DNA of 51,652 bases. It comes from Gammaproteobacteria bacterium. GTDB taxonomy: Bacteria; Pseudomonadota; Gammaproteobacteria; GCF-002020875. The notes beneath the pieces are model-generated. The model did not search any database, was not told the DNA's origin, and worked only from the letters and a program-made list of their open reading frames with translations. This document shows positions 1 through 51,652 of the stretch, in pieces; the first letter of the stretch is position 1; each line of letters opens with the position of its first letter. The DNA lies in NCBI GenBank assembly GCA_018648825.1, contig JABGQL010000111.1, positions 1 to 51,652 of the forward strand. Direction: 5' to 3'. The translations under genes were made by a program, and so were the position numbers.

Positions 1-354
1 CCCGAAGAGATTGAGCGCACCGGTGAGATCCTGATGGATATGCGCACACGTTCATCCATTGCCATTGAGGCGTTCCAGTTCTATGACCGCTTATGGCAAA
101 AACTGAACTCCCTTATTTCTGGACTGGAGGAGACCAGCAACCTGATTGCTGACCCTAAACGCCTATATAGCCCTATGGCTTGGCGTGCACTTCAGGGGGA
201 GTTGAGGGAGTCGATGAATATGGAGGAGGACCGCGTTCTATTTGATGCCATTATGGCTGGTCGTAGCCGTGCTGAGGCCGTTGAGATTGCCATGTTGCAG
301 AAAGAGAACGATGAGAAGGCGAAGCAAGAGGATGACGATGTTGATTTCTTCTGA
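1..354 (+). CDS. Conserved hypothetical protein, C-terminal fragment
   Basis: The reading frame is open from the first base of the window to a TGA at 352-354, so the gene begins upstream. The visible 117 residues are mostly helical and charged, with an EAFQFYDRLWQKL segment, a DPKRLYSP segment and an EEDRVLFDAIMAG segment, ending in an acidic DDDVDFF tail. There is no signal peptide or membrane segment in this part. The pattern resembles small helical proteins found beside sensory genes, but I cannot name the family. It converges on the two-component genes that follow. An internal ATG at 34 exists, but the open frame before it makes that an unlikely start. Function unknown. Confidence 0.6.
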   Translation, partial: PEEIERTGEILMDMRTRSSIAIEAFQFYDRLWQKLNSLISGLEETSNLIADPKRLYSPMAWRALQGELRESMNMEEDRVLFDAIMAGRSRAEAVEIAMLQKENDEKAKQEDDDVDFF

Positions 355-367
355 AGATGTTGCAGCG

Positions 368-1798
368 CTATTTTAACGGTATCTGTACATCAACCGTTGC
401 CCCCTCTCCATCCCCAGCGCTGTAAAAGTGGATCTCCCCACCAATCGACTGTATAAAGTTAGCCGCTGAATGTAACCCCAAGCCACTGCTGCGCTTCTTG
501 GTGCTAAAACCTGAAGCAAATAGCTTCTCTTGCTGAGGCAGGCTTGAGCCCACACCATTGTCTATAACCCGCAGCTGAACATAGCCCCTGTCAGCGGTGT
601 GGTGCTGTCGTAGCTCAATATTTACTTCACCACAGTAGTCCGGCGAGGCCGCTTGCTCTTGCTGTAACATGACCGCCTCCAAACTGTTCTTCATTATATT
701 AATCAGCAACTGTAACAGTTGATTACGGGGCAAATGCAGCTCTTCCGGCTCTAGCTCAAACGATTTATGCACCTCAATTGCGTATTGGTCAAAACGGTCC
801 TGAAGGATGATTAAGGCATCATCAACCAGCTGATCGAGGCGGAAGGCGGTCGCATGGCTGTCTGATTTGGCCGCTGCTTGCTGCAGCGTTACAATCCCTT
901 TTATATAATCGACACTCTCAGAGAGCGTATCCACAATCCCTTTCAGCCGCTTCTCTGCAATCACGTTAAGAGAGTCACAGGCGACCTTCATAATATTTGA
1001 ACGCCGCTTTATCTGCTCAGCCATATTTTCTGGTAGATCCCCCCCCTGCTCCAGCTGATGACACTCTTGCTGCAGCTGCTCAAGCCCTTTGGAGATGGTC
1101 TGGATCCCCTTCAACTCACTCTCTAGTTTCCAAGAGAGTCCTCCCATTCCACCCACTGCATTTCCAATATTGTGAATAACCGAGCTATTCATCTCAACCA
1201 ATCCTGCTTGGAATGCAGAAAACTGTGCCTGTTCAGAGAGCCGCTCAATCTCCTCTGTTCTAGCACGCACCTTGTTCTCTAACTCCTCTTGCAGTTGATG
1301 AAGGGTATTGGTGCGATCCCAACTGATACAGGCGTTGTAGACCAGTTGGTGCAGCTGATCTGGAGGAATTGGTTTACTGCTATAGAGTAGATCATGACGC
1401 ACTGCCTGTTGCAGGCTTCCAATTTCTGTATCGGAGTAGGCGGTCACAATAATGATAAAAATCTGCTCATCCAGCGCTCTTAACCTTCTTGCCGTCTCAT
1501 GACCATCGATTCCTGGGGGCATCCGCATATCAACCAATGCACAGGCAAAGGGGCGCCCCTCCTCCTTAGCCTTAGCTGCCAGAGCAACCCCATCCTCCCC
1601 TTGCGATGTCTCTGTCAAATCAAAAAATTGTTTCGACTCTCTACTATCATCATCAGATGCTACCGTCTCAAATAGCAGCCGCTCAAAACTATCACTAACA
1701 GATGAAGTTTGGGTCAGTGAGGTTCGATAGTACTCAAGGATATTGACATCATCGTCAATCGCCAATACCCGCACATTATCCAGCTGTTGATTGTTCAT
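368..1798 (-). CDS. Response regulator receiver-histidine kinase hybrid (HNIGN-box type)
   Basis: A 476-residue cytoplasmic signalling protein. A receiver domain occupies about residues 8-160, with acidic pair DDD, phospho-acceptor Asp in ALVDMRMP, and Lys in SSKPIPP. A coiled coil follows (about 160-195), then a dimerisation segment whose phospho-acceptor His lies in SSVIHNIGNAVGG rather than the usual HELRTPL. The C-terminal ATPase domain has an N box (INIMKNSLEA), a G1 box (VIDNGVG) and a G2 box (SSGLGLHSA). There is no transmembrane segment, so input is probably phosphotransfer to the receiver. It lies 6 bp downstream of the membrane kinase at 1805-4669 and likely shares its transcript. 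The receiver-first architecture matches the protein at 45615-47018. The signal is unknown. Confidence 0.85.
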   Translation of the reverse strand: MNNQQLDNVRVLAIDDDVNILEYYRTSLTQTSSVSDSFERLLFETVASDDDSRESKQFFDLTETSQGEDGVALAAKAKEEGRPFACALVDMRMPPGIDGHETARRLRALDEQIFIIIVTAYSDTEIGSLQQAVRHDLLYSSKPIPPDQLHQLVYNACISWDRTNTLHQLQEELENKVRARTEEIERLSEQAQFSAFQAGLVEMNSSVIHNIGNAVGGMGGLSWKLESELKGIQTISKGLEQLQQECHQLEQGGDLPENMAEQIKRRSNIMKVACDSLNVIAEKRLKGIVDTLSESVDYIKGIVTLQQAAAKSDSHATAFRLDQLVDDALIILQDRFDQYAIEVHKSFELEPEELHLPRNQLLQLLINIMKNSLEAVMLQQEQAASPDYCGEVNIELRQHHTADRGYVQLRVIDNGVGSSLPQQEKLFASGFSTKKRSSGLGLHSAANFIQSIGGEIHFYSAGDGEGATVDVQIPLK

Positions 1799-1804
1799 CT
1801 AGGG

Positions 1805-4669
1805 CTATTCCTCTTCAAACCAGACTGGTAAATCGACTTCAAATTGCGCTCCATATTCCCCTTGCTTCAACTGAATATCTCCTCCTACTGACTGTGCAAA
1901 CGTGGCTGCAGAGTGCAACCCCAAACCATTCCCTGTCGATTTAGTAGTAAAACCGGAATCAAAAATTTTCTTCATAACCTCGTCACTCACTCCCCCCCCA
2001 TTATCACTAACGGAAAGTTTAAACTGTTCTCCTCCTCCAGGGCGAGGCAGTCGACTCACAGAGATCCAAATTTCTCCTGGCTCAATAGCACCATTCATCT
2101 CAATCGCTTCTCGACTATTCTTTAACAGGTTCACCAGCAACTGTTGTAACTGCCCTCGTGGCAGACGCACAGCATCTATCGTCTGATCCAACTGCTGGTG
2201 GCAGACTACGTTGGCCTTCTCCATACTCAAGGCTTGCAACCCTACTGACTCATGGATCGCTTCATGTAGGCTAAACTCAGTCGCCCATATACCACCATGA
2301 ACCAAGCCTTGCTGCAGGGTAATAATATCCGCAACATGCTGCACCCCTTTCTCAATGCTATCGAGTTGTCTTCCCATCTTCTCTGAGGCAACCTGATCGA
2401 CAATGATCGAGGCTTCACCAACTGCACGGCTCATCTGCTGCAACCGCTCTACATTTACATCACTCTCTTGCAGTTGCTCCCCAAGTCGTCCCAACCCCTT
2501 AGAGACCAGCTGAAGGTCATCTAGCTGCTGACGCACACTATGGACACTGCCCCCCAGCCCAGTCACCACATTCCCGATATTATGCAAAATGGTAGCACTC
2601 ATCTCCCCTAGTCCGCCTTGGTAAGCCGCTTCATTAGATTTGGCCTCCAACGCCTTACGCTCTCGCAAATCCCACATCACCAACACAAAGCCTTGGTAAC
2701 GTTGCTGGCTATCCCGTAATACCTCACCAGATAGCAGGGCCGGAATCAGCGCTCCATCCCGCTCTTTCAACTGTACCTCTGGATACTGCCCACCTTGAAA
2801 AAAGAGTCTTCCAAAGGGGGTAAAGGTGGAGAGTGCCCAACGTTCCGCAATCGCTTGATCATAAATCACTAACAGTTGTCGCAACCCTTCTGGGGTATGG
2901 ATCGGGGTCACTCCAAGGTGGATCTCAACATCCCCCCCCTCTTGGGTCCTCCCCTGAACCTCTATCACCGTACTCTCTTCAATCGAAGCAAGATCCAGAT
3001 CAGGTATCAGGCGCTCTATCTTACAGCCAAACAGTACCTCTCGACTGTAGCCAAAGACCCTTTCAGCCTCAATATTGGCCACCTCAACCATGCACCGCTC
3101 ATCAATCCAGAGCAGCGCAATCAAACTATTTTCTAACTGACGTTGAGCGCAAGCATGGTCAGATACCATCACCTCTTCTAGATTTTTCCGCAGATTATCT
3201 AACTGTTGCAGATTAAACTGCTCAGAGGATTCTCCTATATTTGCATCAATAACCTCCAGCAGCGGCCGTCCCAACAGCTCTTCCTCACTGTATCCCAGTA
3301 ACTCCATAGCTGCTGGATTCATCATCCGAATCTTTCCATGCTGATCAGACACCACCAATACATCATGCATCGAAGCCAAAATTTTCTCCATATAGGAGTT
3401 GGCCTCAAACAACTCTTGCGTTCGCGTTTCAATCAACTCCTCTCGGTGAATCTCCTCTTCAAGCATACGTTGGTTGGCATGTTCCAAAGTACGGGTACGG
3501 TCACGAATTGTTTTCATCATCGAACGTAGCGCGTCAGCCAACACCCCCACCTCATCATTGCCAAAGTCGCCAATACGCTGCTGCAGATCTCCTGTTGCAA
3601 TCTCCAACGCATGCTGTGTCAACACCACCACCCGTCGGGTGATCCTATGTGAGGCTGAAAATGAGATGATCAAGATAATCAGCATCACCCCTGCGATTAA
3701 GCTGGTGAATAGTTTTTGAAACCAAAGATAACTCTCCATCACCTCTGTTTTTTCAACAGTTACTACCATCATTGCGTTGATCGCTTTGAGAAAACGCCAG
3801 TCCGCAACCACTTCCTGACAACGGCTATTGATACGCCACCCCACCCCTCTTGACTCATCTCCCTCGACCGAAACCAGAACTGGGTCCAGCAGACTATTAC
3901 TATATGCTTTACAAGGATGGCTAAGGCCCAAAAAACGAGACTCACGAATAAATTCTGCTTTATCACCTCCATCAACCAATACAACCAAATCTTCCGTATC
4001 CCCCAACAAGGCTGACTGCACCAACATCTCTTCAACCCACTCGGCATCATATTCCACAATAACAACACCAATCATCTCTTTCCAAGAGTAGACTGGGCTG
4101 GCAATATACATCGCCATCTCACCACTCTGGGGGGACCGGCGATATCCTTCAACGACCAACGTCTCCTCCTCAGTGACTTTACTCCAGATACCCCGCAGAA
4201 TAGTTAAGGCCTCCCCCTGCGGCACCAACTGCCCCATCACCTCGGTATGCTCATAGCTGTAGAGCACCTCACCTTCGTTTGAGATCAAATAGAGATCTGA
4301 GAATGAATCATCCTGTACAACACTAGGAGCCTCTCTCCAGAAGTAGTGATCAAGATAGGCTTTGGTTGCTTGGTCAATCTCACTTTGACCGGTTGGTGAT
4401 GGGAGTAGCTCTTCATCGATACTGGAGAGAATTCTAGAGAGCAGTGCAGATATCTGACTTGAAGCGGCCAGTGTCTCTACTTTACGTTGCTGGCCGGAGA
4501 GGTAATCCTCAATCTGTTGCTGATGGAAGTCTGCATCCCGAGAGACCTTCTCAAAGAACTCTTTCTCTGCTAATTGCCCCATCTGATACAACGCAACACC
4601 ACCGAGAATCAGCAACGGAATCACTGAAATCAACAAGATCTGTATCGTCAACTTGGTTGATATTTTCAT
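1805..4669 (-). CDS. Membrane sensor histidine kinase with Cache-like, HAMP and two PAS domains
   Basis: 954 residues. There is a transmembrane helix at about 8-30, an extracytoplasmic Cache-like sensor region to about 320, a second helix at about 322-345, then HAMP. Two PAS domains follow; one contains HDVLVVSDQHGKI and GYSEEELLG, the other GYSREVLFG. The kinase core has the variant His box ATILHNIGNVVTG, N box VNLLKNSREAIE, G1 VSDNGGG and G2 GNGLGLHSAATF. It senses something outside the cell or in the periplasm, perhaps with PAS input from the cytoplasm. The downstream gene at 368-1798, 6 bp away, has a receiver domain and may be its partner. Ligand unknown. Classification as a kinase is firm. 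Confidence 0.87.
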   Translation of the reverse strand: MKISTKLTIQILLISVIPLLILGGVALYQMGQLAEKEFFEKVSRDADFHQQQIEDYLSGQQRKVETLAASSQISALLSRILSSIDEELLPSPTGQSEIDQATKAYLDHYFWREAPSVVQDDSFSDLYLISNEGEVLYSYEHTEVMGQLVPQGEALTILRGIWSKVTEEETLVVEGYRRSPQSGEMAMYIASPVYSWKEMIGVVIVEYDAEWVEEMLVQSALLGDTEDLVVLVDGGDKAEFIRESRFLGLSHPCKAYSNSLLDPVLVSVEGDESRGVGWRINSRCQEVVADWRFLKAINAMMVVTVEKTEVMESYLWFQKLFTSLIAGVMLIILIISFSASHRITRRVVVLTQHALEIATGDLQQRIGDFGNDEVGVLADALRSMMKTIRDRTRTLEHANQRMLEEEIHREELIETRTQELFEANSYMEKILASMHDVLVVSDQHGKIRMMNPAAMELLGYSEEELLGRPLLEVIDANIGESSEQFNLQQLDNLRKNLEEVMVSDHACAQRQLENSLIALLWIDERCMVEVANIEAERVFGYSREVLFGCKIERLIPDLDLASIEESTVIEVQGRTQEGGDVEIHLGVTPIHTPEGLRQLLVIYDQAIAERWALSTFTPFGRLFFQGGQYPEVQLKERDGALIPALLSGEVLRDSQQRYQGFVLVMWDLRERKALEAKSNEAAYQGGLGEMSATILHNIGNVVTGLGGSVHSVRQQLDDLQLVSKGLGRLGEQLQESDVNVERLQQMSRAVGEASIIVDQVASEKMGRQLDSIEKGVQHVADIITLQQGLVHGGIWATEFSLHEAIHESVGLQALSMEKANVVCHQQLDQTIDAVRLPRGQLQQLLVNLLKNSREAIEMNGAIEPGEIWISVSRLPRPGGGEQFKLSVSDNGGGVSDEVMKKIFDSGFTTKSTGNGLGLHSAATFAQSVGGDIQLKQGEYGAQFEVDLPVWFEEE

Positions 4670-4935
4670 TTTAATCCGCGATTACGACAACTCAATAGCC
4701 CCCACTATCTACCTGCTTACCGTCCCCTACAATCTCCCCATTCCTCTAAGTGAAGCCCTATTATACTGATCAGTTGGGTATACATAACCCCCCCTCCAAA
4801 TCAGAAACAACAGTTGCAGTCTGTTTCCAACTCCGTATATGATTGCCCACTATACTAAAAAGTGTTACTGCGTATAACAGGAAGATCTCAAACACTCATC
4901 TCTTCCATTAAACAAACGCATCTGGGAGGAAAAAC

Positions 4936-5607
4936 ATGAATAGACAGGTAATATTGCTGTCCCTCTGCATCGCTCTGACACCCTCGGCTTATGGCGGCTG
5001 GGATGGTCTGGACCGTGGTGGCGAGGTTGACGAGGCGATGAATCTAACGCCTAACTTGGAACATGGAGAGGAGATCTACCAAACTTGTGCCTTTTGCCAC
5101 ACCGAGAGTGGTTGGGGCATGGCCTCAGGCATTGGAAGTTATCGTGGCTCCGGCACCTATCCTCAGATTGCGGGGCAACATCAGTCGGTACTGATCAAGC
5201 AGGTTTTAGATATCCGCAAACTGAACCGTGACAACCCCACCATGTACCCCTTCTCTACCGAGAGATACTTGGGTGGGCCACAAAATATTGCTGATGTTAC
5301 TGCCTATATCACCAACCTTCCCATTAGCACTAACAATCAACACGGCGATGGGCGTCACCTAGAGTTAGGCAAGAAACTCTATATGGATAACTGTGCAAAG
5401 TGCCACGGGGATCACGGCGAAGGGGATGTCGAGAACTTCTACCCCAAGCTGGCCCATCAACACTATGAGTACATGTTACGACAGTTCATCTGGATCAAGG
5501 ATGGTAAACGCCGCAATGCCAACCCAAAGATGGTCAAGCAGATTCAAAAATTCAAGTACAGCGAGATGAAGGCGGTCATCGATTACGCCTCCAGACTTGG
5601 CGAGTAA
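4936..5607 (+). CDS. Dihaem cytochrome c4-like protein
   Basis: 223 residues with an N-terminal signal peptide ending near YGG (residues 18-21). Two CXXCH haem motifs, CAFCH (C51-H55) and CAKCH (C153-H157), sit in two tandem class I cytochrome domains, as in cytochrome c4. Likely Met ligands are in the NPTM and NPKM segments. It would be a periplasmic electron carrier. A good ribosome site (GGGAGG) precedes the ATG by 8 bases. It lies 28 bp upstream of a NapC-type quinol dehydrogenase, suggesting it accepts electrons from that protein. The protein at 40083-40790 is a clear paralogue, sharing GGPQ-IADVTAYI and GKRRNANP. The exact partner oxidase or reductase is not in the window. Confidence 0.85.
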   Translation: MNRQVILLSLCIALTPSAYGGWDGLDRGGEVDEAMNLTPNLEHGEEIYQTCAFCHTESGWGMASGIGSYRGSGTYPQIAGQHQSVLIKQVLDIRKLNRDNPTMYPFSTERYLGGPQNIADVTAYITNLPISTNNQHGDGRHLELGKKLYMDNCAKCHGDHGEGDVENFYPKLAHQHYEYMLRQFIWIKDGKRRNANPKMVKQIQKFKYSEMKAVIDYASRLGE

Positions 5608-5635
5608 CTGCCCCCCTACTTCAAGAGAGAGTTTG

Positions 5636-6343
5636 ATGAAAAAATTACTGATCCCCGTACTGATCTTCCTCGCAGGTGCTGCTGCACTCGGCGGCGTTAA
5701 TATCTTCTTTGCTGCTACCAACGAGATGGCCTTCTGTACCTCCTGCCACTCCATGAAGGTCAACTTGGAGGAGTACCGCCATACCGCCCACTACAATAAC
5801 CAGTCAGGCGTACAGGCCACCTGCTCCGATTGTCATGTACCCAAACAGTTCATTCCCAAAGTAGAAGCAAAGATCCTCGCCTCCAAAGATGTCTTCCACT
5901 GGGTGCTGGGCACCATTGAACCCGATGAGACACAGCTGGTTGCTGCTGAAGAGAATGGCGACTGTCCCACACTCTTTATACCGATTAAAGAGGGTTCTGA
6001 GCTCTGCGTACCCAACTATGGTGAACCATTCTCTGAAGATATGGGAGAAGAGGCAGAGGCTCGTAGAGAGGTCGCCCTGAAAAAATTCAACGACTATCGC
6101 TGGAACATGGCCACTCGTGTCTGGGCCAAAATGAAAGCCTCAGACTCTAGGGAGTGCCGTAACTGTCATGATTTTGAGAATATGAACCTAGACATACAGG
6201 ATCGTAGTGCACGCAAAAAACATGGTCGAGCCACTGATAAAGGGCAGACCTGTATCGACTGCCACAAGGGTATTGCTCATACCGAGCCAGATGAACCCGA
6301 TGAGGATGAGACTGAAACCACTGAAGATGCAGACGCCTCATAA
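5636..6343 (+). CDS. NapC/NirT-family tetrahaem membrane cytochrome c
   Basis: 235 residues from the ATG at 5636, which follows AAGAGAGAG; an in-frame upstream start overlaps the previous gene and is less likely. One N-terminal membrane anchor (about 4-25) is followed by four CXXCH motifs: CTSCH (C34), CSDCH (C63), CRNCH (C174) and CIDCH (C206). The segments SKDVFHWVLGTIE and SDSRECRNCHDF match the NapC/NirT family, which oxidises membrane quinol and passes electrons to periplasmic partners. Unusually, about 45 extra residues lie between the second and third haems (roughly 98-145), with two extra cysteines (C110, C124). The C-terminus is acidic. Neighbouring cytochrome c4-like and ankyrin genes probably form one operon. 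The terminal acceptor is unknown. Confidence 0.88.
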   Translation: MKKLLIPVLIFLAGAAALGGVNIFFAATNEMAFCTSCHSMKVNLEEYRHTAHYNNQSGVQATCSDCHVPKQFIPKVEAKILASKDVFHWVLGTIEPDETQLVAAEENGDCPTLFIPIKEGSELCVPNYGEPFSEDMGEEAEARREVALKKFNDYRWNMATRVWAKMKASDSRECRNCHDFENMNLDIQDRSARKKHGRATDKGQTCIDCHKGIAHTEPDEPDEDETETTEDADAS

Positions 6344-6375
6344 ATATAGAGCTATCGGATAACTGGAAATAGACC

Positions 6376-7314
6376 ATGAAGAAAACAACGATCGCTTTAC
6401 TTACACTACTCGCCTCAAGCACAGTATCTGCTGAAGCAGAGCTGGACCAGACACTGCGTAGAGCGGTAATCAATGGTGACTATACAAAGGTTGAACAGCT
6501 GATTCGACTGGGTGCAGATATTAATGTGCCTGGAAAGCTGGGCCATACCCCGCTAATCTTTGCCGCAGAGGATGGTCAGCTGAAGATTGCTCAGCTACTG
6601 ATCGACCACGGTGCCCGCATCAACAAACAGACCAACGGTGGCTATACAGCACTCTCTGCAGCTGCCGACGAGGGCAGCATTGCACTGGTCTCTGAACTAC
6701 TAAAGGCTGGCGCAGACCCCCATATCAAGACCCGCAATGGGATGGATGCATTAATGATTGCAATCCGTAGCGGTGAAGCCGATGTCATCTCTATATTGAT
6801 GGCCTACAACAGCAATATCAACACCGCTGATCGTTTTGGTAATACCGCACTGATGATTGCAGCATCACAAGGTAATCTTGATGTTGTGTACATGTTACTG
6901 CTGGCCGATGCAGGCATGAATATCCGTAATAAAGATGGTAACACCGCTCTGATGTTAGCGGCAAAACGCCAACATTCAGAGGTTATAACAGCCATTCTGG
7001 ATCGTGGTGCATCAACAGGGGTTACTGATGACCATGGTGCTACCGCACTACACTACGCGATTTCCAACAAAGGGGTAAAATCTGTCAATATTTTACTCAA
7101 CCACAATGCCAATATTGATGTTGCCGACCATGATGGCTGGACCCCACTGATGGAGGCTGTCAGCCGTGGGAACACCCCGCTGGTTGAACTACTTATCAAT
7201 AAGGGGGCCAATATTAATGTACGAGATCACGAAGGGCTTGATCTTCCACAGATCGCAAAAGTAAATCGTCACGCAAAACTGGTCTCCTATCTGCGCGGAT
7301 TACTTAAACAGTAA
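6376..7314 (+). CDS. Periplasmic ankyrin-repeat protein
   Basis: 312 residues with a signal peptide (about 1-20, cleaving after VSAEA). The rest is seven to eight ankyrin repeats of about 33 residues, each with the usual G-TPL/TAL, A---G and LL--GA-I--- pattern (for example NGGYTALSAAADEG and HDGWTPLMEAVSRG). Ankyrin domains bind proteins; no catalytic residues are seen. It follows the NapC-type gene by 32 bp on the same strand and probably belongs to the same operon. In other bacteria exported ankyrin proteins accompany periplasmic haem enzymes such as catalases and cytochromes, so a role in assembly or protection of the redox proteins is an inference only. Confidence 0.8.
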   Translation: MKKTTIALLTLLASSTVSAEAELDQTLRRAVINGDYTKVEQLIRLGADINVPGKLGHTPLIFAAEDGQLKIAQLLIDHGARINKQTNGGYTALSAAADEGSIALVSELLKAGADPHIKTRNGMDALMIAIRSGEADVISILMAYNSNINTADRFGNTALMIAASQGNLDVVYMLLLADAGMNIRNKDGNTALMLAAKRQHSEVITAILDRGASTGVTDDHGATALHYAISNKGVKSVNILLNHNANIDVADHDGWTPLMEAVSRGNTPLVELLINKGANINVRDHEGLDLPQIAKVNRHAKLVSYLRGLLKQ

Positions 7315-7345
7315 CTCTTTATCAATTTTGAGCTGTGATTGCTGT

Positions 7346-7732
7346 TCATTTCAGTGCGTTGATTATTTTGATGGAATAGAGCGGAAAAAACTCATCCTTC
7401 GTAATAACCTCTACCCCTTCTGTCTGTGCTTGAGCTATTAGCATTCTATCAAAGGGGTCATTATGGTGTTTTGGTAAGGTTCCAGCAAGATCACCGTGAA
7501 AATTCGTAACTGAAAGTTTAGTAAAGCCCTTATCCTCAACAATGCTATCCATATCATCAGGAGCAGTAAGCTTGCCCAATGACTTCTTAATAGAAATCTC
7601 CCAATTAGTTACTGCACTTACATAAACTATATTTCTAGGATCGCTGATATATTTTTTAGTGATCACCCCCAGCCTAGGATTATTATCAAGCCACCAAAGG
7701 AGAACATGCGTATCCAACAAAATTCGCCTCAT
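7346..7732 (-). CDS. vapC: PIN-domain toxin, VapC family
   Basis: 128 residues, the usual length for a type II VapC toxin. The PIN-domain acidic residues are present: Asp in LLDTHVLLW near the N-terminus, Glu in VTNWEISIK, and Asp in NDPFDRMLIAQA, with a late TKDEFFPLY. VapC toxins are Mg-dependent ribonucleases that cut tRNA or rRNA. The start overlaps the end of the antitoxin gene by 4 bp (ATGA), the standard arrangement for co-translated pairs. The symbol is by family only. The pair sits alone between two redox gene groups and may have been acquired separately. Confidence 0.85.
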   Translation of the reverse strand: MRRILLDTHVLLWWLDNNPRLGVITKKYISDPRNIVYVSAVTNWEISIKKSLGKLTAPDDMDSIVEDKGFTKLSVTNFHGDLAGTLPKHHNDPFDRMLIAQAQTEGVEVITKDEFFPLYSIKIINALK

Positions 7733-7962
7733 TCTTCCCCCTCAAATGCAGCAATAACTTCAGCAGGAGTCTGATCAAAATCATCAGCCATCTTGATCTG
7801 CCCCTCATAGCCCCCAGGAACTCTTGGGGTAGAGTTCTCTCTATGTGGAACAAGATCGAGATAAGGCTTACCCGCTTTTGCAATTACAATCTCTTCACCT
7901 GCCCAAGCATGTTCTGCTAACTTGGATAGCTGTGATTTTGCCTCGTGCATATTAACTTGCAT
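7729..7962 (-). CDS. Antitoxin, Phd/YefM-VapB type
   Basis: 77 residues. The N-terminal MQVNMHEAKSQLSKL and EEIVIAKAGKPYLDLVP segments match the Phd/YefM DNA-binding antitoxin fold. The C-terminal third (residues about 48-77, acidic, ending in FEGEE) would wrap around the toxin. It is the first gene of the pair and overlaps the toxin start by 4 bp. Such antitoxins repress their own promoter when bound to toxin; the promoter would lie in 7963-8040, where I see no clear operator. Confidence 0.83.
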   Translation of the reverse strand: MQVNMHEAKSQLSKLAEHAWAGEEIVIAKAGKPYLDLVPHRENSTPRVPGGYEGQIKMADDFDQTPAEVIAAFEGEE

Positions 7963-8050
7963 TGTCTACACCTCATAACTTAGCTAAACTTAGTCTTACC
8001 GTACTAGAAAAACAGAATACCCGCAACGATTAAAGCTAGAAAGAAGAAAC

Positions 8051-8088
8051 AAAAAAGCCGCAGTGATGAACAATCTCATCACTGCGGC
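8051..8088 (-). terminator. Rho-independent terminator of the b/c-type cytochrome gene
   Basis: A perfect 13-bp inverted repeat (8057-8069 with 8076-8088) has a 6-base loop. Read on the minus strand it is followed by six T residues, 25 bp after the stop of the gene at 8113-10083. Confidence 0.85.
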
Positions 8089-8112
8089 TTCTGTTTTACT
8101 ACATGATGGTCC

Positions 8113-10083
8113 TTACATCATACTGATATAACCAATCAACACTAGGGTCAGCAGGGTCAGTCCAACGAAGATCAGGATAGCTCCCAACACGTTTGACCCT
8201 CTCTGCATCGCCTTGGATGGCTTCTTCACCAGATATTTAGAGAGTTCACCACTCGCCTTGAGACGCTCATACTCTAGGCTGTGCTCATGTTTGAACTCAT
8301 CCAGAGGAATCGATCCGGTAAAGATTGTGGTACTCATTGGGAACTTATCTGGACGGAAGTGCGCATTGAAGAAGTGCACGGTAAACAGGAAGATGGTCGC
8401 CAGTAACGCCTCTTCTGCATGCACAATCGTTGCAATATTGAATACCGATCCAGGCAGAATAGTCGCCGTGAATGTTGGCATAAACAGCATCATTCCACTC
8501 AAGCCAATCACACCAGCACCCCAGAACGGAGCCCAATAGTCAAACTTCTGCCAGTAAGACCAGCGATCAAACGATGGACGCTCTCCCTTACCAAAGAACC
8601 AGCGGAACATTGCGGCCACATCACGCGCATCCTGCCAGTTCGGTATCATCGAGGTAGGACCAAACCAACGGAAGGTCTTGCGGCTCTTAATAATGCTGAA
8701 TACAGCAATACTGAAGTGCGCTACAAACACCGTGAGCCAAGTCACTGCTGCGGTACGGTGAATGATCGCCTCAACCTCTGGACCGCCCAACAGGCCGATC
8801 ACAAACGGTGCCCATGCGGTGTGTGAGAAGAGCAGTGTCGACCCAGTCAATACCAGAGTCATGGTGCTCGTTGCAAACAGCAAGTGGATCACTCGCCACG
8901 CTACACTAAAGCGACGGAAGTAGACTACATCTTTCCCATCCAGAGACGCCGCAGGTGGTTGGTACCCCTTACCCTGCTTACGGTCTTGATGCTCACGATA
9001 GAACCAGAGCAGCACATGGGTCCAGAAGAAGGCAAAGACTGCCATAATCAGGTAGTTCATGAACTTGGCAGTGAGATAGATCACCGGATAACGCTCATAG
9101 TCGTTAGCATTACCATGTGCATGGAAGCCTAAGAACCCTTCTGGAGCATCTTCATGACAGGTGTTACAGGTCGCCAGTCGATTATCTAGGTGCACCGATG
9201 AGGTGGGGTCATCCACCTTTTTCACATTATGACTACCGTGACAGTCATAGCACTTGGCGGTATTCGAATACCCCAAACGGTTGACCTGACCGTGGTAAGA
9301 GGAGACGTAAGTCTTATAGGACTCCTCATGGCAACTACCACAGTTCTTAGTAATATTCAGTTTCACCGCGTTCTGATCCGGTGAGTCAATATTATGGGTG
9401 GTGTGACAATCAGAACAGACCGCTGCATCACTGTTTCCCTTCTCAACCACCTCTTTACCATGAACAGAAGTGAGGTAAGCCTCCTTCTGATCCTGGTGGC
9501 ATTGTCCACAAACCTCAGGGTTTTTCAGTCGATGCTCTGCACGAGACTCACTACCGATGGTTCCGATATTGTGGGGGTCATGGCAATCATGACAGGTGGC
9601 ATTGGTTCTCGACTGATCTGCACGGCTAGGGCGCGCATGCACGGAGTGCATATAGCTGTCGATCTGCTTCATCACCACATCGAGGCGCTCATATTTTGCA
9701 TTGCCCTCGCCTTTCTGCTGCTTGTTCCACTCATCCTCGTGGCACTGAACACAGCTTACAGAGATTGTGGGCTGCTCCTGATGATATTTTTTGGTGATAT
9801 TGGTGTGGCAACCGACACAATTTTGCTTGCCGTGGACACTCTCCTCGAACTTCTCATCATCTACATAGATGAAGACTTCAGTTCCGTCGTCCATGGTTTC
9901 GACCTTCTCATCCTCATCCGAATGGCAGCGAATACAGACCTTATTGGGAACAATCTTCTTTGCTCCCGCCTTAACTGCTTTATTGCCATCATCCGATGCT
10001 GCATAGAGATTGGCACTTTGCCCCCCTAATAGAAGCAACAGCCCCATTAGTTTTAATAGATACGTAAATCTGTTCACACCCAC
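8113..10083 (-). CDS. Nine-haem cytochrome c fused to a cytochrome b (FdnI/HyaC-like) membrane domain
   Basis: 656 residues. A signal peptide or anchor (about 9-28) is followed by nine CXXCH motifs starting at C50, C89, C111, C164, C192, C223, C248, C278 and C306. A membrane part from about 340 to the end has five or so helices. Histidines in its helices (RVIHLLF, IIHRTAAVTW, VAHFSIAVF, VHFFNAH) resemble the di-haem b subunits of formate dehydrogenase and hydrogenase. The protein would carry electrons between membrane quinone and a periplasmic partner. The direction is not shown by the sequence. It is followed by a strong terminator and lies downstream of a DUF3365-like gene on the same strand (147-bp gap). 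Such c3-b fusions exist elsewhere; this one's partner is unknown. Confidence 0.85.
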   Translation of the reverse strand: MGVNRFTYLLKLMGLLLLLGGQSANLYAASDDGNKAVKAGAKKIVPNKVCIRCHSDEDEKVETMDDGTEVFIYVDDEKFEESVHGKQNCVGCHTNITKKYHQEQPTISVSCVQCHEDEWNKQQKGEGNAKYERLDVVMKQIDSYMHSVHARPSRADQSRTNATCHDCHDPHNIGTIGSESRAEHRLKNPEVCGQCHQDQKEAYLTSVHGKEVVEKGNSDAAVCSDCHTTHNIDSPDQNAVKLNITKNCGSCHEESYKTYVSSYHGQVNRLGYSNTAKCYDCHGSHNVKKVDDPTSSVHLDNRLATCNTCHEDAPEGFLGFHAHGNANDYERYPVIYLTAKFMNYLIMAVFAFFWTHVLLWFYREHQDRKQGKGYQPPAASLDGKDVVYFRRFSVAWRVIHLLFATSTMTLVLTGSTLLFSHTAWAPFVIGLLGGPEVEAIIHRTAAVTWLTVFVAHFSIAVFSIIKSRKTFRWFGPTSMIPNWQDARDVAAMFRWFFGKGERPSFDRWSYWQKFDYWAPFWGAGVIGLSGMMLFMPTFTATILPGSVFNIATIVHAEEALLATIFLFTVHFFNAHFRPDKFPMSTTIFTGSIPLDEFKHEHSLEYERLKASGELSKYLVKKPSKAMQRGSNVLGAILIFVGLTLLTLVLIGYISMM

Positions 10084-10230
10084 TCCTCCTATTCACCACC
10101 AACCAAATTACTCTCTTAAAACCTACCTTCAAAAGTATATTCGGGCTAATCTTGTTATTTTTTATAGTAAAACTACGACAACCGATGCAGCTCTGCCAAG
10201 CGGCAGGCCACACCGGTTAACAACCACTAT

Positions 10231-10815
10231 TTAGTTGAGCTCTCTTGTCACCGAGAATGCGCCACGCAGATCTCCCGGCTGGAAGCCAATCGCCTGCTCT
10301 AGTGGATAGAGCTTACGAATGCTTCTCAGCACATCTGGAGCAATCAACTCACCATGGCAAACCATGCAAGGCTTTTGGGCAGGAATCGCTTTCATATAAC
10401 GGAAGAGCTGCTGTCCCTTCTGCTGATCGATCACCTCATGATACTCAATATGGCTGATATCTTCTCCCGCAGAGGCGCGTGCTGCAAACTGCTCCAACAC
10501 TCGAATCTCCCATGCATCCGGTGCATTTTTCTCATTTCTCAGTCGCAGGCTGGTACGTTTAATATTCATCCCTGTACGTTTGCTGGACATGCTATTGGTA
10601 ATGGGCTGCGCTTGAAGATTACAGGCCGCAATCGCTTTTGCTGGCCCCCCCTCTTTCATTGCTGTAACCAAAGTCCCCTTCAACTTCTTAAACAGTGCCT
10701 TGGTCAGAGCACGACTCTCCTCTACATTAACAGAGGTATCCGCTGCTGCAGACACTACAGTTACCGGTGAAAACACAGCCGCTGCAAATATGGACCCTAA
10801 TACTATTTTCTTCAT
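10231..10815 (-). CDS. DUF3365 (Tll0287-like) haem protein, exported
   Basis: 194 residues with a signal peptide (about 1-23). A single haem motif CMVCH lies near residue 153, following AIPAQKP, and the C-terminal FQPGDLRGAFSVTREL segment is typical of the Tll0287-like/DUF3365 domain, which binds haem c and is often part of redox sensors or small cytochromes. Here it is a stand-alone periplasmic protein. It lies upstream of the nine-haem b/c fusion on the same strand and may be co-expressed. No output domain is present, so a carrier or redox-sensing accessory role is possible. Confidence 0.8.
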   Translation of the reverse strand: MKKIVLGSIFAAAVFSPVTVVSAAADTSVNVEESRALTKALFKKLKGTLVTAMKEGGPAKAIAACNLQAQPITNSMSSKRTGMNIKRTSLRLRNEKNAPDAWEIRVLEQFAARASAGEDISHIEYHEVIDQQKGQQLFRYMKAIPAQKPCMVCHGELIAPDVLRSIRKLYPLEQAIGFQPGDLRGAFSVTRELN

Positions 10816-11162
10816 ATACCATCCTCTGAATTAAAATATTGATATTTATAAAAATAAACCCTTAATTACCCTGCATAAAACATGTTCTACAAAACTCGAG
10901 ACAGGCTACACCTCTATAACTCACCTTTCAAGCGCCTTTGTGAATACCCCTCACCAAATATGCATTCATTAAAATAAGAATATTATAATAATCAGCAGGA
11001 TAAATGGTTATAAATACCACTTGCATCTAACCATTCTTATAAACTATGATCGCTCTGCTCTAGATTTAACAATATCGATAAAAATTGATTAAAATCAATA
11101 TACAGTCTAAGGCAAATTAATATTAATTTTTTATAACATCTCTAATTTTCCTAGGAGGAGAT
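10816..11162. promoter_or_regulatory. AT-rich divergent promoter region between the DUF3365 gene and fccA
   Basis: These 347 bases are much richer in A+T than the flanking genes and hold no convincing open reading frame. The right end contains a perfect FNR-type box (11085-11098) and a -10-like TATTAA (11121-11126) for fccA. The left end serves the minus-strand DUF3365 gene and has only a degenerate FNR-like match (10839-10852), which the base composition makes unreliable. Confidence 0.6.
11085..11098 (+). promoter_or_regulatory. FNR/ANR-type box upstream of fccAB
   Basis: TTGATTAAAATCAA matches the TTGAT-N4-ATCAA consensus at all ten positions. TATTAA at 11121-11126 would be a -10 element: with a start at about 11133 the box is centred at -41.5, the class II activation position. 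It lies 65 bp before the fccA start. Suggests oxygen-responsive control of sulfide oxidation. Confidence 0.7.
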
Positions 11163-11762
11163 ATGAAAGTAACGAAACTTGCTATGGCCATTATCAGTGG
11201 CTGTGCAATCAGTTTCTCTGCTGTATCAGCAGGAAACATGACTGGGGCAGACGGCGTAATGCTCTCTAACACCTGTGCAGGTTGTCACGGCACTGACGGT
11301 GCCAGCGTAGGCCCAGCCATCCCTTCCCTCGGCGGTATGTCTGCTGTCTACATCACTGAAACCATGGCTGGCTATAAGTCTGGCGACATTGCCAGCACTA
11401 TCATGGGTCGTATTGCCAAGGGTTATAGCGACGATGAAGTGGCTGCTATGGCAAACCACTTTGCTGCACAGAAGCAGCATCGTGCCGATCAGTCCTTCGA
11501 CAGCGCCAAAGCTGCCAAGGGTGAGAAGCTGCATGATAAGTACTGCGAAAAATGCCACTCTGAAGCTGGATCACTCGCTGAAGATGACTCCGGTATCCTC
11601 GCAGGTCAGCTGATGCCTTACCTCCACTACACTATGGAAGACTTCCATAATGGTGACCGCTCTATGCCTAAGAAGATGAAGAAGAAGGTCAAAAAACTTC
11701 ATAAGAAAGAGGGTGACGCAGGTATTGATGCGATCTTCAACTACTACGCCAGCCAACGTTAA
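11163..11762 (+). CDS. fccA: Flavocytochrome c sulfide dehydrogenase, dihaem cytochrome subunit
   Basis: 199 residues with a signal peptide (about 1-23, VSAGN). Two CXXCH motifs, CAGCH (C38-H42) and CEKCH (C128-H132), lie in two class I cytochrome domains. This length and layout match the dihaem FccA of purple sulfur bacteria, which takes electrons from the flavin subunit as sulfide is oxidised to sulfur in the periplasm. An AGGAGGAG ribosome site lies just before the ATG. fccB follows after 15 bp with its own AAGGAGG site. The operon has an FNR-type box upstream and a terminator after fccB. The c4-like or c5 cytochromes in this window are possible acceptors. Confidence 0.9.
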   Translation: MKVTKLAMAIISGCAISFSAVSAGNMTGADGVMLSNTCAGCHGTDGASVGPAIPSLGGMSAVYITETMAGYKSGDIASTIMGRIAKGYSDDEVAAMANHFAAQKQHRADQSFDSAKAAKGEKLHDKYCEKCHSEAGSLAEDDSGILAGQLMPYLHYTMEDFHNGDRSMPKKMKKKVKKLHKKEGDAGIDAIFNYYASQR

Positions 11763-11777
11763 GGAGGGGCTAACATA

Positions 11778-13106
11778 ATGAGCAAGTTTAATCGTAGAGA
11801 TTTTCTAAAAGTATCCGGTAGCGCTGCAGGCGCTGCTACAGTAGCAGGCATGGGCCTCTATGCTGGCAGCAGCTTCGCGGGCGCTAAGGGCCGTGTTGTA
11901 GTTGTTGGTGGTGGTTTGGGTGGCGCAACGGTTGCTAAGTACATCAAGCGCGGCGATGCTGCCATTGATGTAACAATCATCGAGCCAAACAAGACCTACT
12001 ACACTGGCTTCACCAGTAACCTGACCATCTCTGGCATGGTGACTATGGACCAGCTGGCACACACCTATGAAGGTTTGGCAGCAATGGGGATCAACATCGT
12101 TCATGATGCGGTAACCGAAATTGGTGATAACAATGTAAAAACTGCAGGTGGCGGCAACTACGGCTTTGACCGTTGCGTAGTCTCCCCTGGTGTTGACTTC
12201 AAGTATGTTGAAGGTCACAGTGAAGAGGTTGCCAACAAATCTGTAACCCACGCCTACAAGTCTGGTCATCAGATGACTCTGCTGGGCAAGCAGATTCACG
12301 CCATGAAGGATGGTGGTACCGTTGTTGTTGCTGCACCTCGCAACCCATTCCGCTGCCCTCCTGGACCTTATGAGCGTGTTAGCCAGATCGCGGCTTACCT
12401 CAAGACCAACAAGCCTAAGTCCAAAATCATCGTTCTTGATCCAAAAGACAAGTTCTCCAAGTTTGGACTGTTCCGCGAGGCATGGTCTCACCACTATGGT
12501 TTCGATGGCGCTAGTGATGGCGGCGAGAACTCCATGATCACTTGGGTCAAGGGTGCTGCTGGCGGTGCTATTGAGGGTGTTGATGCTGCAAACAACACAG
12601 CAATCTGCTCTATCGAAGAGTTCAAGGGTGACGTTCTGAATGTCATCCCAGATATGAAGGCTGGACAGGTTGCAATTGACAATGGTCTAACTGATGGCGA
12701 CTGGGCTCCAGTTGACCTGCAGACCTTTGAGTCCAAGAAGCGTGCAAACATCTACGTTATTGGTGACTCTACCGCTGCTAAGGGGCTACCTAAGTCTGGC
12801 TATGCTGCAAGCTCTGAAGCCAAGGTCTGTGCTGCTAGTATCATAGCTGCACTGAACGGCAAGTCTGCGCCAATTCCAGCTTACACCAACACCTGTTACA
12901 GTGTAGTTGCGCCAAATGACGCATTCTCTGTTGCAGCGGTCTATCAGCTAGCTGCTGACAAGTCCAAGGTGATGAAGGTCTCTGGTGGTCTGACCCCAAG
13001 TGGTGACAAGCGTAATGCTTCTAACCGTGAGCGTGAGGTTCAGTATGCACTGAGCTGGTACGACAACATCACAACTGACGCATTTAACGATGCTAAGAAG
13101 CTGTAG
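11778..13106 (+). CDS. fccB: Flavocytochrome c sulfide dehydrogenase, flavoprotein subunit
   Basis: 442 residues. A Tat signal (NRRDFLK, residues 5-11) is followed by an FAD-binding Gly motif (VVVGGGLGG, about 41-49). Two cysteines fit the redox-active disulfide of the family: C193 in RNPFRCPPGPYERV and C373 in TNTCYS. The C-terminal segment is typical of FCSD-flavin-binding proteins. It oxidises sulfide and passes electrons to FccA in the periplasm; the folded complex is exported by Tat. It is encoded directly after fccA. Codon use is like that of highly expressed neighbours. A sulfide:quinone reductase is ruled out by the Tat signal and the cytochrome partner. Confidence 0.92.
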   Translation: MSKFNRRDFLKVSGSAAGAATVAGMGLYAGSSFAGAKGRVVVVGGGLGGATVAKYIKRGDAAIDVTIIEPNKTYYTGFTSNLTISGMVTMDQLAHTYEGLAAMGINIVHDAVTEIGDNNVKTAGGGNYGFDRCVVSPGVDFKYVEGHSEEVANKSVTHAYKSGHQMTLLGKQIHAMKDGGTVVVAAPRNPFRCPPGPYERVSQIAAYLKTNKPKSKIIVLDPKDKFSKFGLFREAWSHHYGFDGASDGGENSMITWVKGAAGGAIEGVDAANNTAICSIEEFKGDVLNVIPDMKAGQVAIDNGLTDGDWAPVDLQTFESKKRANIYVIGDSTAAKGLPKSGYAASSEAKVCAASIIAALNGKSAPIPAYTNTCYSVVAPNDAFSVAAVYQLAADKSKVMKVSGGLTPSGDKRNASNREREVQYALSWYDNITTDAFNDAKKL

Positions 13107-13132
13107 TCTCAGATTAATATAGTCTGAACAAG

Positions 13133-13164
13133 AACCCTCGGAAGGCAACTTCCGGGGGTTTTTT
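13133..13164 (+). terminator. Terminator after fccB
   Basis: A 12-bp stem with one mismatch (AACCCTCGGAAG with CTTCCGGGGGTT) has a GCAA tetraloop and is followed by a T run, 26 bp after the fccB stop. Confidence 0.85.
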
Positions 13165-13198
13165 CATGCCCACACAACAACAATAGAGCACCATAACG

Positions 13199-13558
13199 AT
13201 GAAAAAAACCTCTCTCCCCCCTCACCTTGCCCTACTACTCTGTAGCCTCACACCATTCACAAGCTCTGCTACAACAGAGGCTCAATTATTGGAGCGCTTA
13301 ACCATCTTGGAACATCGAGTCACCACACTCGAGCAGCAACTTGGCACGCAGTCTACTCCGTCTCGATGGAAAAACCAGGAACTCTGGTTCAGTATCCAGA
13401 AAGAGATGTCCAAAAAGGCGGTTGATAGTTTACTGGGAAAACCTGGACGGATAGAAGAGAATATCTTTACTACATGGTACTACCACCCCACATCAAAACT
13501 GCACAGCTTTGTCTGGTTTGATGAGGGTGTGGTTCTAGGCTGGACAGGCCCCGAATAA
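13199..13558 (+). CDS. Small exported BamE/SmpA-like protein with coiled coil
   Basis: 119 residues. A signal peptide (about 1-23) is followed by a short leucine-heptad coiled coil (about 26-49: LLERLTILEHRVTTLEQQL). A C-terminal segment contains MSKKAVDSLLGKPGRIE and a TTWYY strand, resembling the SmpA/OmlA/BamE fold (G-S-XX-VX-XLG-P). It lacks a lipobox Cys. It probably sits in the periplasm and binds protein or envelope. It stands between the fccB terminator and a convergent terminator, so it is transcribed on its own. Function is not known; the fold assignment is by motif only. Confidence 0.7.
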   Translation: MKKTSLPPHLALLLCSLTPFTSSATTEAQLLERLTILEHRVTTLEQQLGTQSTPSRWKNQELWFSIQKEMSKKAVDSLLGKPGRIEENIFTTWYYHPTSKLHSFVWFDEGVVLGWTGPE

Positions 13559-13565
13559 ACAGCAT

Positions 13566-13602
13566 AAAAAAACCCCCACCTTTTTCAAGGTGGGGGTTTT
13601 TC
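13566..13602. terminator. Bidirectional terminator
   Basis: A perfect 15-bp stem (A-run, CCCCCACCTT paired with AAGGTGGGGG, T-run) serves both the plus-strand BamE-like gene ending at 13558 and the minus-strand hao-like gene ending at 13648. Confidence 0.88.
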
Positions 13603-13647
13603 GTTCATAGAACGTTACTTCATTGAGCCTAAACTAAAACGATCTGT

Positions 13648-15081
13648 TTAGTGCTTCAGTTTATAACGGTCTTTGAACTCTGCTTGGCGTGCTTTACGCT
13701 TCTTGGCTTCAGCAGGACTCATCTTACCAAGGAACCACTTGTGCTCGTTCATATTTAGAACAGCATCCAGCTCAGCCTTCAGGTGATGTGCAGCCTTCTG
13801 GTCTGCAGCATCTCCATGCTCACCTTGCTCGATCAGCTCTTTCAGCTCAGGTACCAGCTCTGTGTAGAAGTTCTTACCCAAATCGTAAGTACCTTCCCAG
13901 TGCGTGATATCTGGACCCATCATAGAGGCTGCCATACGTGCGCGACGCCCTTCATGATGCCACAGCTCAAACCAGGTAAAGTCGATCTTATTAGAGAACT
14001 TAGGTCCTTTAATAAGTGGCTTGGCAGCCGTCATCAACCTAACCCCAGGCTTACCGAACTTACGGTTATAGAGATCAATCAACCCTTCATACTGAATGTA
14101 GAAGTTCTCAGTCCAAGTCTCTTCATGACAGGAGTTACAAACAGTCTTCATCTTGTCACGACGCTCTTCCCAGCCCAAGGTACCTTCAACCCAACCTTGA
14201 CGCTTGGATACAGGAGGACGGTTAGTCCAGCTGATACGGTCACCAACGTTATGAGTAACGTTCTCTGTCTTGGTTGCACTCATATGACAGGTCGCACAAG
14301 TAGGCGCTGCATAGTAGTCCTCACCAGGAATCCACTTGGAGTTATCCAGATTCATCTTCTCACGGTTTGCAACATAGGCAATACCATGCTTAGACTCTTC
14401 ATAGATCTCTTTCTGTGGATGGTCTGGACCCATATGACACTTGGTACAATTTTCTGGCTGGCGCGCCTGCGCTACCGAGAAGCTGTGACGTGAGTGACAT
14501 GCGGCACAAGTACCTTTAGAACCATCTGGATTGATACGGCCAATACCGGTATTCGGCCAGGTCGCAGGATCCAACGCACCGTCCTCAAGGACTTTTACGT
14601 GAGAACCGTGACACTGCCAGCAACCATTAACTGCCGCAGCTGATACTCCATCAGGAAAGCCTTCAGTGATCATACCCATATCACCTTCAACCACCTCTGC
14701 AAGCAGGTTATCCAGAGAACCCATGATCTTACCCGCTTCCGCATGGTGAGAGCTCTTCATCTCTGCCGCCTCGTGCTCATGACAATTTGCACAGTCTGCT
14801 GGAGAAACAATAATAGAGATATGTTTCTTCACCTTTCTGTCGTCATGAATAAAGGCATCTGGGTCATCTGCACTGGCAGCATGACACTCATAACAACCTA
14901 CATTAGCACCGTAGTGCTTACTTGAACCCCACATCTGAACCAGACCCGGGTTATTTTTTTTGTGGCATGCCACACACTCTTTGGTTTCTGATGACATCAC
15001 TTTCGGGATCTCACTGACTGCAGCTGAAGCTACCGTCGCACCAAGAAGGAGTAGTGCACCACTAAGTACTCTAAGGAACAT
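13648..15081 (-). CDS. hao: Octahaem hydroxylamine oxidoreductase-like cytochrome
   Basis: 477 residues from the ATG at 15081, preceded by GGGAGGA; an ATG 27 bases further upstream lies ahead of this ribosome site and is not likely the start. There is a signal peptide (about 1-20), then eight CXXCH motifs: CVACH, CYECH, CANCH, CWQCH, CAACH, CTKCH, CATCH and CNSCH. The HAO family fold is supported by the WHHEGRRARMAASMMGPD segment. In ammonia-oxidiser HAO a nearby Tyr cross-links to the catalytic haem; here that stretch reads DITHW, with Ile at position 392 where related sequences have Tyr. HAO-like proteins without this Tyr are thought to favour reduction, for example of nitrite or hydroxylamine. 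No cycAB partners are adjacent. Confidence 0.88.
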   Translation of the reverse strand: MFLRVLSGALLLLGATVASAAVSEIPKVMSSETKECVACHKKNNPGLVQMWGSSKHYGANVGCYECHAASADDPDAFIHDDRKVKKHISIIVSPADCANCHEHEAAEMKSSHHAEAGKIMGSLDNLLAEVVEGDMGMITEGFPDGVSAAAVNGCWQCHGSHVKVLEDGALDPATWPNTGIGRINPDGSKGTCAACHSRHSFSVAQARQPENCTKCHMGPDHPQKEIYEESKHGIAYVANREKMNLDNSKWIPGEDYYAAPTCATCHMSATKTENVTHNVGDRISWTNRPPVSKRQGWVEGTLGWEERRDKMKTVCNSCHEETWTENFYIQYEGLIDLYNRKFGKPGVRLMTAAKPLIKGPKFSNKIDFTWFELWHHEGRRARMAASMMGPDITHWEGTYDLGKNFYTELVPELKELIEQGEHGDAADQKAAHHLKAELDAVLNMNEHKWFLGKMSPAEAKKRKARQAEFKDRYKLKH

Positions 15082-15198
15082 AAAATGTCCTCCCTTGTTG
15101 TTGAACATAGATATCTATAAATGCCCATTCATGAGAGAGGATCATGTAACTCTTCGAAGCGATCCTCCCCTATCGCGAGCTCGACAATTATGGACAAT

Positions 15199-15225
15199 AT
15201 GAAACTGCACCACAACCATTATTCC
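15199..15225 (-). promoter_or_regulatory. Candidate ECF-sigma promoter of the hao-like gene
   Basis: On the minus strand GGAATAA (15225-15219) is followed 16 bases later by TCAT. The same GGAATAA-N16/17-TCRT layout occurs upstream of the sox operon and of the ECF sigma gene. Proposed from pattern only. Confidence 0.3.
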
Positions 15226-15342
15226 GATAAAAACGGACTATTTTTTGTTACGAAATGTTACTAAAACCGACTTTGCCTCAAGTTGCCAGACAGTATATAG
15301 TCCATGTTTTCATCATCATAATGATAACAAAGGAGGATTACT

Positions 15343-15915
15343 GTGAAAAAAACCTATCGAGCCATTGCATCAACGGCCTTCGCCTTAACACTGGCCTTTT
15401 CTCAGACACAAGCTGTCACAAACAGTGGTAACACGCAAGGAGCGGGGATTGCTGAGGCGATCGAGCTTTATGGGAAGGCGCTTCCCATGAAAATGGACTC
15501 CTTGGCACGAACTGAGCTACTGAACCAAGCAGAGTCTATTCTAAAAAAGGTCATTGAAGAGAACCCCAACTCCTTAGAGGCACACCGCAAGCTGATGGGG
15601 GTCTATCTACTGAAACAGGATTACAGTAATGGGATTCGCATCATGCACCATGCAATCACCCTCTCACCAGAAGATCCGAAGCTATTCATCTCTCTTGCCT
15701 TTCTCTATGAACACTCTGGTGCACTAGAGTATGCCGAAGAGATGCTGGACCAGGCTATCTCTCTAGACCCTAACCAAAAAACAGCAAAAGAGTATAGAAC
15801 ACTGATTCAGAGTAAAATGAAATCAGCCAACATGGAGCAGCTACACGGCGGGGAGAACCCCATAGATAGTGATCATGGACAACTACTTCCTGGGAGTGCC
15901 AACACTTCACACTGA
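15343..15915 (+). CDS. Exported TPR-repeat protein
   Basis: 190 residues from a GTG start preceded by AAAGGAGGA. The signal peptide (about 1-25, ending SQTQA) is followed by at least two tetratricopeptide repeats (about 65-155), with the pattern NSLEAHRKLMGVYLLKQDYSNG and PKLFISLAFLYEHSGALEYAEE. TPR proteins are scaffolds for protein contacts. It is divergent from the hao-like gene and convergent with soxA, so it may share the regulatory region of the former and help assemble periplasmic cytochromes; this is inference. The C-terminus is short and uncharacterised. Confidence 0.78.
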   Translation: MKKTYRAIASTAFALTLAFSQTQAVTNSGNTQGAGIAEAIELYGKALPMKMDSLARTELLNQAESILKKVIEENPNSLEAHRKLMGVYLLKQDYSNGIRIMHHAITLSPEDPKLFISLAFLYEHSGALEYAEEMLDQAISLDPNQKTAKEYRTLIQSKMKSANMEQLHGGENPIDSDHGQLLPGSANTSH

Positions 15916-15934
15916 GCCCCATACCGCTCTCAAT

Positions 15935-15970
15935 AAAAAAGCGCAGAACCTTTCGGTCCTGCGCTTTTTT
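15935..15970. terminator. Bidirectional terminator between the TPR gene and soxA
   Basis: The stem GCGCAGAACC with GGTCCTGCGC (one mismatch) is flanked by A6 on the left and T6 on the right, so it can act on both converging transcripts. Confidence 0.85.
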
Positions 15971-15988
15971 ACTGTCTAAGTACCCGCT

Positions 15989-16855
15989 TTACTTACGGTA
16001 AGATGGACCGTTCCACTCTAGGCCATTACTCATATAGGTGTGAAAGAACTCTAAATTCCGATACTGCTCACTCTGTGCTTTGAATGGCTTTGCACGTACC
16101 TGCTTATTACAACCACCGTAGCGGCGGTGCAGAGTTCCCAAACCATCGCCTGATTTAGACTTACCGGACCATTTGGCTCGGAAGACCGGCCAACCACTCG
16201 CTTGCCCCAGCCCTGGAGAGAGCAATTCGCGGCGAACATGTTGACCAGACTGATACACATGACAGTCAGCACAGGCCAAATTGAGCTGTCCACGCTTGGC
16301 ATAGAAAAAGTGCTTACCCTGCTCATAAGCAGCCAGCGCCTTGGGATCATCTGGAATCACCACATTGATCTTCTTGCCCCGCGCCTCATAAGAGATATAG
16401 GCAGATAGGTGTGCCAACTTTCCCCTCTTCCACTTCAACGCCTTTTCACCATTATCGGTACGACAACGGTTAAGCTCCCCCTCTAATGTTACGACCTGTT
16501 CCCGCTGTGCATCCCAACGGGGGTATTCAGGGCGAATTGCAGAGACATTATCTCCAAAACAGCTGGAATAACCCTTACCATTTTTGAATGGCTTATTCCA
16601 CTCCTCCTCCCCTTCTTCAACAAAAGTCTCATAGGGAGGGAACTCTTCAATTGATTCCCACTGCTCACGAAAGCTCTCACTAATCGAGTAGACACCATTA
16701 TTAAAATCAGAAAATTCTGTATTTGGGAATTTCTCTACATAGTAAGTTTGAAATGCCTTGCGGTCATCTTCCGGTGAGGCTTGCACTACCACAGAACCCA
16801 TCACCAGTGCTGCAGCCCCCATACTCATCAGGATCTTGATACCCCTGCTCTTCAT
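15989..16855 (-). CDS. soxA: SoxA, L-cysteine S-thiosulfotransferase haem subunit
   Basis: 288 residues with a signal peptide (about 1-26). One CXXCH motif, CADCH (C195-H199), binds haem; the segment GGCNKQVRAKPF gives C249, the Cys that ligates the active-site haem and carries the persulfide in SoxA. The region where dihaem SoxA has its first motif instead has C99 and C131, which probably form a disulfide, so this is the single-haem type. With SoxX it attaches thiosulfate to the Cys of SoxY. It is the last gene of the sox operon and is followed by a terminator. Confidence 0.93.
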   Translation of the reverse strand: MKSRGIKILMSMGAAALVMGSVVVQASPEDDRKAFQTYYVEKFPNTEFSDFNNGVYSISESFREQWESIEEFPPYETFVEEGEEEWNKPFKNGKGYSSCFGDNVSAIRPEYPRWDAQREQVVTLEGELNRCRTDNGEKALKWKRGKLAHLSAYISYEARGKKINVVIPDDPKALAAYEQGKHFFYAKRGQLNLACADCHVYQSGQHVRRELLSPGLGQASGWPVFRAKWSGKSKSGDGLGTLHRRYGGCNKQVRAKPFKAQSEQYRNLEFFHTYMSNGLEWNGPSYRK

Positions 16856-16938
16856 CTTATTCTCCTTTGATCTTTCCCCCCACTCACTACATAGGTGTAG
16901 AGTAGGGTGGTATTCAACGGTTAACCGTTTTATTTTTT

Positions 16939-17253
16939 CTATTTAGACTTCTTGCTACCGGAACCCGTTTCCCCTTTGTTGTCCGTCCAACTCACCTTAA
17001 TTTCATCCCCCTTGCCACCTTCCACCTGAACTCTCAGATAAGGGTTTTTGGAGATGGTCGAGTTAAAGTCTGCTTGCAGGAATGGCACGCCATTCTTTTC
17101 TGCAACAACCGTCTGAATAAAGTGTGCCGGAATCTTCTCTCCACTCTTCTTATCCTTTCTTAACCCTGTCTCCATCGGATGACTCATTAAGCATTTAATA
17201 TCGATAGTCCCTTTCTTCGCTTTGGCTCTCAGCTTTACTGCATTTTTTGCCAT
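16939..17253 (-). CDS. soxZ: SoxZ sulfur-carrier subunit
   Basis: 104 residues without a signal peptide, as usual for SoxZ, which is exported together with SoxY. The segments IDIKCLMSHPMETGLR and IPAHFIQTV, and the C-terminal KVSWTDNKGETG, are family features. It pairs with SoxY to form the carrier that holds sulfur intermediates in the periplasm. It lies between soxY and soxA in the operon. The short palindrome AACGGTTAACCGTT at 16916-16929 just after its stop is not a convincing terminator. Confidence 0.93.
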   Translation of the reverse strand: MAKNAVKLRAKAKKGTIDIKCLMSHPMETGLRKDKKSGEKIPAHFIQTVVAEKNGVPFLQADFNSTISKNPYLRVQVEGGKGDEIKVSWTDNKGETGSGSKKSK

Positions 17254-17304
17254 TTCTATGTCCTCTTTAGCAATTCTTTCTATTCAATGGTATCTGCTTA
17301 ACAA

Positions 17305-17745
17305 CTAACCGCCACAACCGCCGATAGTAACCTTCACCTGTGTCTTGGCATGTACTGTACCGGATGCACTCTTCACTACACCATATACATCACCAGTCTT
17401 ACCCATCTTCAATCGAGTAGAGACAAATGCAACCGCCCCACCACTGACATTGTAGGTTGCTGCCAATGGGCGCTGATTAGCCGCAGCCACGATACTGATA
17501 CTCTCAACACCTTCAATACCCGTTGCATCAATGGTTACCGGCACAACTGCACCATTCTCTGCAATCTCTGGGGCCTTGATCTTGACTGCAGCACTGGCAC
17601 TGCCAGTATCACCTACGCTTTCAGACTCCATCACTGCCTTGGGCCAAGCTGCAAGTGCTGCACGAGGTGCCAGTAATCCTGCTCCTAGGGCTGCAGCAAT
17701 CGCACTACCAGCCAGGGTCCCTTTCATAAATAATCTTCTTTTCAC
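17305..17745 (-). CDS. soxY: SoxY sulfur-carrier subunit
   Basis: 146 residues. A Tat signal (KRRLFMKG) is followed by an alanine-rich hydrophobic segment. The mature protein ends in VTIGGCGG, the swinging arm whose Cys carries thiosulfate and sulfane sulfur through the Sox cycle. It works with SoxZ, is loaded by SoxXA and cleared by SoxB. With no soxCD in the operon, the sulfane sulfur is expected to be passed to sulfur globules rather than oxidised in place. soxX lies 24 bp upstream and soxZ 51 bp downstream. Confidence 0.95.
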   Translation of the reverse strand: MKRRLFMKGTLAGSAIAAALGAGLLAPRAALAAWPKAVMESESVGDTGSASAAVKIKAPEIAENGAVVPVTIDATGIEGVESISIVAAANQRPLAATYNVSGGAVAFVSTRLKMGKTGDVYGVVKSASGTVHAKTQVKVTIGGCGG

Positions 17746-17769
17746 GGTACTCTTCTCCTTTGGTATCTA

Positions 17770-18126
17770 TTACAGGCTGTAGATAAACTCAGTCACCTTA
17801 TCAATTTCAGAATCAGTCATGATGTTATGACGGCCAAATGGAGGCATCACGCTATGGGGATTTGCCGCCGTCGCATCCCAGATCTGGGCACGCAACTCAT
17901 CCTTATTGGGATAACGGTACTTCATCATCAGGATGGGGGGGGCAATATCTCCCGCTTGGGCTCCCCCCTCAATACGGTGACAACCGAGGCAGTTCCCTTT
18001 TTTCTTACTGAAGGCAAGCGCCTTACCCTCTTCAATATCGCCCGCCATCGCAACAGAGGAGCTCACCATTGCTACGGCAAAACCGGCTACTGCTGCTCCT
18101 GTTGAGATCCATTTACTCATTTTCAT
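17770..18126 (-). CDS. soxX: SoxX monohaem cytochrome c
   Basis: 118 residues with a signal peptide (about 1-28). One haem motif CLGCH (C46-H50) and a likely Met ligand at M93 in VMPPFGRHN give a class I cytochrome fold. It receives electrons released when SoxA joins thiosulfate to SoxY. The start has two close Met codons (MKM); an AAAGGAG site favours the first. It lies between the SoxK-like gene and soxY. It is shorter than SoxX of dihaem systems, in line with the single-haem SoxA. Confidence 0.92.
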   Translation of the reverse strand: MKMSKWISTGAAVAGFAVAMVSSSVAMAGDIEEGKALAFSKKKGNCLGCHRIEGGAQAGDIAPPILMMKYRYPNKDELRAQIWDATAANPHSVMPPFGRHNIMTDSEIDKVTEFIYSL

Positions 18127-18208
18127 GCTCTCTTTCTCCTTTGATCAGCCAACCATTACTCAATCAGTCAGCTGTTTTTTATTATTCATTATTCATTAAT
18201 TTAGCAAC

Positions 18209-18802
18209 TTAGAATCGTGGCCCAGCATTTCGCTGATCGACTGCTTGTATCTGTGCCAGCTCACCCTCTAAACGCGCCGTCTTTGCCAGCTTTGCCGCCT
18301 TACCATAATTCATGGCATCGGCTGCCTGCTCCGCCTTTTTCAGGAACTTGCCGGTGTTTTTCCACTCATGCCCCACCTTATTGGCTGCCTTGCGAGCCGC
18401 TTTGGCCAGCGCTATCTCATTTTCTGCCAACTTGATTTTGGCACTAATCTGACTCAGACGAGGCCCAGCGCCTGCTTGCTGTTTAGACTGATGCAGAGCA
18501 AGCTCCCCCTCTTGACGAGCCACCTCAACCAGCTTCATCGCCTTTTCATAATTGCCTTTTTTTGCAGCTTGATCGGCCTTCTTCAGGAACTTGCCTGAAT
18601 TTTTCCACTCATGTCCTGCTTCATTGGCTCTCTTCAGTGCCTTAGCAGCCTCCTGACGTGCCGTTTCAAACTCCCCCTGCTCCTCACCCACTACAGGAGC
18701 CCCCTGCGCCTTACTCTGCTGTGTCTCTTGCACTGGTGAAGCCGTACAGGCCACCAATGAAAGAGTAAAACAGATGGTTGCTATCTGCTTGATCGCTTTC
18801 AT
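18209..18802 (-). CDS. soxK: SoxXA-binding protein (SoxK/SAXB) lipoprotein with duplicated domain
   Basis: 197 residues from the ATG at 18802, which follows AAGGAGAAGGAAGG; an earlier in-frame start has no ribosome site. The N-terminus has a lipobox (SLVAC), so it is probably a lipoprotein. Two about 60-residue helical repeats each carry GHEWKN(S/T)GKFLKKA(D/E)QAA followed by a Y-KA-KL and EGELA segment. This motif is that of the SoxK/SAXB protein, which stabilises SoxXA; known members usually have one copy. It lies between soxB and soxX, as expected. The family call is based on motif and context; the tandem copy may hold two SoxXA units. Confidence 0.8.
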   Translation of the reverse strand: MKAIKQIATICFTLSLVACTASPVQETQQSKAQGAPVVGEEQGEFETARQEAAKALKRANEAGHEWKNSGKFLKKADQAAKKGNYEKAMKLVEVARQEGELALHQSKQQAGAGPRLSQISAKIKLAENEIALAKAARKAANKVGHEWKNTGKFLKKAEQAADAMNYGKAAKLAKTARLEGELAQIQAVDQRNAGPRF

Positions 18803-18856
18803 TTTCCTTCCTTCTCCTTTGTTACCATCTTTTATTACCATCTTTTTTATTTATAA

Positions 18857-20647
18857 TTAACTAATCACTTTACCCGAGTAGTTATTCAGACCTGGATTAC
18901 CCTTTGCATTTTTTAGCGCAGGCACATTCAGTTTCTTCACACTCGCTACCTTCTGATCTCTCAGATAGCCAGCCACCACATCCCAAATATCAGCCCCTGG
19001 TGACTGGGAACCCACAGTTGCCCAACCTGAGACCTTGTAACTCTTGCTCGCGTGAATCTTTTCTCCACTATTCAGCGTCATCTCACTGATACGTTTCCCC
19101 ATCGGAGCCAGCGGGTCGCATACGTAGTCGAGACCACCCACACGCACCATATCCCCACCTTGTTGGTAGTACGGGTCTTTGTTGAAGAGGTTGTCACACA
19201 CATCTTCGAGAATATTCTTGATATCACCACCCGACATCTCACGGGAGTAGGTCTCTGGATAGGTGATACAGGTCTGATCCAATACATTGTCCATTGTGAT
19301 CTTCTGCCCCTCCATCACTGTGGTTCCCCACCGGAAGCCGGGGGAGAGTGAGACCTGTGAGTCGTAATGGGTATTGAGGGCATCACAGATAATCTGGTCA
19401 AAGGTACCATTGAAGTTACCACGACGATAAAGCAGTTGATCTGCTGTCGCCAGCTCCTCATTCAGCCAACCACTATAGGGTTTACGGATATCGGTAATGA
19501 GTTGATTCATCCCTGCATCCGCCTCTAGTAAGTTGGAGAAGACGGGCAACAAGGAGTATTCATAGCCCTGCACCTTGCCGTTACGGATATCAAAATCCAT
19601 CACTCCGACAAATTTTCCATTGGAGCCGGCATTGGTGACCAAAGTCTCTCCACCCGGATTTTTCACCAGCGTTGGAGCTGGCATCCCATCATGGGTATGT
19701 CCACCAAAGATGGCATCAATACCGGAGACCACTGAGGCCATCTTCAAATCCACATCCATGCCATTGTGTGAGATCACCACCACCGCATCGGGGCGCTCAT
19801 TCTCACGCACCTCATCCACCATCGCCTGCATGGTGTCATCACTGATACCGAAGGTCCAGTCCGGCATAAAGCGGCTGGGGTTGGCAATCGGGGTATAGGG
19901 GAAGGACTGTCCAATAATAGCAATACGGGCACCATTCGCCTCTTTGATCACATAAGGCTTGAAGGCATGCCCGCTGTCTTCATTAAACCCTTCAAAGTCG
20001 GCATAACGATAATCAAACAGCGCCTCATCACGCACCTTAACGTTCTGTGCCACAAAGTCACCATTAAAGGCATTCACATTTTTCAGTACTTCATGGTCAA
20101 GGTAGGTGTACTCCCAGTGGCCGGTCATTACATCTACGCCCAGCAGATTACAGGCCTTAACCATATCCATACCACGTGTCTTGTAGGAGGTACCGCTCCC
20201 CTGCCAAGTATCACCGCCATCCAGCAACAGGCTATTACCTTCACCCGCTTCAGCACGCAGCTGATCAATCAAGGTCTTCATATGGGCAAAACCACCCACC
20301 TTGCCGTAGCGGCGCGCCGCCTCATCAAAGCCTAAATAGGTGAAGGCGTGACTCTCAATACTGTCTGCCTGAATACCAAAGTGGTTGAGGAAACGGTCTC
20401 CTACAATATGTGGAGCCTTACCCAGTCCATAGCCAAACCCCATATTGACATTGGGCTCTCTAAAATGGATGGGAAGCAACTGCGCATGGGTATCGGTAAA
20501 ATGAAGCAGGCGCACACTGCCCTTCTTCATTGGACGATTGTAGAGGGTTTCCGCTGGATTCTTATCTGCCAATGCAGCAGTGGGTACCAGACCGGCAGCA
20601 CCTGCCATTCCCATCAGGCGAATAAATTCGCGTCGACTCAGTGACAT
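18857..20647 (-). CDS. soxB: SoxB, thiosulfohydrolase
   Basis: 596 residues. A Tat signal (SRREFIRL) precedes a metallophosphatase-like domain, with metal-site motifs FTDTHAQL, LDGGDTWQGSGTS, TGHWEYTY and FGGHTHDG, then a 5'-nucleotidase-like C-terminal domain. SoxB uses two metal ions (Mn in known enzymes) to hydrolyse the sulfate group from the SoxY cysteine S-sulfonate. It is the second gene of the operon, after the cytochrome c5 gene, and 54 bp upstream of soxK. Length and motifs are normal for the family. Confidence 0.96.
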   Translation of the reverse strand: MSLSRREFIRLMGMAGAAGLVPTAALADKNPAETLYNRPMKKGSVRLLHFTDTHAQLLPIHFREPNVNMGFGYGLGKAPHIVGDRFLNHFGIQADSIESHAFTYLGFDEAARRYGKVGGFAHMKTLIDQLRAEAGEGNSLLLDGGDTWQGSGTSYKTRGMDMVKACNLLGVDVMTGHWEYTYLDHEVLKNVNAFNGDFVAQNVKVRDEALFDYRYADFEGFNEDSGHAFKPYVIKEANGARIAIIGQSFPYTPIANPSRFMPDWTFGISDDTMQAMVDEVRENERPDAVVVISHNGMDVDLKMASVVSGIDAIFGGHTHDGMPAPTLVKNPGGETLVTNAGSNGKFVGVMDFDIRNGKVQGYEYSLLPVFSNLLEADAGMNQLITDIRKPYSGWLNEELATADQLLYRRGNFNGTFDQIICDALNTHYDSQVSLSPGFRWGTTVMEGQKITMDNVLDQTCITYPETYSREMSGGDIKNILEDVCDNLFNKDPYYQQGGDMVRVGGLDYVCDPLAPMGKRISEMTLNSGEKIHASKSYKVSGWATVGSQSPGADIWDVVAGYLRDQKVASVKKLNVPALKNAKGNPGLNNYSGKVIS

Positions 20648-20766
20648 CCTTACAACTCCTTGTGGTCAAGCTAGGCGGGCCATCTTTGCAGCCGCTACCT
20701 GTTTTATTATTTTATGTTTTTATTCTGTTTACTTTGGCTGCAGTCACTGCTTATCACTTTTTGCCA

Positions 20767-20800
20767 GAGGTCTTGGTAGGGCAGCCCCCACCAAGACCTC
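20767..20800 (-). other. Strong intercistronic hairpin between cytochrome c5 and soxB
   Basis: An 11-bp perfect stem (GAGGTCTTGGT with ACCAAGACCTC) lies 10 bp after the cytochrome c5 stop. No T run follows on the minus strand, so an mRNA-stabilising or processing hairpin is more likely than a full terminator. It could set different levels of c5 and the sox proteins. Confidence 0.55.
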
Positions 20801-20809
20801 TTTCATCCA

Positions 20810-21133
20810 CTACTTGGACTGGGCAACCATATAATCAACAACGGCCTTTACAGCATCATCGCTCAATGATGATCCACCTTTAGGCATCATCACTGGATTT
20901 ACCTTAGAACCGTTCAATGCGGTGTCATAGAGCGCATCCATGCCCTTGGCAATACGTGAAGCCCATGCCGCCTTGTCTCCTACACCAGGGGCCTGCAGTG
21001 CTGGAGCAATTGGAGCAAAGTGGCAACTATTGCAGTTTGCCATGTAATCAGCAGCCGCATCTGCAGCAGCATTCGCAGAAATTGAAGCAGCAGCAATACC
21101 ACCCAATACCATCAATAAATTTTTCTTCATCAT
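20810..21133 (-). CDS. Cytochrome c5-type monohaem cytochrome
   Basis: 107 residues with a signal peptide (about 1-24). The motif CNSCH is followed by GVGDKAAWASRIAKGMDAL and MMPKGGSSLSDD, the pattern of cytochrome c5 with a Met ligand. It is the first gene of the sox cluster, 162 bp before soxB. It is a good candidate for the acceptor of electrons from SoxXA or FccAB, passing them to a terminal oxidase. The promoter region upstream has a candidate ECF promoter and a 13-bp palindrome. Confidence 0.87.
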   Translation of the reverse strand: MMKKNLLMVLGGIAAASISANAAADAAADYMANCNSCHFAPIAPALQAPGVGDKAAWASRIAKGMDALYDTALNGSKVNPVMMPKGGSSLSDDAVKAVVDYMVAQSK

Positions 21134-21211
21134 CTTAATTAACTTCCTTCGTTATCAAACAAACACAATGAAATCTCTTTCAAAGCTCCTAAACAGCTGT
21201 AGAGAAAACTG

Positions 21212-21224
21212 CACAATCATTGTG
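21212..21224. promoter_or_regulatory. Palindrome in the sox promoter region
   Basis: CACAATCATTGTG is a perfect 6-1-6 inverted repeat. It lies about 80 bp upstream of the cytochrome c5 start and just downstream of the candidate ECF -10 element, where a repressor could act. No regulator gene is adjacent. Confidence 0.35.
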
Positions 21225-21234
21225 TCACTCTCTC

Positions 21235-21263
21235 TACGACCCACGACTATACTTGGTTATTCC
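21235..21263 (-). promoter_or_regulatory. Candidate ECF-sigma promoter of the sox operon
   Basis: On the minus strand GGAATAAC (21263-21256) is followed 15 bases later by GTCGTA (21240-21235). The same GGAATAA motif, with TCRT 16-17 bases later, lies before the ECF sigma gene and the hao-like gene. Pattern-based proposal. Confidence 0.35.
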
Positions 21264-21280
21264 AAAACAGACGATTTTTT

Positions 21281-21715
21281 TTACCGAGAAACATAAGGCA
21301 CATAGGCAAACCCTTGCTGCTGTAAATTGATCAGTGTCAAAATACCACTTTCAACCACCTCATCTACAGCACTACCCAATAGGTCCTGTTTCAGATCCAA
21401 ACCTCGCTGTTGCACACTATCCATCCCCAACAAAAACAGTACTCCATTACGTCGTAGCGACACAATCCGTTGCTGTAAATGTGCTTCATACAACGCTCTA
21501 GAGAAGAGCAGCACACCATCCCCCTCCAACAGCACCTTGATGGTCGCATCCGCCTGCTGCTCCTTGATATCCACTAGGTGATTCTCTAGATTTAGCAGGG
21601 CAATATGCTGTCGATAGTGATCTGCAGTTGCAATGTGATAGACCACCTGCACCCTCTCCCCCTGCGCCATACTCATCGTGGGCAGAAAGGCGATCAGTAA
21701 TAAAATCAGGCGCAC
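21281..21715 (-). CDS. Exported DsrE-like protein lacking the active cysteine
   Basis: 144 residues from a GTG at 21715, 5 bp after the stop of the anti-sigma gene. A longer in-frame form would overlap that gene by 170 bp and begins with atypical residues, so the short form is preferred. It has a signal peptide (about 1-18). The rest matches the DsrE-like fold: VVYHIATAD, KVLLEGDGVLLFSRA, and a final INLQQQGFAYVPY. At the place where DsrE proteins and the neighbouring anti-sigma domain have Cys it has G97 (FLLGMDS), so it probably binds rather than transfers sulfur. It may be the periplasmic partner of the anti-sigma DsrE domain. Confidence 0.72.
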   Translation of the reverse strand: MRLILLLIAFLPTMSMAQGERVQVVYHIATADHYRQHIALLNLENHLVDIKEQQADATIKVLLEGDGVLLFSRALYEAHLQQRIVSLRRNGVLFLLGMDSVQQRGLDLKQDLLGSAVDEVVESGILTLINLQQQGFAYVPYVSR

Positions 21716-21719
21716 TGAA

Positions 21720-22460
21720 TCAGATCTGGATATAGGACCACCCCTGCTGCTGGCGCTGAACGATCTGTGAAATTCCCGACCCCGCACGCACCACCTCTGG
21801 CAACAGTCGGACTTTGCCGAGCCCATCTGACTCCAACTGATCAATGGTACGCTGGCAGGCGACAAAACGAAGGTTACTGTTATCTCCACTCATCTCCTGA
21901 ATACGCTCGCTGAATGAGGTTACACCCGAACGGTATAGATCCATTCCATCCCCATTGGCTATCACCTCAACAACGGTGGCCTGACTCAACTGCTGCGTCT
22001 GCTCCAGCAGTGAATCGACATCATCCAGTAACTTGCCCATACGCAAGGGGTTGGATGAGGTGAGGTGAAACACAATCCTCAGTGCTGCAGCCTCTTCTGC
22101 CTGCTGGAAGGCGACCTGAGAAATCGCCTGCTGCTGCGTCACGCTGTATTGTGGTCCTTGTAACGGTAGCTGCTCAGAGAAGTGAAACAGCAGCACCCCC
22201 ACTATCAGAGAGGCTGCCAACGCACCCCATCTCCTGTTGTTCGACAGGCTACGGTGGCGAATGATCCGCGGTGGCGGTGTAACCGTACGATAAGCCGAAC
22301 GTAACAGCTCTTTAGTACGGATCAACTCACACACCCGCTGTGTCATTTGTGGCTGCTTACTGAGCTCAGAGAGAATCTCGATCCTCTCTTCCGACTCTAG
22401 TTCACCATCAATAAACGCATTCAGAATCTCTTCTGAAATTTCATGCTCATAATCGCTCAT
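21720..22460 (-). CDS. Anti-sigma factor fused to a periplasmic DsrE-like domain
   Basis: 246 residues. The N-terminal part (about 8-60) has the anti-sigma pattern LNAFIDGELESEERI and lacks a full zinc motif. One transmembrane helix (about 77-98) follows. The C-terminal domain (about 127-246) is DsrE-like: RIVFHLTSS, VVEVIANGDGMDLYRSG, FVACQRTI with a candidate active C202, and IVQRQQQGWSYIQI. The sigma-binding part is in the cytoplasm and the DsrE domain in the periplasm, so sulfur-containing compounds could control release of the sigma factor. It follows the ECF sigma gene by 13 bp. Fusion of these two parts is, as far as I know, not a described type. Confidence 0.78.
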   Translation of the reverse strand: MSDYEHEISEEILNAFIDGELESEERIEILSELSKQPQMTQRVCELIRTKELLRSAYRTVTPPPRIIRHRSLSNNRRWGALAASLIVGVLLFHFSEQLPLQGPQYSVTQQQAISQVAFQQAEEAAALRIVFHLTSSNPLRMGKLLDDVDSLLEQTQQLSQATVVEVIANGDGMDLYRSGVTSFSERIQEMSGDNSNLRFVACQRTIDQLESDGLGKVRLLPEVVRAGSGISQIVQRQQQGWSYIQI

Positions 22461-22473
22461 GTGCTGCTCTCTC

Positions 22474-23058
22474 TTATTTCATCACTTTGAGGTGTGATCG
22501 TTTTCTCTTCTGCTGATGCTGCCCTGCATCCTGCTGAATATGGCGGCTCAATGCATCACGTGCACGGGCCAACCGACTCATCACTGTACCGATCGGAATC
22601 TCAAGAATGTCAGCCGCCTCTTTGTAGCTCACACCCTCAATATCCACCAATGAAATAATCATCCGTTGACTCTCTTTCAACTGAGCCAACCCAGCGCGAA
22701 CTTGCAGAATCTCCTCTGCACGCTCAATATCTCGCTCGGCGGGAGCCTCCTCCTCCATATGGTCCTCAAGCGACTCTACATCCACCTGTGGCTTCATCTT
22801 CCTGAAGTGTTTTCGGTAAGCGTTCTGCATAATCCGAAACATCCAGGCATCTAAGGCATCCTCAGCACGCAGCTGATCAACCTTCTCCAGCGCTGTAATA
22901 ATGGTCTCTTGGCAGAGGTCATCTGCTTGATAACGATCATGGCACCACGAGTAGGCCACACGAAACAGTCGTTCCCGCGAATCAACAATGCGCTTCCGCA
23001 CCGTACCACTTTTTGAAAACAGGCGAATAATTTCCACCGGCTCCTCCTCACTTTCCAT
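22474..23058 (-). CDS. ECF-family RNA polymerase sigma factor
   Basis: 194 residues. Region 2 includes YQADDLCQETIITALEKVD and WMFRIMQNAYRKHFR. Region 4 includes LVDIEGVSYKEAADILEIP and GTVMSRLARARDAL, the helix-turn-helix for the -35 element. The linker is acidic and the C-terminus basic. It is the first gene of a three-gene operon with the anti-sigma/DsrE fusion and the DsrE-like protein. A GGAATAA motif lies upstream, as before the sox and hao-like genes, which would fit autoregulation. The inducing signal is unknown; the neighbours suggest sulfur. Confidence 0.9.
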   Translation of the reverse strand: MESEEEPVEIIRLFSKSGTVRKRIVDSRERLFRVAYSWCHDRYQADDLCQETIITALEKVDQLRAEDALDAWMFRIMQNAYRKHFRKMKPQVDVESLEDHMEEEAPAERDIERAEEILQVRAGLAQLKESQRMIISLVDIEGVSYKEAADILEIPIGTVMSRLARARDALSRHIQQDAGQHQQKRKRSHLKVMK

Positions 23059-23069
23059 CGGTTATAGAG

Positions 23070-23096
23070 ATGATGCAACAGCACCCATTTTATTCC
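23070..23096 (-). promoter_or_regulatory. Candidate autoregulated promoter of the ECF operon
   Basis: GGAATAA (23096-23090, minus strand) is followed 16 bases later by TCAT (23073-23070). It matches the elements seen before the sox and hao-like genes. The -10-like element lies very close to the start codon at 23058, so the leader would be short. Confidence 0.3.
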
Positions 23097-23177
23097 TCAT
23101 TCCAGTTCAAAATCAAACAGACGATGCACTTGAGTATGGTAGAGTCTCTGGCCCTTCCAACTGAGGAGTCTAGGATA

Positions 23178-23513
23178 ATGAGAGAGTTGATTGAAACTAT
23201 AATCCTAATTGGGCTACCTGCTGTTACTGTACTCTTCTGGTTTAGCAGCATGCGTGCCCGTGAACGCGCCATCACAGTCTGCCGCCTGACCTGCAAAAAT
23301 TATGATGCACAACTGCTGGATCAGACCGTCTCTCTCAAACGGATTCGGCCGGGGCGCGACCCACGCGGCCGCATGCAGCTTGAACGCCTCTATTGCTTCG
23401 ACTACAGCTATGATGGAATTGAGCGAATGCAGGGCAGCATCACTATGAAGGGGCCTTACTCAGATTTGGTCAATCTTGAACCACGCCCAGAAGAGTTAAT
23501 CGTAGTAAACTAA
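23178..23513 (+). CDS. DUF3301-like membrane-anchored protein
   Basis: 111 residues from the ATG at 23178, preceded by GAGGAG; longer in-frame starts have no ribosome site and run into the sigma-gene promoter. A single N-terminal helix (about 4-22, LIETIILIGLPAVTVLFWF) is followed by a cytoplasmic domain with ERAITVCRLTCK, LLDQTVSLKRI and LYCFDYSYDG segments, the pattern of gammaproteobacterial DUF3301 proteins. Function unknown. It is divergent from the ECF operon and is followed 5 bp later by a 32-residue membrane ORF. Confidence 0.8.
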   Translation: MRELIETIILIGLPAVTVLFWFSSMRARERAITVCRLTCKNYDAQLLDQTVSLKRIRPGRDPRGRMQLERLYCFDYSYDGIERMQGSITMKGPYSDLVNLEPRPEELIVVN

Positions 23514-23518
23514 CCCTT

Positions 23519-23617
23519 ATGGTTAAAATTATTCTACTGCTTGCCGCAGCACTGGCCGTTGGCATTATCATCGCACTGCGCCGTAATCGTAAACTAGACA
23601 AAAAAGATCAAGATTAG
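23519..23617 (+). CDS. Putative 32-residue small membrane protein
   Basis: ATG at 23519 and TAG at 23615-23617 encode MVKIILLLAAALAVGIIIAL followed by RRNRKLDKKDQD: one hydrophobic helix with a basic, charged cytoplasmic tail. It starts 5 bp after the DUF3301 stop, which suggests translational coupling, though no strong ribosome site is present. The composition is that of real small membrane proteins rather than chance sequence. No family is recognised. Confidence 0.5.
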   Translation: MVKIILLLAAALAVGIIIALRRNRKLDKKDQD

Positions 23618-23745
23618 CATTGAGTAAAACTATTGAATATAGTATCATGAATGCAAATACGAATTATGGATAATCGCTGATGCCCTCACCTAGTTCACTC
23701 TTAGCGTATAGAGCATCACCCCCTAACAGATAGGATTTACTGTTT

Positions 23746-24039
23746 ATGTTTTCACAAAATATTAGCTGCGAAGATGCACAGCAACTACTAAAAGAGAGTA
23801 ATGGTCAACTCGTCGATGTACGCACGCCCATGGAGTATGCGCAGGGGTGCCTCCCCGAGGCGGTCAATGTTCCGCTGCAATCCATTCAGACTGCTGCCGA
23901 TGTACTGGACAAACAGCGCCCTGTCATCCTCTACTGTGTTAGTGGTGCGCGCACACGGATGGCGAAGAGCTATCTAGAGTCAATGGGGTTTGAGGATGTG
24001 CATGACCTTGGATCATTCCGCAACTATATGAACTGTTGA
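23746..24039 (+). CDS. Single-domain rhodanese-like sulfurtransferase
   Basis: 97 residues, cytoplasmic. The rhodanese pattern is complete: LVDVRTPMEYAQGCLPEAVNVPL, then the active loop CVSGARTRMA with the catalytic Cys, and a final GFEDVHDLG. It would move sulfane sulfur between thiols or to cyanide. It is monocistronic, followed by a strong terminator. It could handle sulfur from the Sox or Fcc pathway, but general housekeeping is equally likely. Confidence 0.87.
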   Translation: MFSQNISCEDAQQLLKESNGQLVDVRTPMEYAQGCLPEAVNVPLQSIQTAADVLDKQRPVILYCVSGARTRMAKSYLESMGFEDVHDLGSFRNYMNC

Positions 24040-24061
24040 TTACTCAACACTTCAACACCAT

Positions 24062-24101
24062 AAAAAAAGGCGAACCGCTTTATAACGGTTCGCCTTTTTT
24101 T
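24062..24101. terminator. Bidirectional terminator
   Basis: A 16-bp perfect stem (A7-GGCGAACCG paired with CGGTTCGCC-T7, 8-base loop) lies between the rhodanese gene and the convergent panD. Confidence 0.9.
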
Positions 24102-24130
24102 ATGAGGCCCTTTATGAGACAGCAGATCGA

Positions 24131-24511
24131 TTACGCTGCCTGCACTGGAATGGTATTCGCAGTGCGCTTGATGGTGTTGTCATCCGCCAGATAGATCAGA
24201 CGCGGATTAAAACGGGCCGCCTCTGCCTGCTCTAGCGCACCGTAGGCACAAATGATGATGATATGCCCCGGATCAGCCTTATGTGCTGCCGCTCCGTTCA
24301 CAGAGATCACCCCGGAGTGCTCCTCTGCACGAATCGCATAGGTGACAAAACGCTCACCATTGTCGACATTATAGATATGAATCTGCTCATACTCCATAAT
24401 GCCCGAGGCATCTAACAGGGTCCCATCAATTGCACACGACCCCTCATACTCCAGTTCAGAGTGGGTGACCGTGGCGCGGTGTAATTTGGTTTTCAACATG
24501 GTAACTTGCAT
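24131..24511 (-). CDS. panD: Aspartate 1-decarboxylase
   Basis: 126 residues, the usual length. The proenzyme self-cleaves between Gly24 and Ser25 in YEGSCAID to make the pyruvoyl group; the start [17 protein letters not shown] aligns with the E. coli form, which begins four residues before the second Met. It makes beta-alanine from aspartate for pantothenate. It is the last gene of the pcnB-folK-panB-panC-panD operon, 7 bp after panC. Confidence 0.95.
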
Positions 24512-24518
24512 ATCGTTA

Positions 24519-25370
24519 TTATCTCAGAAAGAGGGAACAATTATCAATTAAACGTGTTGATCCAAGCCGTGCAGCGGCCAAAATAACCATATTTTCACCC
24601 CCTACAGTCGGCAATTCGAGGTTTTGCTGACGAATAGAGAGGTAATCCGGCTCAAAACCCGCCTCTCGCAACTGCTCTTTCCCAGCCTCCTCCAGAGCAA
24701 GAAAGTCGGCTCCCCCCCCTAACAATTGTCGACACATTGACTGCAGCACCCGATTTAACAGAGGGGCAAGCGTCCTCTCTTCGGCAGAGAGGTACCCATT
24801 TCTTGAACTCATCGCCAGCCCATCGGGCTCCCGAAAGGTCGGAATGCCGACAATCTCGACAAAAATATTCAACTCCGCAACCATACGGCGTATCACCAGC
24901 AACTGCTGGTAATCTTTTTCACCAAACAGGGCCAGATCGGGCTGCACCATATTCAATAGCTTGGCCACTACCGTAGCCACACCGATAAAGTGACCGGGGC
25001 GCGAGGCACCACAGAGCTGTTCGGAGACCCCTGGTACCTCAACACGTGTTAAATCAGAACGCCTCCCATCACCATACATCACTGAGTCATTTGGGATAAA
25101 GAGCAGGTCAGCCCCCTCCTGCTCCAACATCTGTCGATCCCGTTCCAGTGTGCGTGGATAAGCATCCAGATCCTCTCCAGCCCCAAACTGGGTAGGGTTG
25201 ACGTAGATAGAGACCACCACCCGCTCAGCCCGCTCTCTGGCCTGTCGCACCAGCTCTAAATGGCCCTGATGGAGATTCCCCATAGTCGGCACAAAGGCGA
25301 CACGTTCACCTGCACTACGAAATGCCTGAACCCGCTGACGCAGTGATGTAATCTGATCACACGACTTCAT
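24519..25370 (-). CDS. panC: Pantothenate synthetase
   Basis: 283 residues. ATP-binding motifs of the family are present: [16 protein letters not shown] (HXGH signature), the KDYQQL loop, and MSSRNGYLS. It joins pantoate and beta-alanine with ATP in the cytoplasm. The start ATG overlaps the panB stop by one base (TAATG), so the two are coupled. The enzymes upstream and downstream supply its two substrates. Confidence 0.96.
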
Positions 25371-26176
25371 TAGCTAAAGCTCTCCGCCTCCGTGGGGAAC
25401 TGTTTCTGCTGCACTGCAGAGACGTAGGCAGAGAGCGCTTCAGCCACAGAGCCACTCTCCTCCATAAAATTTTTCACAAAACGGGGCACTTGCCCGCCAG
25501 TAATCCCCAACATATCGTAGAGCACCAGCACCTGCCCATCACAACCGACCCCCGCACCGATACCGATCACGGGGATCTGCAGTGCCGCAGTAATCTCTGC
25601 CGCCAACATCGAGGGGACACACTCCAGCACCAGCATAGAGGCCCCCGCCTGCTCCAACGCCACAGCATCGGCAATCATCTGCTGTGCAGTCTCTTTCTCC
25701 CGCCCCTGCACCTTGTACCCCCCAAGGCGATGCACCGACTGAGGCTGCAAGCCTAGATGGGCACAGACTGGAATATTGCGACTCACCAACAGCTCAACAG
25801 TGCCCACCTGATCAGCGCCCCCCTCCAATTTGACCATCTGCGCCCCCCCCTCTTTCATCAAACGCCCTGCATTGCGCAACCCCTCATCAGGAGTGGCATA
25901 ACTCATAAAGGGGAGGTCTGCGAGTAGCAGCGCACGCTTCAGGCCTCGGCCTACCGCCTGTGTGTGGTAGACCATCTCATCCATGGTGACTGGAATGGTG
26001 GTCTCTTTACCTTGAATCACCATCCCCAAAGAGTCTCCCACCAACACCACATCGGTACCCACACCATCCACCTGTTGTGCAAAACTGAAATCATAGGCGG
26101 TGAGCATACTGATCTTCTGCTGCCCTCGCTTCATCTCCATCAAGGTAGAGACGGTTACCCTTTTTTTATCGCTCAT
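25370..26176 (-). CDS. panB: 3-methyl-2-oxobutanoate hydroxymethyltransferase
   Basis: 268 residues. Family motifs include LTAYDFSFA, LVGDSLGMVIQG (metal-binding Asp), a KLEGG segment, LECVPSMLA with the catalytic Glu, and GIGAGVGCDGQVLV. It uses methylene-tetrahydrofolate to make ketopantoate. It overlaps the folK end by 4 bp (ATGA) and panC by one base. Linking folate and pantothenate genes in one operon is common in Gammaproteobacteria. Confidence 0.96.
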   Translation of the reverse strand: MSDKKRVTVSTLMEMKRGQQKISMLTAYDFSFAQQVDGVGTDVVLVGDSLGMVIQGKETTIPVTMDEMVYHTQAVGRGLKRALLLADLPFMSYATPDEGLRNAGRLMKEGGAQMVKLEGGADQVGTVELLVSRNIPVCAHLGLQPQSVHRLGGYKVQGREKETAQQMIADAVALEQAGASMLVLECVPSMLAAEITAALQIPVIGIGAGVGCDGQVLVLYDMLGITGGQVPRFVKNFMEESGSVAEALSAYVSAVQQKQFPTEAESFS

Positions 26177-26655
26177 TCCACAACCCTCTCAATTTCATCA
26201 CAGTTACACCGCTCCACCCACTGCCCTAGCTCCCCCTGCCCCGGAATCTCCTGCATATCCCCCAGAACTTCCTGCATCGGCAACAGCACAAAACTGCGCT
26301 CCGTAATACCGGGGTGAGGCACCTGCAGCCGCGGATGGTCAATAGATTGATCTCCATAGAGTAGCAGGTCAAGGTCCAGCGTTCGCTCTCCCCAGTGCCG
26401 CTTTCGTTCTCGCCCCTGCTGCTGCTCGATTTGCTGCAGTTGATCCAACAATTCCAGAGGCTCCAACACCGTCTCTATTACTGCCACCGCATTGATATAG
26501 TCTGGCTGATCCTGCGGCCCCATCGGTGGAGAGCGATAAAGAGACGAAGCCTTGACCACTCCCTCCTCAGCAATCGCCCTCAAGGCATCCAGCGCCTGCC
26601 GCAGTTGTCGCTCAGGCTGCTGTAAGTTGCTACCCAAGCCAACCACAGCTCGCAC
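26173..26655 (-). CDS. folK: 2-amino-4-hydroxy-6-hydroxymethyldihydropteridine pyrophosphokinase
   Basis: 160 residues from a GTG at 26655 that overlaps the pcnB stop (TAGTG). A longer in-frame form would overlap pcnB by 130 bp and adds residues unlike the family, so the GTG is preferred. Motifs: VGLGSNLQQPE, SLYRSPPMGPQDQPDYINAV, and RHWGERTLDLDLLLYGD with the two metal Asp. It transfers pyrophosphate from ATP to the pterin in folate synthesis. Confidence 0.94.
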   Translation of the reverse strand: MRAVVGLGSNLQQPERQLRQALDALRAIAEEGVVKASSLYRSPPMGPQDQPDYINAVAVIETVLEPLELLDQLQQIEQQQGRERKRHWGERTLDLDLLLYGDQSIDHPRLQVPHPGITERSFVLLPMQEVLGDMQEIPGQGELGQWVERCNCDEIERVVE

Positions 26656-28100
26656 TACTCCGTTGCCTGTACCGCAGGCTTCTTGCGGCGACGGCGACGC
26701 TTCTTGCGCGGCTTGCCTTCCCCCTTGACACTGCTTGACATCTTCTCTCGCTCCGAGGCATTCACCTCTTGGAAGTCTGTCCACCACTGCGCCAGCTCCT
26801 CATCAACCTCCCCTACCTCTGCACGCAGCAAAAGGAAGTCATAGGCGGCACGAAAGCGGGGAGTCTCCATAAAGCGGTAGGGTTGACGGCCACCACGGCG
26901 CTGGAAGCGGGGCTGCAGCTCCCAAATCTCCTGTGCCATAATAGCGAAGCGTTTTGGCATCGACAGGCTCTTGCGCTGCTGACGCAACACATCTTGCCCT
27001 GCACGGTGCAGTCGCACATTTTCTGGCAGACGCTGCCCCGTCTCGTGATGCGTATCCTGAGAGGCCTCTGCCCGCTGCCGCACCAGCTCCCACAATAGCG
27101 AAGCGATCAAGAAGGCGGGGGTAATGGGCTTACCCTCAGCTACACGGTGGTCGGTATTCTCCAACGCACGCATCAGGAAAGTGTGTGGAAAATTCCCCTC
27201 CTCCTCTGCAAGCACCTTATCGGTCATTGGGAAGAGATAGCGAAACAGGTCATAGTGGCGTAGACGCTCAAAGGTCTCCAACGCCTGCCCCGCTTGGAAC
27301 ATCTTCAGAAACTCCTCATAGAGACGCGCTTGAGGAATCTGCTCCAACAAGTTACCCAGTGGGCGAATGGGTGCCTCGGTCTGCTTCTCAATCTGGAAAC
27401 CCAGCTTGACTGCAAAACGCACCGCACGCAGCATACGTACCGGATCTTCTCGAAAACGCTGTTCTGGATCACCAATCAAGCGGATCTGCCCCTGCTCTAG
27501 ATCCGCAACCCCACCGGTATAGTCCACCACCGAGAAGCCGTCGATATTGTAGTAGAGCGCATTGATGGTAAAGTCGCGGCGCCATGCATCCTCCTCCAAC
27601 GTACCATACTGGTTATCGCGCAGAATCATTCCATCTTCAGTCTGTTTTTGATCGCTTTGGCTGCTCTCTTGCCCCGAGCGGAAGGTGGCCACTTCAATAA
27701 TCTCACGACCAAAGTGGACATGGGCCAGGCGGAAACGGCGGCCAATCAGGCGGCAGTTACGAAACACCTCCTTCACCTCTTCCGGTGTCGCGCTGGTGGC
27801 CACATCAAAATCTTTCGGCTCACGCTCCAGCATCAGGTCACGTACCCCCCCCCCCACCAGAAAGGACTCATAACCAGCCTGATTCAGCCGATTCAAAACC
27901 TTAACTGCGTTACGGCTCATCTGCCTACGAGAGATGGGGTGTTCTGAGCGAGAGAAAACCAGTGGCTCATCACCATTACGATGCGCTGTAGTCTGCTTAG
28001 GCGCTGAGGAGAAGAGTCGCTTCAGCCAACCTTTCGCCCCACCTTCACTTCTTTTGTTATCCCCTTTTTCAGCAGGACTTTTCTTTCCAAGTTTTTTCAT
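26655..28100 (-). CDS. pcnB: Poly(A) polymerase I
   Basis: 481 residues. The nucleotidyltransferase core has FLVGGGVRDLML, then EPKDFDVATSA with the catalytic Asp pair, and RRDFTINAL and RLIGDPEQRFREDPVRMLRAVRF of the family. The C-terminus is very basic (RKKRRRRRKK), as in E. coli PcnB. It adds poly(A) to RNA 3' ends and promotes decay. The GGG of the signature is coded by an 11-base G run (27845-27855), a possible slippage site; the frame is intact here. It starts the folK-pan operon and lies divergent from tRNA-Glu. Confidence 0.95.
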   Translation of the reverse strand: MKKLGKKSPAEKGDNKRSEGGAKGWLKRLFSSAPKQTTAHRNGDEPLVFSRSEHPISRRQMSRNAVKVLNRLNQAGYESFLVGGGVRDLMLEREPKDFDVATSATPEEVKEVFRNCRLIGRRFRLAHVHFGREIIEVATFRSGQESSQSDQKQTEDGMILRDNQYGTLEEDAWRRDFTINALYYNIDGFSVVDYTGGVADLEQGQIRLIGDPEQRFREDPVRMLRAVRFAVKLGFQIEKQTEAPIRPLGNLLEQIPQARLYEEFLKMFQAGQALETFERLRHYDLFRYLFPMTDKVLAEEEGNFPHTFLMRALENTDHRVAEGKPITPAFLIASLLWELVRQRAEASQDTHHETGQRLPENVRLHRAGQDVLRQQRKSLSMPKRFAIMAQEIWELQPRFQRRGGRQPYRFMETPRFRAAYDFLLLRAEVGEVDEELAQWWTDFQEVNASEREKMSSSVKGEGKPRKKRRRRRKKPAVQATE

Positions 28101-28109
28101 AATTGCGTA

Positions 28110-28138
28110 TTGTACTTGTTTTATCGCCGTGGCAGAAT
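28110..28138 (+). promoter_or_regulatory. Probable promoter of tRNA-Glu
   Basis: TTGTAC (28110-28115) and CAGAAT (28133-28138) are spaced by 17 bases, giving a sigma-70-like promoter about 28 bp before the tRNA. Confidence 0.4.
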
Positions 28139-28166
28139 ACGCACCGCTTGGTTATTCACGAGCTGT

Positions 28167-28241
28167 GCTCTCTTCGTCTAGCGGTTAGGACGCTGGCCTC
28201 TCACGCCGGTAACAGGGGTTCGATTCCCCTAGGGAGTACCA
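28167..28241 (+). tRNA. tRNA-Glu (anticodon CUC)
   Basis: A 75-base cloverleaf: acceptor GCTCTCT with AGGGAGT, D-arm GTCTAGCGGTTAGGAC, anticodon loop CTCTCAC (CTC at positions 34-36), T-arm GGGGTTCGATTCCCC, and an encoded 3' ACCA. It closely follows the bacterial tRNA-Glu pattern. It decodes GAG. There are two wobble pairs in the acceptor stem (G1-U72 and U5-G68). Confidence 0.93.
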
Positions 28242-28286
28242 ACTATAAAAGTGATTGAGTTATTACAAGTCGCAACAGTCAACACC

Positions 28287-28322
28287 AACCCGCTTCCTTT
28301 TTAATGAGTTAGCGGGTTTTTT
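28287..28322 (+). terminator. Terminator after tRNA-Glu
   Basis: AACCCGCT (28287-28294) pairs with AGCGGGTT (28311-28318), 16-base loop, with a T run directly after. Confidence 0.75.
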
Positions 28323-28502
28323 GTGCTTGTATTAAACCCGTCACACACCACATACTCAATCTCAATTCCATGCAGTCTACAGAAGATGTAGCGAACTGCT
28401 TGCGGCAAGAGTGGGCTATTTACAGCTCCTACCCCCTCTCCCTGTAAGAGGAAGGGAGCAAACTACAGTACACAAACAAAAAACCCGCACTACAATAGAG
28501 GT

Positions 28503-28727
28503 ATGGATAGCGTATCACTCAGCAGCACAGGCAACTCCCCCTACTCTGTAGAGGCAACTGCCGTAAAATCCCGTGAGGCACGAGAGGCGTTTGCCGCCCT
28601 CTCTAACGAGATCGCTCAAGAGAACAAGCAAAAATCAGAAGCCCGCTCCTCAGAGGCTGCAGCAGAGAGAAAGGCACGCTCCGCACAACTCCAAGCCTCT
28701 GGCAGCAATATCAACACCTACGCTTAA
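28503..28727 (+). CDS. Small charged hypothetical protein
   Basis: 74 residues, cytoplasmic, without membrane segment. A Ser-rich N-terminus is followed by a helical, charged middle (about 22-65: REAREAFAALSNEIAQENKQ) with many Ala, Glu, Lys and Arg. GAGG lies only two bases before the ATG, so the ribosome site is not ideal. It is followed by a 9-10 bp hairpin (28744-28765), which supports a real transcript. No family recognised. Confidence 0.5.
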   Translation: MDSVSLSSTGNSPYSVEATAVKSREAREAFAALSNEIAQENKQKSEARSSEAAAERKARSAQLQASGSNINTYA

Positions 28728-28743
28728 CCCTTGCCAACCTTCT

Positions 28744-28765
28744 AGACAGATAACTTTATCTGTCT
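28744..28765 (+). other. Hairpin after the small hypothetical gene
   Basis: AGACAGATAA pairs with TTATCTGTCT around a two-base loop, 17 bp after the stop. The following TCTTCTC is T-rich but not a clear T run, so termination is uncertain. Confidence 0.45.
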
Positions 28766-28821
28766 TCTCAAACCCTTACAGCACCCTACAGCATGCACAG
28801 CTGTCTATTTTTGGCCTTTTG

Positions 28822-28830
28822 TGCTAGAAT
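28822..28830 (+). promoter_or_regulatory. Extended -10 promoter of the FrdBA-NuoF-like operon
   Basis: TGCTAGAAT fits TGN-TATAAT with one change and lies 101 bp before the start. A hairpin (AACCCC with GGGGTT, 28853-28870) would lie in the leader and may have a regulatory role. No FNR-type box is present. Confidence 0.4.
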
Positions 28831-28930
28831 GCCGCCCCCTTTCGATTTCGATAACCCCATTCTGGGGGTTGAGAAGAAGCTCAAAGAGACCGTATAAAGA
28901 GCCGCAGAAATCCCCAAAGGAAGCCCAGGA

Positions 28931-29569
28931 ATGAGTATCCAAAGAAGCAAAGTAGAAGTTACCATCAACGGAAAGCAGATCCGTGTCCCCTCGACACTCT
29001 CTGTTATTCAAGCACTCTGGCACGCTGGTTATCCACGTGTGCAGGGTGTCGGCTGCCTGGAGGGGGTCTGCGGCTCCTGTCGGGTACTGGTGCGTCGCGC
29101 TGATGTGGATGGCGTATCCATGGAGATGGGGTGCCAAACATTGGTTGAAGAGGGGATGGAGGTGATGTTCTTGGTCTTCCCCTCCCCCTCCCAGCACAGC
29201 TATAACCTGGAGCAGATCCCCAACTCATGGGAGGTACAGACTGAATTTCACAAGGTTTTTCCTGAGGCACAACAGTGTCGCAGTTGCCACGGCTGCACCA
29301 CGGTCTGCCCCAAGGATATTGATGTAGAGAAAGGGGTCGAACTGGCCGTAAAGGGGCGCTTTAAAGAGGCGGGAGATCTATTCATAGAGTGCATCATGTG
29401 TGATCTCTGTATGACGGGTTGCCCAGAGCAGATCGCCCCCAACCGGGTTGGACTCTTCGCCCGCCGGGTCACCGCCTACTTCCATTCACGCCCCTCTAAT
29501 CTGATCAACCGACTGGAGAAGATCCGTCGAGGAGAGCTCGCCATCAACAAAGAGGGGGGTGAATCATGA
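28931..29569 (+). CDS. Fumarate reductase/succinate dehydrogenase-like iron-sulfur subunit
   Basis: 212 residues, cytoplasmic. An N-terminal ferredoxin domain has C42, C47, C50 and C68 for a 2Fe-2S cluster (GCLEGVCGSC). Two CXXCXXCXXXCP motifs follow (C116-C126 and C154-C164) and should hold two 4Fe-4S clusters; canonical SdhB/FrdB instead has one 4Fe-4S and one 3Fe-4S. The protein is a little shorter than E. coli FrdB. It overlaps the flavoprotein gene by 4 bp (ATGA), so the two are coupled. It would carry electrons between the NuoF-like subunit and the flavoprotein. No membrane anchor gene is present. Confidence 0.85.
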   Translation: MSIQRSKVEVTINGKQIRVPSTLSVIQALWHAGYPRVQGVGCLEGVCGSCRVLVRRADVDGVSMEMGCQTLVEEGMEVMFLVFPSPSQHSYNLEQIPNSWEVQTEFHKVFPEAQQCRSCHGCTTVCPKDIDVEKGVELAVKGRFKEAGDLFIECIMCDLCMTGCPEQIAPNRVGLFARRVTAYFHSRPSNLINRLEKIRRGELAINKEGGES

Positions 29570-31203
29570 ATAAAACCACACCCAATGGCATCAGCTACCG
29601 AGAGGCGTTGGACAATTACCAAGCCAATCGTGAACTCCCACTCCCCGAACCTGCACTGGAAAATCGTCAACTACTAAACCACTTTCACCCAGACTATATT
29701 GAGGAGTCCCGCGCCACCCTGCAGATCGGCCCCAATAAAGGAGACCCTTGCCATAAACAGCTGGCCCAGCTGTTACAGTCTGATTCTCGCATCAATGAGG
29801 CCGACCTTGCGGGTGCTGCAACCGTTAAAACCGATGTATTGGTGATTGGAGGCGGGGGTGCGGGCTGTGCCGCTGCGCTGATTGCGCAACAGCAGGGGGC
29901 AAAAGTGATTCTTGCAACCAAGCTGCGCCTCGGAGACAGCAACACCATCATGGCCGAGGGCGGCATTCAGGCCTCAATCAACAAAGGGGACTCTCCACAG
30001 ACCCACTTTGATGACACCCTGAAGGCGGGGCATCACCACTCCGACCCCAATCTGGTCGCTAAGCTGGCACTGGATGGCCCTGATGTAATCCGCTGGCTGA
30101 TCCAGCAGGGGATGCAGTTTGATCTGGATGAGTTTGGTGATCTGTTAACCCGCCGTGCTGGCGGCACCTCAGCAGAGCGTATCTGTTTCTACCGCGACTA
30201 CACCGGACTAGAGATGATGCGGGTACTGCGCGAAGCGGTCTATAACAGCGGTGTTGAGGTGTGGAACTACTCACCCACTGTAGAGCTACTGAGTGATGAC
30301 ATGGGCGGCTGTTCCGGCGCTGTACTCTCCTCATTGAAAGACCGCAAATACATTCAGGTTAGCGCTAAGACCGTGATTCTTGCGACAGGTGGCATTGGTC
30401 GTATGCACCTCAACACCTTCCCCACCTCCAACCACTTTGGTGCAACCGGAGATGGGTTGGTACTCGCCTACCGTTTGGGTGCCGCACTGCGCGACCTCGA
30501 CTCCTTCCAGTACCACCCCACGGGCCTTGCCCACCCCTACCATCTGGCTGGCACACTGATCACCGAAGGGGTGCGCTCTAATGGCACCTACCTACTGAAC
30601 GGCAAAGGGGAGCGCTTCACCGATGAACTACAGGCGCGAGATATCGTTGCCGCCTCGATCATCCGTGAATGTCAGGAGGGGCGCGGCATCGTCACCGAAG
30701 ATCATCAGGCGGGTGTCTGGCTCGACACCCCCGGACTGGAGCTACGCCACCCCGGCCTGTTACAGCAGAAATTCCCCAAGCTGATGCATCTAGGGAAGAA
30801 AACCGGAACCGACCTGACTCAGAAACCGATGCTGATCTACCCTACACTCCACTACCAGAACGGTGGCGTGGTGATCAATGAAAACGGTGAGACCTCTATC
30901 CCCGGACTTGTTTGCGTGGGCGAGGTAGCCGGTGGCATCCATGGCAAAAATCGACTGATGGGTAATGCACTGCTGGAGATCATCAGCTTTGGTCGCCGTG
31001 CAGGGCTGGTTGCAGCGGAACGACGTAAAAACAAACGCAGTAGCCAACTCTCAATTGAACACCTCAACCAGCTACGCCGTGAACTGACCCACAGCAACCT
31101 CTCTCTCGATTGTGAAGGCCCGCTGCTGTTCCCTGAGTACGCCAAGTTCGATCTCGACTCCGACTACATTGGACTGCACCGCAACCGCAGGAGCCACTCA
31201 TGA
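29566..31203 (+). CDS. Fumarate reductase/succinate dehydrogenase-like flavoprotein
   Basis: 545 residues. An unusual N-terminal extension of about 85 residues precedes the FAD motif VLVIGGGGAG (about 91-100). Family active-site parts are present: TDELQARDIV with the catalytic Arg, QYHPTGLAHPYHLAGTLITEG, and LHYQNGGV. At the place of the His that binds FAD covalently in E. coli FrdA it has N126 (DSNTIMAEGG), as in soluble fumarate reductases and L-aspartate oxidase, so FAD is probably not covalent. No twin-Arg signal is seen. It overlaps both neighbours by 4 bp. Fumarate reduction is the likely reaction, but the direction is inferred. Confidence 0.85.
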   Translation: MNKTTPNGISYREALDNYQANRELPLPEPALENRQLLNHFHPDYIEESRATLQIGPNKGDPCHKQLAQLLQSDSRINEADLAGAATVKTDVLVIGGGGAGCAAALIAQQQGAKVILATKLRLGDSNTIMAEGGIQASINKGDSPQTHFDDTLKAGHHHSDPNLVAKLALDGPDVIRWLIQQGMQFDLDEFGDLLTRRAGGTSAERICFYRDYTGLEMMRVLREAVYNSGVEVWNYSPTVELLSDDMGGCSGAVLSSLKDRKYIQVSAKTVILATGGIGRMHLNTFPTSNHFGATGDGLVLAYRLGAALRDLDSFQYHPTGLAHPYHLAGTLITEGVRSNGTYLLNGKGERFTDELQARDIVAASIIRECQEGRGIVTEDHQAGVWLDTPGLELRHPGLLQQKFPKLMHLGKKTGTDLTQKPMLIYPTLHYQNGGVVINENGETSIPGLVCVGEVAGGIHGKNRLMGNALLEIISFGRRAGLVAAERRKNKRSSQLSIEHLNQLRRELTHSNLSLDCEGPLLFPEYAKFDLDSDYIGLHRNRRSHS

Positions 31204-32456
31204 GCCAGAACAGCCCGCTGAACCAAGTACTGCTTCACCCTGATCGCCGCTTCGGTGCTGATCTGGATGCATGGCTGATCGATGTTGGGGGGGATGGGCT
31301 CGACAACGCCATTACCAACCCTGAGTTAATTATCCCCACCATCCGCGATGCCAAGCTACTGGGGTTGGGGGGCAGTGGTTTCCCTGCGCATATCAAGTGG
31401 GAGTTTGTCGCCAACGAGTCTAATGACCAAGACAAATACCTCATCTGTAATGGCAATGAAGATGAACCCGGCACCTTTAAAGATCGCGTCCTGCTGCAAG
31501 AGACACCGCATCAGGTGATCGAAGGGGCAATGATCACCGCGCTCGCCACCGGCATTAACCAGATCGTCTTCTACATCAATCCTCACCTCACCGGCTCACT
31601 GGAGGCGATGAAGGAGGCGGTCAACCAGTGGGATGAGACCCAATACATCAACCAGATCTCCAAGATACTGGGGCGACCTCTAGAGTTCTACGTGGTCGCC
31701 AGCTCTGGGCTCTATATCGGAGGAGAGGAGACCGCTGCGTTGGAGTCGATTGAGGGAAAATTCCCCTTCCCCCGTGGCAAGCCCCCCTACCCCGCCCAGT
31801 CTGGACTGTTTGGCTCCCCCACCCTGATTAACAATACCGAGACACTCTCGAATGTCTCCCATATCCTGCGCAACGGCGCAGAGTGGTTTGCCAACCAAGG
31901 AGAGGGAGAGGCCAACGGTACCAAGATCTTCTCTCTGAGTGGCGATGTACTCCACCCCGGAGCCTATGAGCTTCCAATGGGGACACCACTGACCGAGCTG
32001 ATCCACAACTACGGCGGCGGTATGCTGCTAGATCGAAAACTGAAGGCGGTATTTACCGGCGGCCCCTCCAACACCATCCTCACCCCGAAGGATCTTGATG
32101 TCCCACTCGACTTTAACTCGGTACAGGAACGCCGATCTAGCCTAGGTACTGGGGCGATGATTGTGATCTCTGAAGGGACAGGAATTGTGCGGCGGGTGAC
32201 GGAGTATGTCTCCTTCTTTGCCAACTCCTCCTGTGGGCAGTGTCCCTCCTGCAAGACTGGCACCTACTACGCCTCACAACTGTTGAGCCGCATTGACAGT
32301 GGCGCAGGTACCCGTGCAGACCTTGACACGCTGATCAACCTGACTCGAATCCTGCCCGGCAGTGGACGTTGCCACCTACTGGATGGGGCGATGAAGTTAC
32401 TGGATAGTTCGCTCTATCACTTTATGGAGGAGTATGAGCAGCCTCTGAAGCTATAG
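31200..32456 (+). CDS. NuoF-like NADH-binding flavoprotein subunit
   Basis: 418 residues. The Gly-rich NADH/FMN site appears as LGLGGSGFPAHIKW, followed by NEDEPGTFKDR and YIGGEETAALESIEG; an SLBB-like segment follows (LSGDVLHPGAYELPMG); the C-terminal 4Fe-4S site has CGQCPSC and a later Cys in GRCHLLD. These are all features of complex I NuoF and related subunits. No nuoE or other complex I gene is adjacent. Coding overlap with the FrdA-like gene (4 bp) suggests one enzyme in which NADH drives the flavoprotein through the iron-sulfur subunit. Confidence 0.85.
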   Translation: MSQNSPLNQVLLHPDRRFGADLDAWLIDVGGDGLDNAITNPELIIPTIRDAKLLGLGGSGFPAHIKWEFVANESNDQDKYLICNGNEDEPGTFKDRVLLQETPHQVIEGAMITALATGINQIVFYINPHLTGSLEAMKEAVNQWDETQYINQISKILGRPLEFYVVASSGLYIGGEETAALESIEGKFPFPRGKPPYPAQSGLFGSPTLINNTETLSNVSHILRNGAEWFANQGEGEANGTKIFSLSGDVLHPGAYELPMGTPLTELIHNYGGGMLLDRKLKAVFTGGPSNTILTPKDLDVPLDFNSVQERRSSLGTGAMIVISEGTGIVRRVTEYVSFFANSSCGQCPSCKTGTYYASQLLSRIDSGAGTRADLDTLINLTRILPGSGRCHLLDGAMKLLDSSLYHFMEEYEQPLKL

Positions 32457-32473
32457 CTCATCCTATTAGAGGA

Positions 32474-32983
32474 CTACTCAAACGCCTCAAGAATCTGTTG
32501 GCTCTCTATCAACACCTCTGGAGGCAGAGAGTCACACACGGTTTTATTGCGGCGCGAACAGGCGACAAACTCGTGCAATAGATTTTTCATTTGCAGCGCT
32601 TGCGCCATCACCTCAGCATTTGCAGAGCGCTGTGCCTCTGGCACATGGGCATGGCGTGTGTCGGCAATCATCCGATAGTCGTCCGGGTTGCCTGCCACAA
32701 TCGCCCCTGCCGCATCGACCCACCAAGGCCCCAGTGTGGGACGGTGCTCAGTGACTGTAGGGTCACTCTTTGAAATCAGGTCCGCATGCTCCTCTAGCCA
32801 ATACTCATCGACCATCATCACACTGTTGCTGTTTTCCAGATACTGTACGGAGTGATCCAACAGGGTCAATGCGATACGTGCACCACGACTCGACATCGCC
32901 AGCCCGCCGCGAAGTACATTGGTATAGTGGTGCTTGGAGCCATCATTAAACGTCACCACAGCACAGGTATTTCTCTGATCCAA
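32474..32983 (-). CDS. Conserved hypothetical protein
   Basis: 169 residues, soluble, no signal peptide. An N-terminal strand-rich part (TCAVVTFNDGSKHHYTNVLRGG) is followed by a mixed region with GPWWVDAAGAIVAGNPDDYRMIAD and a helical C-terminus. I recognise no catalytic motif or family. It converges on the NuoF-like gene (17-bp gap) and lies about 124 bp from the MFS gene. Codon use and length suggest it is real. Confidence 0.6.
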   Translation of the reverse strand: MDQRNTCAVVTFNDGSKHHYTNVLRGGLAMSSRGARIALTLLDHSVQYLENSNSVMMVDEYWLEEHADLISKSDPTVTEHRPTLGPWWVDAAGAIVAGNPDDYRMIADTRHAHVPEAQRSANAEVMAQALQMKNLLHEFVACSRRNKTVCDSLPPEVLIESQQILEAFE

Positions 32984-33107
32984 AACCCAACCCCTTATTA
33001 ACCGTCCAACCTATCAACTCATTAAATTATCTACAGAACAGCCTTAATGAACAGTTGAATATTTAAATGAAGCCCTTCAACTTTTCTAATATTCCCACTA
33101 CTCTTAG

Positions 33108-34316
33108 CTACTCTTTAGCCGCAGAGTGTTGATAGAGAAAAAACAGCGATCCAGCCCCCCCTAACAGAGCAAACAGGATCACCGCCCACTGAATCCCCCA
33201 CCACTCTGCGATCGCCCCCGAACTGAGACTACCGATAGGGGCCATCCCAACAAAGATCATGGAGAACAGCGACATCACCCGCCCTCGCATCTGATCCTCC
33301 AATAGCACCTGAATATAGGCATTGGTGGAGGCAACAGCCGTGGTGATGGAGAAGCCCGCCACAAACAGAATCGGTATCGACACCAGCAGCTGATCACTGT
33401 AACTAAAGAGGAGCAGCGCTGTGGCCCCTGCTGCCCCTCCCCAACCCACTGCGGGGGCCAGTACTGTGTCACTACGCTTACGTGCAAGATTCAACGCACC
33501 AATCAATGAACCTGCTCCCGCAGCAGAGAGTAGCCAACCCAAGGTATCACTGCCTCCCACATACTGCTGGTCTGCAAACACCGGCATCAACACCACAAAA
33601 GCGGTCCCCATCATACTCACCAGCCCCACATGAACCAGCGCGGGACGAATCTGCCGATGCCCCCAAACATAGTTCAGCCCTGCCTTCAGTGCGTGCCACT
33701 TACTCTCTCTTTGTCGCCTTACAGCCCCCTGAGGGACTTTCATCCTCCACAGTAGATAGAGCAGCAACAGGTAGCTCAGACCATTGAGCACAAACAGCAG
33801 CCCCGCCTCCCACTGCAACAACAGCAAACCCGCGACCGCCGGACCGATAAAGCGGGCCATATTGAAGACACTGGAGTTGAGCCCCACCGCGTTGGAGAGC
33901 ATCTCTTTCGGCACCAGATCAGAAAGGAACGATTGGCGCACAGGCATATCAACCGCCTGTGTGGTCCCAATCATCGCAGCAATCACAAAGATCTGCCACA
34001 ACTCCAGCTGCCCACTCAACGCTAACCCCGCCAACAGAAAGGTGAGCAGCATGGCACCACCTTGCGAGAAGAGTAGCAGTCGCCTGCGCGAGAAGTGGTC
34101 GGCCAACACTCCGCTAAAGAGTCCAAACAGTAGAATGGGAAACAGCATAGAGAAGTGGACCAGCCCTAACATCAGGCTCGACTGGGTCATGTTATAGACC
34201 AGCCATGACTGTGCCACACTGGCAATCTGTGTACCGTGCAGGGAGACCAGCTGCCCCAACAGATAGTGGCGATAGTTGCGGTTGTGCAGCGAACGGGTGA
34301 TATCACTCCACATCAT
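33108..34316 (-). CDS. MFS transporter, EntS-like group
   Basis: 402 residues with 10-12 hydrophobic helices. The first part (NYRHYLLGQLVSLHGTQIASVAQSWLVY and FSGVLADHFSRRRLLL) has the A-loop signature of the MFS_3/enterobactin-exporter group, usually proton-driven drug or siderophore exporters. The substrate cannot be told from sequence. It overlaps the menE end by 14 bp and appears translationally coupled to it, which is an unexpected partner for a quinone gene. Confidence 0.83.
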   Translation of the reverse strand: MMWSDITRSLHNRNYRHYLLGQLVSLHGTQIASVAQSWLVYNMTQSSLMLGLVHFSMLFPILLFGLFSGVLADHFSRRRLLLFSQGGAMLLTFLLAGLALSGQLELWQIFVIAAMIGTTQAVDMPVRQSFLSDLVPKEMLSNAVGLNSSVFNMARFIGPAVAGLLLLQWEAGLLFVLNGLSYLLLLYLLWRMKVPQGAVRRQRESKWHALKAGLNYVWGHRQIRPALVHVGLVSMMGTAFVVLMPVFADQQYVGGSDTLGWLLSAAGAGSLIGALNLARKRSDTVLAPAVGWGGAAGATALLLFSYSDQLLVSIPILFVAGFSITTAVASTNAYIQVLLEDQMRGRVMSLFSMIFVGMAPIGSLSSGAIAEWWGIQWAVILFALLGGAGSLFFLYQHSAAKE

Positions 34317-35307
34317 TCACCACCTGCTCTTCAACAACTACCCCCTCAACAACTAGCTTGAGCCACTGTCGATCCAGCTTTCCAGAGCTATTTCTCTTCA
34401 ACTGCTCCACTACCACAAAATATCGAGGGCGCTGATAAGAAGAGAGATTCTGCTCTATCCAGTCGTGCGCAGAGGAGGAGAGAGGCTGCTCAGTAACCGC
34501 CACCACCAGCGCCCCCCACTCTGAGTCTGCTCTTCCTGCTACAGCAACCGTTCTGATCGATGGACAACTAAGCAGCTGCTGCTCTACCTCCAGAGGATCG
34601 ACCAGATAGCCCGCTGAGAGGATCTGGTCATCCAGACGACCATGAATATGTAGATGACCACACTCATCAATACTCCCCGAGTCCCCCGTAACCACCTCCT
34701 TCTCTTCACCGGGAAAGAGCTGCTCACTACGGATGCGAACCTCTCCTGCATCCCCTATGGTTAATGAGACTCCGGGGAGTGGTGGCCCAACATCACTCTC
34801 CTCCCACTCTGCAATCGTATCTACGCTAAGCCGTAACAGGGTAATACGCGATGCGGTTTCGGTCATCCCATAGGAGACCACAATCGGCCAACCCGCATTC
34901 ACAGCACGAACAGCCAATTCCTTGGGGAGTCTGTCGCCGCCCATCAATACCGTGCGCAAGCTCTCTGGAGCAGGCTCATCCCCATACTGATCCAGTAGCT
35001 TTGAGAGCATCACCGGAACCAGCGAGATATGGGTCACTGCATATTGCTCTATATCTTGCTGGACCCTCTCGGGGTTAAAGCCCGAGTGCAGCAGCATATT
35101 GGCCCCCGCCTGTTCACAACGGTAGTGAATCGCAAGCCCACCGACATGGGTCTGTGGCAGACAGTTGAGCCAGCAATCTCCTGTACGTAGCGCCTCCAGA
35201 GCCTGCCCCATCAGTGCACTCGCCCGTAACGTCTGATAGTTCAGTGCAATCCGTTTTGGGCAGCCCTCACTCCCGCTGGTCTCTAACAAGATGGATGGAG
35301 CACTCAT
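34303..35307 (-). CDS. menE: MenE-like acyl-CoA synthetase (o-succinylbenzoate-CoA ligase), short form
   Basis: 334 residues. The AMP-forming family signature is TSGSEGCPK near the N-terminus; later come VVSYGMTETAS, TGDSGSIDECGHLHIHGRLDD and NSSGKLDR with the catalytic Lys. Most MenE proteins are 450-490 residues; here about 110-150 N-terminal residues before the P-loop motif are missing, and only 50 bp separate it from the next gene, so they are not encoded just upstream. With menA and ubiE nearby, the menaquinone role is likely. It may be a naturally short form or have weak activity. Confidence 0.7.
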   Translation of the reverse strand: MSAPSILLETSGSEGCPKRIALNYQTLRASALMGQALEALRTGDCWLNCLPQTHVGGLAIHYRCEQAGANMLLHSGFNPERVQQDIEQYAVTHISLVPVMLSKLLDQYGDEPAPESLRTVLMGGDRLPKELAVRAVNAGWPIVVSYGMTETASRITLLRLSVDTIAEWEESDVGPPLPGVSLTIGDAGEVRIRSEQLFPGEEKEVVTGDSGSIDECGHLHIHGRLDDQILSAGYLVDPLEVEQQLLSCPSIRTVAVAGRADSEWGALVVAVTEQPLSSSAHDWIEQNLSSYQRPRYFVVVEQLKRNSSGKLDRQWLKLVVEGVVVEEQVVNDVE

Positions 35308-35357
35308 AAATCGACCTGCTGCTGGAGCTGTTGCAGTGCTCCCATCGATTCATCCAT

Positions 35358-36089
35358 CTACTTTTCACCAATATGGATACAGGCGATGCCAAAACTGAGA
35401 TTGTGGTAACGCACAGAGTGAAACCCTGCCGCCTCAATTCCCCCCTTCATCTCCTCTTGATCAGGAAAGCGGCGAATCGACTCGACCAGATAGGTGTATG
35501 CAATCGGTGCCTTGGCAATCCATGCGCCCAGTCGGGGGATAATATAGAACGAGTGAAAATCGTAAAATGGTTTCAACCACCATGCAGGTCTAGAGAACTC
35601 CAGACAGTAGAAGCGCCCCCCCGGCTTTAACACCCGGTGAATCTCTCGTAGCGTCTGCGCCATATCGGTAGTGTTGCGTATACCGAAAGAGATGGTAAGT
35701 CGATCAACTGATGCATCCTCTAGAGGGATCGCCTCACCGGCCCCCACCCGAAACTCCACATTCGATAAATGACGTGCCGCCCCCTCTGCCATCATCCCCT
35801 CACTGGGGTCAATCACCAATACACGACACCCTTTGGCCGCCATCTGTTGGGCGATATCTCCGGTCCCCCCCGCCAGATCAACAATCATCTGTTGTGGCTC
35901 TGGTGACACCTCCCGCACCAGACGCCGCTTCCAGAGACGGTGAATACCGAAGCTCATCACATCGTTCATCAAATCATAGCGTGGGGCGACCGCCTCAAAT
36001 ACCGCGCGGATCTTCTCTTCGCGCTCACTGGACTCCACCTCACTGAAACCAAAGCTCTGAGAGAGTTTCTCTGTAGCATTCTCTGGCAT
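35358..36089 (-). CDS. ubiE: Ubiquinone/menaquinone C-methyltransferase UbiE/MenG
   Basis: 243 residues from the ATG at 36089; a GTG at 36092 is also in frame and would overlap the cytochrome gene by 4 bp. SAM motif VDLAGGTGDIAQQMA, post-I motif VLVIDPSEGMM, and the family segments SFGIRNTTD and PGGRFYCLEFS are all present. It methylates demethylmenaquinone and, if ubiquinone is made, the ubiquinone precursor. It overlaps the upstream cytochrome stop (TGATG), so it is translationally coupled. The setting favours menaquinone as a main substrate. Confidence 0.92.
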   Translation of the reverse strand: MPENATEKLSQSFGFSEVESSEREEKIRAVFEAVAPRYDLMNDVMSFGIHRLWKRRLVREVSPEPQQMIVDLAGGTGDIAQQMAAKGCRVLVIDPSEGMMAEGAARHLSNVEFRVGAGEAIPLEDASVDRLTISFGIRNTTDMAQTLREIHRVLKPGGRFYCLEFSRPAWWLKPFYDFHSFYIIPRLGAWIAKAPIAYTYLVESIRRFPDQEEMKGGIEAAGFHSVRYHNLSFGIACIHIGEK

Positions 36090-36925
36090 CACTCCAACAC
36101 ACCTGTCAGATCGCTTAAGCTACGGTGCACAGCATGACAACGGGCGCAGACCACAACCCCGACCTCACCCAACTTTCTTCCAATGCCTTTCTGGTCTCCC
36201 TGTAACTTGAGCGATAGCTCTTCCAGCAACGCCTCGGTCTCTGCACCCAAAATACGGGCCTTGGGGGCAGAATCTTTATGGCACGCTACACAACTACTCC
36301 CCAGATCAGTGACCCGTTGACGAAACTGTTCGAGGTGCTGCGTTGCAGCCTGCAAGCGTTGATCATCCACCGCAATTTTAAAACCATTCATAGAGCGAGT
36401 AACCCGCTTCATCGCCTCTTTGAAAGAGTGCTCTTCGAGCGTCTCACTATCTTCGACCATCAGCTGATCATATTTAGGGGTGCGATAAATCGCAGCTGTC
36501 AGCGCTCGATAATCCTGATGACAAGAGCGACAACTCATACCCAGCTTTCGCAGCGCGGGCCCCACCGCCTCCCACTTGCGTTCAACAACAGCTTGCTCCA
36601 ACCGATCGGCCCACTGTAGCTCAACCTCATCACTCCACTCTGGAACCATCTGCGGGATACTGCGATATTTTTTCAGAAACTTTGCGCTCCACTTATCCAG
36701 CCGTGCCCCATCTTTCAGCGCCACATACTCTTGAATCGCCTGCATCGAACGACGTAATCCAAACATCGTATGCAGCCACACCTGACGCTTATTCTCTGGC
36801 TTATACCACGCGGCAATCGACTCTGGAGGTGGGGTCAAGGAGACCTCTTGTTGCGCCTGAACTGCGCCACTCCAGCCACACCACAACAGCAACACCCCCA
36901 AAGGTAGTGAAAAATATACTCTCAT
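36089..36925 (-). CDS. Exported trihaem cytochrome c
   Basis: 278 residues from the ATG at 36925, overlapping menA by 4 bp (ATGA); a longer upstream form would run inside menA and has no signal peptide at its start. The signal peptide (about 1-24) is followed by helical, cytochrome c-prime-like segments and three CXXCH motifs: CRSCH, CVACH and CARCH, the last near the C-terminus. It would act in the periplasm. It is embedded between menA and ubiE, which suggests it is made with menaquinone, perhaps as an acceptor. Partner and family name are unknown. Confidence 0.8.
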   Translation of the reverse strand: MRVYFSLPLGVLLLWCGWSGAVQAQQEVSLTPPPESIAAWYKPENKRQVWLHTMFGLRRSMQAIQEYVALKDGARLDKWSAKFLKKYRSIPQMVPEWSDEVELQWADRLEQAVVERKWEAVGPALRKLGMSCRSCHQDYRALTAAIYRTPKYDQLMVEDSETLEEHSFKEAMKRVTRSMNGFKIAVDDQRLQAATQHLEQFRQRVTDLGSSCVACHKDSAPKARILGAETEALLEELSLKLQGDQKGIGRKLGEVGVVVCARCHAVHRSLSDLTGVLE

Positions 36926-37842
36926 AAATAGACTCCAATCATAAACAGTCCCGCAAACAGTACCTGTAATTGCGCTGTCTGCACCAGCAGCCGATTCAAC
37001 CCTCGCCCATGAGGGGTACGGTAGATCGACCACCCGAGATAGAGTGCCAGTGGTAGTGCCAACAACATGCTCCACAACAAGTTCGGACGTTGTAGTGGCT
37101 CAACCAGCGCAGCAATCAGTGCAAAGGGTAACAGGATCAGCAGCAGATAGAGCTGTCGTGTGCGTGCTTTTCCCAACCACACCGCCAGTGTGCGTTTACC
37201 CACGGGGGCATCGGTCTCAATGTCCCGATAGTTATTGACCACCAGCACCGCTGCCGCAATCAATCCAATGGCACTGCCAGACCAGAGCGCCGTCACACTC
37301 CACTCTGCCAATAATAGCCACACCGTACCCGCCACGGCTACTACACCAAAGAAGAGAAACACAAACAGCTCCCCAAGAAAGGTGTAGGCGATAGGAATTT
37401 TACCTGCGGTATAGCCTAACCCCGCTGCCAGTGAGAGCAGTCCGATCAACAGAATGGGTAACCCGCCCAACAACACCAGATAGCCGCCTAGCAACAGCGC
37501 CAAAGCAAAACTAAGGTACGCGGCACGCTGTACACTGGCCGCCTCTAACCACCCCTCGGCTACAGCCCGCTTGGGACCAAGACGGTCTGGACCATCTGCT
37601 CCACGCAGTGCATCTCCAGCATCGTTATAGAGATTGGTTCCCACCTGAATCAGCATCGCCGCCAACACAATAGCCAGCAGCGGAATCGGCTCAAATACCC
37701 CCGCCTCCAGATGCGCAATCACCCCGCCGACAGAGACCGGAACAATCGCCATAGAGAGGGTTTTAGGGCGGATAGCCAACCACCAAGGATTCACAGATGG
37801 GTTTGCTGATGGATTAACTGATAAATCGCACATGAGAGGCAC
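36922..37842 (-). CDS. menA: 1,4-dihydroxy-2-naphthoate polyprenyltransferase
   Basis: 306 residues from a GTG at 37842; an ATG at 37833 is also possible. Eight or so membrane helices are present. The prenyl-diphosphate/Mg motifs are NLYNDAGDALRG (about residue 90) and NNYRDIETDAPVGKRTLAV, typical of MenA. It attaches the prenyl chain to DHNA in the inner membrane. It is the first gene of a tight operon with the trihaem cytochrome, ubiE, menE and the MFS gene. menD, menF, menC and menB are not in this window. Confidence 0.92.
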   Translation of the reverse strand: MPLMCDLSVNPSANPSVNPWWLAIRPKTLSMAIVPVSVGGVIAHLEAGVFEPIPLLAIVLAAMLIQVGTNLYNDAGDALRGADGPDRLGPKRAVAEGWLEAASVQRAAYLSFALALLLGGYLVLLGGLPILLIGLLSLAAGLGYTAGKIPIAYTFLGELFVFLFFGVVAVAGTVWLLLAEWSVTALWSGSAIGLIAAAVLVVNNYRDIETDAPVGKRTLAVWLGKARTRQLYLLLILLPFALIAALVEPLQRPNLLWSMLLALPLALYLGWSIYRTPHGRGLNRLLVQTAQLQVLFAGLFMIGVYL

Positions 37843-37844
37843 TC

Positions 37845-37858
37845 TTGACCTGAATCAA
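37845..37858 (+). promoter_or_regulatory. FNR-like box between menA and a small exported protein
   Basis: TTGACCTGAATCAA matches TTGAT-N4-ATCAA at nine of ten positions. A start at -41.5 from its centre would fall at about 37893, only four bases before the ATG at 37897, so either the message is leaderless or the site is not active. It lies directly upstream of menA's GTG on the other strand. Confidence 0.3.
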
Positions 37859-37896
37859 CACCGCTCCAGTCTCTCATTTGATACCATCCTCCGCAT

Positions 37897-38253
37897 ATGA
37901 CCCGTATCACATCCACTCTGCTGTTCGCCCTACTCTCAACCTCAGCCTATGCGATTACTGAGGCACAATTCGAGTCCGTACGCGCACTCGGCAAACTCAA
38001 TGGTACAGCACTCAACTGTAAATATATTGATGAGACTCGCCGTATGAAGCGCTCTCTGGTCAGCACTGTCCCCAAGCTACGGGTAATCGGTGAGGCCTTT
38101 GATCAATCCACCAATGATGCCTTTCTGGAGATCATCTCCAACAGGCAACCCTGCCCCAGTGAATCTACACTCAGCCAACAGGTGGACCACGCCATTCAGG
38201 CATTGAGCACAAAATTCGCTGAAACCCCAACCACCCTGTTACCCAAACCGTAA
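37897..38253 (+). CDS. Small exported hypothetical protein
   Basis: 118 residues with a signal peptide (about 1-19, ending AYA). The mature part is helical, with two Cys (in ALNCKYIDE and RQPCPSES) that may form a disulfide, and a MKRSLVSTVPKLR segment. No family recognised. It lies 19 bp upstream of the ZnuA-SCO fusion on the same strand, so the two are probably co-transcribed, and it may assist metal handling in the periplasm. Confidence 0.6.
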   Translation: MTRITSTLLFALLSTSAYAITEAQFESVRALGKLNGTALNCKYIDETRRMKRSLVSTVPKLRVIGEAFDQSTNDAFLEIISNRQPCPSESTLSQQVDHAIQALSTKFAETPTTLLPKP

Positions 38254-38272
38254 CCACAACAGGTAGCACACT

Positions 38273-39688
38273 ATGTATCGCCAACTGACAACTCTATGGG
38301 TTCTGCTTCTTATCGCCTCATCAAGCTGGGCCGACGCCCCTTTGAAGGTGGTCACCACCATCAAACCGATCCACTCCATCCTCTCTGGACTGCTGGCTGG
38401 ATCAACGCCTCCTCAACTGTTGGTTGATGGAGCGCAGCTCCCCTACCACTACCGTTTAAGTGAGCCACAGAAAAAGAGTATTCAGCAAGCCGATCTTATC
38501 GTCTGGGTCGGACCTGAGCTGGAAAAGTTCATGCTCGAACCCCTGCAGCAGCTTAACGCCAACACTACCGTACTGACACTACTGGATAACGAAGAGATTA
38601 AGGTGCTCCCCTCACGTTGGGATGAGAGTAAGCGTGACCCCTTCTTCTGGCTCGACAGCCGCAACATCATCATCCTCACCGATGAGCTGGCGCGCGTACT
38701 GATGAAGGTCGACCCCGAGCGCAAGGCGCTGTATGAGCGCAATCGCCATCAGCTGCTGCTACGTCTGGCACGACTTGATCGCAATTTGGAGTATGGCTAC
38801 CGTGGTCTCAAGAGCGGCATCGGCATGGCCTACTACGATACCCTGCAGTATTTTGAACAGGCCTATGCACTGAAGATTCGCGGCGTGGTCACGCAGTCAC
38901 CCACAACACCCGTCAGCGGGCTATCACTACTGCAGAGTCACGCCAAGCTGGCCAGCGGTGACTATAGCTGCCTGCTTACCGAACAGCAGAGCGCGATGGA
39001 ACAGCTCCCTATACTGACCCAAGGCGTACAACTCAACATCACTCCGCTGGATAGCTTTGGCACCACACTAGAGTCCGGTACCGACTTCTATTTTGAGCTA
39101 ATGAAATACAACACCAGCGCCATCAAACAGTGCCTGCAGTTCGAAAACAGCCCTATCAGCCTACCACCTGACAGTGATCAAGCACCACTCTCAAGCGGGA
39201 TTGGTGGCAAATTCATGTTGCGAGATCACCATGGAAAGTTGATCACAGATCAGGACCTACTTGGAAAGTTCCACCTCATCTATTTCGGCTACACTTTCTG
39301 CCCTGATGTCTGCCCCACATCACTAATCACCCTCTCTTCAGCACTCAATCAAATTGGTGAGCTGGCTGAACAGGTCCGCCCCTACTTCATCACCGTAGAC
39401 CCCACTCGGGATACGCCCGAGATACTGAACACCTATGTCACCTACTTTCACCCCACTCTGGTTGGGCTGACCGGTACACAAGCCATGGTAGATCGGGTCG
39501 CTGCACTCTATCGCATACAGTACGAAAAGGTGGAGGACCCCAGCCGCGCAGCAGACGAGTACATCATTGACCACTCTTCAGGGCTATTCCTGATGGCTCC
39601 TGACGGCAAATTTATCACCAAATTTGCACACGGTATTGCCCCCACTGAGGTGGCAACCCGACTCAAAGCGGTTCTCTCTCAGCATTAA
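38273..39688 (+). CDS. Fusion of a ZnuA-like metal-binding domain and an SCO copper chaperone domain
   Basis: 471 residues with a signal peptide (about 1-20). Residues about 22-290 are like the zinc ABC transporter binding protein ZnuA: PYHYRLSEPQ, then LIVWVGPELEKF, and a late LDSFGTTLESGTDFY. Only H59 of the three expected His ligands remains; the DPHxWLDP motif reads DPFFWLDS (F124) and the FHDAYxYFE motif reads YYDTLQYFE (Y188). Residues about 312-471 are an SCO1/SenC domain with an intact copper site: CPDVCP (C343, C347) and H434 in IIDHSSG. SCO proteins deliver copper to cytochrome oxidase or nitrous oxide reductase. No such fusion is known to me. Confidence 0.85.
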   Translation: MYRQLTTLWVLLLIASSSWADAPLKVVTTIKPIHSILSGLLAGSTPPQLLVDGAQLPYHYRLSEPQKKSIQQADLIVWVGPELEKFMLEPLQQLNANTTVLTLLDNEEIKVLPSRWDESKRDPFFWLDSRNIIILTDELARVLMKVDPERKALYERNRHQLLLRLARLDRNLEYGYRGLKSGIGMAYYDTLQYFEQAYALKIRGVVTQSPTTPVSGLSLLQSHAKLASGDYSCLLTEQQSAMEQLPILTQGVQLNITPLDSFGTTLESGTDFYFELMKYNTSAIKQCLQFENSPISLPPDSDQAPLSSGIGGKFMLRDHHGKLITDQDLLGKFHLIYFGYTFCPDVCPTSLITLSSALNQIGELAEQVRPYFITVDPTRDTPEILNTYVTYFHPTLVGLTGTQAMVDRVAALYRIQYEKVEDPSRAADEYIIDHSSGLFLMAPDGKFITKFAHGIAPTEVATRLKAVLSQH

Positions 39689-39736
39689 CGAGCCCCTGAA
39701 CAGACCACAAATAGGTATTTACAGAACCACTAAGGA

Positions 39737-39753
39737 GGAGGATCATATCCTCC
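39737..39753 (+). promoter_or_regulatory. Hairpin overlapping the ribosome site of the TusA-like gene
   Basis: GGAGGAT and ATCCTCC form a perfect 7-bp stem with a CAT loop, ending one base before the ATG at 39754. It pairs most of the GGAGG ribosome site with the bases next to the start codon, so it could control translation. Confidence 0.45.
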
Positions 39754-40044
39754 ATGAATACAGAGACATCACCCCCTGTAGTCGATGTCCGAGGACTGGA
39801 GTGCCCCAAGCCGTTTCAACAGGCCTCATCTGAGGCGATGATGCTCTCCCCCGGAGACTCTTTTACCCTCCATATCGGCATCCACCCGCAACCGTTACTC
39901 GACTACCTCCAACAGCGTAACTTTGCTACCGCCATTGAGACAACCGCGGAGGGAGAGTTTATGATCAAAATTACCGCACGCGAGAATCCGCTACAACCCG
40001 GTGCAACGGTAGTTGAAGGGCCTCCCTCAGCACCTTCTCAATAG
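39754..40044 (+). CDS. TusA/DUF2249-like sulfur-carrier protein
   Basis: 96 residues, cytoplasmic. The N-terminal VVDVRGLECPKPFQQA has the CPKP motif of TusA/SirA sulfur carriers, with the Cys that holds persulfide. The middle part (HPQPLLDYLQQRNF) resembles the DUF2249 group more than TusA proper. A C-terminal tail of about 20 residues is extra. It follows the ZnuA-SCO gene by 65 bp and has its own ribosome site, partly inside a hairpin. It could pass sulfur to cytoplasmic enzymes; the partner is not known. Confidence 0.75.
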   Translation: MNTETSPPVVDVRGLECPKPFQQASSEAMMLSPGDSFTLHIGIHPQPLLDYLQQRNFATAIETTAEGEFMIKITARENPLQPGATVVEGPPSAPSQ

Positions 40045-40082
40045 AGCATTAACCCATATAGAACACTAACCACTCAAGCCAC

Positions 40083-40790
40083 TCAAAAATCGGGATTCTT
40101 CCAACCCACTGGTGCAATCTTCTCTGCTGGTGGCTTCAATCTAGAGACATAGTCTGCCAGAATGGTCAGGTCACGCGGTTTAAGTTTGTTGAGCCTTCTT
40201 GCCATCTCTGGGTTGGCGTTCCGCCGCTTTCCTTCCCGAATCCAGTTGAGCTGACGCAGTAGATACGCATAGTGCTGTCCCTGAATACGTGGAAAATAAC
40301 GCTCACCATCTCCTTGGCCGTTACTGCCATGGCACTCCGCACATTTCCTGAAGTAGATGCGCTCAGCCTTATCCAGCTTCTCTCCCGGCCCCACCCCTGG
40401 GGTCGGTGTCATCGGTAAGGTCTGAATATAGGCGGTGACATCGGCAATCGCTTGAGGACCACCCATCACCTTCTCCTGGGCAATCACCAGCATCGCTGGG
40501 TTATCCCGATTACCTGCACGGATATCTGCGATTTGCTTAATAATTACACTGCTATGCTGCCCGGCAAGCTGTGGATAGTTTCCATCTTCCACTCCCCAAG
40601 ACTCCGTCTGATGGCAGACCACACAGAGCCGAAACACCGCTTTTCCCGCCTCGACGTTAGGCGTTGCTGCCATCGCTGTGGATAGCTCATCATCCAGCGG
40701 TGCATCTGCCATTACTACGGCAGGCAGCAGTAGCGCACCACTTAACCACCCTCTCCACCAAGAACTATGCCGCATATTACGCGCTCTCAA
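40083..40790 (-). CDS. Dihaem cytochrome c4-like protein (second copy)
   Basis: 235 residues with a signal peptide (about 1-28). CXXCH motifs CVVCH and CAECH lie in two cytochrome domains. Shared features with the protein at 4936-5607 include NYPQLAGQHSSVIIKQ, GGPQAIADVTAYI, and REGKRRNANPE. The C-terminus has an extra 15-20 residues. It overlaps the haemerythrin gene by 4 bp and should be co-transcribed with it from the FNR-type promoter upstream. It is a periplasmic electron carrier; its oxidase partner is not seen. Confidence 0.86.
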   Translation of the reverse strand: MRARNMRHSSWWRGWLSGALLLPAVVMADAPLDDELSTAMAATPNVEAGKAVFRLCVVCHQTESWGVEDGNYPQLAGQHSSVIIKQIADIRAGNRDNPAMLVIAQEKVMGGPQAIADVTAYIQTLPMTPTPGVGPGEKLDKAERIYFRKCAECHGSNGQGDGERYFPRIQGQHYAYLLRQLNWIREGKRRNANPEMARRLNKLKPRDLTILADYVSRLKPPAEKIAPVGWKNPDF

Positions 40791-41362
40791 TGCTGTCCCT
40801 TTGACAGTAGGTACTTACCCACCTCTTTATCAGTATGGGTGATGTGGTTAATCAACCAAGATTTGAGGAAACGGTAGATCTCCATACAGACATCATCCTC
40901 ACAATTTGGGCGCTCTTCGATACGCTTGCTAAACTTCTCAACCTGCTCAATCATACTGCGATGCTGGACTTGGTGCTCCTCCAGACCTGGATAACCATTA
41001 TCCCTCATCAGCCCCTCTTCGCGATCAAAGTGGTATTTGGTGTAGTCGACCACTTCACTAATCACACTACGCACATAGCTATCACCCATATTGAAATTGG
41101 CTGCACTCACCACCTGATTCAGCAGCCCAACCAGCTTCTGGTGGTCATGATCGATCAACTCGATGCCCACCATATATTTATCGCTCCAGTCGATATACTC
41201 CCTGCGAATTTTGCGTTCATGCATATAGGGGATAATCGCTAGGACAGCCAATACAATCCACGGTAGTGGGTTATCCATTCCAAACAGGAACCCAAGGAAA
41301 ATCGTGATCAATGCAACAATGATCAGGGAAAAGAGTCCAAACGTCGAATAGCTTTTTTTCAT
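40787..41362 (-). CDS. Membrane-anchored bacteriohaemerythrin
   Basis: 191 residues. Two N-terminal membrane helices (about 8-26 and 33-46) are followed by a cytoplasmic four-helix haemerythrin domain. Likely di-iron ligands are H74, H111, E115, H130, H134, H173 and D178, in the usual order. Haemerythrins bind oxygen or nitric oxide reversibly and may act as oxygen carrier, store or sensor. It is co-translated with a c4-like cytochrome (4-bp overlap). A perfect FNR-type box lies 106 bp upstream. It could deliver oxygen to a membrane oxidase at low oxygen. Confidence 0.88.
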   Translation of the reverse strand: MKKSYSTFGLFSLIIVALITIFLGFLFGMDNPLPWIVLAVLAIIPYMHERKIRREYIDWSDKYMVGIELIDHDHQKLVGLLNQVVSAANFNMGDSYVRSVISEVVDYTKYHFDREEGLMRDNGYPGLEEHQVQHRSMIEQVEKFSKRIEERPNCEDDVCMEIYRFLKSWLINHITHTDKEVGKYLLSKGQH

Positions 41363-41467
41363 CAGGTCGTACCTCGTGTCGATCTCCCTTGGAGAGCGAG
41401 TTTTGTCTTGTAGAGAGTGATGTTAACCAGTAAGAGGTAGTGTAGCCATCCAGCTCCAATCAACGAC

Positions 41468-41481
41468 TTGATTTGCATCAA
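41468..41481 (-). promoter_or_regulatory. FNR/ANR-type box upstream of haemerythrin-cytochrome operon
   Basis: TTGATTTGCATCAA is a perfect TTGAT-N4-ATCAA match, 106 bp before the haemerythrin start (read on the minus strand). A weak -10-like TACACT (41444-41439) lies at about the spacing expected for a class II promoter. A second, inverted half-arrangement (ATCAA-CGAC-TTGAT) overlaps it. Confidence 0.65.
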
Positions 41482-41569
41482 TCCCGAAAAAAGCCTCTCA
41501 ACCAAGCCACTATAGTAACCCCACATTCAGGGGCATTCAATCCATTATTGATATCCCACTGAGGAATTC

Positions 41570-43879
41570 TTACCCCTCAGAGATGTACCCCTTAAGCAGC
41601 TGCAGCAGCTTCTGTCTATTGATCGGTTTCCCAAGAAAGTCGTCGCACCCAGCCGCATTAAATGCATCTCGATGCGCCTGCATCACATTGGCGGTGAGTG
41701 CAATGATCGGGATGGTGTTGCCTGCAGCCCTAATCTCTCTAGTTGCCTCAATACCATCCATAACTGGCATCTGCATATCCATCAATATCAGGTCAAAGGA
41801 GTGGCTTTTGCTCAACTCCACCGCCTCCTCGCCATTATTCGCAACGGTAACCGTCACCCCCACCCCTTCTAGGATACGCCGCTCAAGCAGCTGCAGTTCT
41901 GGAGTGTCTTCAGCAATCAAAACATGCCCAGCTATCTGCTCATTGGAGACTAACTGTTTCTCTTTTTCGACTGTACTTTTAACTGGGCGATCACTCTGCT
42001 GATAGGGAAGCGTCAGTGTAAAGGTAGAGCCCACCCCCTCTTCACTACTCACCTCGATCTTTCCATCCATCAACCCTGCTAGATTTTGTGAAATATAGAG
42101 CCCAAGACCGGTTCCGCCAAAACGGCGGGAGATTGAGCTATCCGCCTGCTGGAAGGAGCGAAAGAGCCGCTGTAGCACCTCTGGTGACATACCGATGCCA
42201 CTGTCCTTGACCTGAAAAACCAGTACGCCTTCCTGCACAGATACCGTCAACCGAACCTCCCCTTTATCGGTAAATTTAAGCCCATTACTCATCAGGTTCA
42301 TCAAGATCTGTTGAACCCGTTGGACATCCCCCAGCAGCTCCATAACTTCAGGTTTCTCCTGAACCACAATAAATTTCAGGCCAATATTTCTCGCCTGAGT
42401 GGAGAAGGTCTGCTCTAGATCCGTGAGCAGCAGAGAGAGGTCATAGGGATGCTCATCAATATCAAATTTACCCGACTGAATCTTTGACATATCAAGAATA
42501 TCATTGACCAGGGCCAACTGCCCTCGACCTGAACGCTCAATCGACTGGATAATCTGCTGTTTATCCTCATCCTGCTCTCGCTCTTTTAATAGCTCACTAT
42601 TACCGATAATAGAGGACAGTGGGGTGCGCAACTCATGGCTCATTGAGGCCAGAAACTCATCCTTGGCCTGAGTGGCCTTCTCTGCAACGGCAGTAGACTC
42701 CTCCAGAATCAGCACCATACGCTGTAGAGAGAGCGTCAGTGAGTTAATCTCATTTAATCTACCCAGCGGCTGATCCTTGATCTGTCCCCGGTCTGCAGCA
42801 CCCGCAAGGCGCTTCAGTGGACGAGAGAGGGTGTGAGACATTCCGTAGACCATCCATAACAGCAGCAACATCACCGGAACCATCGCAATCATAAAATTAC
42901 GCCGCAACTCAACGATGGGAGCCATAATCTCTTCGCGGCTTTGGCGCACCACAAACCCCCACCCCAACTCTGGAATCAGACTCCAGTCGGCAAATACCGG
43001 CTGGCAAACACTACTCAACATCCAACCTGAACCACTGCCACCATCGAGCGCATTAAACAGCGAGAAGCGCTCTGGTGAAGAGACGACTGTCTGCTCACAG
43101 GCCTCATCTCGAACCCCCATCTGGTCATCTCTAAAGTGGCTGATAAAGTTAACCCCTTGCCCACCAAAACGCGACTGAGCCACCACCACAACCCCCGTCT
43201 CCCCCAGCCCACTAAAGTTACTCAACAGATCTCTCATGCGCTGCAGTGCGAAGGGGCGCACAAGCACCCCCAACAGGGTACTCTGCGGATCATTCGAGCG
43301 CTCAAAAATTGGGATACCAATCAGTACACCAGATTTTCCCAGCTGCTCCACATAACCGTAGTAAGAGATCACAAGCGCCCGTTCATCAGCAACATCTTCT
43401 AACAGTTTAGAGAAGACCGTCTCACCATAAAAGCCCTCTGCAGTCAGATCATTGCCCAGATCAAAATTATCGGATTGCATAGAAAATGCCTGCTCCCCTT
43501 CTGGGGTCACCAAAAAGAGGTCTTTTACCCCCTGCAAGCCCAATATCGCCTGATATTGATGACGGAATTTTTCCGTCGTCACGGTATAGAGAGGATCATC
43601 TAAACCATGATCCGTATAGATACTAATCAACTCTTGTGCGCTCTGTGCCACCCCAGCACTCTGCGTAACCTCCACCATCCACTGCTTCTGCTCTTGAAAC
43701 AGCGTCAAGACCCCCTCTTTGCGTAGATCTGCCTGATAGCTCAGTGACTGCTTAATGGTTTCGATCAATGCCTGCTGGGAGAAGTAATAGAGAACGCCAC
43801 CAATAGAGACGGCTGAAACCAACAGTGCGGTAAGCACCACACGCAGGTGGTGTGAAAAAATCGATCGTGAGCTCTTCAT
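41570..43879 (-). CDS. Membrane hybrid histidine kinase (Cache-HAMP-HisKA-HATPase-REC)
   Basis: 769 residues. Membrane helix about 13-35, periplasmic Cache-like sensor to about 330, second helix about 333-350, HAMP-like segment, then HisKA (FLASMSHELRTPLSSIIG), ATPase (N box NLMSNGLKFTD, G1 KDSGIGM, G2 GGTGLGLYIS) and a C-terminal receiver (HVLIAEDTPELQ, LILMDMQMPVMDG, GKPIN). It senses a periplasmic signal and passes phosphate to its own receiver and perhaps on to partners. The kinase core is closely related to that of the next gene upstream (540 residues). The ligand is not known. Confidence 0.87.
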   Translation of the reverse strand: MKSSRSIFSHHLRVVLTALLVSAVSIGGVLYYFSQQALIETIKQSLSYQADLRKEGVLTLFQEQKQWMVEVTQSAGVAQSAQELISIYTDHGLDDPLYTVTTEKFRHQYQAILGLQGVKDLFLVTPEGEQAFSMQSDNFDLGNDLTAEGFYGETVFSKLLEDVADERALVISYYGYVEQLGKSGVLIGIPIFERSNDPQSTLLGVLVRPFALQRMRDLLSNFSGLGETGVVVVAQSRFGGQGVNFISHFRDDQMGVRDEACEQTVVSSPERFSLFNALDGGSGSGWMLSSVCQPVFADWSLIPELGWGFVVRQSREEIMAPIVELRRNFMIAMVPVMLLLLWMVYGMSHTLSRPLKRLAGAADRGQIKDQPLGRLNEINSLTLSLQRMVLILEESTAVAEKATQAKDEFLASMSHELRTPLSSIIGNSELLKEREQDEDKQQIIQSIERSGRGQLALVNDILDMSKIQSGKFDIDEHPYDLSLLLTDLEQTFSTQARNIGLKFIVVQEKPEVMELLGDVQRVQQILMNLMSNGLKFTDKGEVRLTVSVQEGVLVFQVKDSGIGMSPEVLQRLFRSFQQADSSISRRFGGTGLGLYISQNLAGLMDGKIEVSSEEGVGSTFTLTLPYQQSDRPVKSTVEKEKQLVSNEQIAGHVLIAEDTPELQLLERRILEGVGVTVTVANNGEEAVELSKSHSFDLILMDMQMPVMDGIEATREIRAAGNTIPIIALTANVMQAHRDAFNAAGCDDFLGKPINRQKLLQLLKGYISEG

Positions 43880-43989
43880 AAAACTTTTCTAATACAGGTA
43901 GCAGATCATCTCTGTTTCAACGGGGCCTCAGTATATACAAAATTATACAAAAAGATGCAAAAAGATGCAAAGACTCGACCAAGCAACCA

Positions 43990-45612
43990 TCAACAAGAGC
44001 AAAATTCCACTAACACCTCCTTGAGCGCCTTGCGATCAATCGGCTTAGAGAGAAACTGGGTACAACCAGCAGCCTCAAACTGCTTACGATGCTTCTCCAT
44101 CACATTCGCCGTTAACGCAATAATCGGCCCCTGATATCCCCTCTCTCGCAGGGTTGATGTGGCATCAATCCCACTCATAATCGGCATCTGCATATCCATC
44201 AAGATCAGATCATATGAGCCAGAAAGCGCCATCTCCACCGCCTCTGCACCATTGTTGGCACACTCCACCTCAACCCCCAGTGGCTCTACCATTCTCTTTT
44301 CCAGCAGTTGTAGGCCGGGATCATCCTCTGCAATCAGGATGCGCCCCTTCAGCGCTAGCTTATGCCCTGCCTGCGGGGCTAGTGTCACAGTCTCAGGGCG
44401 CTTGACCCGCTCCAGCGGCAGTATGAGTTCAAACCGAGACCCTCTGCCCGGCTCACTCTCCACACTCAACTCCCCTCCCATCAAAGCGGTTAATGTAGAG
44501 GAGATATAGAGTCCCAGACCGGTGCCACCATAACTGCCTGAAATAGATTGATTGGCCTGCTCAAAAGGTTGAAACAGTCGGCCCACAGCCTCCTGATCCA
44601 TCCCAATACCACTGTCTTCCACCTCAAATTTGAGGCTTGAAGAGGAGGGCTCTTCTGTAACTGTAAGCTGTACCAGACCTGCAGAGGTGAATTTGATGGC
44701 ATTACCCAACAGGTTCACCAGAACCTGGGTGATGCGCTTATCATCCCCGACACAGAGCAGGGTGGTATCAACCTGCGTCTCCACCTGGAAACGCAAGCCA
44801 GACTGCTCCGCACGGTACTTGAAAATCTTGTTCAACTCATGGATCACTGCCAAAAGGTCAAACTCAACACGGTCAACAGCAAACTTCCCCGCCTCAATCT
44901 TGGAGGTATCCAAAATATCATTAATCAGATAGAGCAGGCTTTTTCCAGAGACCGCCATCGACTCCAACAGCTCTCTCTGCTCATGGTTGAGCGGGGTCTC
45001 TACCATCAGATCACTGTTACCAATGATCGAGGTCAACGGTGTTCTCAGCTCATGACTCATAGAGGCCAGAAACTCATCCTTGGCTTGGGTTGCTCTCTCT
45101 GCTGTATCGACCGCCTGTTTGAGCACCTCATTGTTTTGCAATGCGGCATTGAGCGCCTCTGTCGCTTGATGGCGCTGCTCTAACTCCCTTTTCTGACAAT
45201 AGAGGGTGTGAAACAACCGCACCTTGTTAATCAAGATCTCATCATCAATCGGTTTGGTGAGGTAGTCATAAGCCCCGACCGCATAACCATGTTTAATAAA
45301 TTCACTGGTATTCTGGGTGGCAGAGATAAACAGGACCGGCACCTCCTCGCCTCCGGCGGATTGTCGAATAATGCTGGCCAACTCAAAGCCATTCATCTCT
45401 GGCATCTGCACATCCAGCAAGATCAGAGAGACTCGATGCTTCATCAGGTACTGCAGCGCCTCATTACCTGAACGGGCTGTTACTACAGAAAATCCAGCCT
45501 GAGAGAGCGCCCCCTCAAAGGCGTACAGGTTCTCCGGCTTATCATCCACCACCAAAATGGGAAGGGATGCAACAGCATCGTTGAGTGGGTCTATCATGCG
45601 ATCTTCATCCAA
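43990..45612 (-). CDS. Soluble hybrid histidine kinase (REC-HisKA-HATPase-REC)
   Basis: 540 residues, no membrane segment. An N-terminal receiver (ILVVDDKPENLYAF, LILLDVQMPEMNG, LTKPIDDE) is followed by a coiled coil, HisKA with FLASMSHELRTPLTSIIG, an ATPase domain (G2 GGTGLGLYIS) and a second receiver (ILIAEDDPGLQ, LILMDMQMPIMSG, SKPIDRK). It probably gets phosphate from another kinase through the first receiver. Two bases separate it from the gene at 45615-47018, so they are co-transcribed. It ends 110 bp before the next kinase start. Confidence 0.87.
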   Translation of the reverse strand: MDEDRMIDPLNDAVASLPILVVDDKPENLYAFEGALSQAGFSVVTARSGNEALQYLMKHRVSLILLDVQMPEMNGFELASIIRQSAGGEEVPVLFISATQNTSEFIKHGYAVGAYDYLTKPIDDEILINKVRLFHTLYCQKRELEQRHQATEALNAALQNNEVLKQAVDTAERATQAKDEFLASMSHELRTPLTSIIGNSDLMVETPLNHEQRELLESMAVSGKSLLYLINDILDTSKIEAGKFAVDRVEFDLLAVIHELNKIFKYRAEQSGLRFQVETQVDTTLLCVGDDKRITQVLVNLLGNAIKFTSAGLVQLTVTEEPSSSSLKFEVEDSGIGMDQEAVGRLFQPFEQANQSISGSYGGTGLGLYISSTLTALMGGELSVESEPGRGSRFELILPLERVKRPETVTLAPQAGHKLALKGRILIAEDDPGLQLLEKRMVEPLGVEVECANNGAEAVEMALSGSYDLILMDMQMPIMSGIDATSTLRERGYQGPIIALTANVMEKHRKQFEAAGCTQFLSKPIDRKALKEVLVEFCSC

Positions 45613-45614
45613 AA

Positions 45615-47018
45615 TTAGTGCGTAATGGGCTCTTCTATAGGTAGCAGCAGGGTCACCTCTGCCCCCTCCCCCTGCCCCTTACTGGTGACATCAACCGACC
45701 CTTTCAGGTTGGCCGCAAAATTGCCTACGGTATGTAGCCCAATACCGCTGTTGCTTGTTCGTGTAGTAAAGCCAAAGACAAAAAGTTTGGGTTGTACAGC
45801 CTCATCAAACCCTTCTCCATTATCTTTGATATGGACACTGAACTGTCCACTCTGCATCGAGAGTTGAATATCAATCTCCCCCACCGGGGTGTCTTCAGAG
45901 GCCAAAATGGAGTCGATACTGTTGTGCAGCAGATGCACCAGACTCTGTAGCAGGGGATTTTTAGGGTAGCTGAGCTGCGGAATATCTGATGCGATCTGAT
46001 AACGGACATCAATATCTTGCTGCTCCAACTGCAGTTCCATAATCAGTAGCAGGTCTTCAACCAAATCCTTCGCAGAGTAGGGGGTATGCACAAGCTTGAT
46101 CAAACACCTACGTTGCTGAACACGAATGGTCTTTACAATGTTACGAATAGAGGACTGAATGTTCTCAGAGGGCACCACACAGGGGTCCAATATCAACTCC
46201 TGAATCAACCCCGGCAGTCGCCCTGCACTCTGCAGCAACAGCTGTTGCAGCTCTGCAAATCGTACTTTATCCCCTTCAGACTCAGTCTTTTCCATCTCAT
46301 CAATCACTTTCTGGAAACCTTGCTGCATGGTTACCAAGTGCTCGGTAGAGAGCATCAATTGAGTAAAGGCTCCATCTAACCCCTGCACACTGTTACCCAC
46401 ATTGTGGATCACATGTGTAGCCATCTCTGCCTCACCCGCCTGAAATGCCGCAAACTGCTCACGCGCTTCAGCCTTTCTTCTGGCGATCCTCTCCTCTTGC
46501 AGCCGTTGATTGGTCAGCTCAAGCGCCTTACGCTGCAGGTGCATGGTATGAAAAAGTCGTACTTTATTGATCAGCAGGCGATTATCGATCGGTTTCGTCA
46601 AGTAATCATGTGCCCCTACCGAATAGCCATAATCGATAAAGTCATCAGAACGATACACTGCGGTAATAAACAGAATCGGCACCTCTTGGTGACGCGCATT
46701 CTGCCGGATCTCCTGCACCGTCTCGAAACCATTCATCTCCGGCATCTGCACATCAATCAAAATCAAAGAGACATCATGCTTTAACAGGTAACGGAGTGCC
46801 TCCAGTCCAGAGTGCGCCGTCACCACCTCAAACTGGTCACGCTCCAGTACTTTTCGAATAGAGTAGAGGTTCTCCTCCTTATCATCCACCACCAGAATCG
46901 GCTCATGACTCACCTGCTCAACCAATGGTTTGTTAGAGTGGTTCGATAAAGGGGCGGGACTCCCTCCTCTCTTCTCCCCCCCTGCGGCGCTAACGCCCAT
47001 TGTCTGCAAATCCATCAT
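45615..47018 (-). CDS. Response regulator receiver-histidine kinase (HNVGN-box type)
   Basis: 467 residues. A receiver domain (about 38-155) has ILVVDDKEENLYSI, the phospho-acceptor in LILIDVQMPEMNG and LTKPIDNR. A coiled coil follows, then the variant His box ATHVIHNVGNSVQGL and an ATPase domain with VHLLHNSIDSI, IKDNGEGFD and SNSGIGLHT. The His box is like those of the two kinases at the left end of the window (HNIGN). It is translated from a start overlapping the CheR stop by 4 bp (ATGA). Cytoplasmic, partner in a multi-step relay. Confidence 0.86.
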   Translation of the reverse strand: MMDLQTMGVSAAGGEKRGGSPAPLSNHSNKPLVEQVSHEPILVVDDKEENLYSIRKVLERDQFEVVTAHSGLEALRYLLKHDVSLILIDVQMPEMNGFETVQEIRQNARHQEVPILFITAVYRSDDFIDYGYSVGAHDYLTKPIDNRLLINKVRLFHTMHLQRKALELTNQRLQEERIARRKAEAREQFAAFQAGEAEMATHVIHNVGNSVQGLDGAFTQLMLSTEHLVTMQQGFQKVIDEMEKTESEGDKVRFAELQQLLLQSAGRLPGLIQELILDPCVVPSENIQSSIRNIVKTIRVQQRRCLIKLVHTPYSAKDLVEDLLLIMELQLEQQDIDVRYQIASDIPQLSYPKNPLLQSLVHLLHNSIDSILASEDTPVGEIDIQLSMQSGQFSVHIKDNGEGFDEAVQPKLFVFGFTTRTSNSGIGLHTVGNFAANLKGSVDVTSKGQGEGAEVTLLLPIEEPITH

Positions 47019-47839
47019 AATTTTTTAAACACCTTGTACTTGTCGTGCAGCCTCTCAAAATAGCGCCCTGCACCATGAAAACGTAAACACTCTTTGGTTC
47101 CCAGCGTCAGATACCCTCGCCCCACCAAGCTGTCATGAAACAGCTGTAGTACGCGATTGGTCAACTCATCATCAAAATAGATTAACACGTTGCGACAGAG
47201 TATCAGATGAAACTCATTAAACACCCCGTCCGTCGCCAAATTATGGGTGGAGAAGACCATATTCTCCTTTAGTTTGGGGTCCAGATAGGCCTGCAGCGGG
47301 GTTGCACTGTAATATTTGGAAAATGCATTCTTGCCACCCGCAGTGATGTAGTTACGGGTGTAGTCAGCCATCCGCTCCAGTGGAAAGGCACCTTGCGCTG
47401 CCTGCCGTACTACGTTGGGGTTAAAATCTGTCGCATAGATCAGGCTACGCTCCAGCAACCCCTCCTCTTTCAGCAGTATCGCCAGAGACCATGGCTCCGC
47501 CCCCGTTGACATCCCCGCAGACCAAATTCGAATATGCGGATAGGTGGCCAACACCGGCACCACCTTCTCTCTAAGGTAACGGTAGACCCACGGGTCTCTA
47601 AACATTGCGGTGACATTGATGGAGAGGTTCTTCAACAACTCATTAAACACCTCAACATCAGAGGTCACCCGCATCAAGAAAGCATCAAACTCTCTCTCTT
47701 TCAACTGGGTCATGGCCGCCTCAACCCGTCGCCCCATAGAGGAGCGGCTGTAGTGGCGAAAGTCTTGACCGTACTGCTCATAGACCTGGTCTGCCAAGGT
47801 ATCGAGCTGTTGTGGAGAGGGGATCGACATAGAGGGCAA
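47015..47839 (-). CDS. cheR: CheR-type protein-glutamate methyltransferase
   Basis: 274 residues. An N-terminal helical domain (about 10-75, with YEQYGQDFRHYSRSSMGRR) is followed by the SAM-binding domain: IRIWSAGMSTGAEPWSLAI, YATDFNPNVV, and LILCRNVLIYF with DRVL-like end (NRVLQLFHDSL). It methylates glutamates of signalling proteins. It overlaps the receiver-kinase gene by 4 bp and lies 3 bp after the large hybrid kinase. No CheB methylesterase or CheW is found in the window, so it may modify the multi-HAMP kinase next to it rather than a true chemoreceptor; this is inference. Confidence 0.88.
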   Translation of the reverse strand: MPSMSIPSPQQLDTLADQVYEQYGQDFRHYSRSSMGRRVEAAMTQLKEREFDAFLMRVTSDVEVFNELLKNLSINVTAMFRDPWVYRYLREKVVPVLATYPHIRIWSAGMSTGAEPWSLAILLKEEGLLERSLIYATDFNPNVVRQAAQGAFPLERMADYTRNYITAGGKNAFSKYYSATPLQAYLDPKLKENMVFSTHNLATDGVFNEFHLILCRNVLIYFDDELTNRVLQLFHDSLVGRGYLTLGTKECLRFHGAGRYFERLHDKYKVFKKL

Positions 47840-47842
47840 ACG

Positions 47843-50800
47843 CTACTTTTCTTGACTCATGGTAGAGAGCCAGACCCGAATCAGTGAGAAGAGCTGATCA
47901 TAGTCAATCGGTTTGGTCATGTAATCGGAGGCTCCAGCTGCGATACAGAGATCCCGATCCTCTCTCAGTGCCTTGGCTGTCAACGCAATAACCGGCAGTT
48001 TTTCAAACTGCTGCTGCTCACGAATCTTGCGGGTCGCCTCATAACCATCCATCACTGGCATCATAATATCCATCAATACCAGCTCTACCTCATGCTGATG
48101 CTGGTCCAACATATCCAACGCCTCTTGCCCATCCGCAGCGGTAAGAATCTTCAACCCCCTCTTCTCTAGAATGGAGCTGAGCGCAAAGGTGTTACGGATA
48201 TCATCATCCACCAAGAGAATGGTGCGATCATGGAACTGATCATCCACGTGGCTCACTTCAGAGAGTAGCTGCTGTTTATCTTCACTGAGGTCAGCACGTA
48301 CCCGGTGCAGGAAGATCGTGGTCTCCTCCAGCAGGCGCGCGGGCGACTCTGCTGTTTTCAACACAATACTCTCGGCATAGGCGCGTAGCTTCTTCTCCTC
48401 TTCCAGCGAGAGGTCCTTACCGGTATAGACAATCACCGGAACACGCTCAATGGAGGTATCCTCCGAAACCGCCTGTAGCACCTCATATCCACTCATATCC
48501 GGTAGACGAAGATCAAGGATAAAGGCATCAAAGCGGTTGCTGCGTAGCACCTCTAACGCCTCTGCACCCGAGCCGACCCCCTCGCACTGGATATCTTTGC
48601 CACAGCTCAAGAGTTTGATAATGGACTCTCGCTCAATCTGGTTATCCTCTACCACCAGCAGATGCTTCATTTTTCCAGAGAGATGGCCCTCAATTTGGGT
48701 GAAGGCATCCTCTAGCTGCTCTGGGTCCACCGGTTTAGTCAAGTACTGAGCCGCTCCCAAGCGGTACCCAAACTGGGCCTCCTCAATCACCGACATGATA
48801 TGTACCGGAATATGGCTGGTCCCTGGGTTCTTCTTCAGGTGACGAATCACCCCCCAGCCATCCATAATCGGCAGCTGAATATCCAGCAAAATGGCGGTTG
48901 GCAGATAGTGTTCAGCCAAACGCACCCCCTCTGTTCCGGTAGCAGCATGGACCACCTTAAACTCATGTTTCCGCCCTAGATCAATCAGGGTATGGGCAAA
49001 ACGGGGGTCATCCTCAACCACCAATAGAATACGCTCATCCTTCGGAGAGGTGACCATCTGGTCATCACGTACACTCTCACCCATCGACGAAGCGCTGACA
49101 TCCAAGGTAGTGCTAGGTCCCGCAACCTCCTGCTCCAGCTCATAGGAGGTCTCCGCAACCGCATTCATGGCAGCACTGGGAGAGAGAGGGATGACGATAC
49201 TGAAGATGGAGCCATGCTCCTCAGCCCCCACGCTAGACTGAAGCGCCAGTGCCCCCTCCAGCATATCTGCAATCTGGGAGGAGATCGACAACCCCAGCCC
49301 CGTTCCTCCATAGTTGCGACTGGTAGAGCCATCCGCCTGTTGGAAGGCCTCGAACACCAGTTGACGCTTCTCTTCAGGGATTCCCAAACCACTGTCGACT
49401 ACACTGAAGACCAGATAATCCTGTGGACGACTGCGCAGCACCTCTCGCAGATTACTGAAGGCGACCAAGTGTCTAATTAAGTTCTCATTAACAGCCTCTA
49501 CCTTGACACTAATCCCCCCCTGTGCGGTGAACTTCATCGCGTTGGAGAGGAAGTTACGCAACACCTGCTGCACCCGATCTCGATCACTACGGAAGGTTGC
49601 AGGCAAATTGGGGTCTACCTCAACCTCAAACCCCAGCTCTTTCTCTATCGCTTGTGGACGGAACAGGGCCTTGAAGCTGTTGGCAAACTCCTGAATATTG
49701 ATGGTGGAGAAGTGAACCGCCATCTTACCCGCCTCAATCTTGGAGAGATCCAACACCTCATTGATCAACCCCAGCAGATCAGAGCCAGCATCATGAATGA
49801 CCTGTGCATTGAGACGCTGCTCCTCATCATCCTCAACCCCTCCTCCTGCCAACATTTTCGACAGCAGTAGAATGGAGTTGAGTGGTGTGCGCAGCTCATG
49901 ACTCATATTGGCGAGGAATTCGGACTTGTATTTGCTCGACTGGGAGAGCTGCTCTGCACGTTCGTTCAACTCCTCTTGTGCCGCCACCAGACGACGATTG
50001 CGCTCCTCTACATCACGCTGCGTACGCTCCAACGCCTGAGTCTGCTCTTCCAACTGCTCATTGGTCTCTTGCAGCTCCTCTTGCTGGGTCTGCAACTCTT
50101 CGGCAAAGCTCTGTGACTCTTTCAGCGCCTTATCCAGCTCTGCCCGTGCAATCGCTGACTGGAAGGCGATACCCAAACCATCGGCCACCCGATTCAATAC
50201 TTCACGCTGATCATCATTGAGTGCATCAACTGACCCCAGCTCAATCACTCCACGCACCTCACCCTCAAAGCTGAAGGGGTAGACAATCACATTTTGTGGT
50301 GTCGACTCACCCAGCCCTGAGCTCACCTTGATATAGTCATCAGGCACCTGCTGTACCACAATCGGTTGATTTTCCAGTGCCGCCTGTCCCACCAGTGACT
50401 CGCCAAACTTAAACACGTTAGAGAGGTTCTTACGTTCGGTATAGGCATAAGAGCCCAGCAGGTGGAGCCGTTTTTCTCCCTCTTTACCCTTCTCCTCTTC
50501 ACTGCGAACAATATAGAGTGCACCGACCTGCATCCCTAGGTATTCACACAGCGCGGTGATCGCATGCGCGGCCAGCTCTTCAAAGCGCTGCTCACCACTG
50601 GTCGCGCTTCCAACACTAACCACACCTTGCTGGACCCAGTTCTGGCTCTGATTTTCTGTCAGGGTAACCCCCAAACTTTCGATCATCTGGTTCATCACCG
50701 GAGCGAGCTGATCCTCATCACTCTTTTTGCTCACCCGAACCGAGAAGTCATTATCCACCACCGCATTGGCAACGTTGCTCACCTCACGCAGAGAGAGCAA

Positions 50801-51535
50801 CATCTGTCGCATGGCGTTACCCAGTACATCCTGGTCGGAGCGGGGGGTAATCTCAGCACGGTAGTCTCCACGCGCCACCGTAGCCGCAACCTCACTCGCT
50901 TCGGTCATCCCCTCACTCATGCGGTTCAGGGAGTCGACCAACGGGTCATTGGTTGAACGGGGTTCAAGCCGATCCCCGTAGGCACCCGTCGCCAGTGTTG
51001 AAGCCAGCTCAACAATTTGGGCAGAAGAGCGGTTGATCTGACGCATCGACTCTTCGATTACCGAAAGCTCATCCTGAGTCTCTTCCTCCTCCTCTTCACC
51101 CAGCACGACACCGATAGCAATCTGCTGAGCCCGTTCGGCAATCATCTGAGTTCGGGTATAGAGTATACGAACGATAAAGAAGGCGACCGCCACTGCAAAG
51201 ATCAGTGCTACTAAAGCGATGATAAAGGTGGTGTTGCGAGAGGTTATAAAGGCCGATTCGGCATCCAGCAGAGTACTGCTCATCTCACTATCTGCCTTTT
51301 TCACCAGCTGCTTAAGGGTCGCTTCAGCGGCATCAAACTGGATGCGCCCCTGCTCGGTAGAGAGCGTCAGAGCCTGAGCATTGGAGTTAAGGCGGGAGAT
51401 ATCACGCACCTCTTGGTGAATGCTACGGTAGTTGCGGTAGGCTTGATTGAATAGCTCGTAGGCATTGCGCTCAACCTCTATGTTCTTGATCTGTGCCTCA
51501 TTCAACCCCTCCTCCTCCTCTTCGGCGGCAACCAA
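47843..51535 (-). CDS. Large hybrid histidine kinase (HAMP repeats-GAF-HisKA-HATPase-three REC), 5' end incomplete
   Basis: At least 1230 residues. Acidic coiled coil, membrane helix at about 103-123, several HAMP-like repeats (about 125-290), a GAF domain (about 310-460), a long coiled coil, HisKA (FLANMSHELRTPLNSILL), ATPase (G2 GGTGLGLSIS), then three receivers with ILLDIQLPIMDG, FILDLRLPDMSG and LVLMDIMMPVMDG. The only start codon in this frame is a TTG at 51535, but coiled-coil coding continues upstream to a TGA at 51610-51608, and the sequence before it looks coding in another frame. The true N-terminus, with a first membrane helix and sensor, is therefore outside the window or disrupted. 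Confidence 0.82.
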   Translation of the reverse strand: MVAAEEEEEGLNEAQIKNIEVERNAYELFNQAYRNYRSIHQEVRDISRLNSNAQALTLSTEQGRIQFDAAEATLKQLVKKADSEMSSTLLDAESAFITSRNTTFIIALVALIFAVAVAFFIVRILYTRTQMIAERAQQIAIGVVLGEEEEEETQDELSVIEESMRQINRSSAQIVELASTLATGAYGDRLEPRSTNDPLVDSLNRMSEGMTEASEVAATVARGDYRAEITPRSDQDVLGNAMRQMLLSLREVSNVANAVVDNDFSVRVSKKSDEDQLAPVMNQMIESLGVTLTENQSQNWVQQGVVSVGSATSGEQRFEELAAHAITALCEYLGMQVGALYIVRSEEEKGKEGEKRLHLLGSYAYTERKNLSNVFKFGESLVGQAALENQPIVVQQVPDDYIKVSSGLGESTPQNVIVYPFSFEGEVRGVIELGSVDALNDDQREVLNRVADGLGIAFQSAIARAELDKALKESQSFAEELQTQQEELQETNEQLEEQTQALERTQRDVEERNRRLVAAQEELNERAEQLSQSSKYKSEFLANMSHELRTPLNSILLLSKMLAGGGVEDDEEQRLNAQVIHDAGSDLLGLINEVLDLSKIEAGKMAVHFSTINIQEFANSFKALFRPQAIEKELGFEVEVDPNLPATFRSDRDRVQQVLRNFLSNAMKFTAQGGISVKVEAVNENLIRHLVAFSNLREVLRSRPQDYLVFSVVDSGLGIPEEKRQLVFEAFQQADGSTSRNYGGTGLGLSISSQIADMLEGALALQSSVGAEEHGSIFSIVIPLSPSAAMNAVAETSYELEQEVAGPSTTLDVSASSMGESVRDDQMVTSPKDERILLVVEDDPRFAHTLIDLGRKHEFKVVHAATGTEGVRLAEHYLPTAILLDIQLPIMDGWGVIRHLKKNPGTSHIPVHIMSVIEEAQFGYRLGAAQYLTKPVDPEQLEDAFTQIEGHLSGKMKHLLVVEDNQIERESIIKLLSCGKDIQCEGVGSGAEALEVLRSNRFDAFILDLRLPDMSGYEVLQAVSEDTSIERVPVIVYTGKDLSLEEEKKLRAYAESIVLKTAESPARLLEETTIFLHRVRADLSEDKQQLLSEVSHVDDQFHDRTILLVDDDIRNTFALSSILEKRGLKILTAADGQEALDMLDQHQHEVELVLMDIMMPVMDGYEATRKIREQQQFEKLPVIALTAKALREDRDLCIAAGASDYMTKPIDYDQLFSLIRVWLSTMSQEK

Positions 51536-51652
51536 CCGTTCCAGATCATTCAGGCGATTTTCAAGGTCACCTCTTTTATCGGCAAGGGTGCGGGCATACG
51601 TAACCGTTCAGACCCCAGTTCATTAGGGTAATCAATTTAACGAAATAGTGGA

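Follow-up and report, generated by a model that had tools for sequence, protein, structure and literature searches.

The locus described here raises the question of whether an ECF sigma factor and a membrane anti-sigma factor carrying a DsrE-like domain, encoded next to the sox genes of a gammaproteobacterium, may link sulfur compounds in the periplasm to the expression of thiosulfate oxidation genes. Extracytoplasmic sulfur sensing by sulfur oxidisers has been called poorly understood (PMC11582611). Sulfane-sulfur-responsive ArsR-type repressors of sox are already known (PMC10451225, PMC11582611, PMC12423496); the sox regulators dealt with in the papers cited are all of this type, and come from an alphaproteobacterium.

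The whole stretch of DNA analysed, 51,652 nucleotides in length, is hereafter called the window. The genes of interest are found on its minus strand, in the order ECF sigma factor, anti-sigma-DsrE fusion, exported DsrE protein, cytochrome c, soxB, and SAXB-soxX-soxY-soxZ-soxA. The original prediction that a set of three genes lies beside the sox operon was borne out: all three are on the minus strand, directly upstream of the cytochrome c-soxB pair, and the sox genes span positions 15989-20647. The features are the following:

22474..23058, minus strand: ECF sigma factor, 194 aa (Pfam Sigma70_r2 48.6 bits, Sigma70_r4_2 54.9 bits)
21720..22460, minus strand: anti-sigma factor fused to a predicted periplasmic DsrE domain, 246 aa (AlphaFold2, Foldseek, profile match)
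21723..22082, minus strand: DsrE domain of the anti-sigma factor, residues 127-246 (AlphaFold2, Foldseek, profile match)
21855..21857, minus strand: codon of residue C202 of the anti-sigma factor (invariant, 57/57)
21281..21715, minus strand: exported DsrE protein, 144 aa, with GTG start and signal peptide (PF02635 27.5 bits, cut-off 22.7)
20810..21133, minus strand: exported c-type cytochrome (Cytochrome_CBB3 42.7 bits; same position in L007, the nearest relative of the window)
18857..20647, minus strand: soxB (TIGR04486 838 bits, cut-off 550)
15989..18841, minus strand: SAXB, soxX, soxY, soxZ and soxA (NF052674, TIGR04488, TIGR04484, gene order)

The TIGR04488 match in the sox set (121.4 bits) is slightly below the cut-off of 125, and Pfam SoxY is above cut-off; soxX and soxZ were named by sequence and gene order. 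The small ORF was first listed as 21281-21889, with too early a start; the exported protein begins at a GTG at 21715, directly after the anti-sigma stop. A small protein, rhodanese-like by eye (23746-24039), and a DUF3301 gene (23070-23513) are found near the sigma gene, and both are kept in L007. Two dsrA matches (G000:C74 and G000:C81) were identified in the window genome.

The sigma protein features Sigma70_r2 and Sigma70_r4_2 regions only, both above the Pfam cut-offs, an arrangement which identifies it as an ECF factor in agreement with the first assignment, and is similar to the solved ECF sigmas SigH, SigE, SigW and RpoE. The anti-sigma protein was modelled by AlphaFold2 (pLDDT 84.8, mostly above 92 in residues 127-246) as a series of cytoplasmic helices (10-58), a transmembrane helix at about 79-93, a linker helix (107-124) and a DsrE fold (127-246). 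Although Pfam makes no DsrE call for the window protein, the DsrE-like half that had been proposed was recovered by fold comparison. The best Foldseek match of this half is MTH1491 (1l1s; E=1.1e-9, TM on the target 0.91), followed by ST0148 (2pd2) and then DsrEFH (2hy5; E=9.7e-4 for 2hy5_C), and a profile match to 1l1s has E=9e-16. Matches of the N-terminal domain to zf-HC2 (14.2 bits, cut-off 22.2) and NF052375 (19.6 bits, cut-off 100) are weak; the one to zf-HC2 recurs in all five full-length homologues making up the A1 profile, with which homologues were searched.

Fifty-seven copies of the fusion were extracted with their surroundings for alignment and neighbourhood counts. The mean charge in these sequences is +2.2 before and -1.0 after the single transmembrane helix, and by the positive-inside rule the N-terminus is therefore presumably inside and the DsrE half periplasmic, a pattern supporting the claim that the sigma-binding part and the DsrE part face opposite sides of the membrane. 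As in the class I anti-sigma factors RseA, RsiW and RskA, a single-pass protein would thus combine a short N-terminal part, predicted to bind sigma, and a periplasmic sensor half, and its gene is located directly after that of an ECF sigma factor; unlike these proteins, the anti-sigma factor has DsrE as its sensor half. This domain has the fold and the active-cysteine position of DsrE/DsrEFH/TusBCD and MTH1491/ST0148. The DsrE and TusBCD proteins known so far carry sulfur in the cytoplasm and are soluble, whereas the window domain forms the outer part of an anti-sigma factor in the membrane.

C202, singled out early on as the candidate active residue, closes strand 197-202 and is followed by helix 203-214 in the AlphaFold2 model, which is the position of the active cysteine in DsrE. 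It is invariant in all the 57 homologues, and so is W241. Exactly one cysteine is found C-terminal of the membrane helix in each of the sequences, which speaks against an intramolecular disulfide; fold and single invariant cysteine would fit the loading of sulfur onto C202. C202 might instead sense thiol oxidation or damage, including glutathione mixed disulfides, with sox control belonging to an oxidative or envelope response. Thiol-based anti-sigma switches, such as RsrA, do exist, and a lone periplasmic cysteine can become S-thiolated. This explanation is nonetheless improbable, in view of the one periplasmic cysteine per protein, of the lack of a conserved zinc-anti-sigma cysteine pair in the alignment of the 57 homologues, and of the predicted targets, which are mainly sox, DsrE, porin and YeeE genes and include no recognised redox-defence genes. 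A zinc-anti-sigma redox switch was rejected for want of the cysteine pair.

Computation shows a DsrE fold with one invariant periplasmic cysteine, constant pairing with a sigma gene, a promoter motif common to the genes concerned, and occurrence almost only in Sox+ genomes. On this basis we consider it probable, though well short of assured, that thiosulfate oxidation is under an ECF sigma/anti-sigma switch which spans the membrane and responds to sulfur, and in which sulfur loading of C202 frees the sigma factor. The N-terminal helices of the anti-sigma factor would retain the sigma factor in the cytoplasm, and one membrane helix would connect them to the DsrE domain in the periplasm. When reduced sulfur is present, C202 would take sulfane sulfur as a persulfide or related adduct, either directly or via the exported DsrE protein. 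The change would be relayed across the membrane, and sigma freed by conformational change or by proteolysis. The freed sigma would transcribe its own operon, the exported DsrE gene (in many lineages the porin gene too), soxB and the soxX operon, and in some genomes a YeeE-type sulfur transporter as well. The chemistry of the signal, the role of C202 and the activating direction of the response are what we infer from these features. Whether the system is a general periplasmic sulfane-sulfur sensor, in which a single DsrE cysteine is read by the anti-sigma factor and turns on the sox regulon in some 40 families without sulfur import, is a wider proposition which might with equal chance prove right or wrong.

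Of the 369 genomes sampled from the window's class, 66 have the fusion when only full-length matches to the A1 profile are counted; they belong to 41 families. A phylum-wide sample added only two fusions (L222 and L223), both from the same class. Spread of the fusion beyond the class was discarded: the other phylum hits resemble exported DsrE proteins, and the stretches retrieved around them contain no corresponding sigma gene. In plasmid records, matches are confined to the DsrE part. Exported DsrE relatives of two Bacteroidota (L015:6187-8345 and L021:6728-8695) adjoin cytochromes resembling by eye the thiosulfate dehydrogenase TsdA.

SoxB genes (TIGR04486) were identified in 65 of the 66 fusion genomes versus 87 of the 303 others (Fisher p=1.7e-28, not corrected for relatedness; because the sampled genomes are related, p-values overstate independence). 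The dsrA gene is also associated with the fusion, less tightly than soxB. A link to dsr instead of sox is disfavoured, since the fusion is present in 1/12 Dsr+ Sox- genomes versus 51/105 Dsr+ Sox+ genomes. Within the window's genus, genomes G003 and G005 have dsrA and lack both soxB and the fusion; G002 has soxB and the fusion. A link to truncated Sox systems lacking SoxCD was set aside, SoxC being found in 8/65 fusion genomes and in 22/87 other Sox+ genomes (p=0.06, not significant). One may still regard the DsrE domain as an inherited structural appendage devoid of sensing, and the sox link as incidental linkage, and in some genomes the sigma/anti-sigma module is indeed located away from both sox and exported DsrE genes. 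This view is strongly disfavoured and has very little chance of being correct: it is at odds with the invariance of both cysteine and tryptophan, with the almost constant presence of soxB in fusion genomes, and with the occurrence of the sigma motif upstream of soxB genes located on separate contigs.

The motif in question is of the bipartite ECF type, GGAATA-N15/16-CGTCT, and is found upstream of the sigma genes and of the divergent DsrE-porin operon. The form GGAAT-N17-CGTC is exact in 22 of 46 sigma upstream regions, and the motif recurs ahead of a divergent DsrE or SoxB-like gene. A PWM trained on sites of the module only (sigma, divergent DsrE/porin) was then applied to soxB loci elsewhere in the genomes. 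Scores of 10 or more within 300 bp upstream of soxB were obtained in 14/40 fusion genomes and in 0/40 Sox+ controls without fusion, and soxB upstream scores differ between the two sets (Mann-Whitney p=2e-4). Exact motifs in the sox region were similarly found in 15/40 fusion versus 2/40 control genomes; the reversed pattern was found in 1/40 and 2/40, respectively. Sites at soxB are on the same strand as the gene, 65-265 bp from the match start, and a second set of sites is located ahead of soxX or soxY operons. The results at soxB, soxX and soxY are the strongest evidence for sigma control of sox; taken with the genome-wide co-occurrence, they support the functional link to sox proposed at the outset. 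Judged on sequence data, the sigma/anti-sigma pair most likely controls sox in response to a periplasmic sulfur signal. In 26/40 fusion genomes, the 300 bp next to soxB contain no clear site; transcription of some of these soxB genes may start at a more distant upstream promoter or in another sox unit.

The motif was also found just upstream of two YeeE/YedE (PF04143) genes near sox (L150:12237-13376 and L170:3088-4305). Proteins of the YeeE family import or signal sulfur in Hyphomicrobium (PMC11582611). In two genomes belonging to the same genus (L240:3448 and L241:3624), a conserved motif site precedes the gene of a 122-aa exported protein of unassigned function.

Two candidate sites were identified in the window:

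23072..23096, minus strand: candidate promoter of the sigma operon, GGAATA-N15-CATC (PWM 12.5, matrix from other genomes)
21238..21263, minus strand: weak candidate promoter of cytochrome c-soxB, GGAATA-N16-GGTC (one mismatch, PWM 7.8)

The -35 part of the first, GGAATAAAATG, is retained in L007, at a lower score (5.2). The second is tentative, because the site is not conserved in L007. One-mismatch sites are no commoner than in background (4 found in the window versus 4.6 expected in shuffled sequence), so that only the positions of the window sites count in their favour. The soxB site being weak and unconserved, sox control in the window genome rests mainly on gene order and on the family.

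ECF control of sulfite oxidation is already known, as the ECF26 factors RpoE1 and RpoE4 of S. meliloti drive the sulfite dehydrogenase gene sorT (PMC3511301). As is proposed for the window, an ECF sigma with an adjacent anti-sigma gene acts in S. meliloti on a periplasmic sulfur-oxidising enzyme, the inducing condition being thiosulfate or sulfite (PMC3511301). Unlike what is predicted for the window pair, RpoE1 and RpoE4 control sorT and not sox, and no DsrE domain has been reported on their anti-sigma factors; the DsrE fusion was found, in the phylum sample, only in the window's class. By analogy, sulfite or thiosulfate might be the signal in the window too, bound directly as suggested for RpoE1/RpoE4, in place of sulfane sulfur on a cysteine. 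Metabolism of thiosulfate and taurine elicits the RpoE1/RpoE4 response, with sulfite as the proposed signal, but added sulfite gave no induction (PMC3511301). That hits of the phylum sample outside the window's class are exported DsrE proteins and not fusions also counts against direct binding. Thiosulfate is the substrate of Sox, which favours direct binding, whereas an invariant cysteine within a DsrE fold suggests sulfur loading, and direct binding is on the whole unlikely.

Sulfur loading of C202 would bring the switch close to SoxR/sHdrR and SoxT1B of Hyphomicrobium denitrificans, where sulfane sulfur controls the genes of thiosulfate oxidation and the circuit includes a YeeE-type protein (PMC11582611, PMC10451225). 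SoxR and sHdrR are ArsR-type repressors, and need sulfur imported into the cytoplasm; in contrast, the sensor proposed here would face the periplasm and act via sigma. In the openly accessible literature, the full ECF reclassification excluded, no earlier description of an ECF sigma associated with DsrE, sox or persulfide was found; openly accessible sources likewise record neither an anti-sigma factor with a DsrE domain nor sox genes under an ECF sigma, which agrees with the claim that no sensor of such kind had been described. If the reading is true, an anti-sigma factor whose outer half is DsrE would represent a new type of sensor, DsrE proteins would gain a role in signalling, and external sulfur would reach transcription directly, with no need for import. 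The question is directly testable, as it involves one cysteine, one promoter motif and defined predicted targets in many genomes.

The third gene of the set encodes a protein with a signal peptide identified by eye, MRLILLLIAFLPTMSMA, and an AlphaFold2 model (pLDDT 94.1) matching 1l1s in Foldseek (E=5e-8) as well as the DsrE structures 2pd2 and 2hy5. As originally noted, the position corresponding to C202 is occupied by glycine in the window protein. Glutamate is found in L007 and L087, and these three are the only exceptions among 35 exported DsrE neighbours, the other 32 of which keep the cysteine. The suggestion that a cysteine-less protein acts as co-sensor or competitor is therefore not general, the loss being lineage-specific, and the general partner is a cysteine-bearing exported DsrE. 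The sigma gene is directly upstream of the fusion in 57/57 loci, and an exported DsrE homologue is found at 3.5 kb or less in 37/57.

Such a partner may itself carry the signal. The anti-sigma DsrE domain would then be no chemical sensor, and an exported DsrE protein loaded with sulfur would dock on it, in a mixed DsrE oligomer, and trigger or block sigma release. Vicinity of the two genes in many loci and frequent presence of the cysteine in the exported protein fit the idea, and a similar C-terminal motif, QQQG(W/Y/F), is common to both DsrE proteins. DsrE proteins such as DsrEFH, moreover, function as oligomers. Docking is possible, yet we regard it as rather less plausible than direct sensing at C202: 20/57 loci have no exported DsrE gene nearby, though unlinked copies exist, and the cysteine, lost by the exported protein of the window, is never lost by the anti-sigma factor.

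In the commonest layout, genes for exported DsrE and then a porin (PF07396) are divergent from sigma and anti-sigma; in other loci, window included, sigma, anti-sigma and DsrE form a single run. The Porin_O_P outer-membrane porin often follows the exported DsrE gene in a divergent operon with the sigma motif (L062, L073, L101 and about 23 other loci), and perhaps serves as the pore by which thiosulfate or other sulfur oxyanions enter. In L057, L064 and L072 the divergent gene, with the sigma motif in front, encodes a member of the phosphoesterase family related to SoxB. These exported proteins of the 5'-nucleotidase family (L064:5286-7460, L072:4494-6626, L057:1-1362; 710-724 aa where complete) score 175-180 bits against TIGR04486 in L064 and L072, far under the cut-off of 550, and are possibly unnamed SoxB paralogues. 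In two loci (L008:9883-11279 and L009:9371-10671), exported DsrE genes are directly followed by a further ECF sigma gene, unlike the first, and by the membrane anti-sigma-like gene that goes with it, both recognised by eye.
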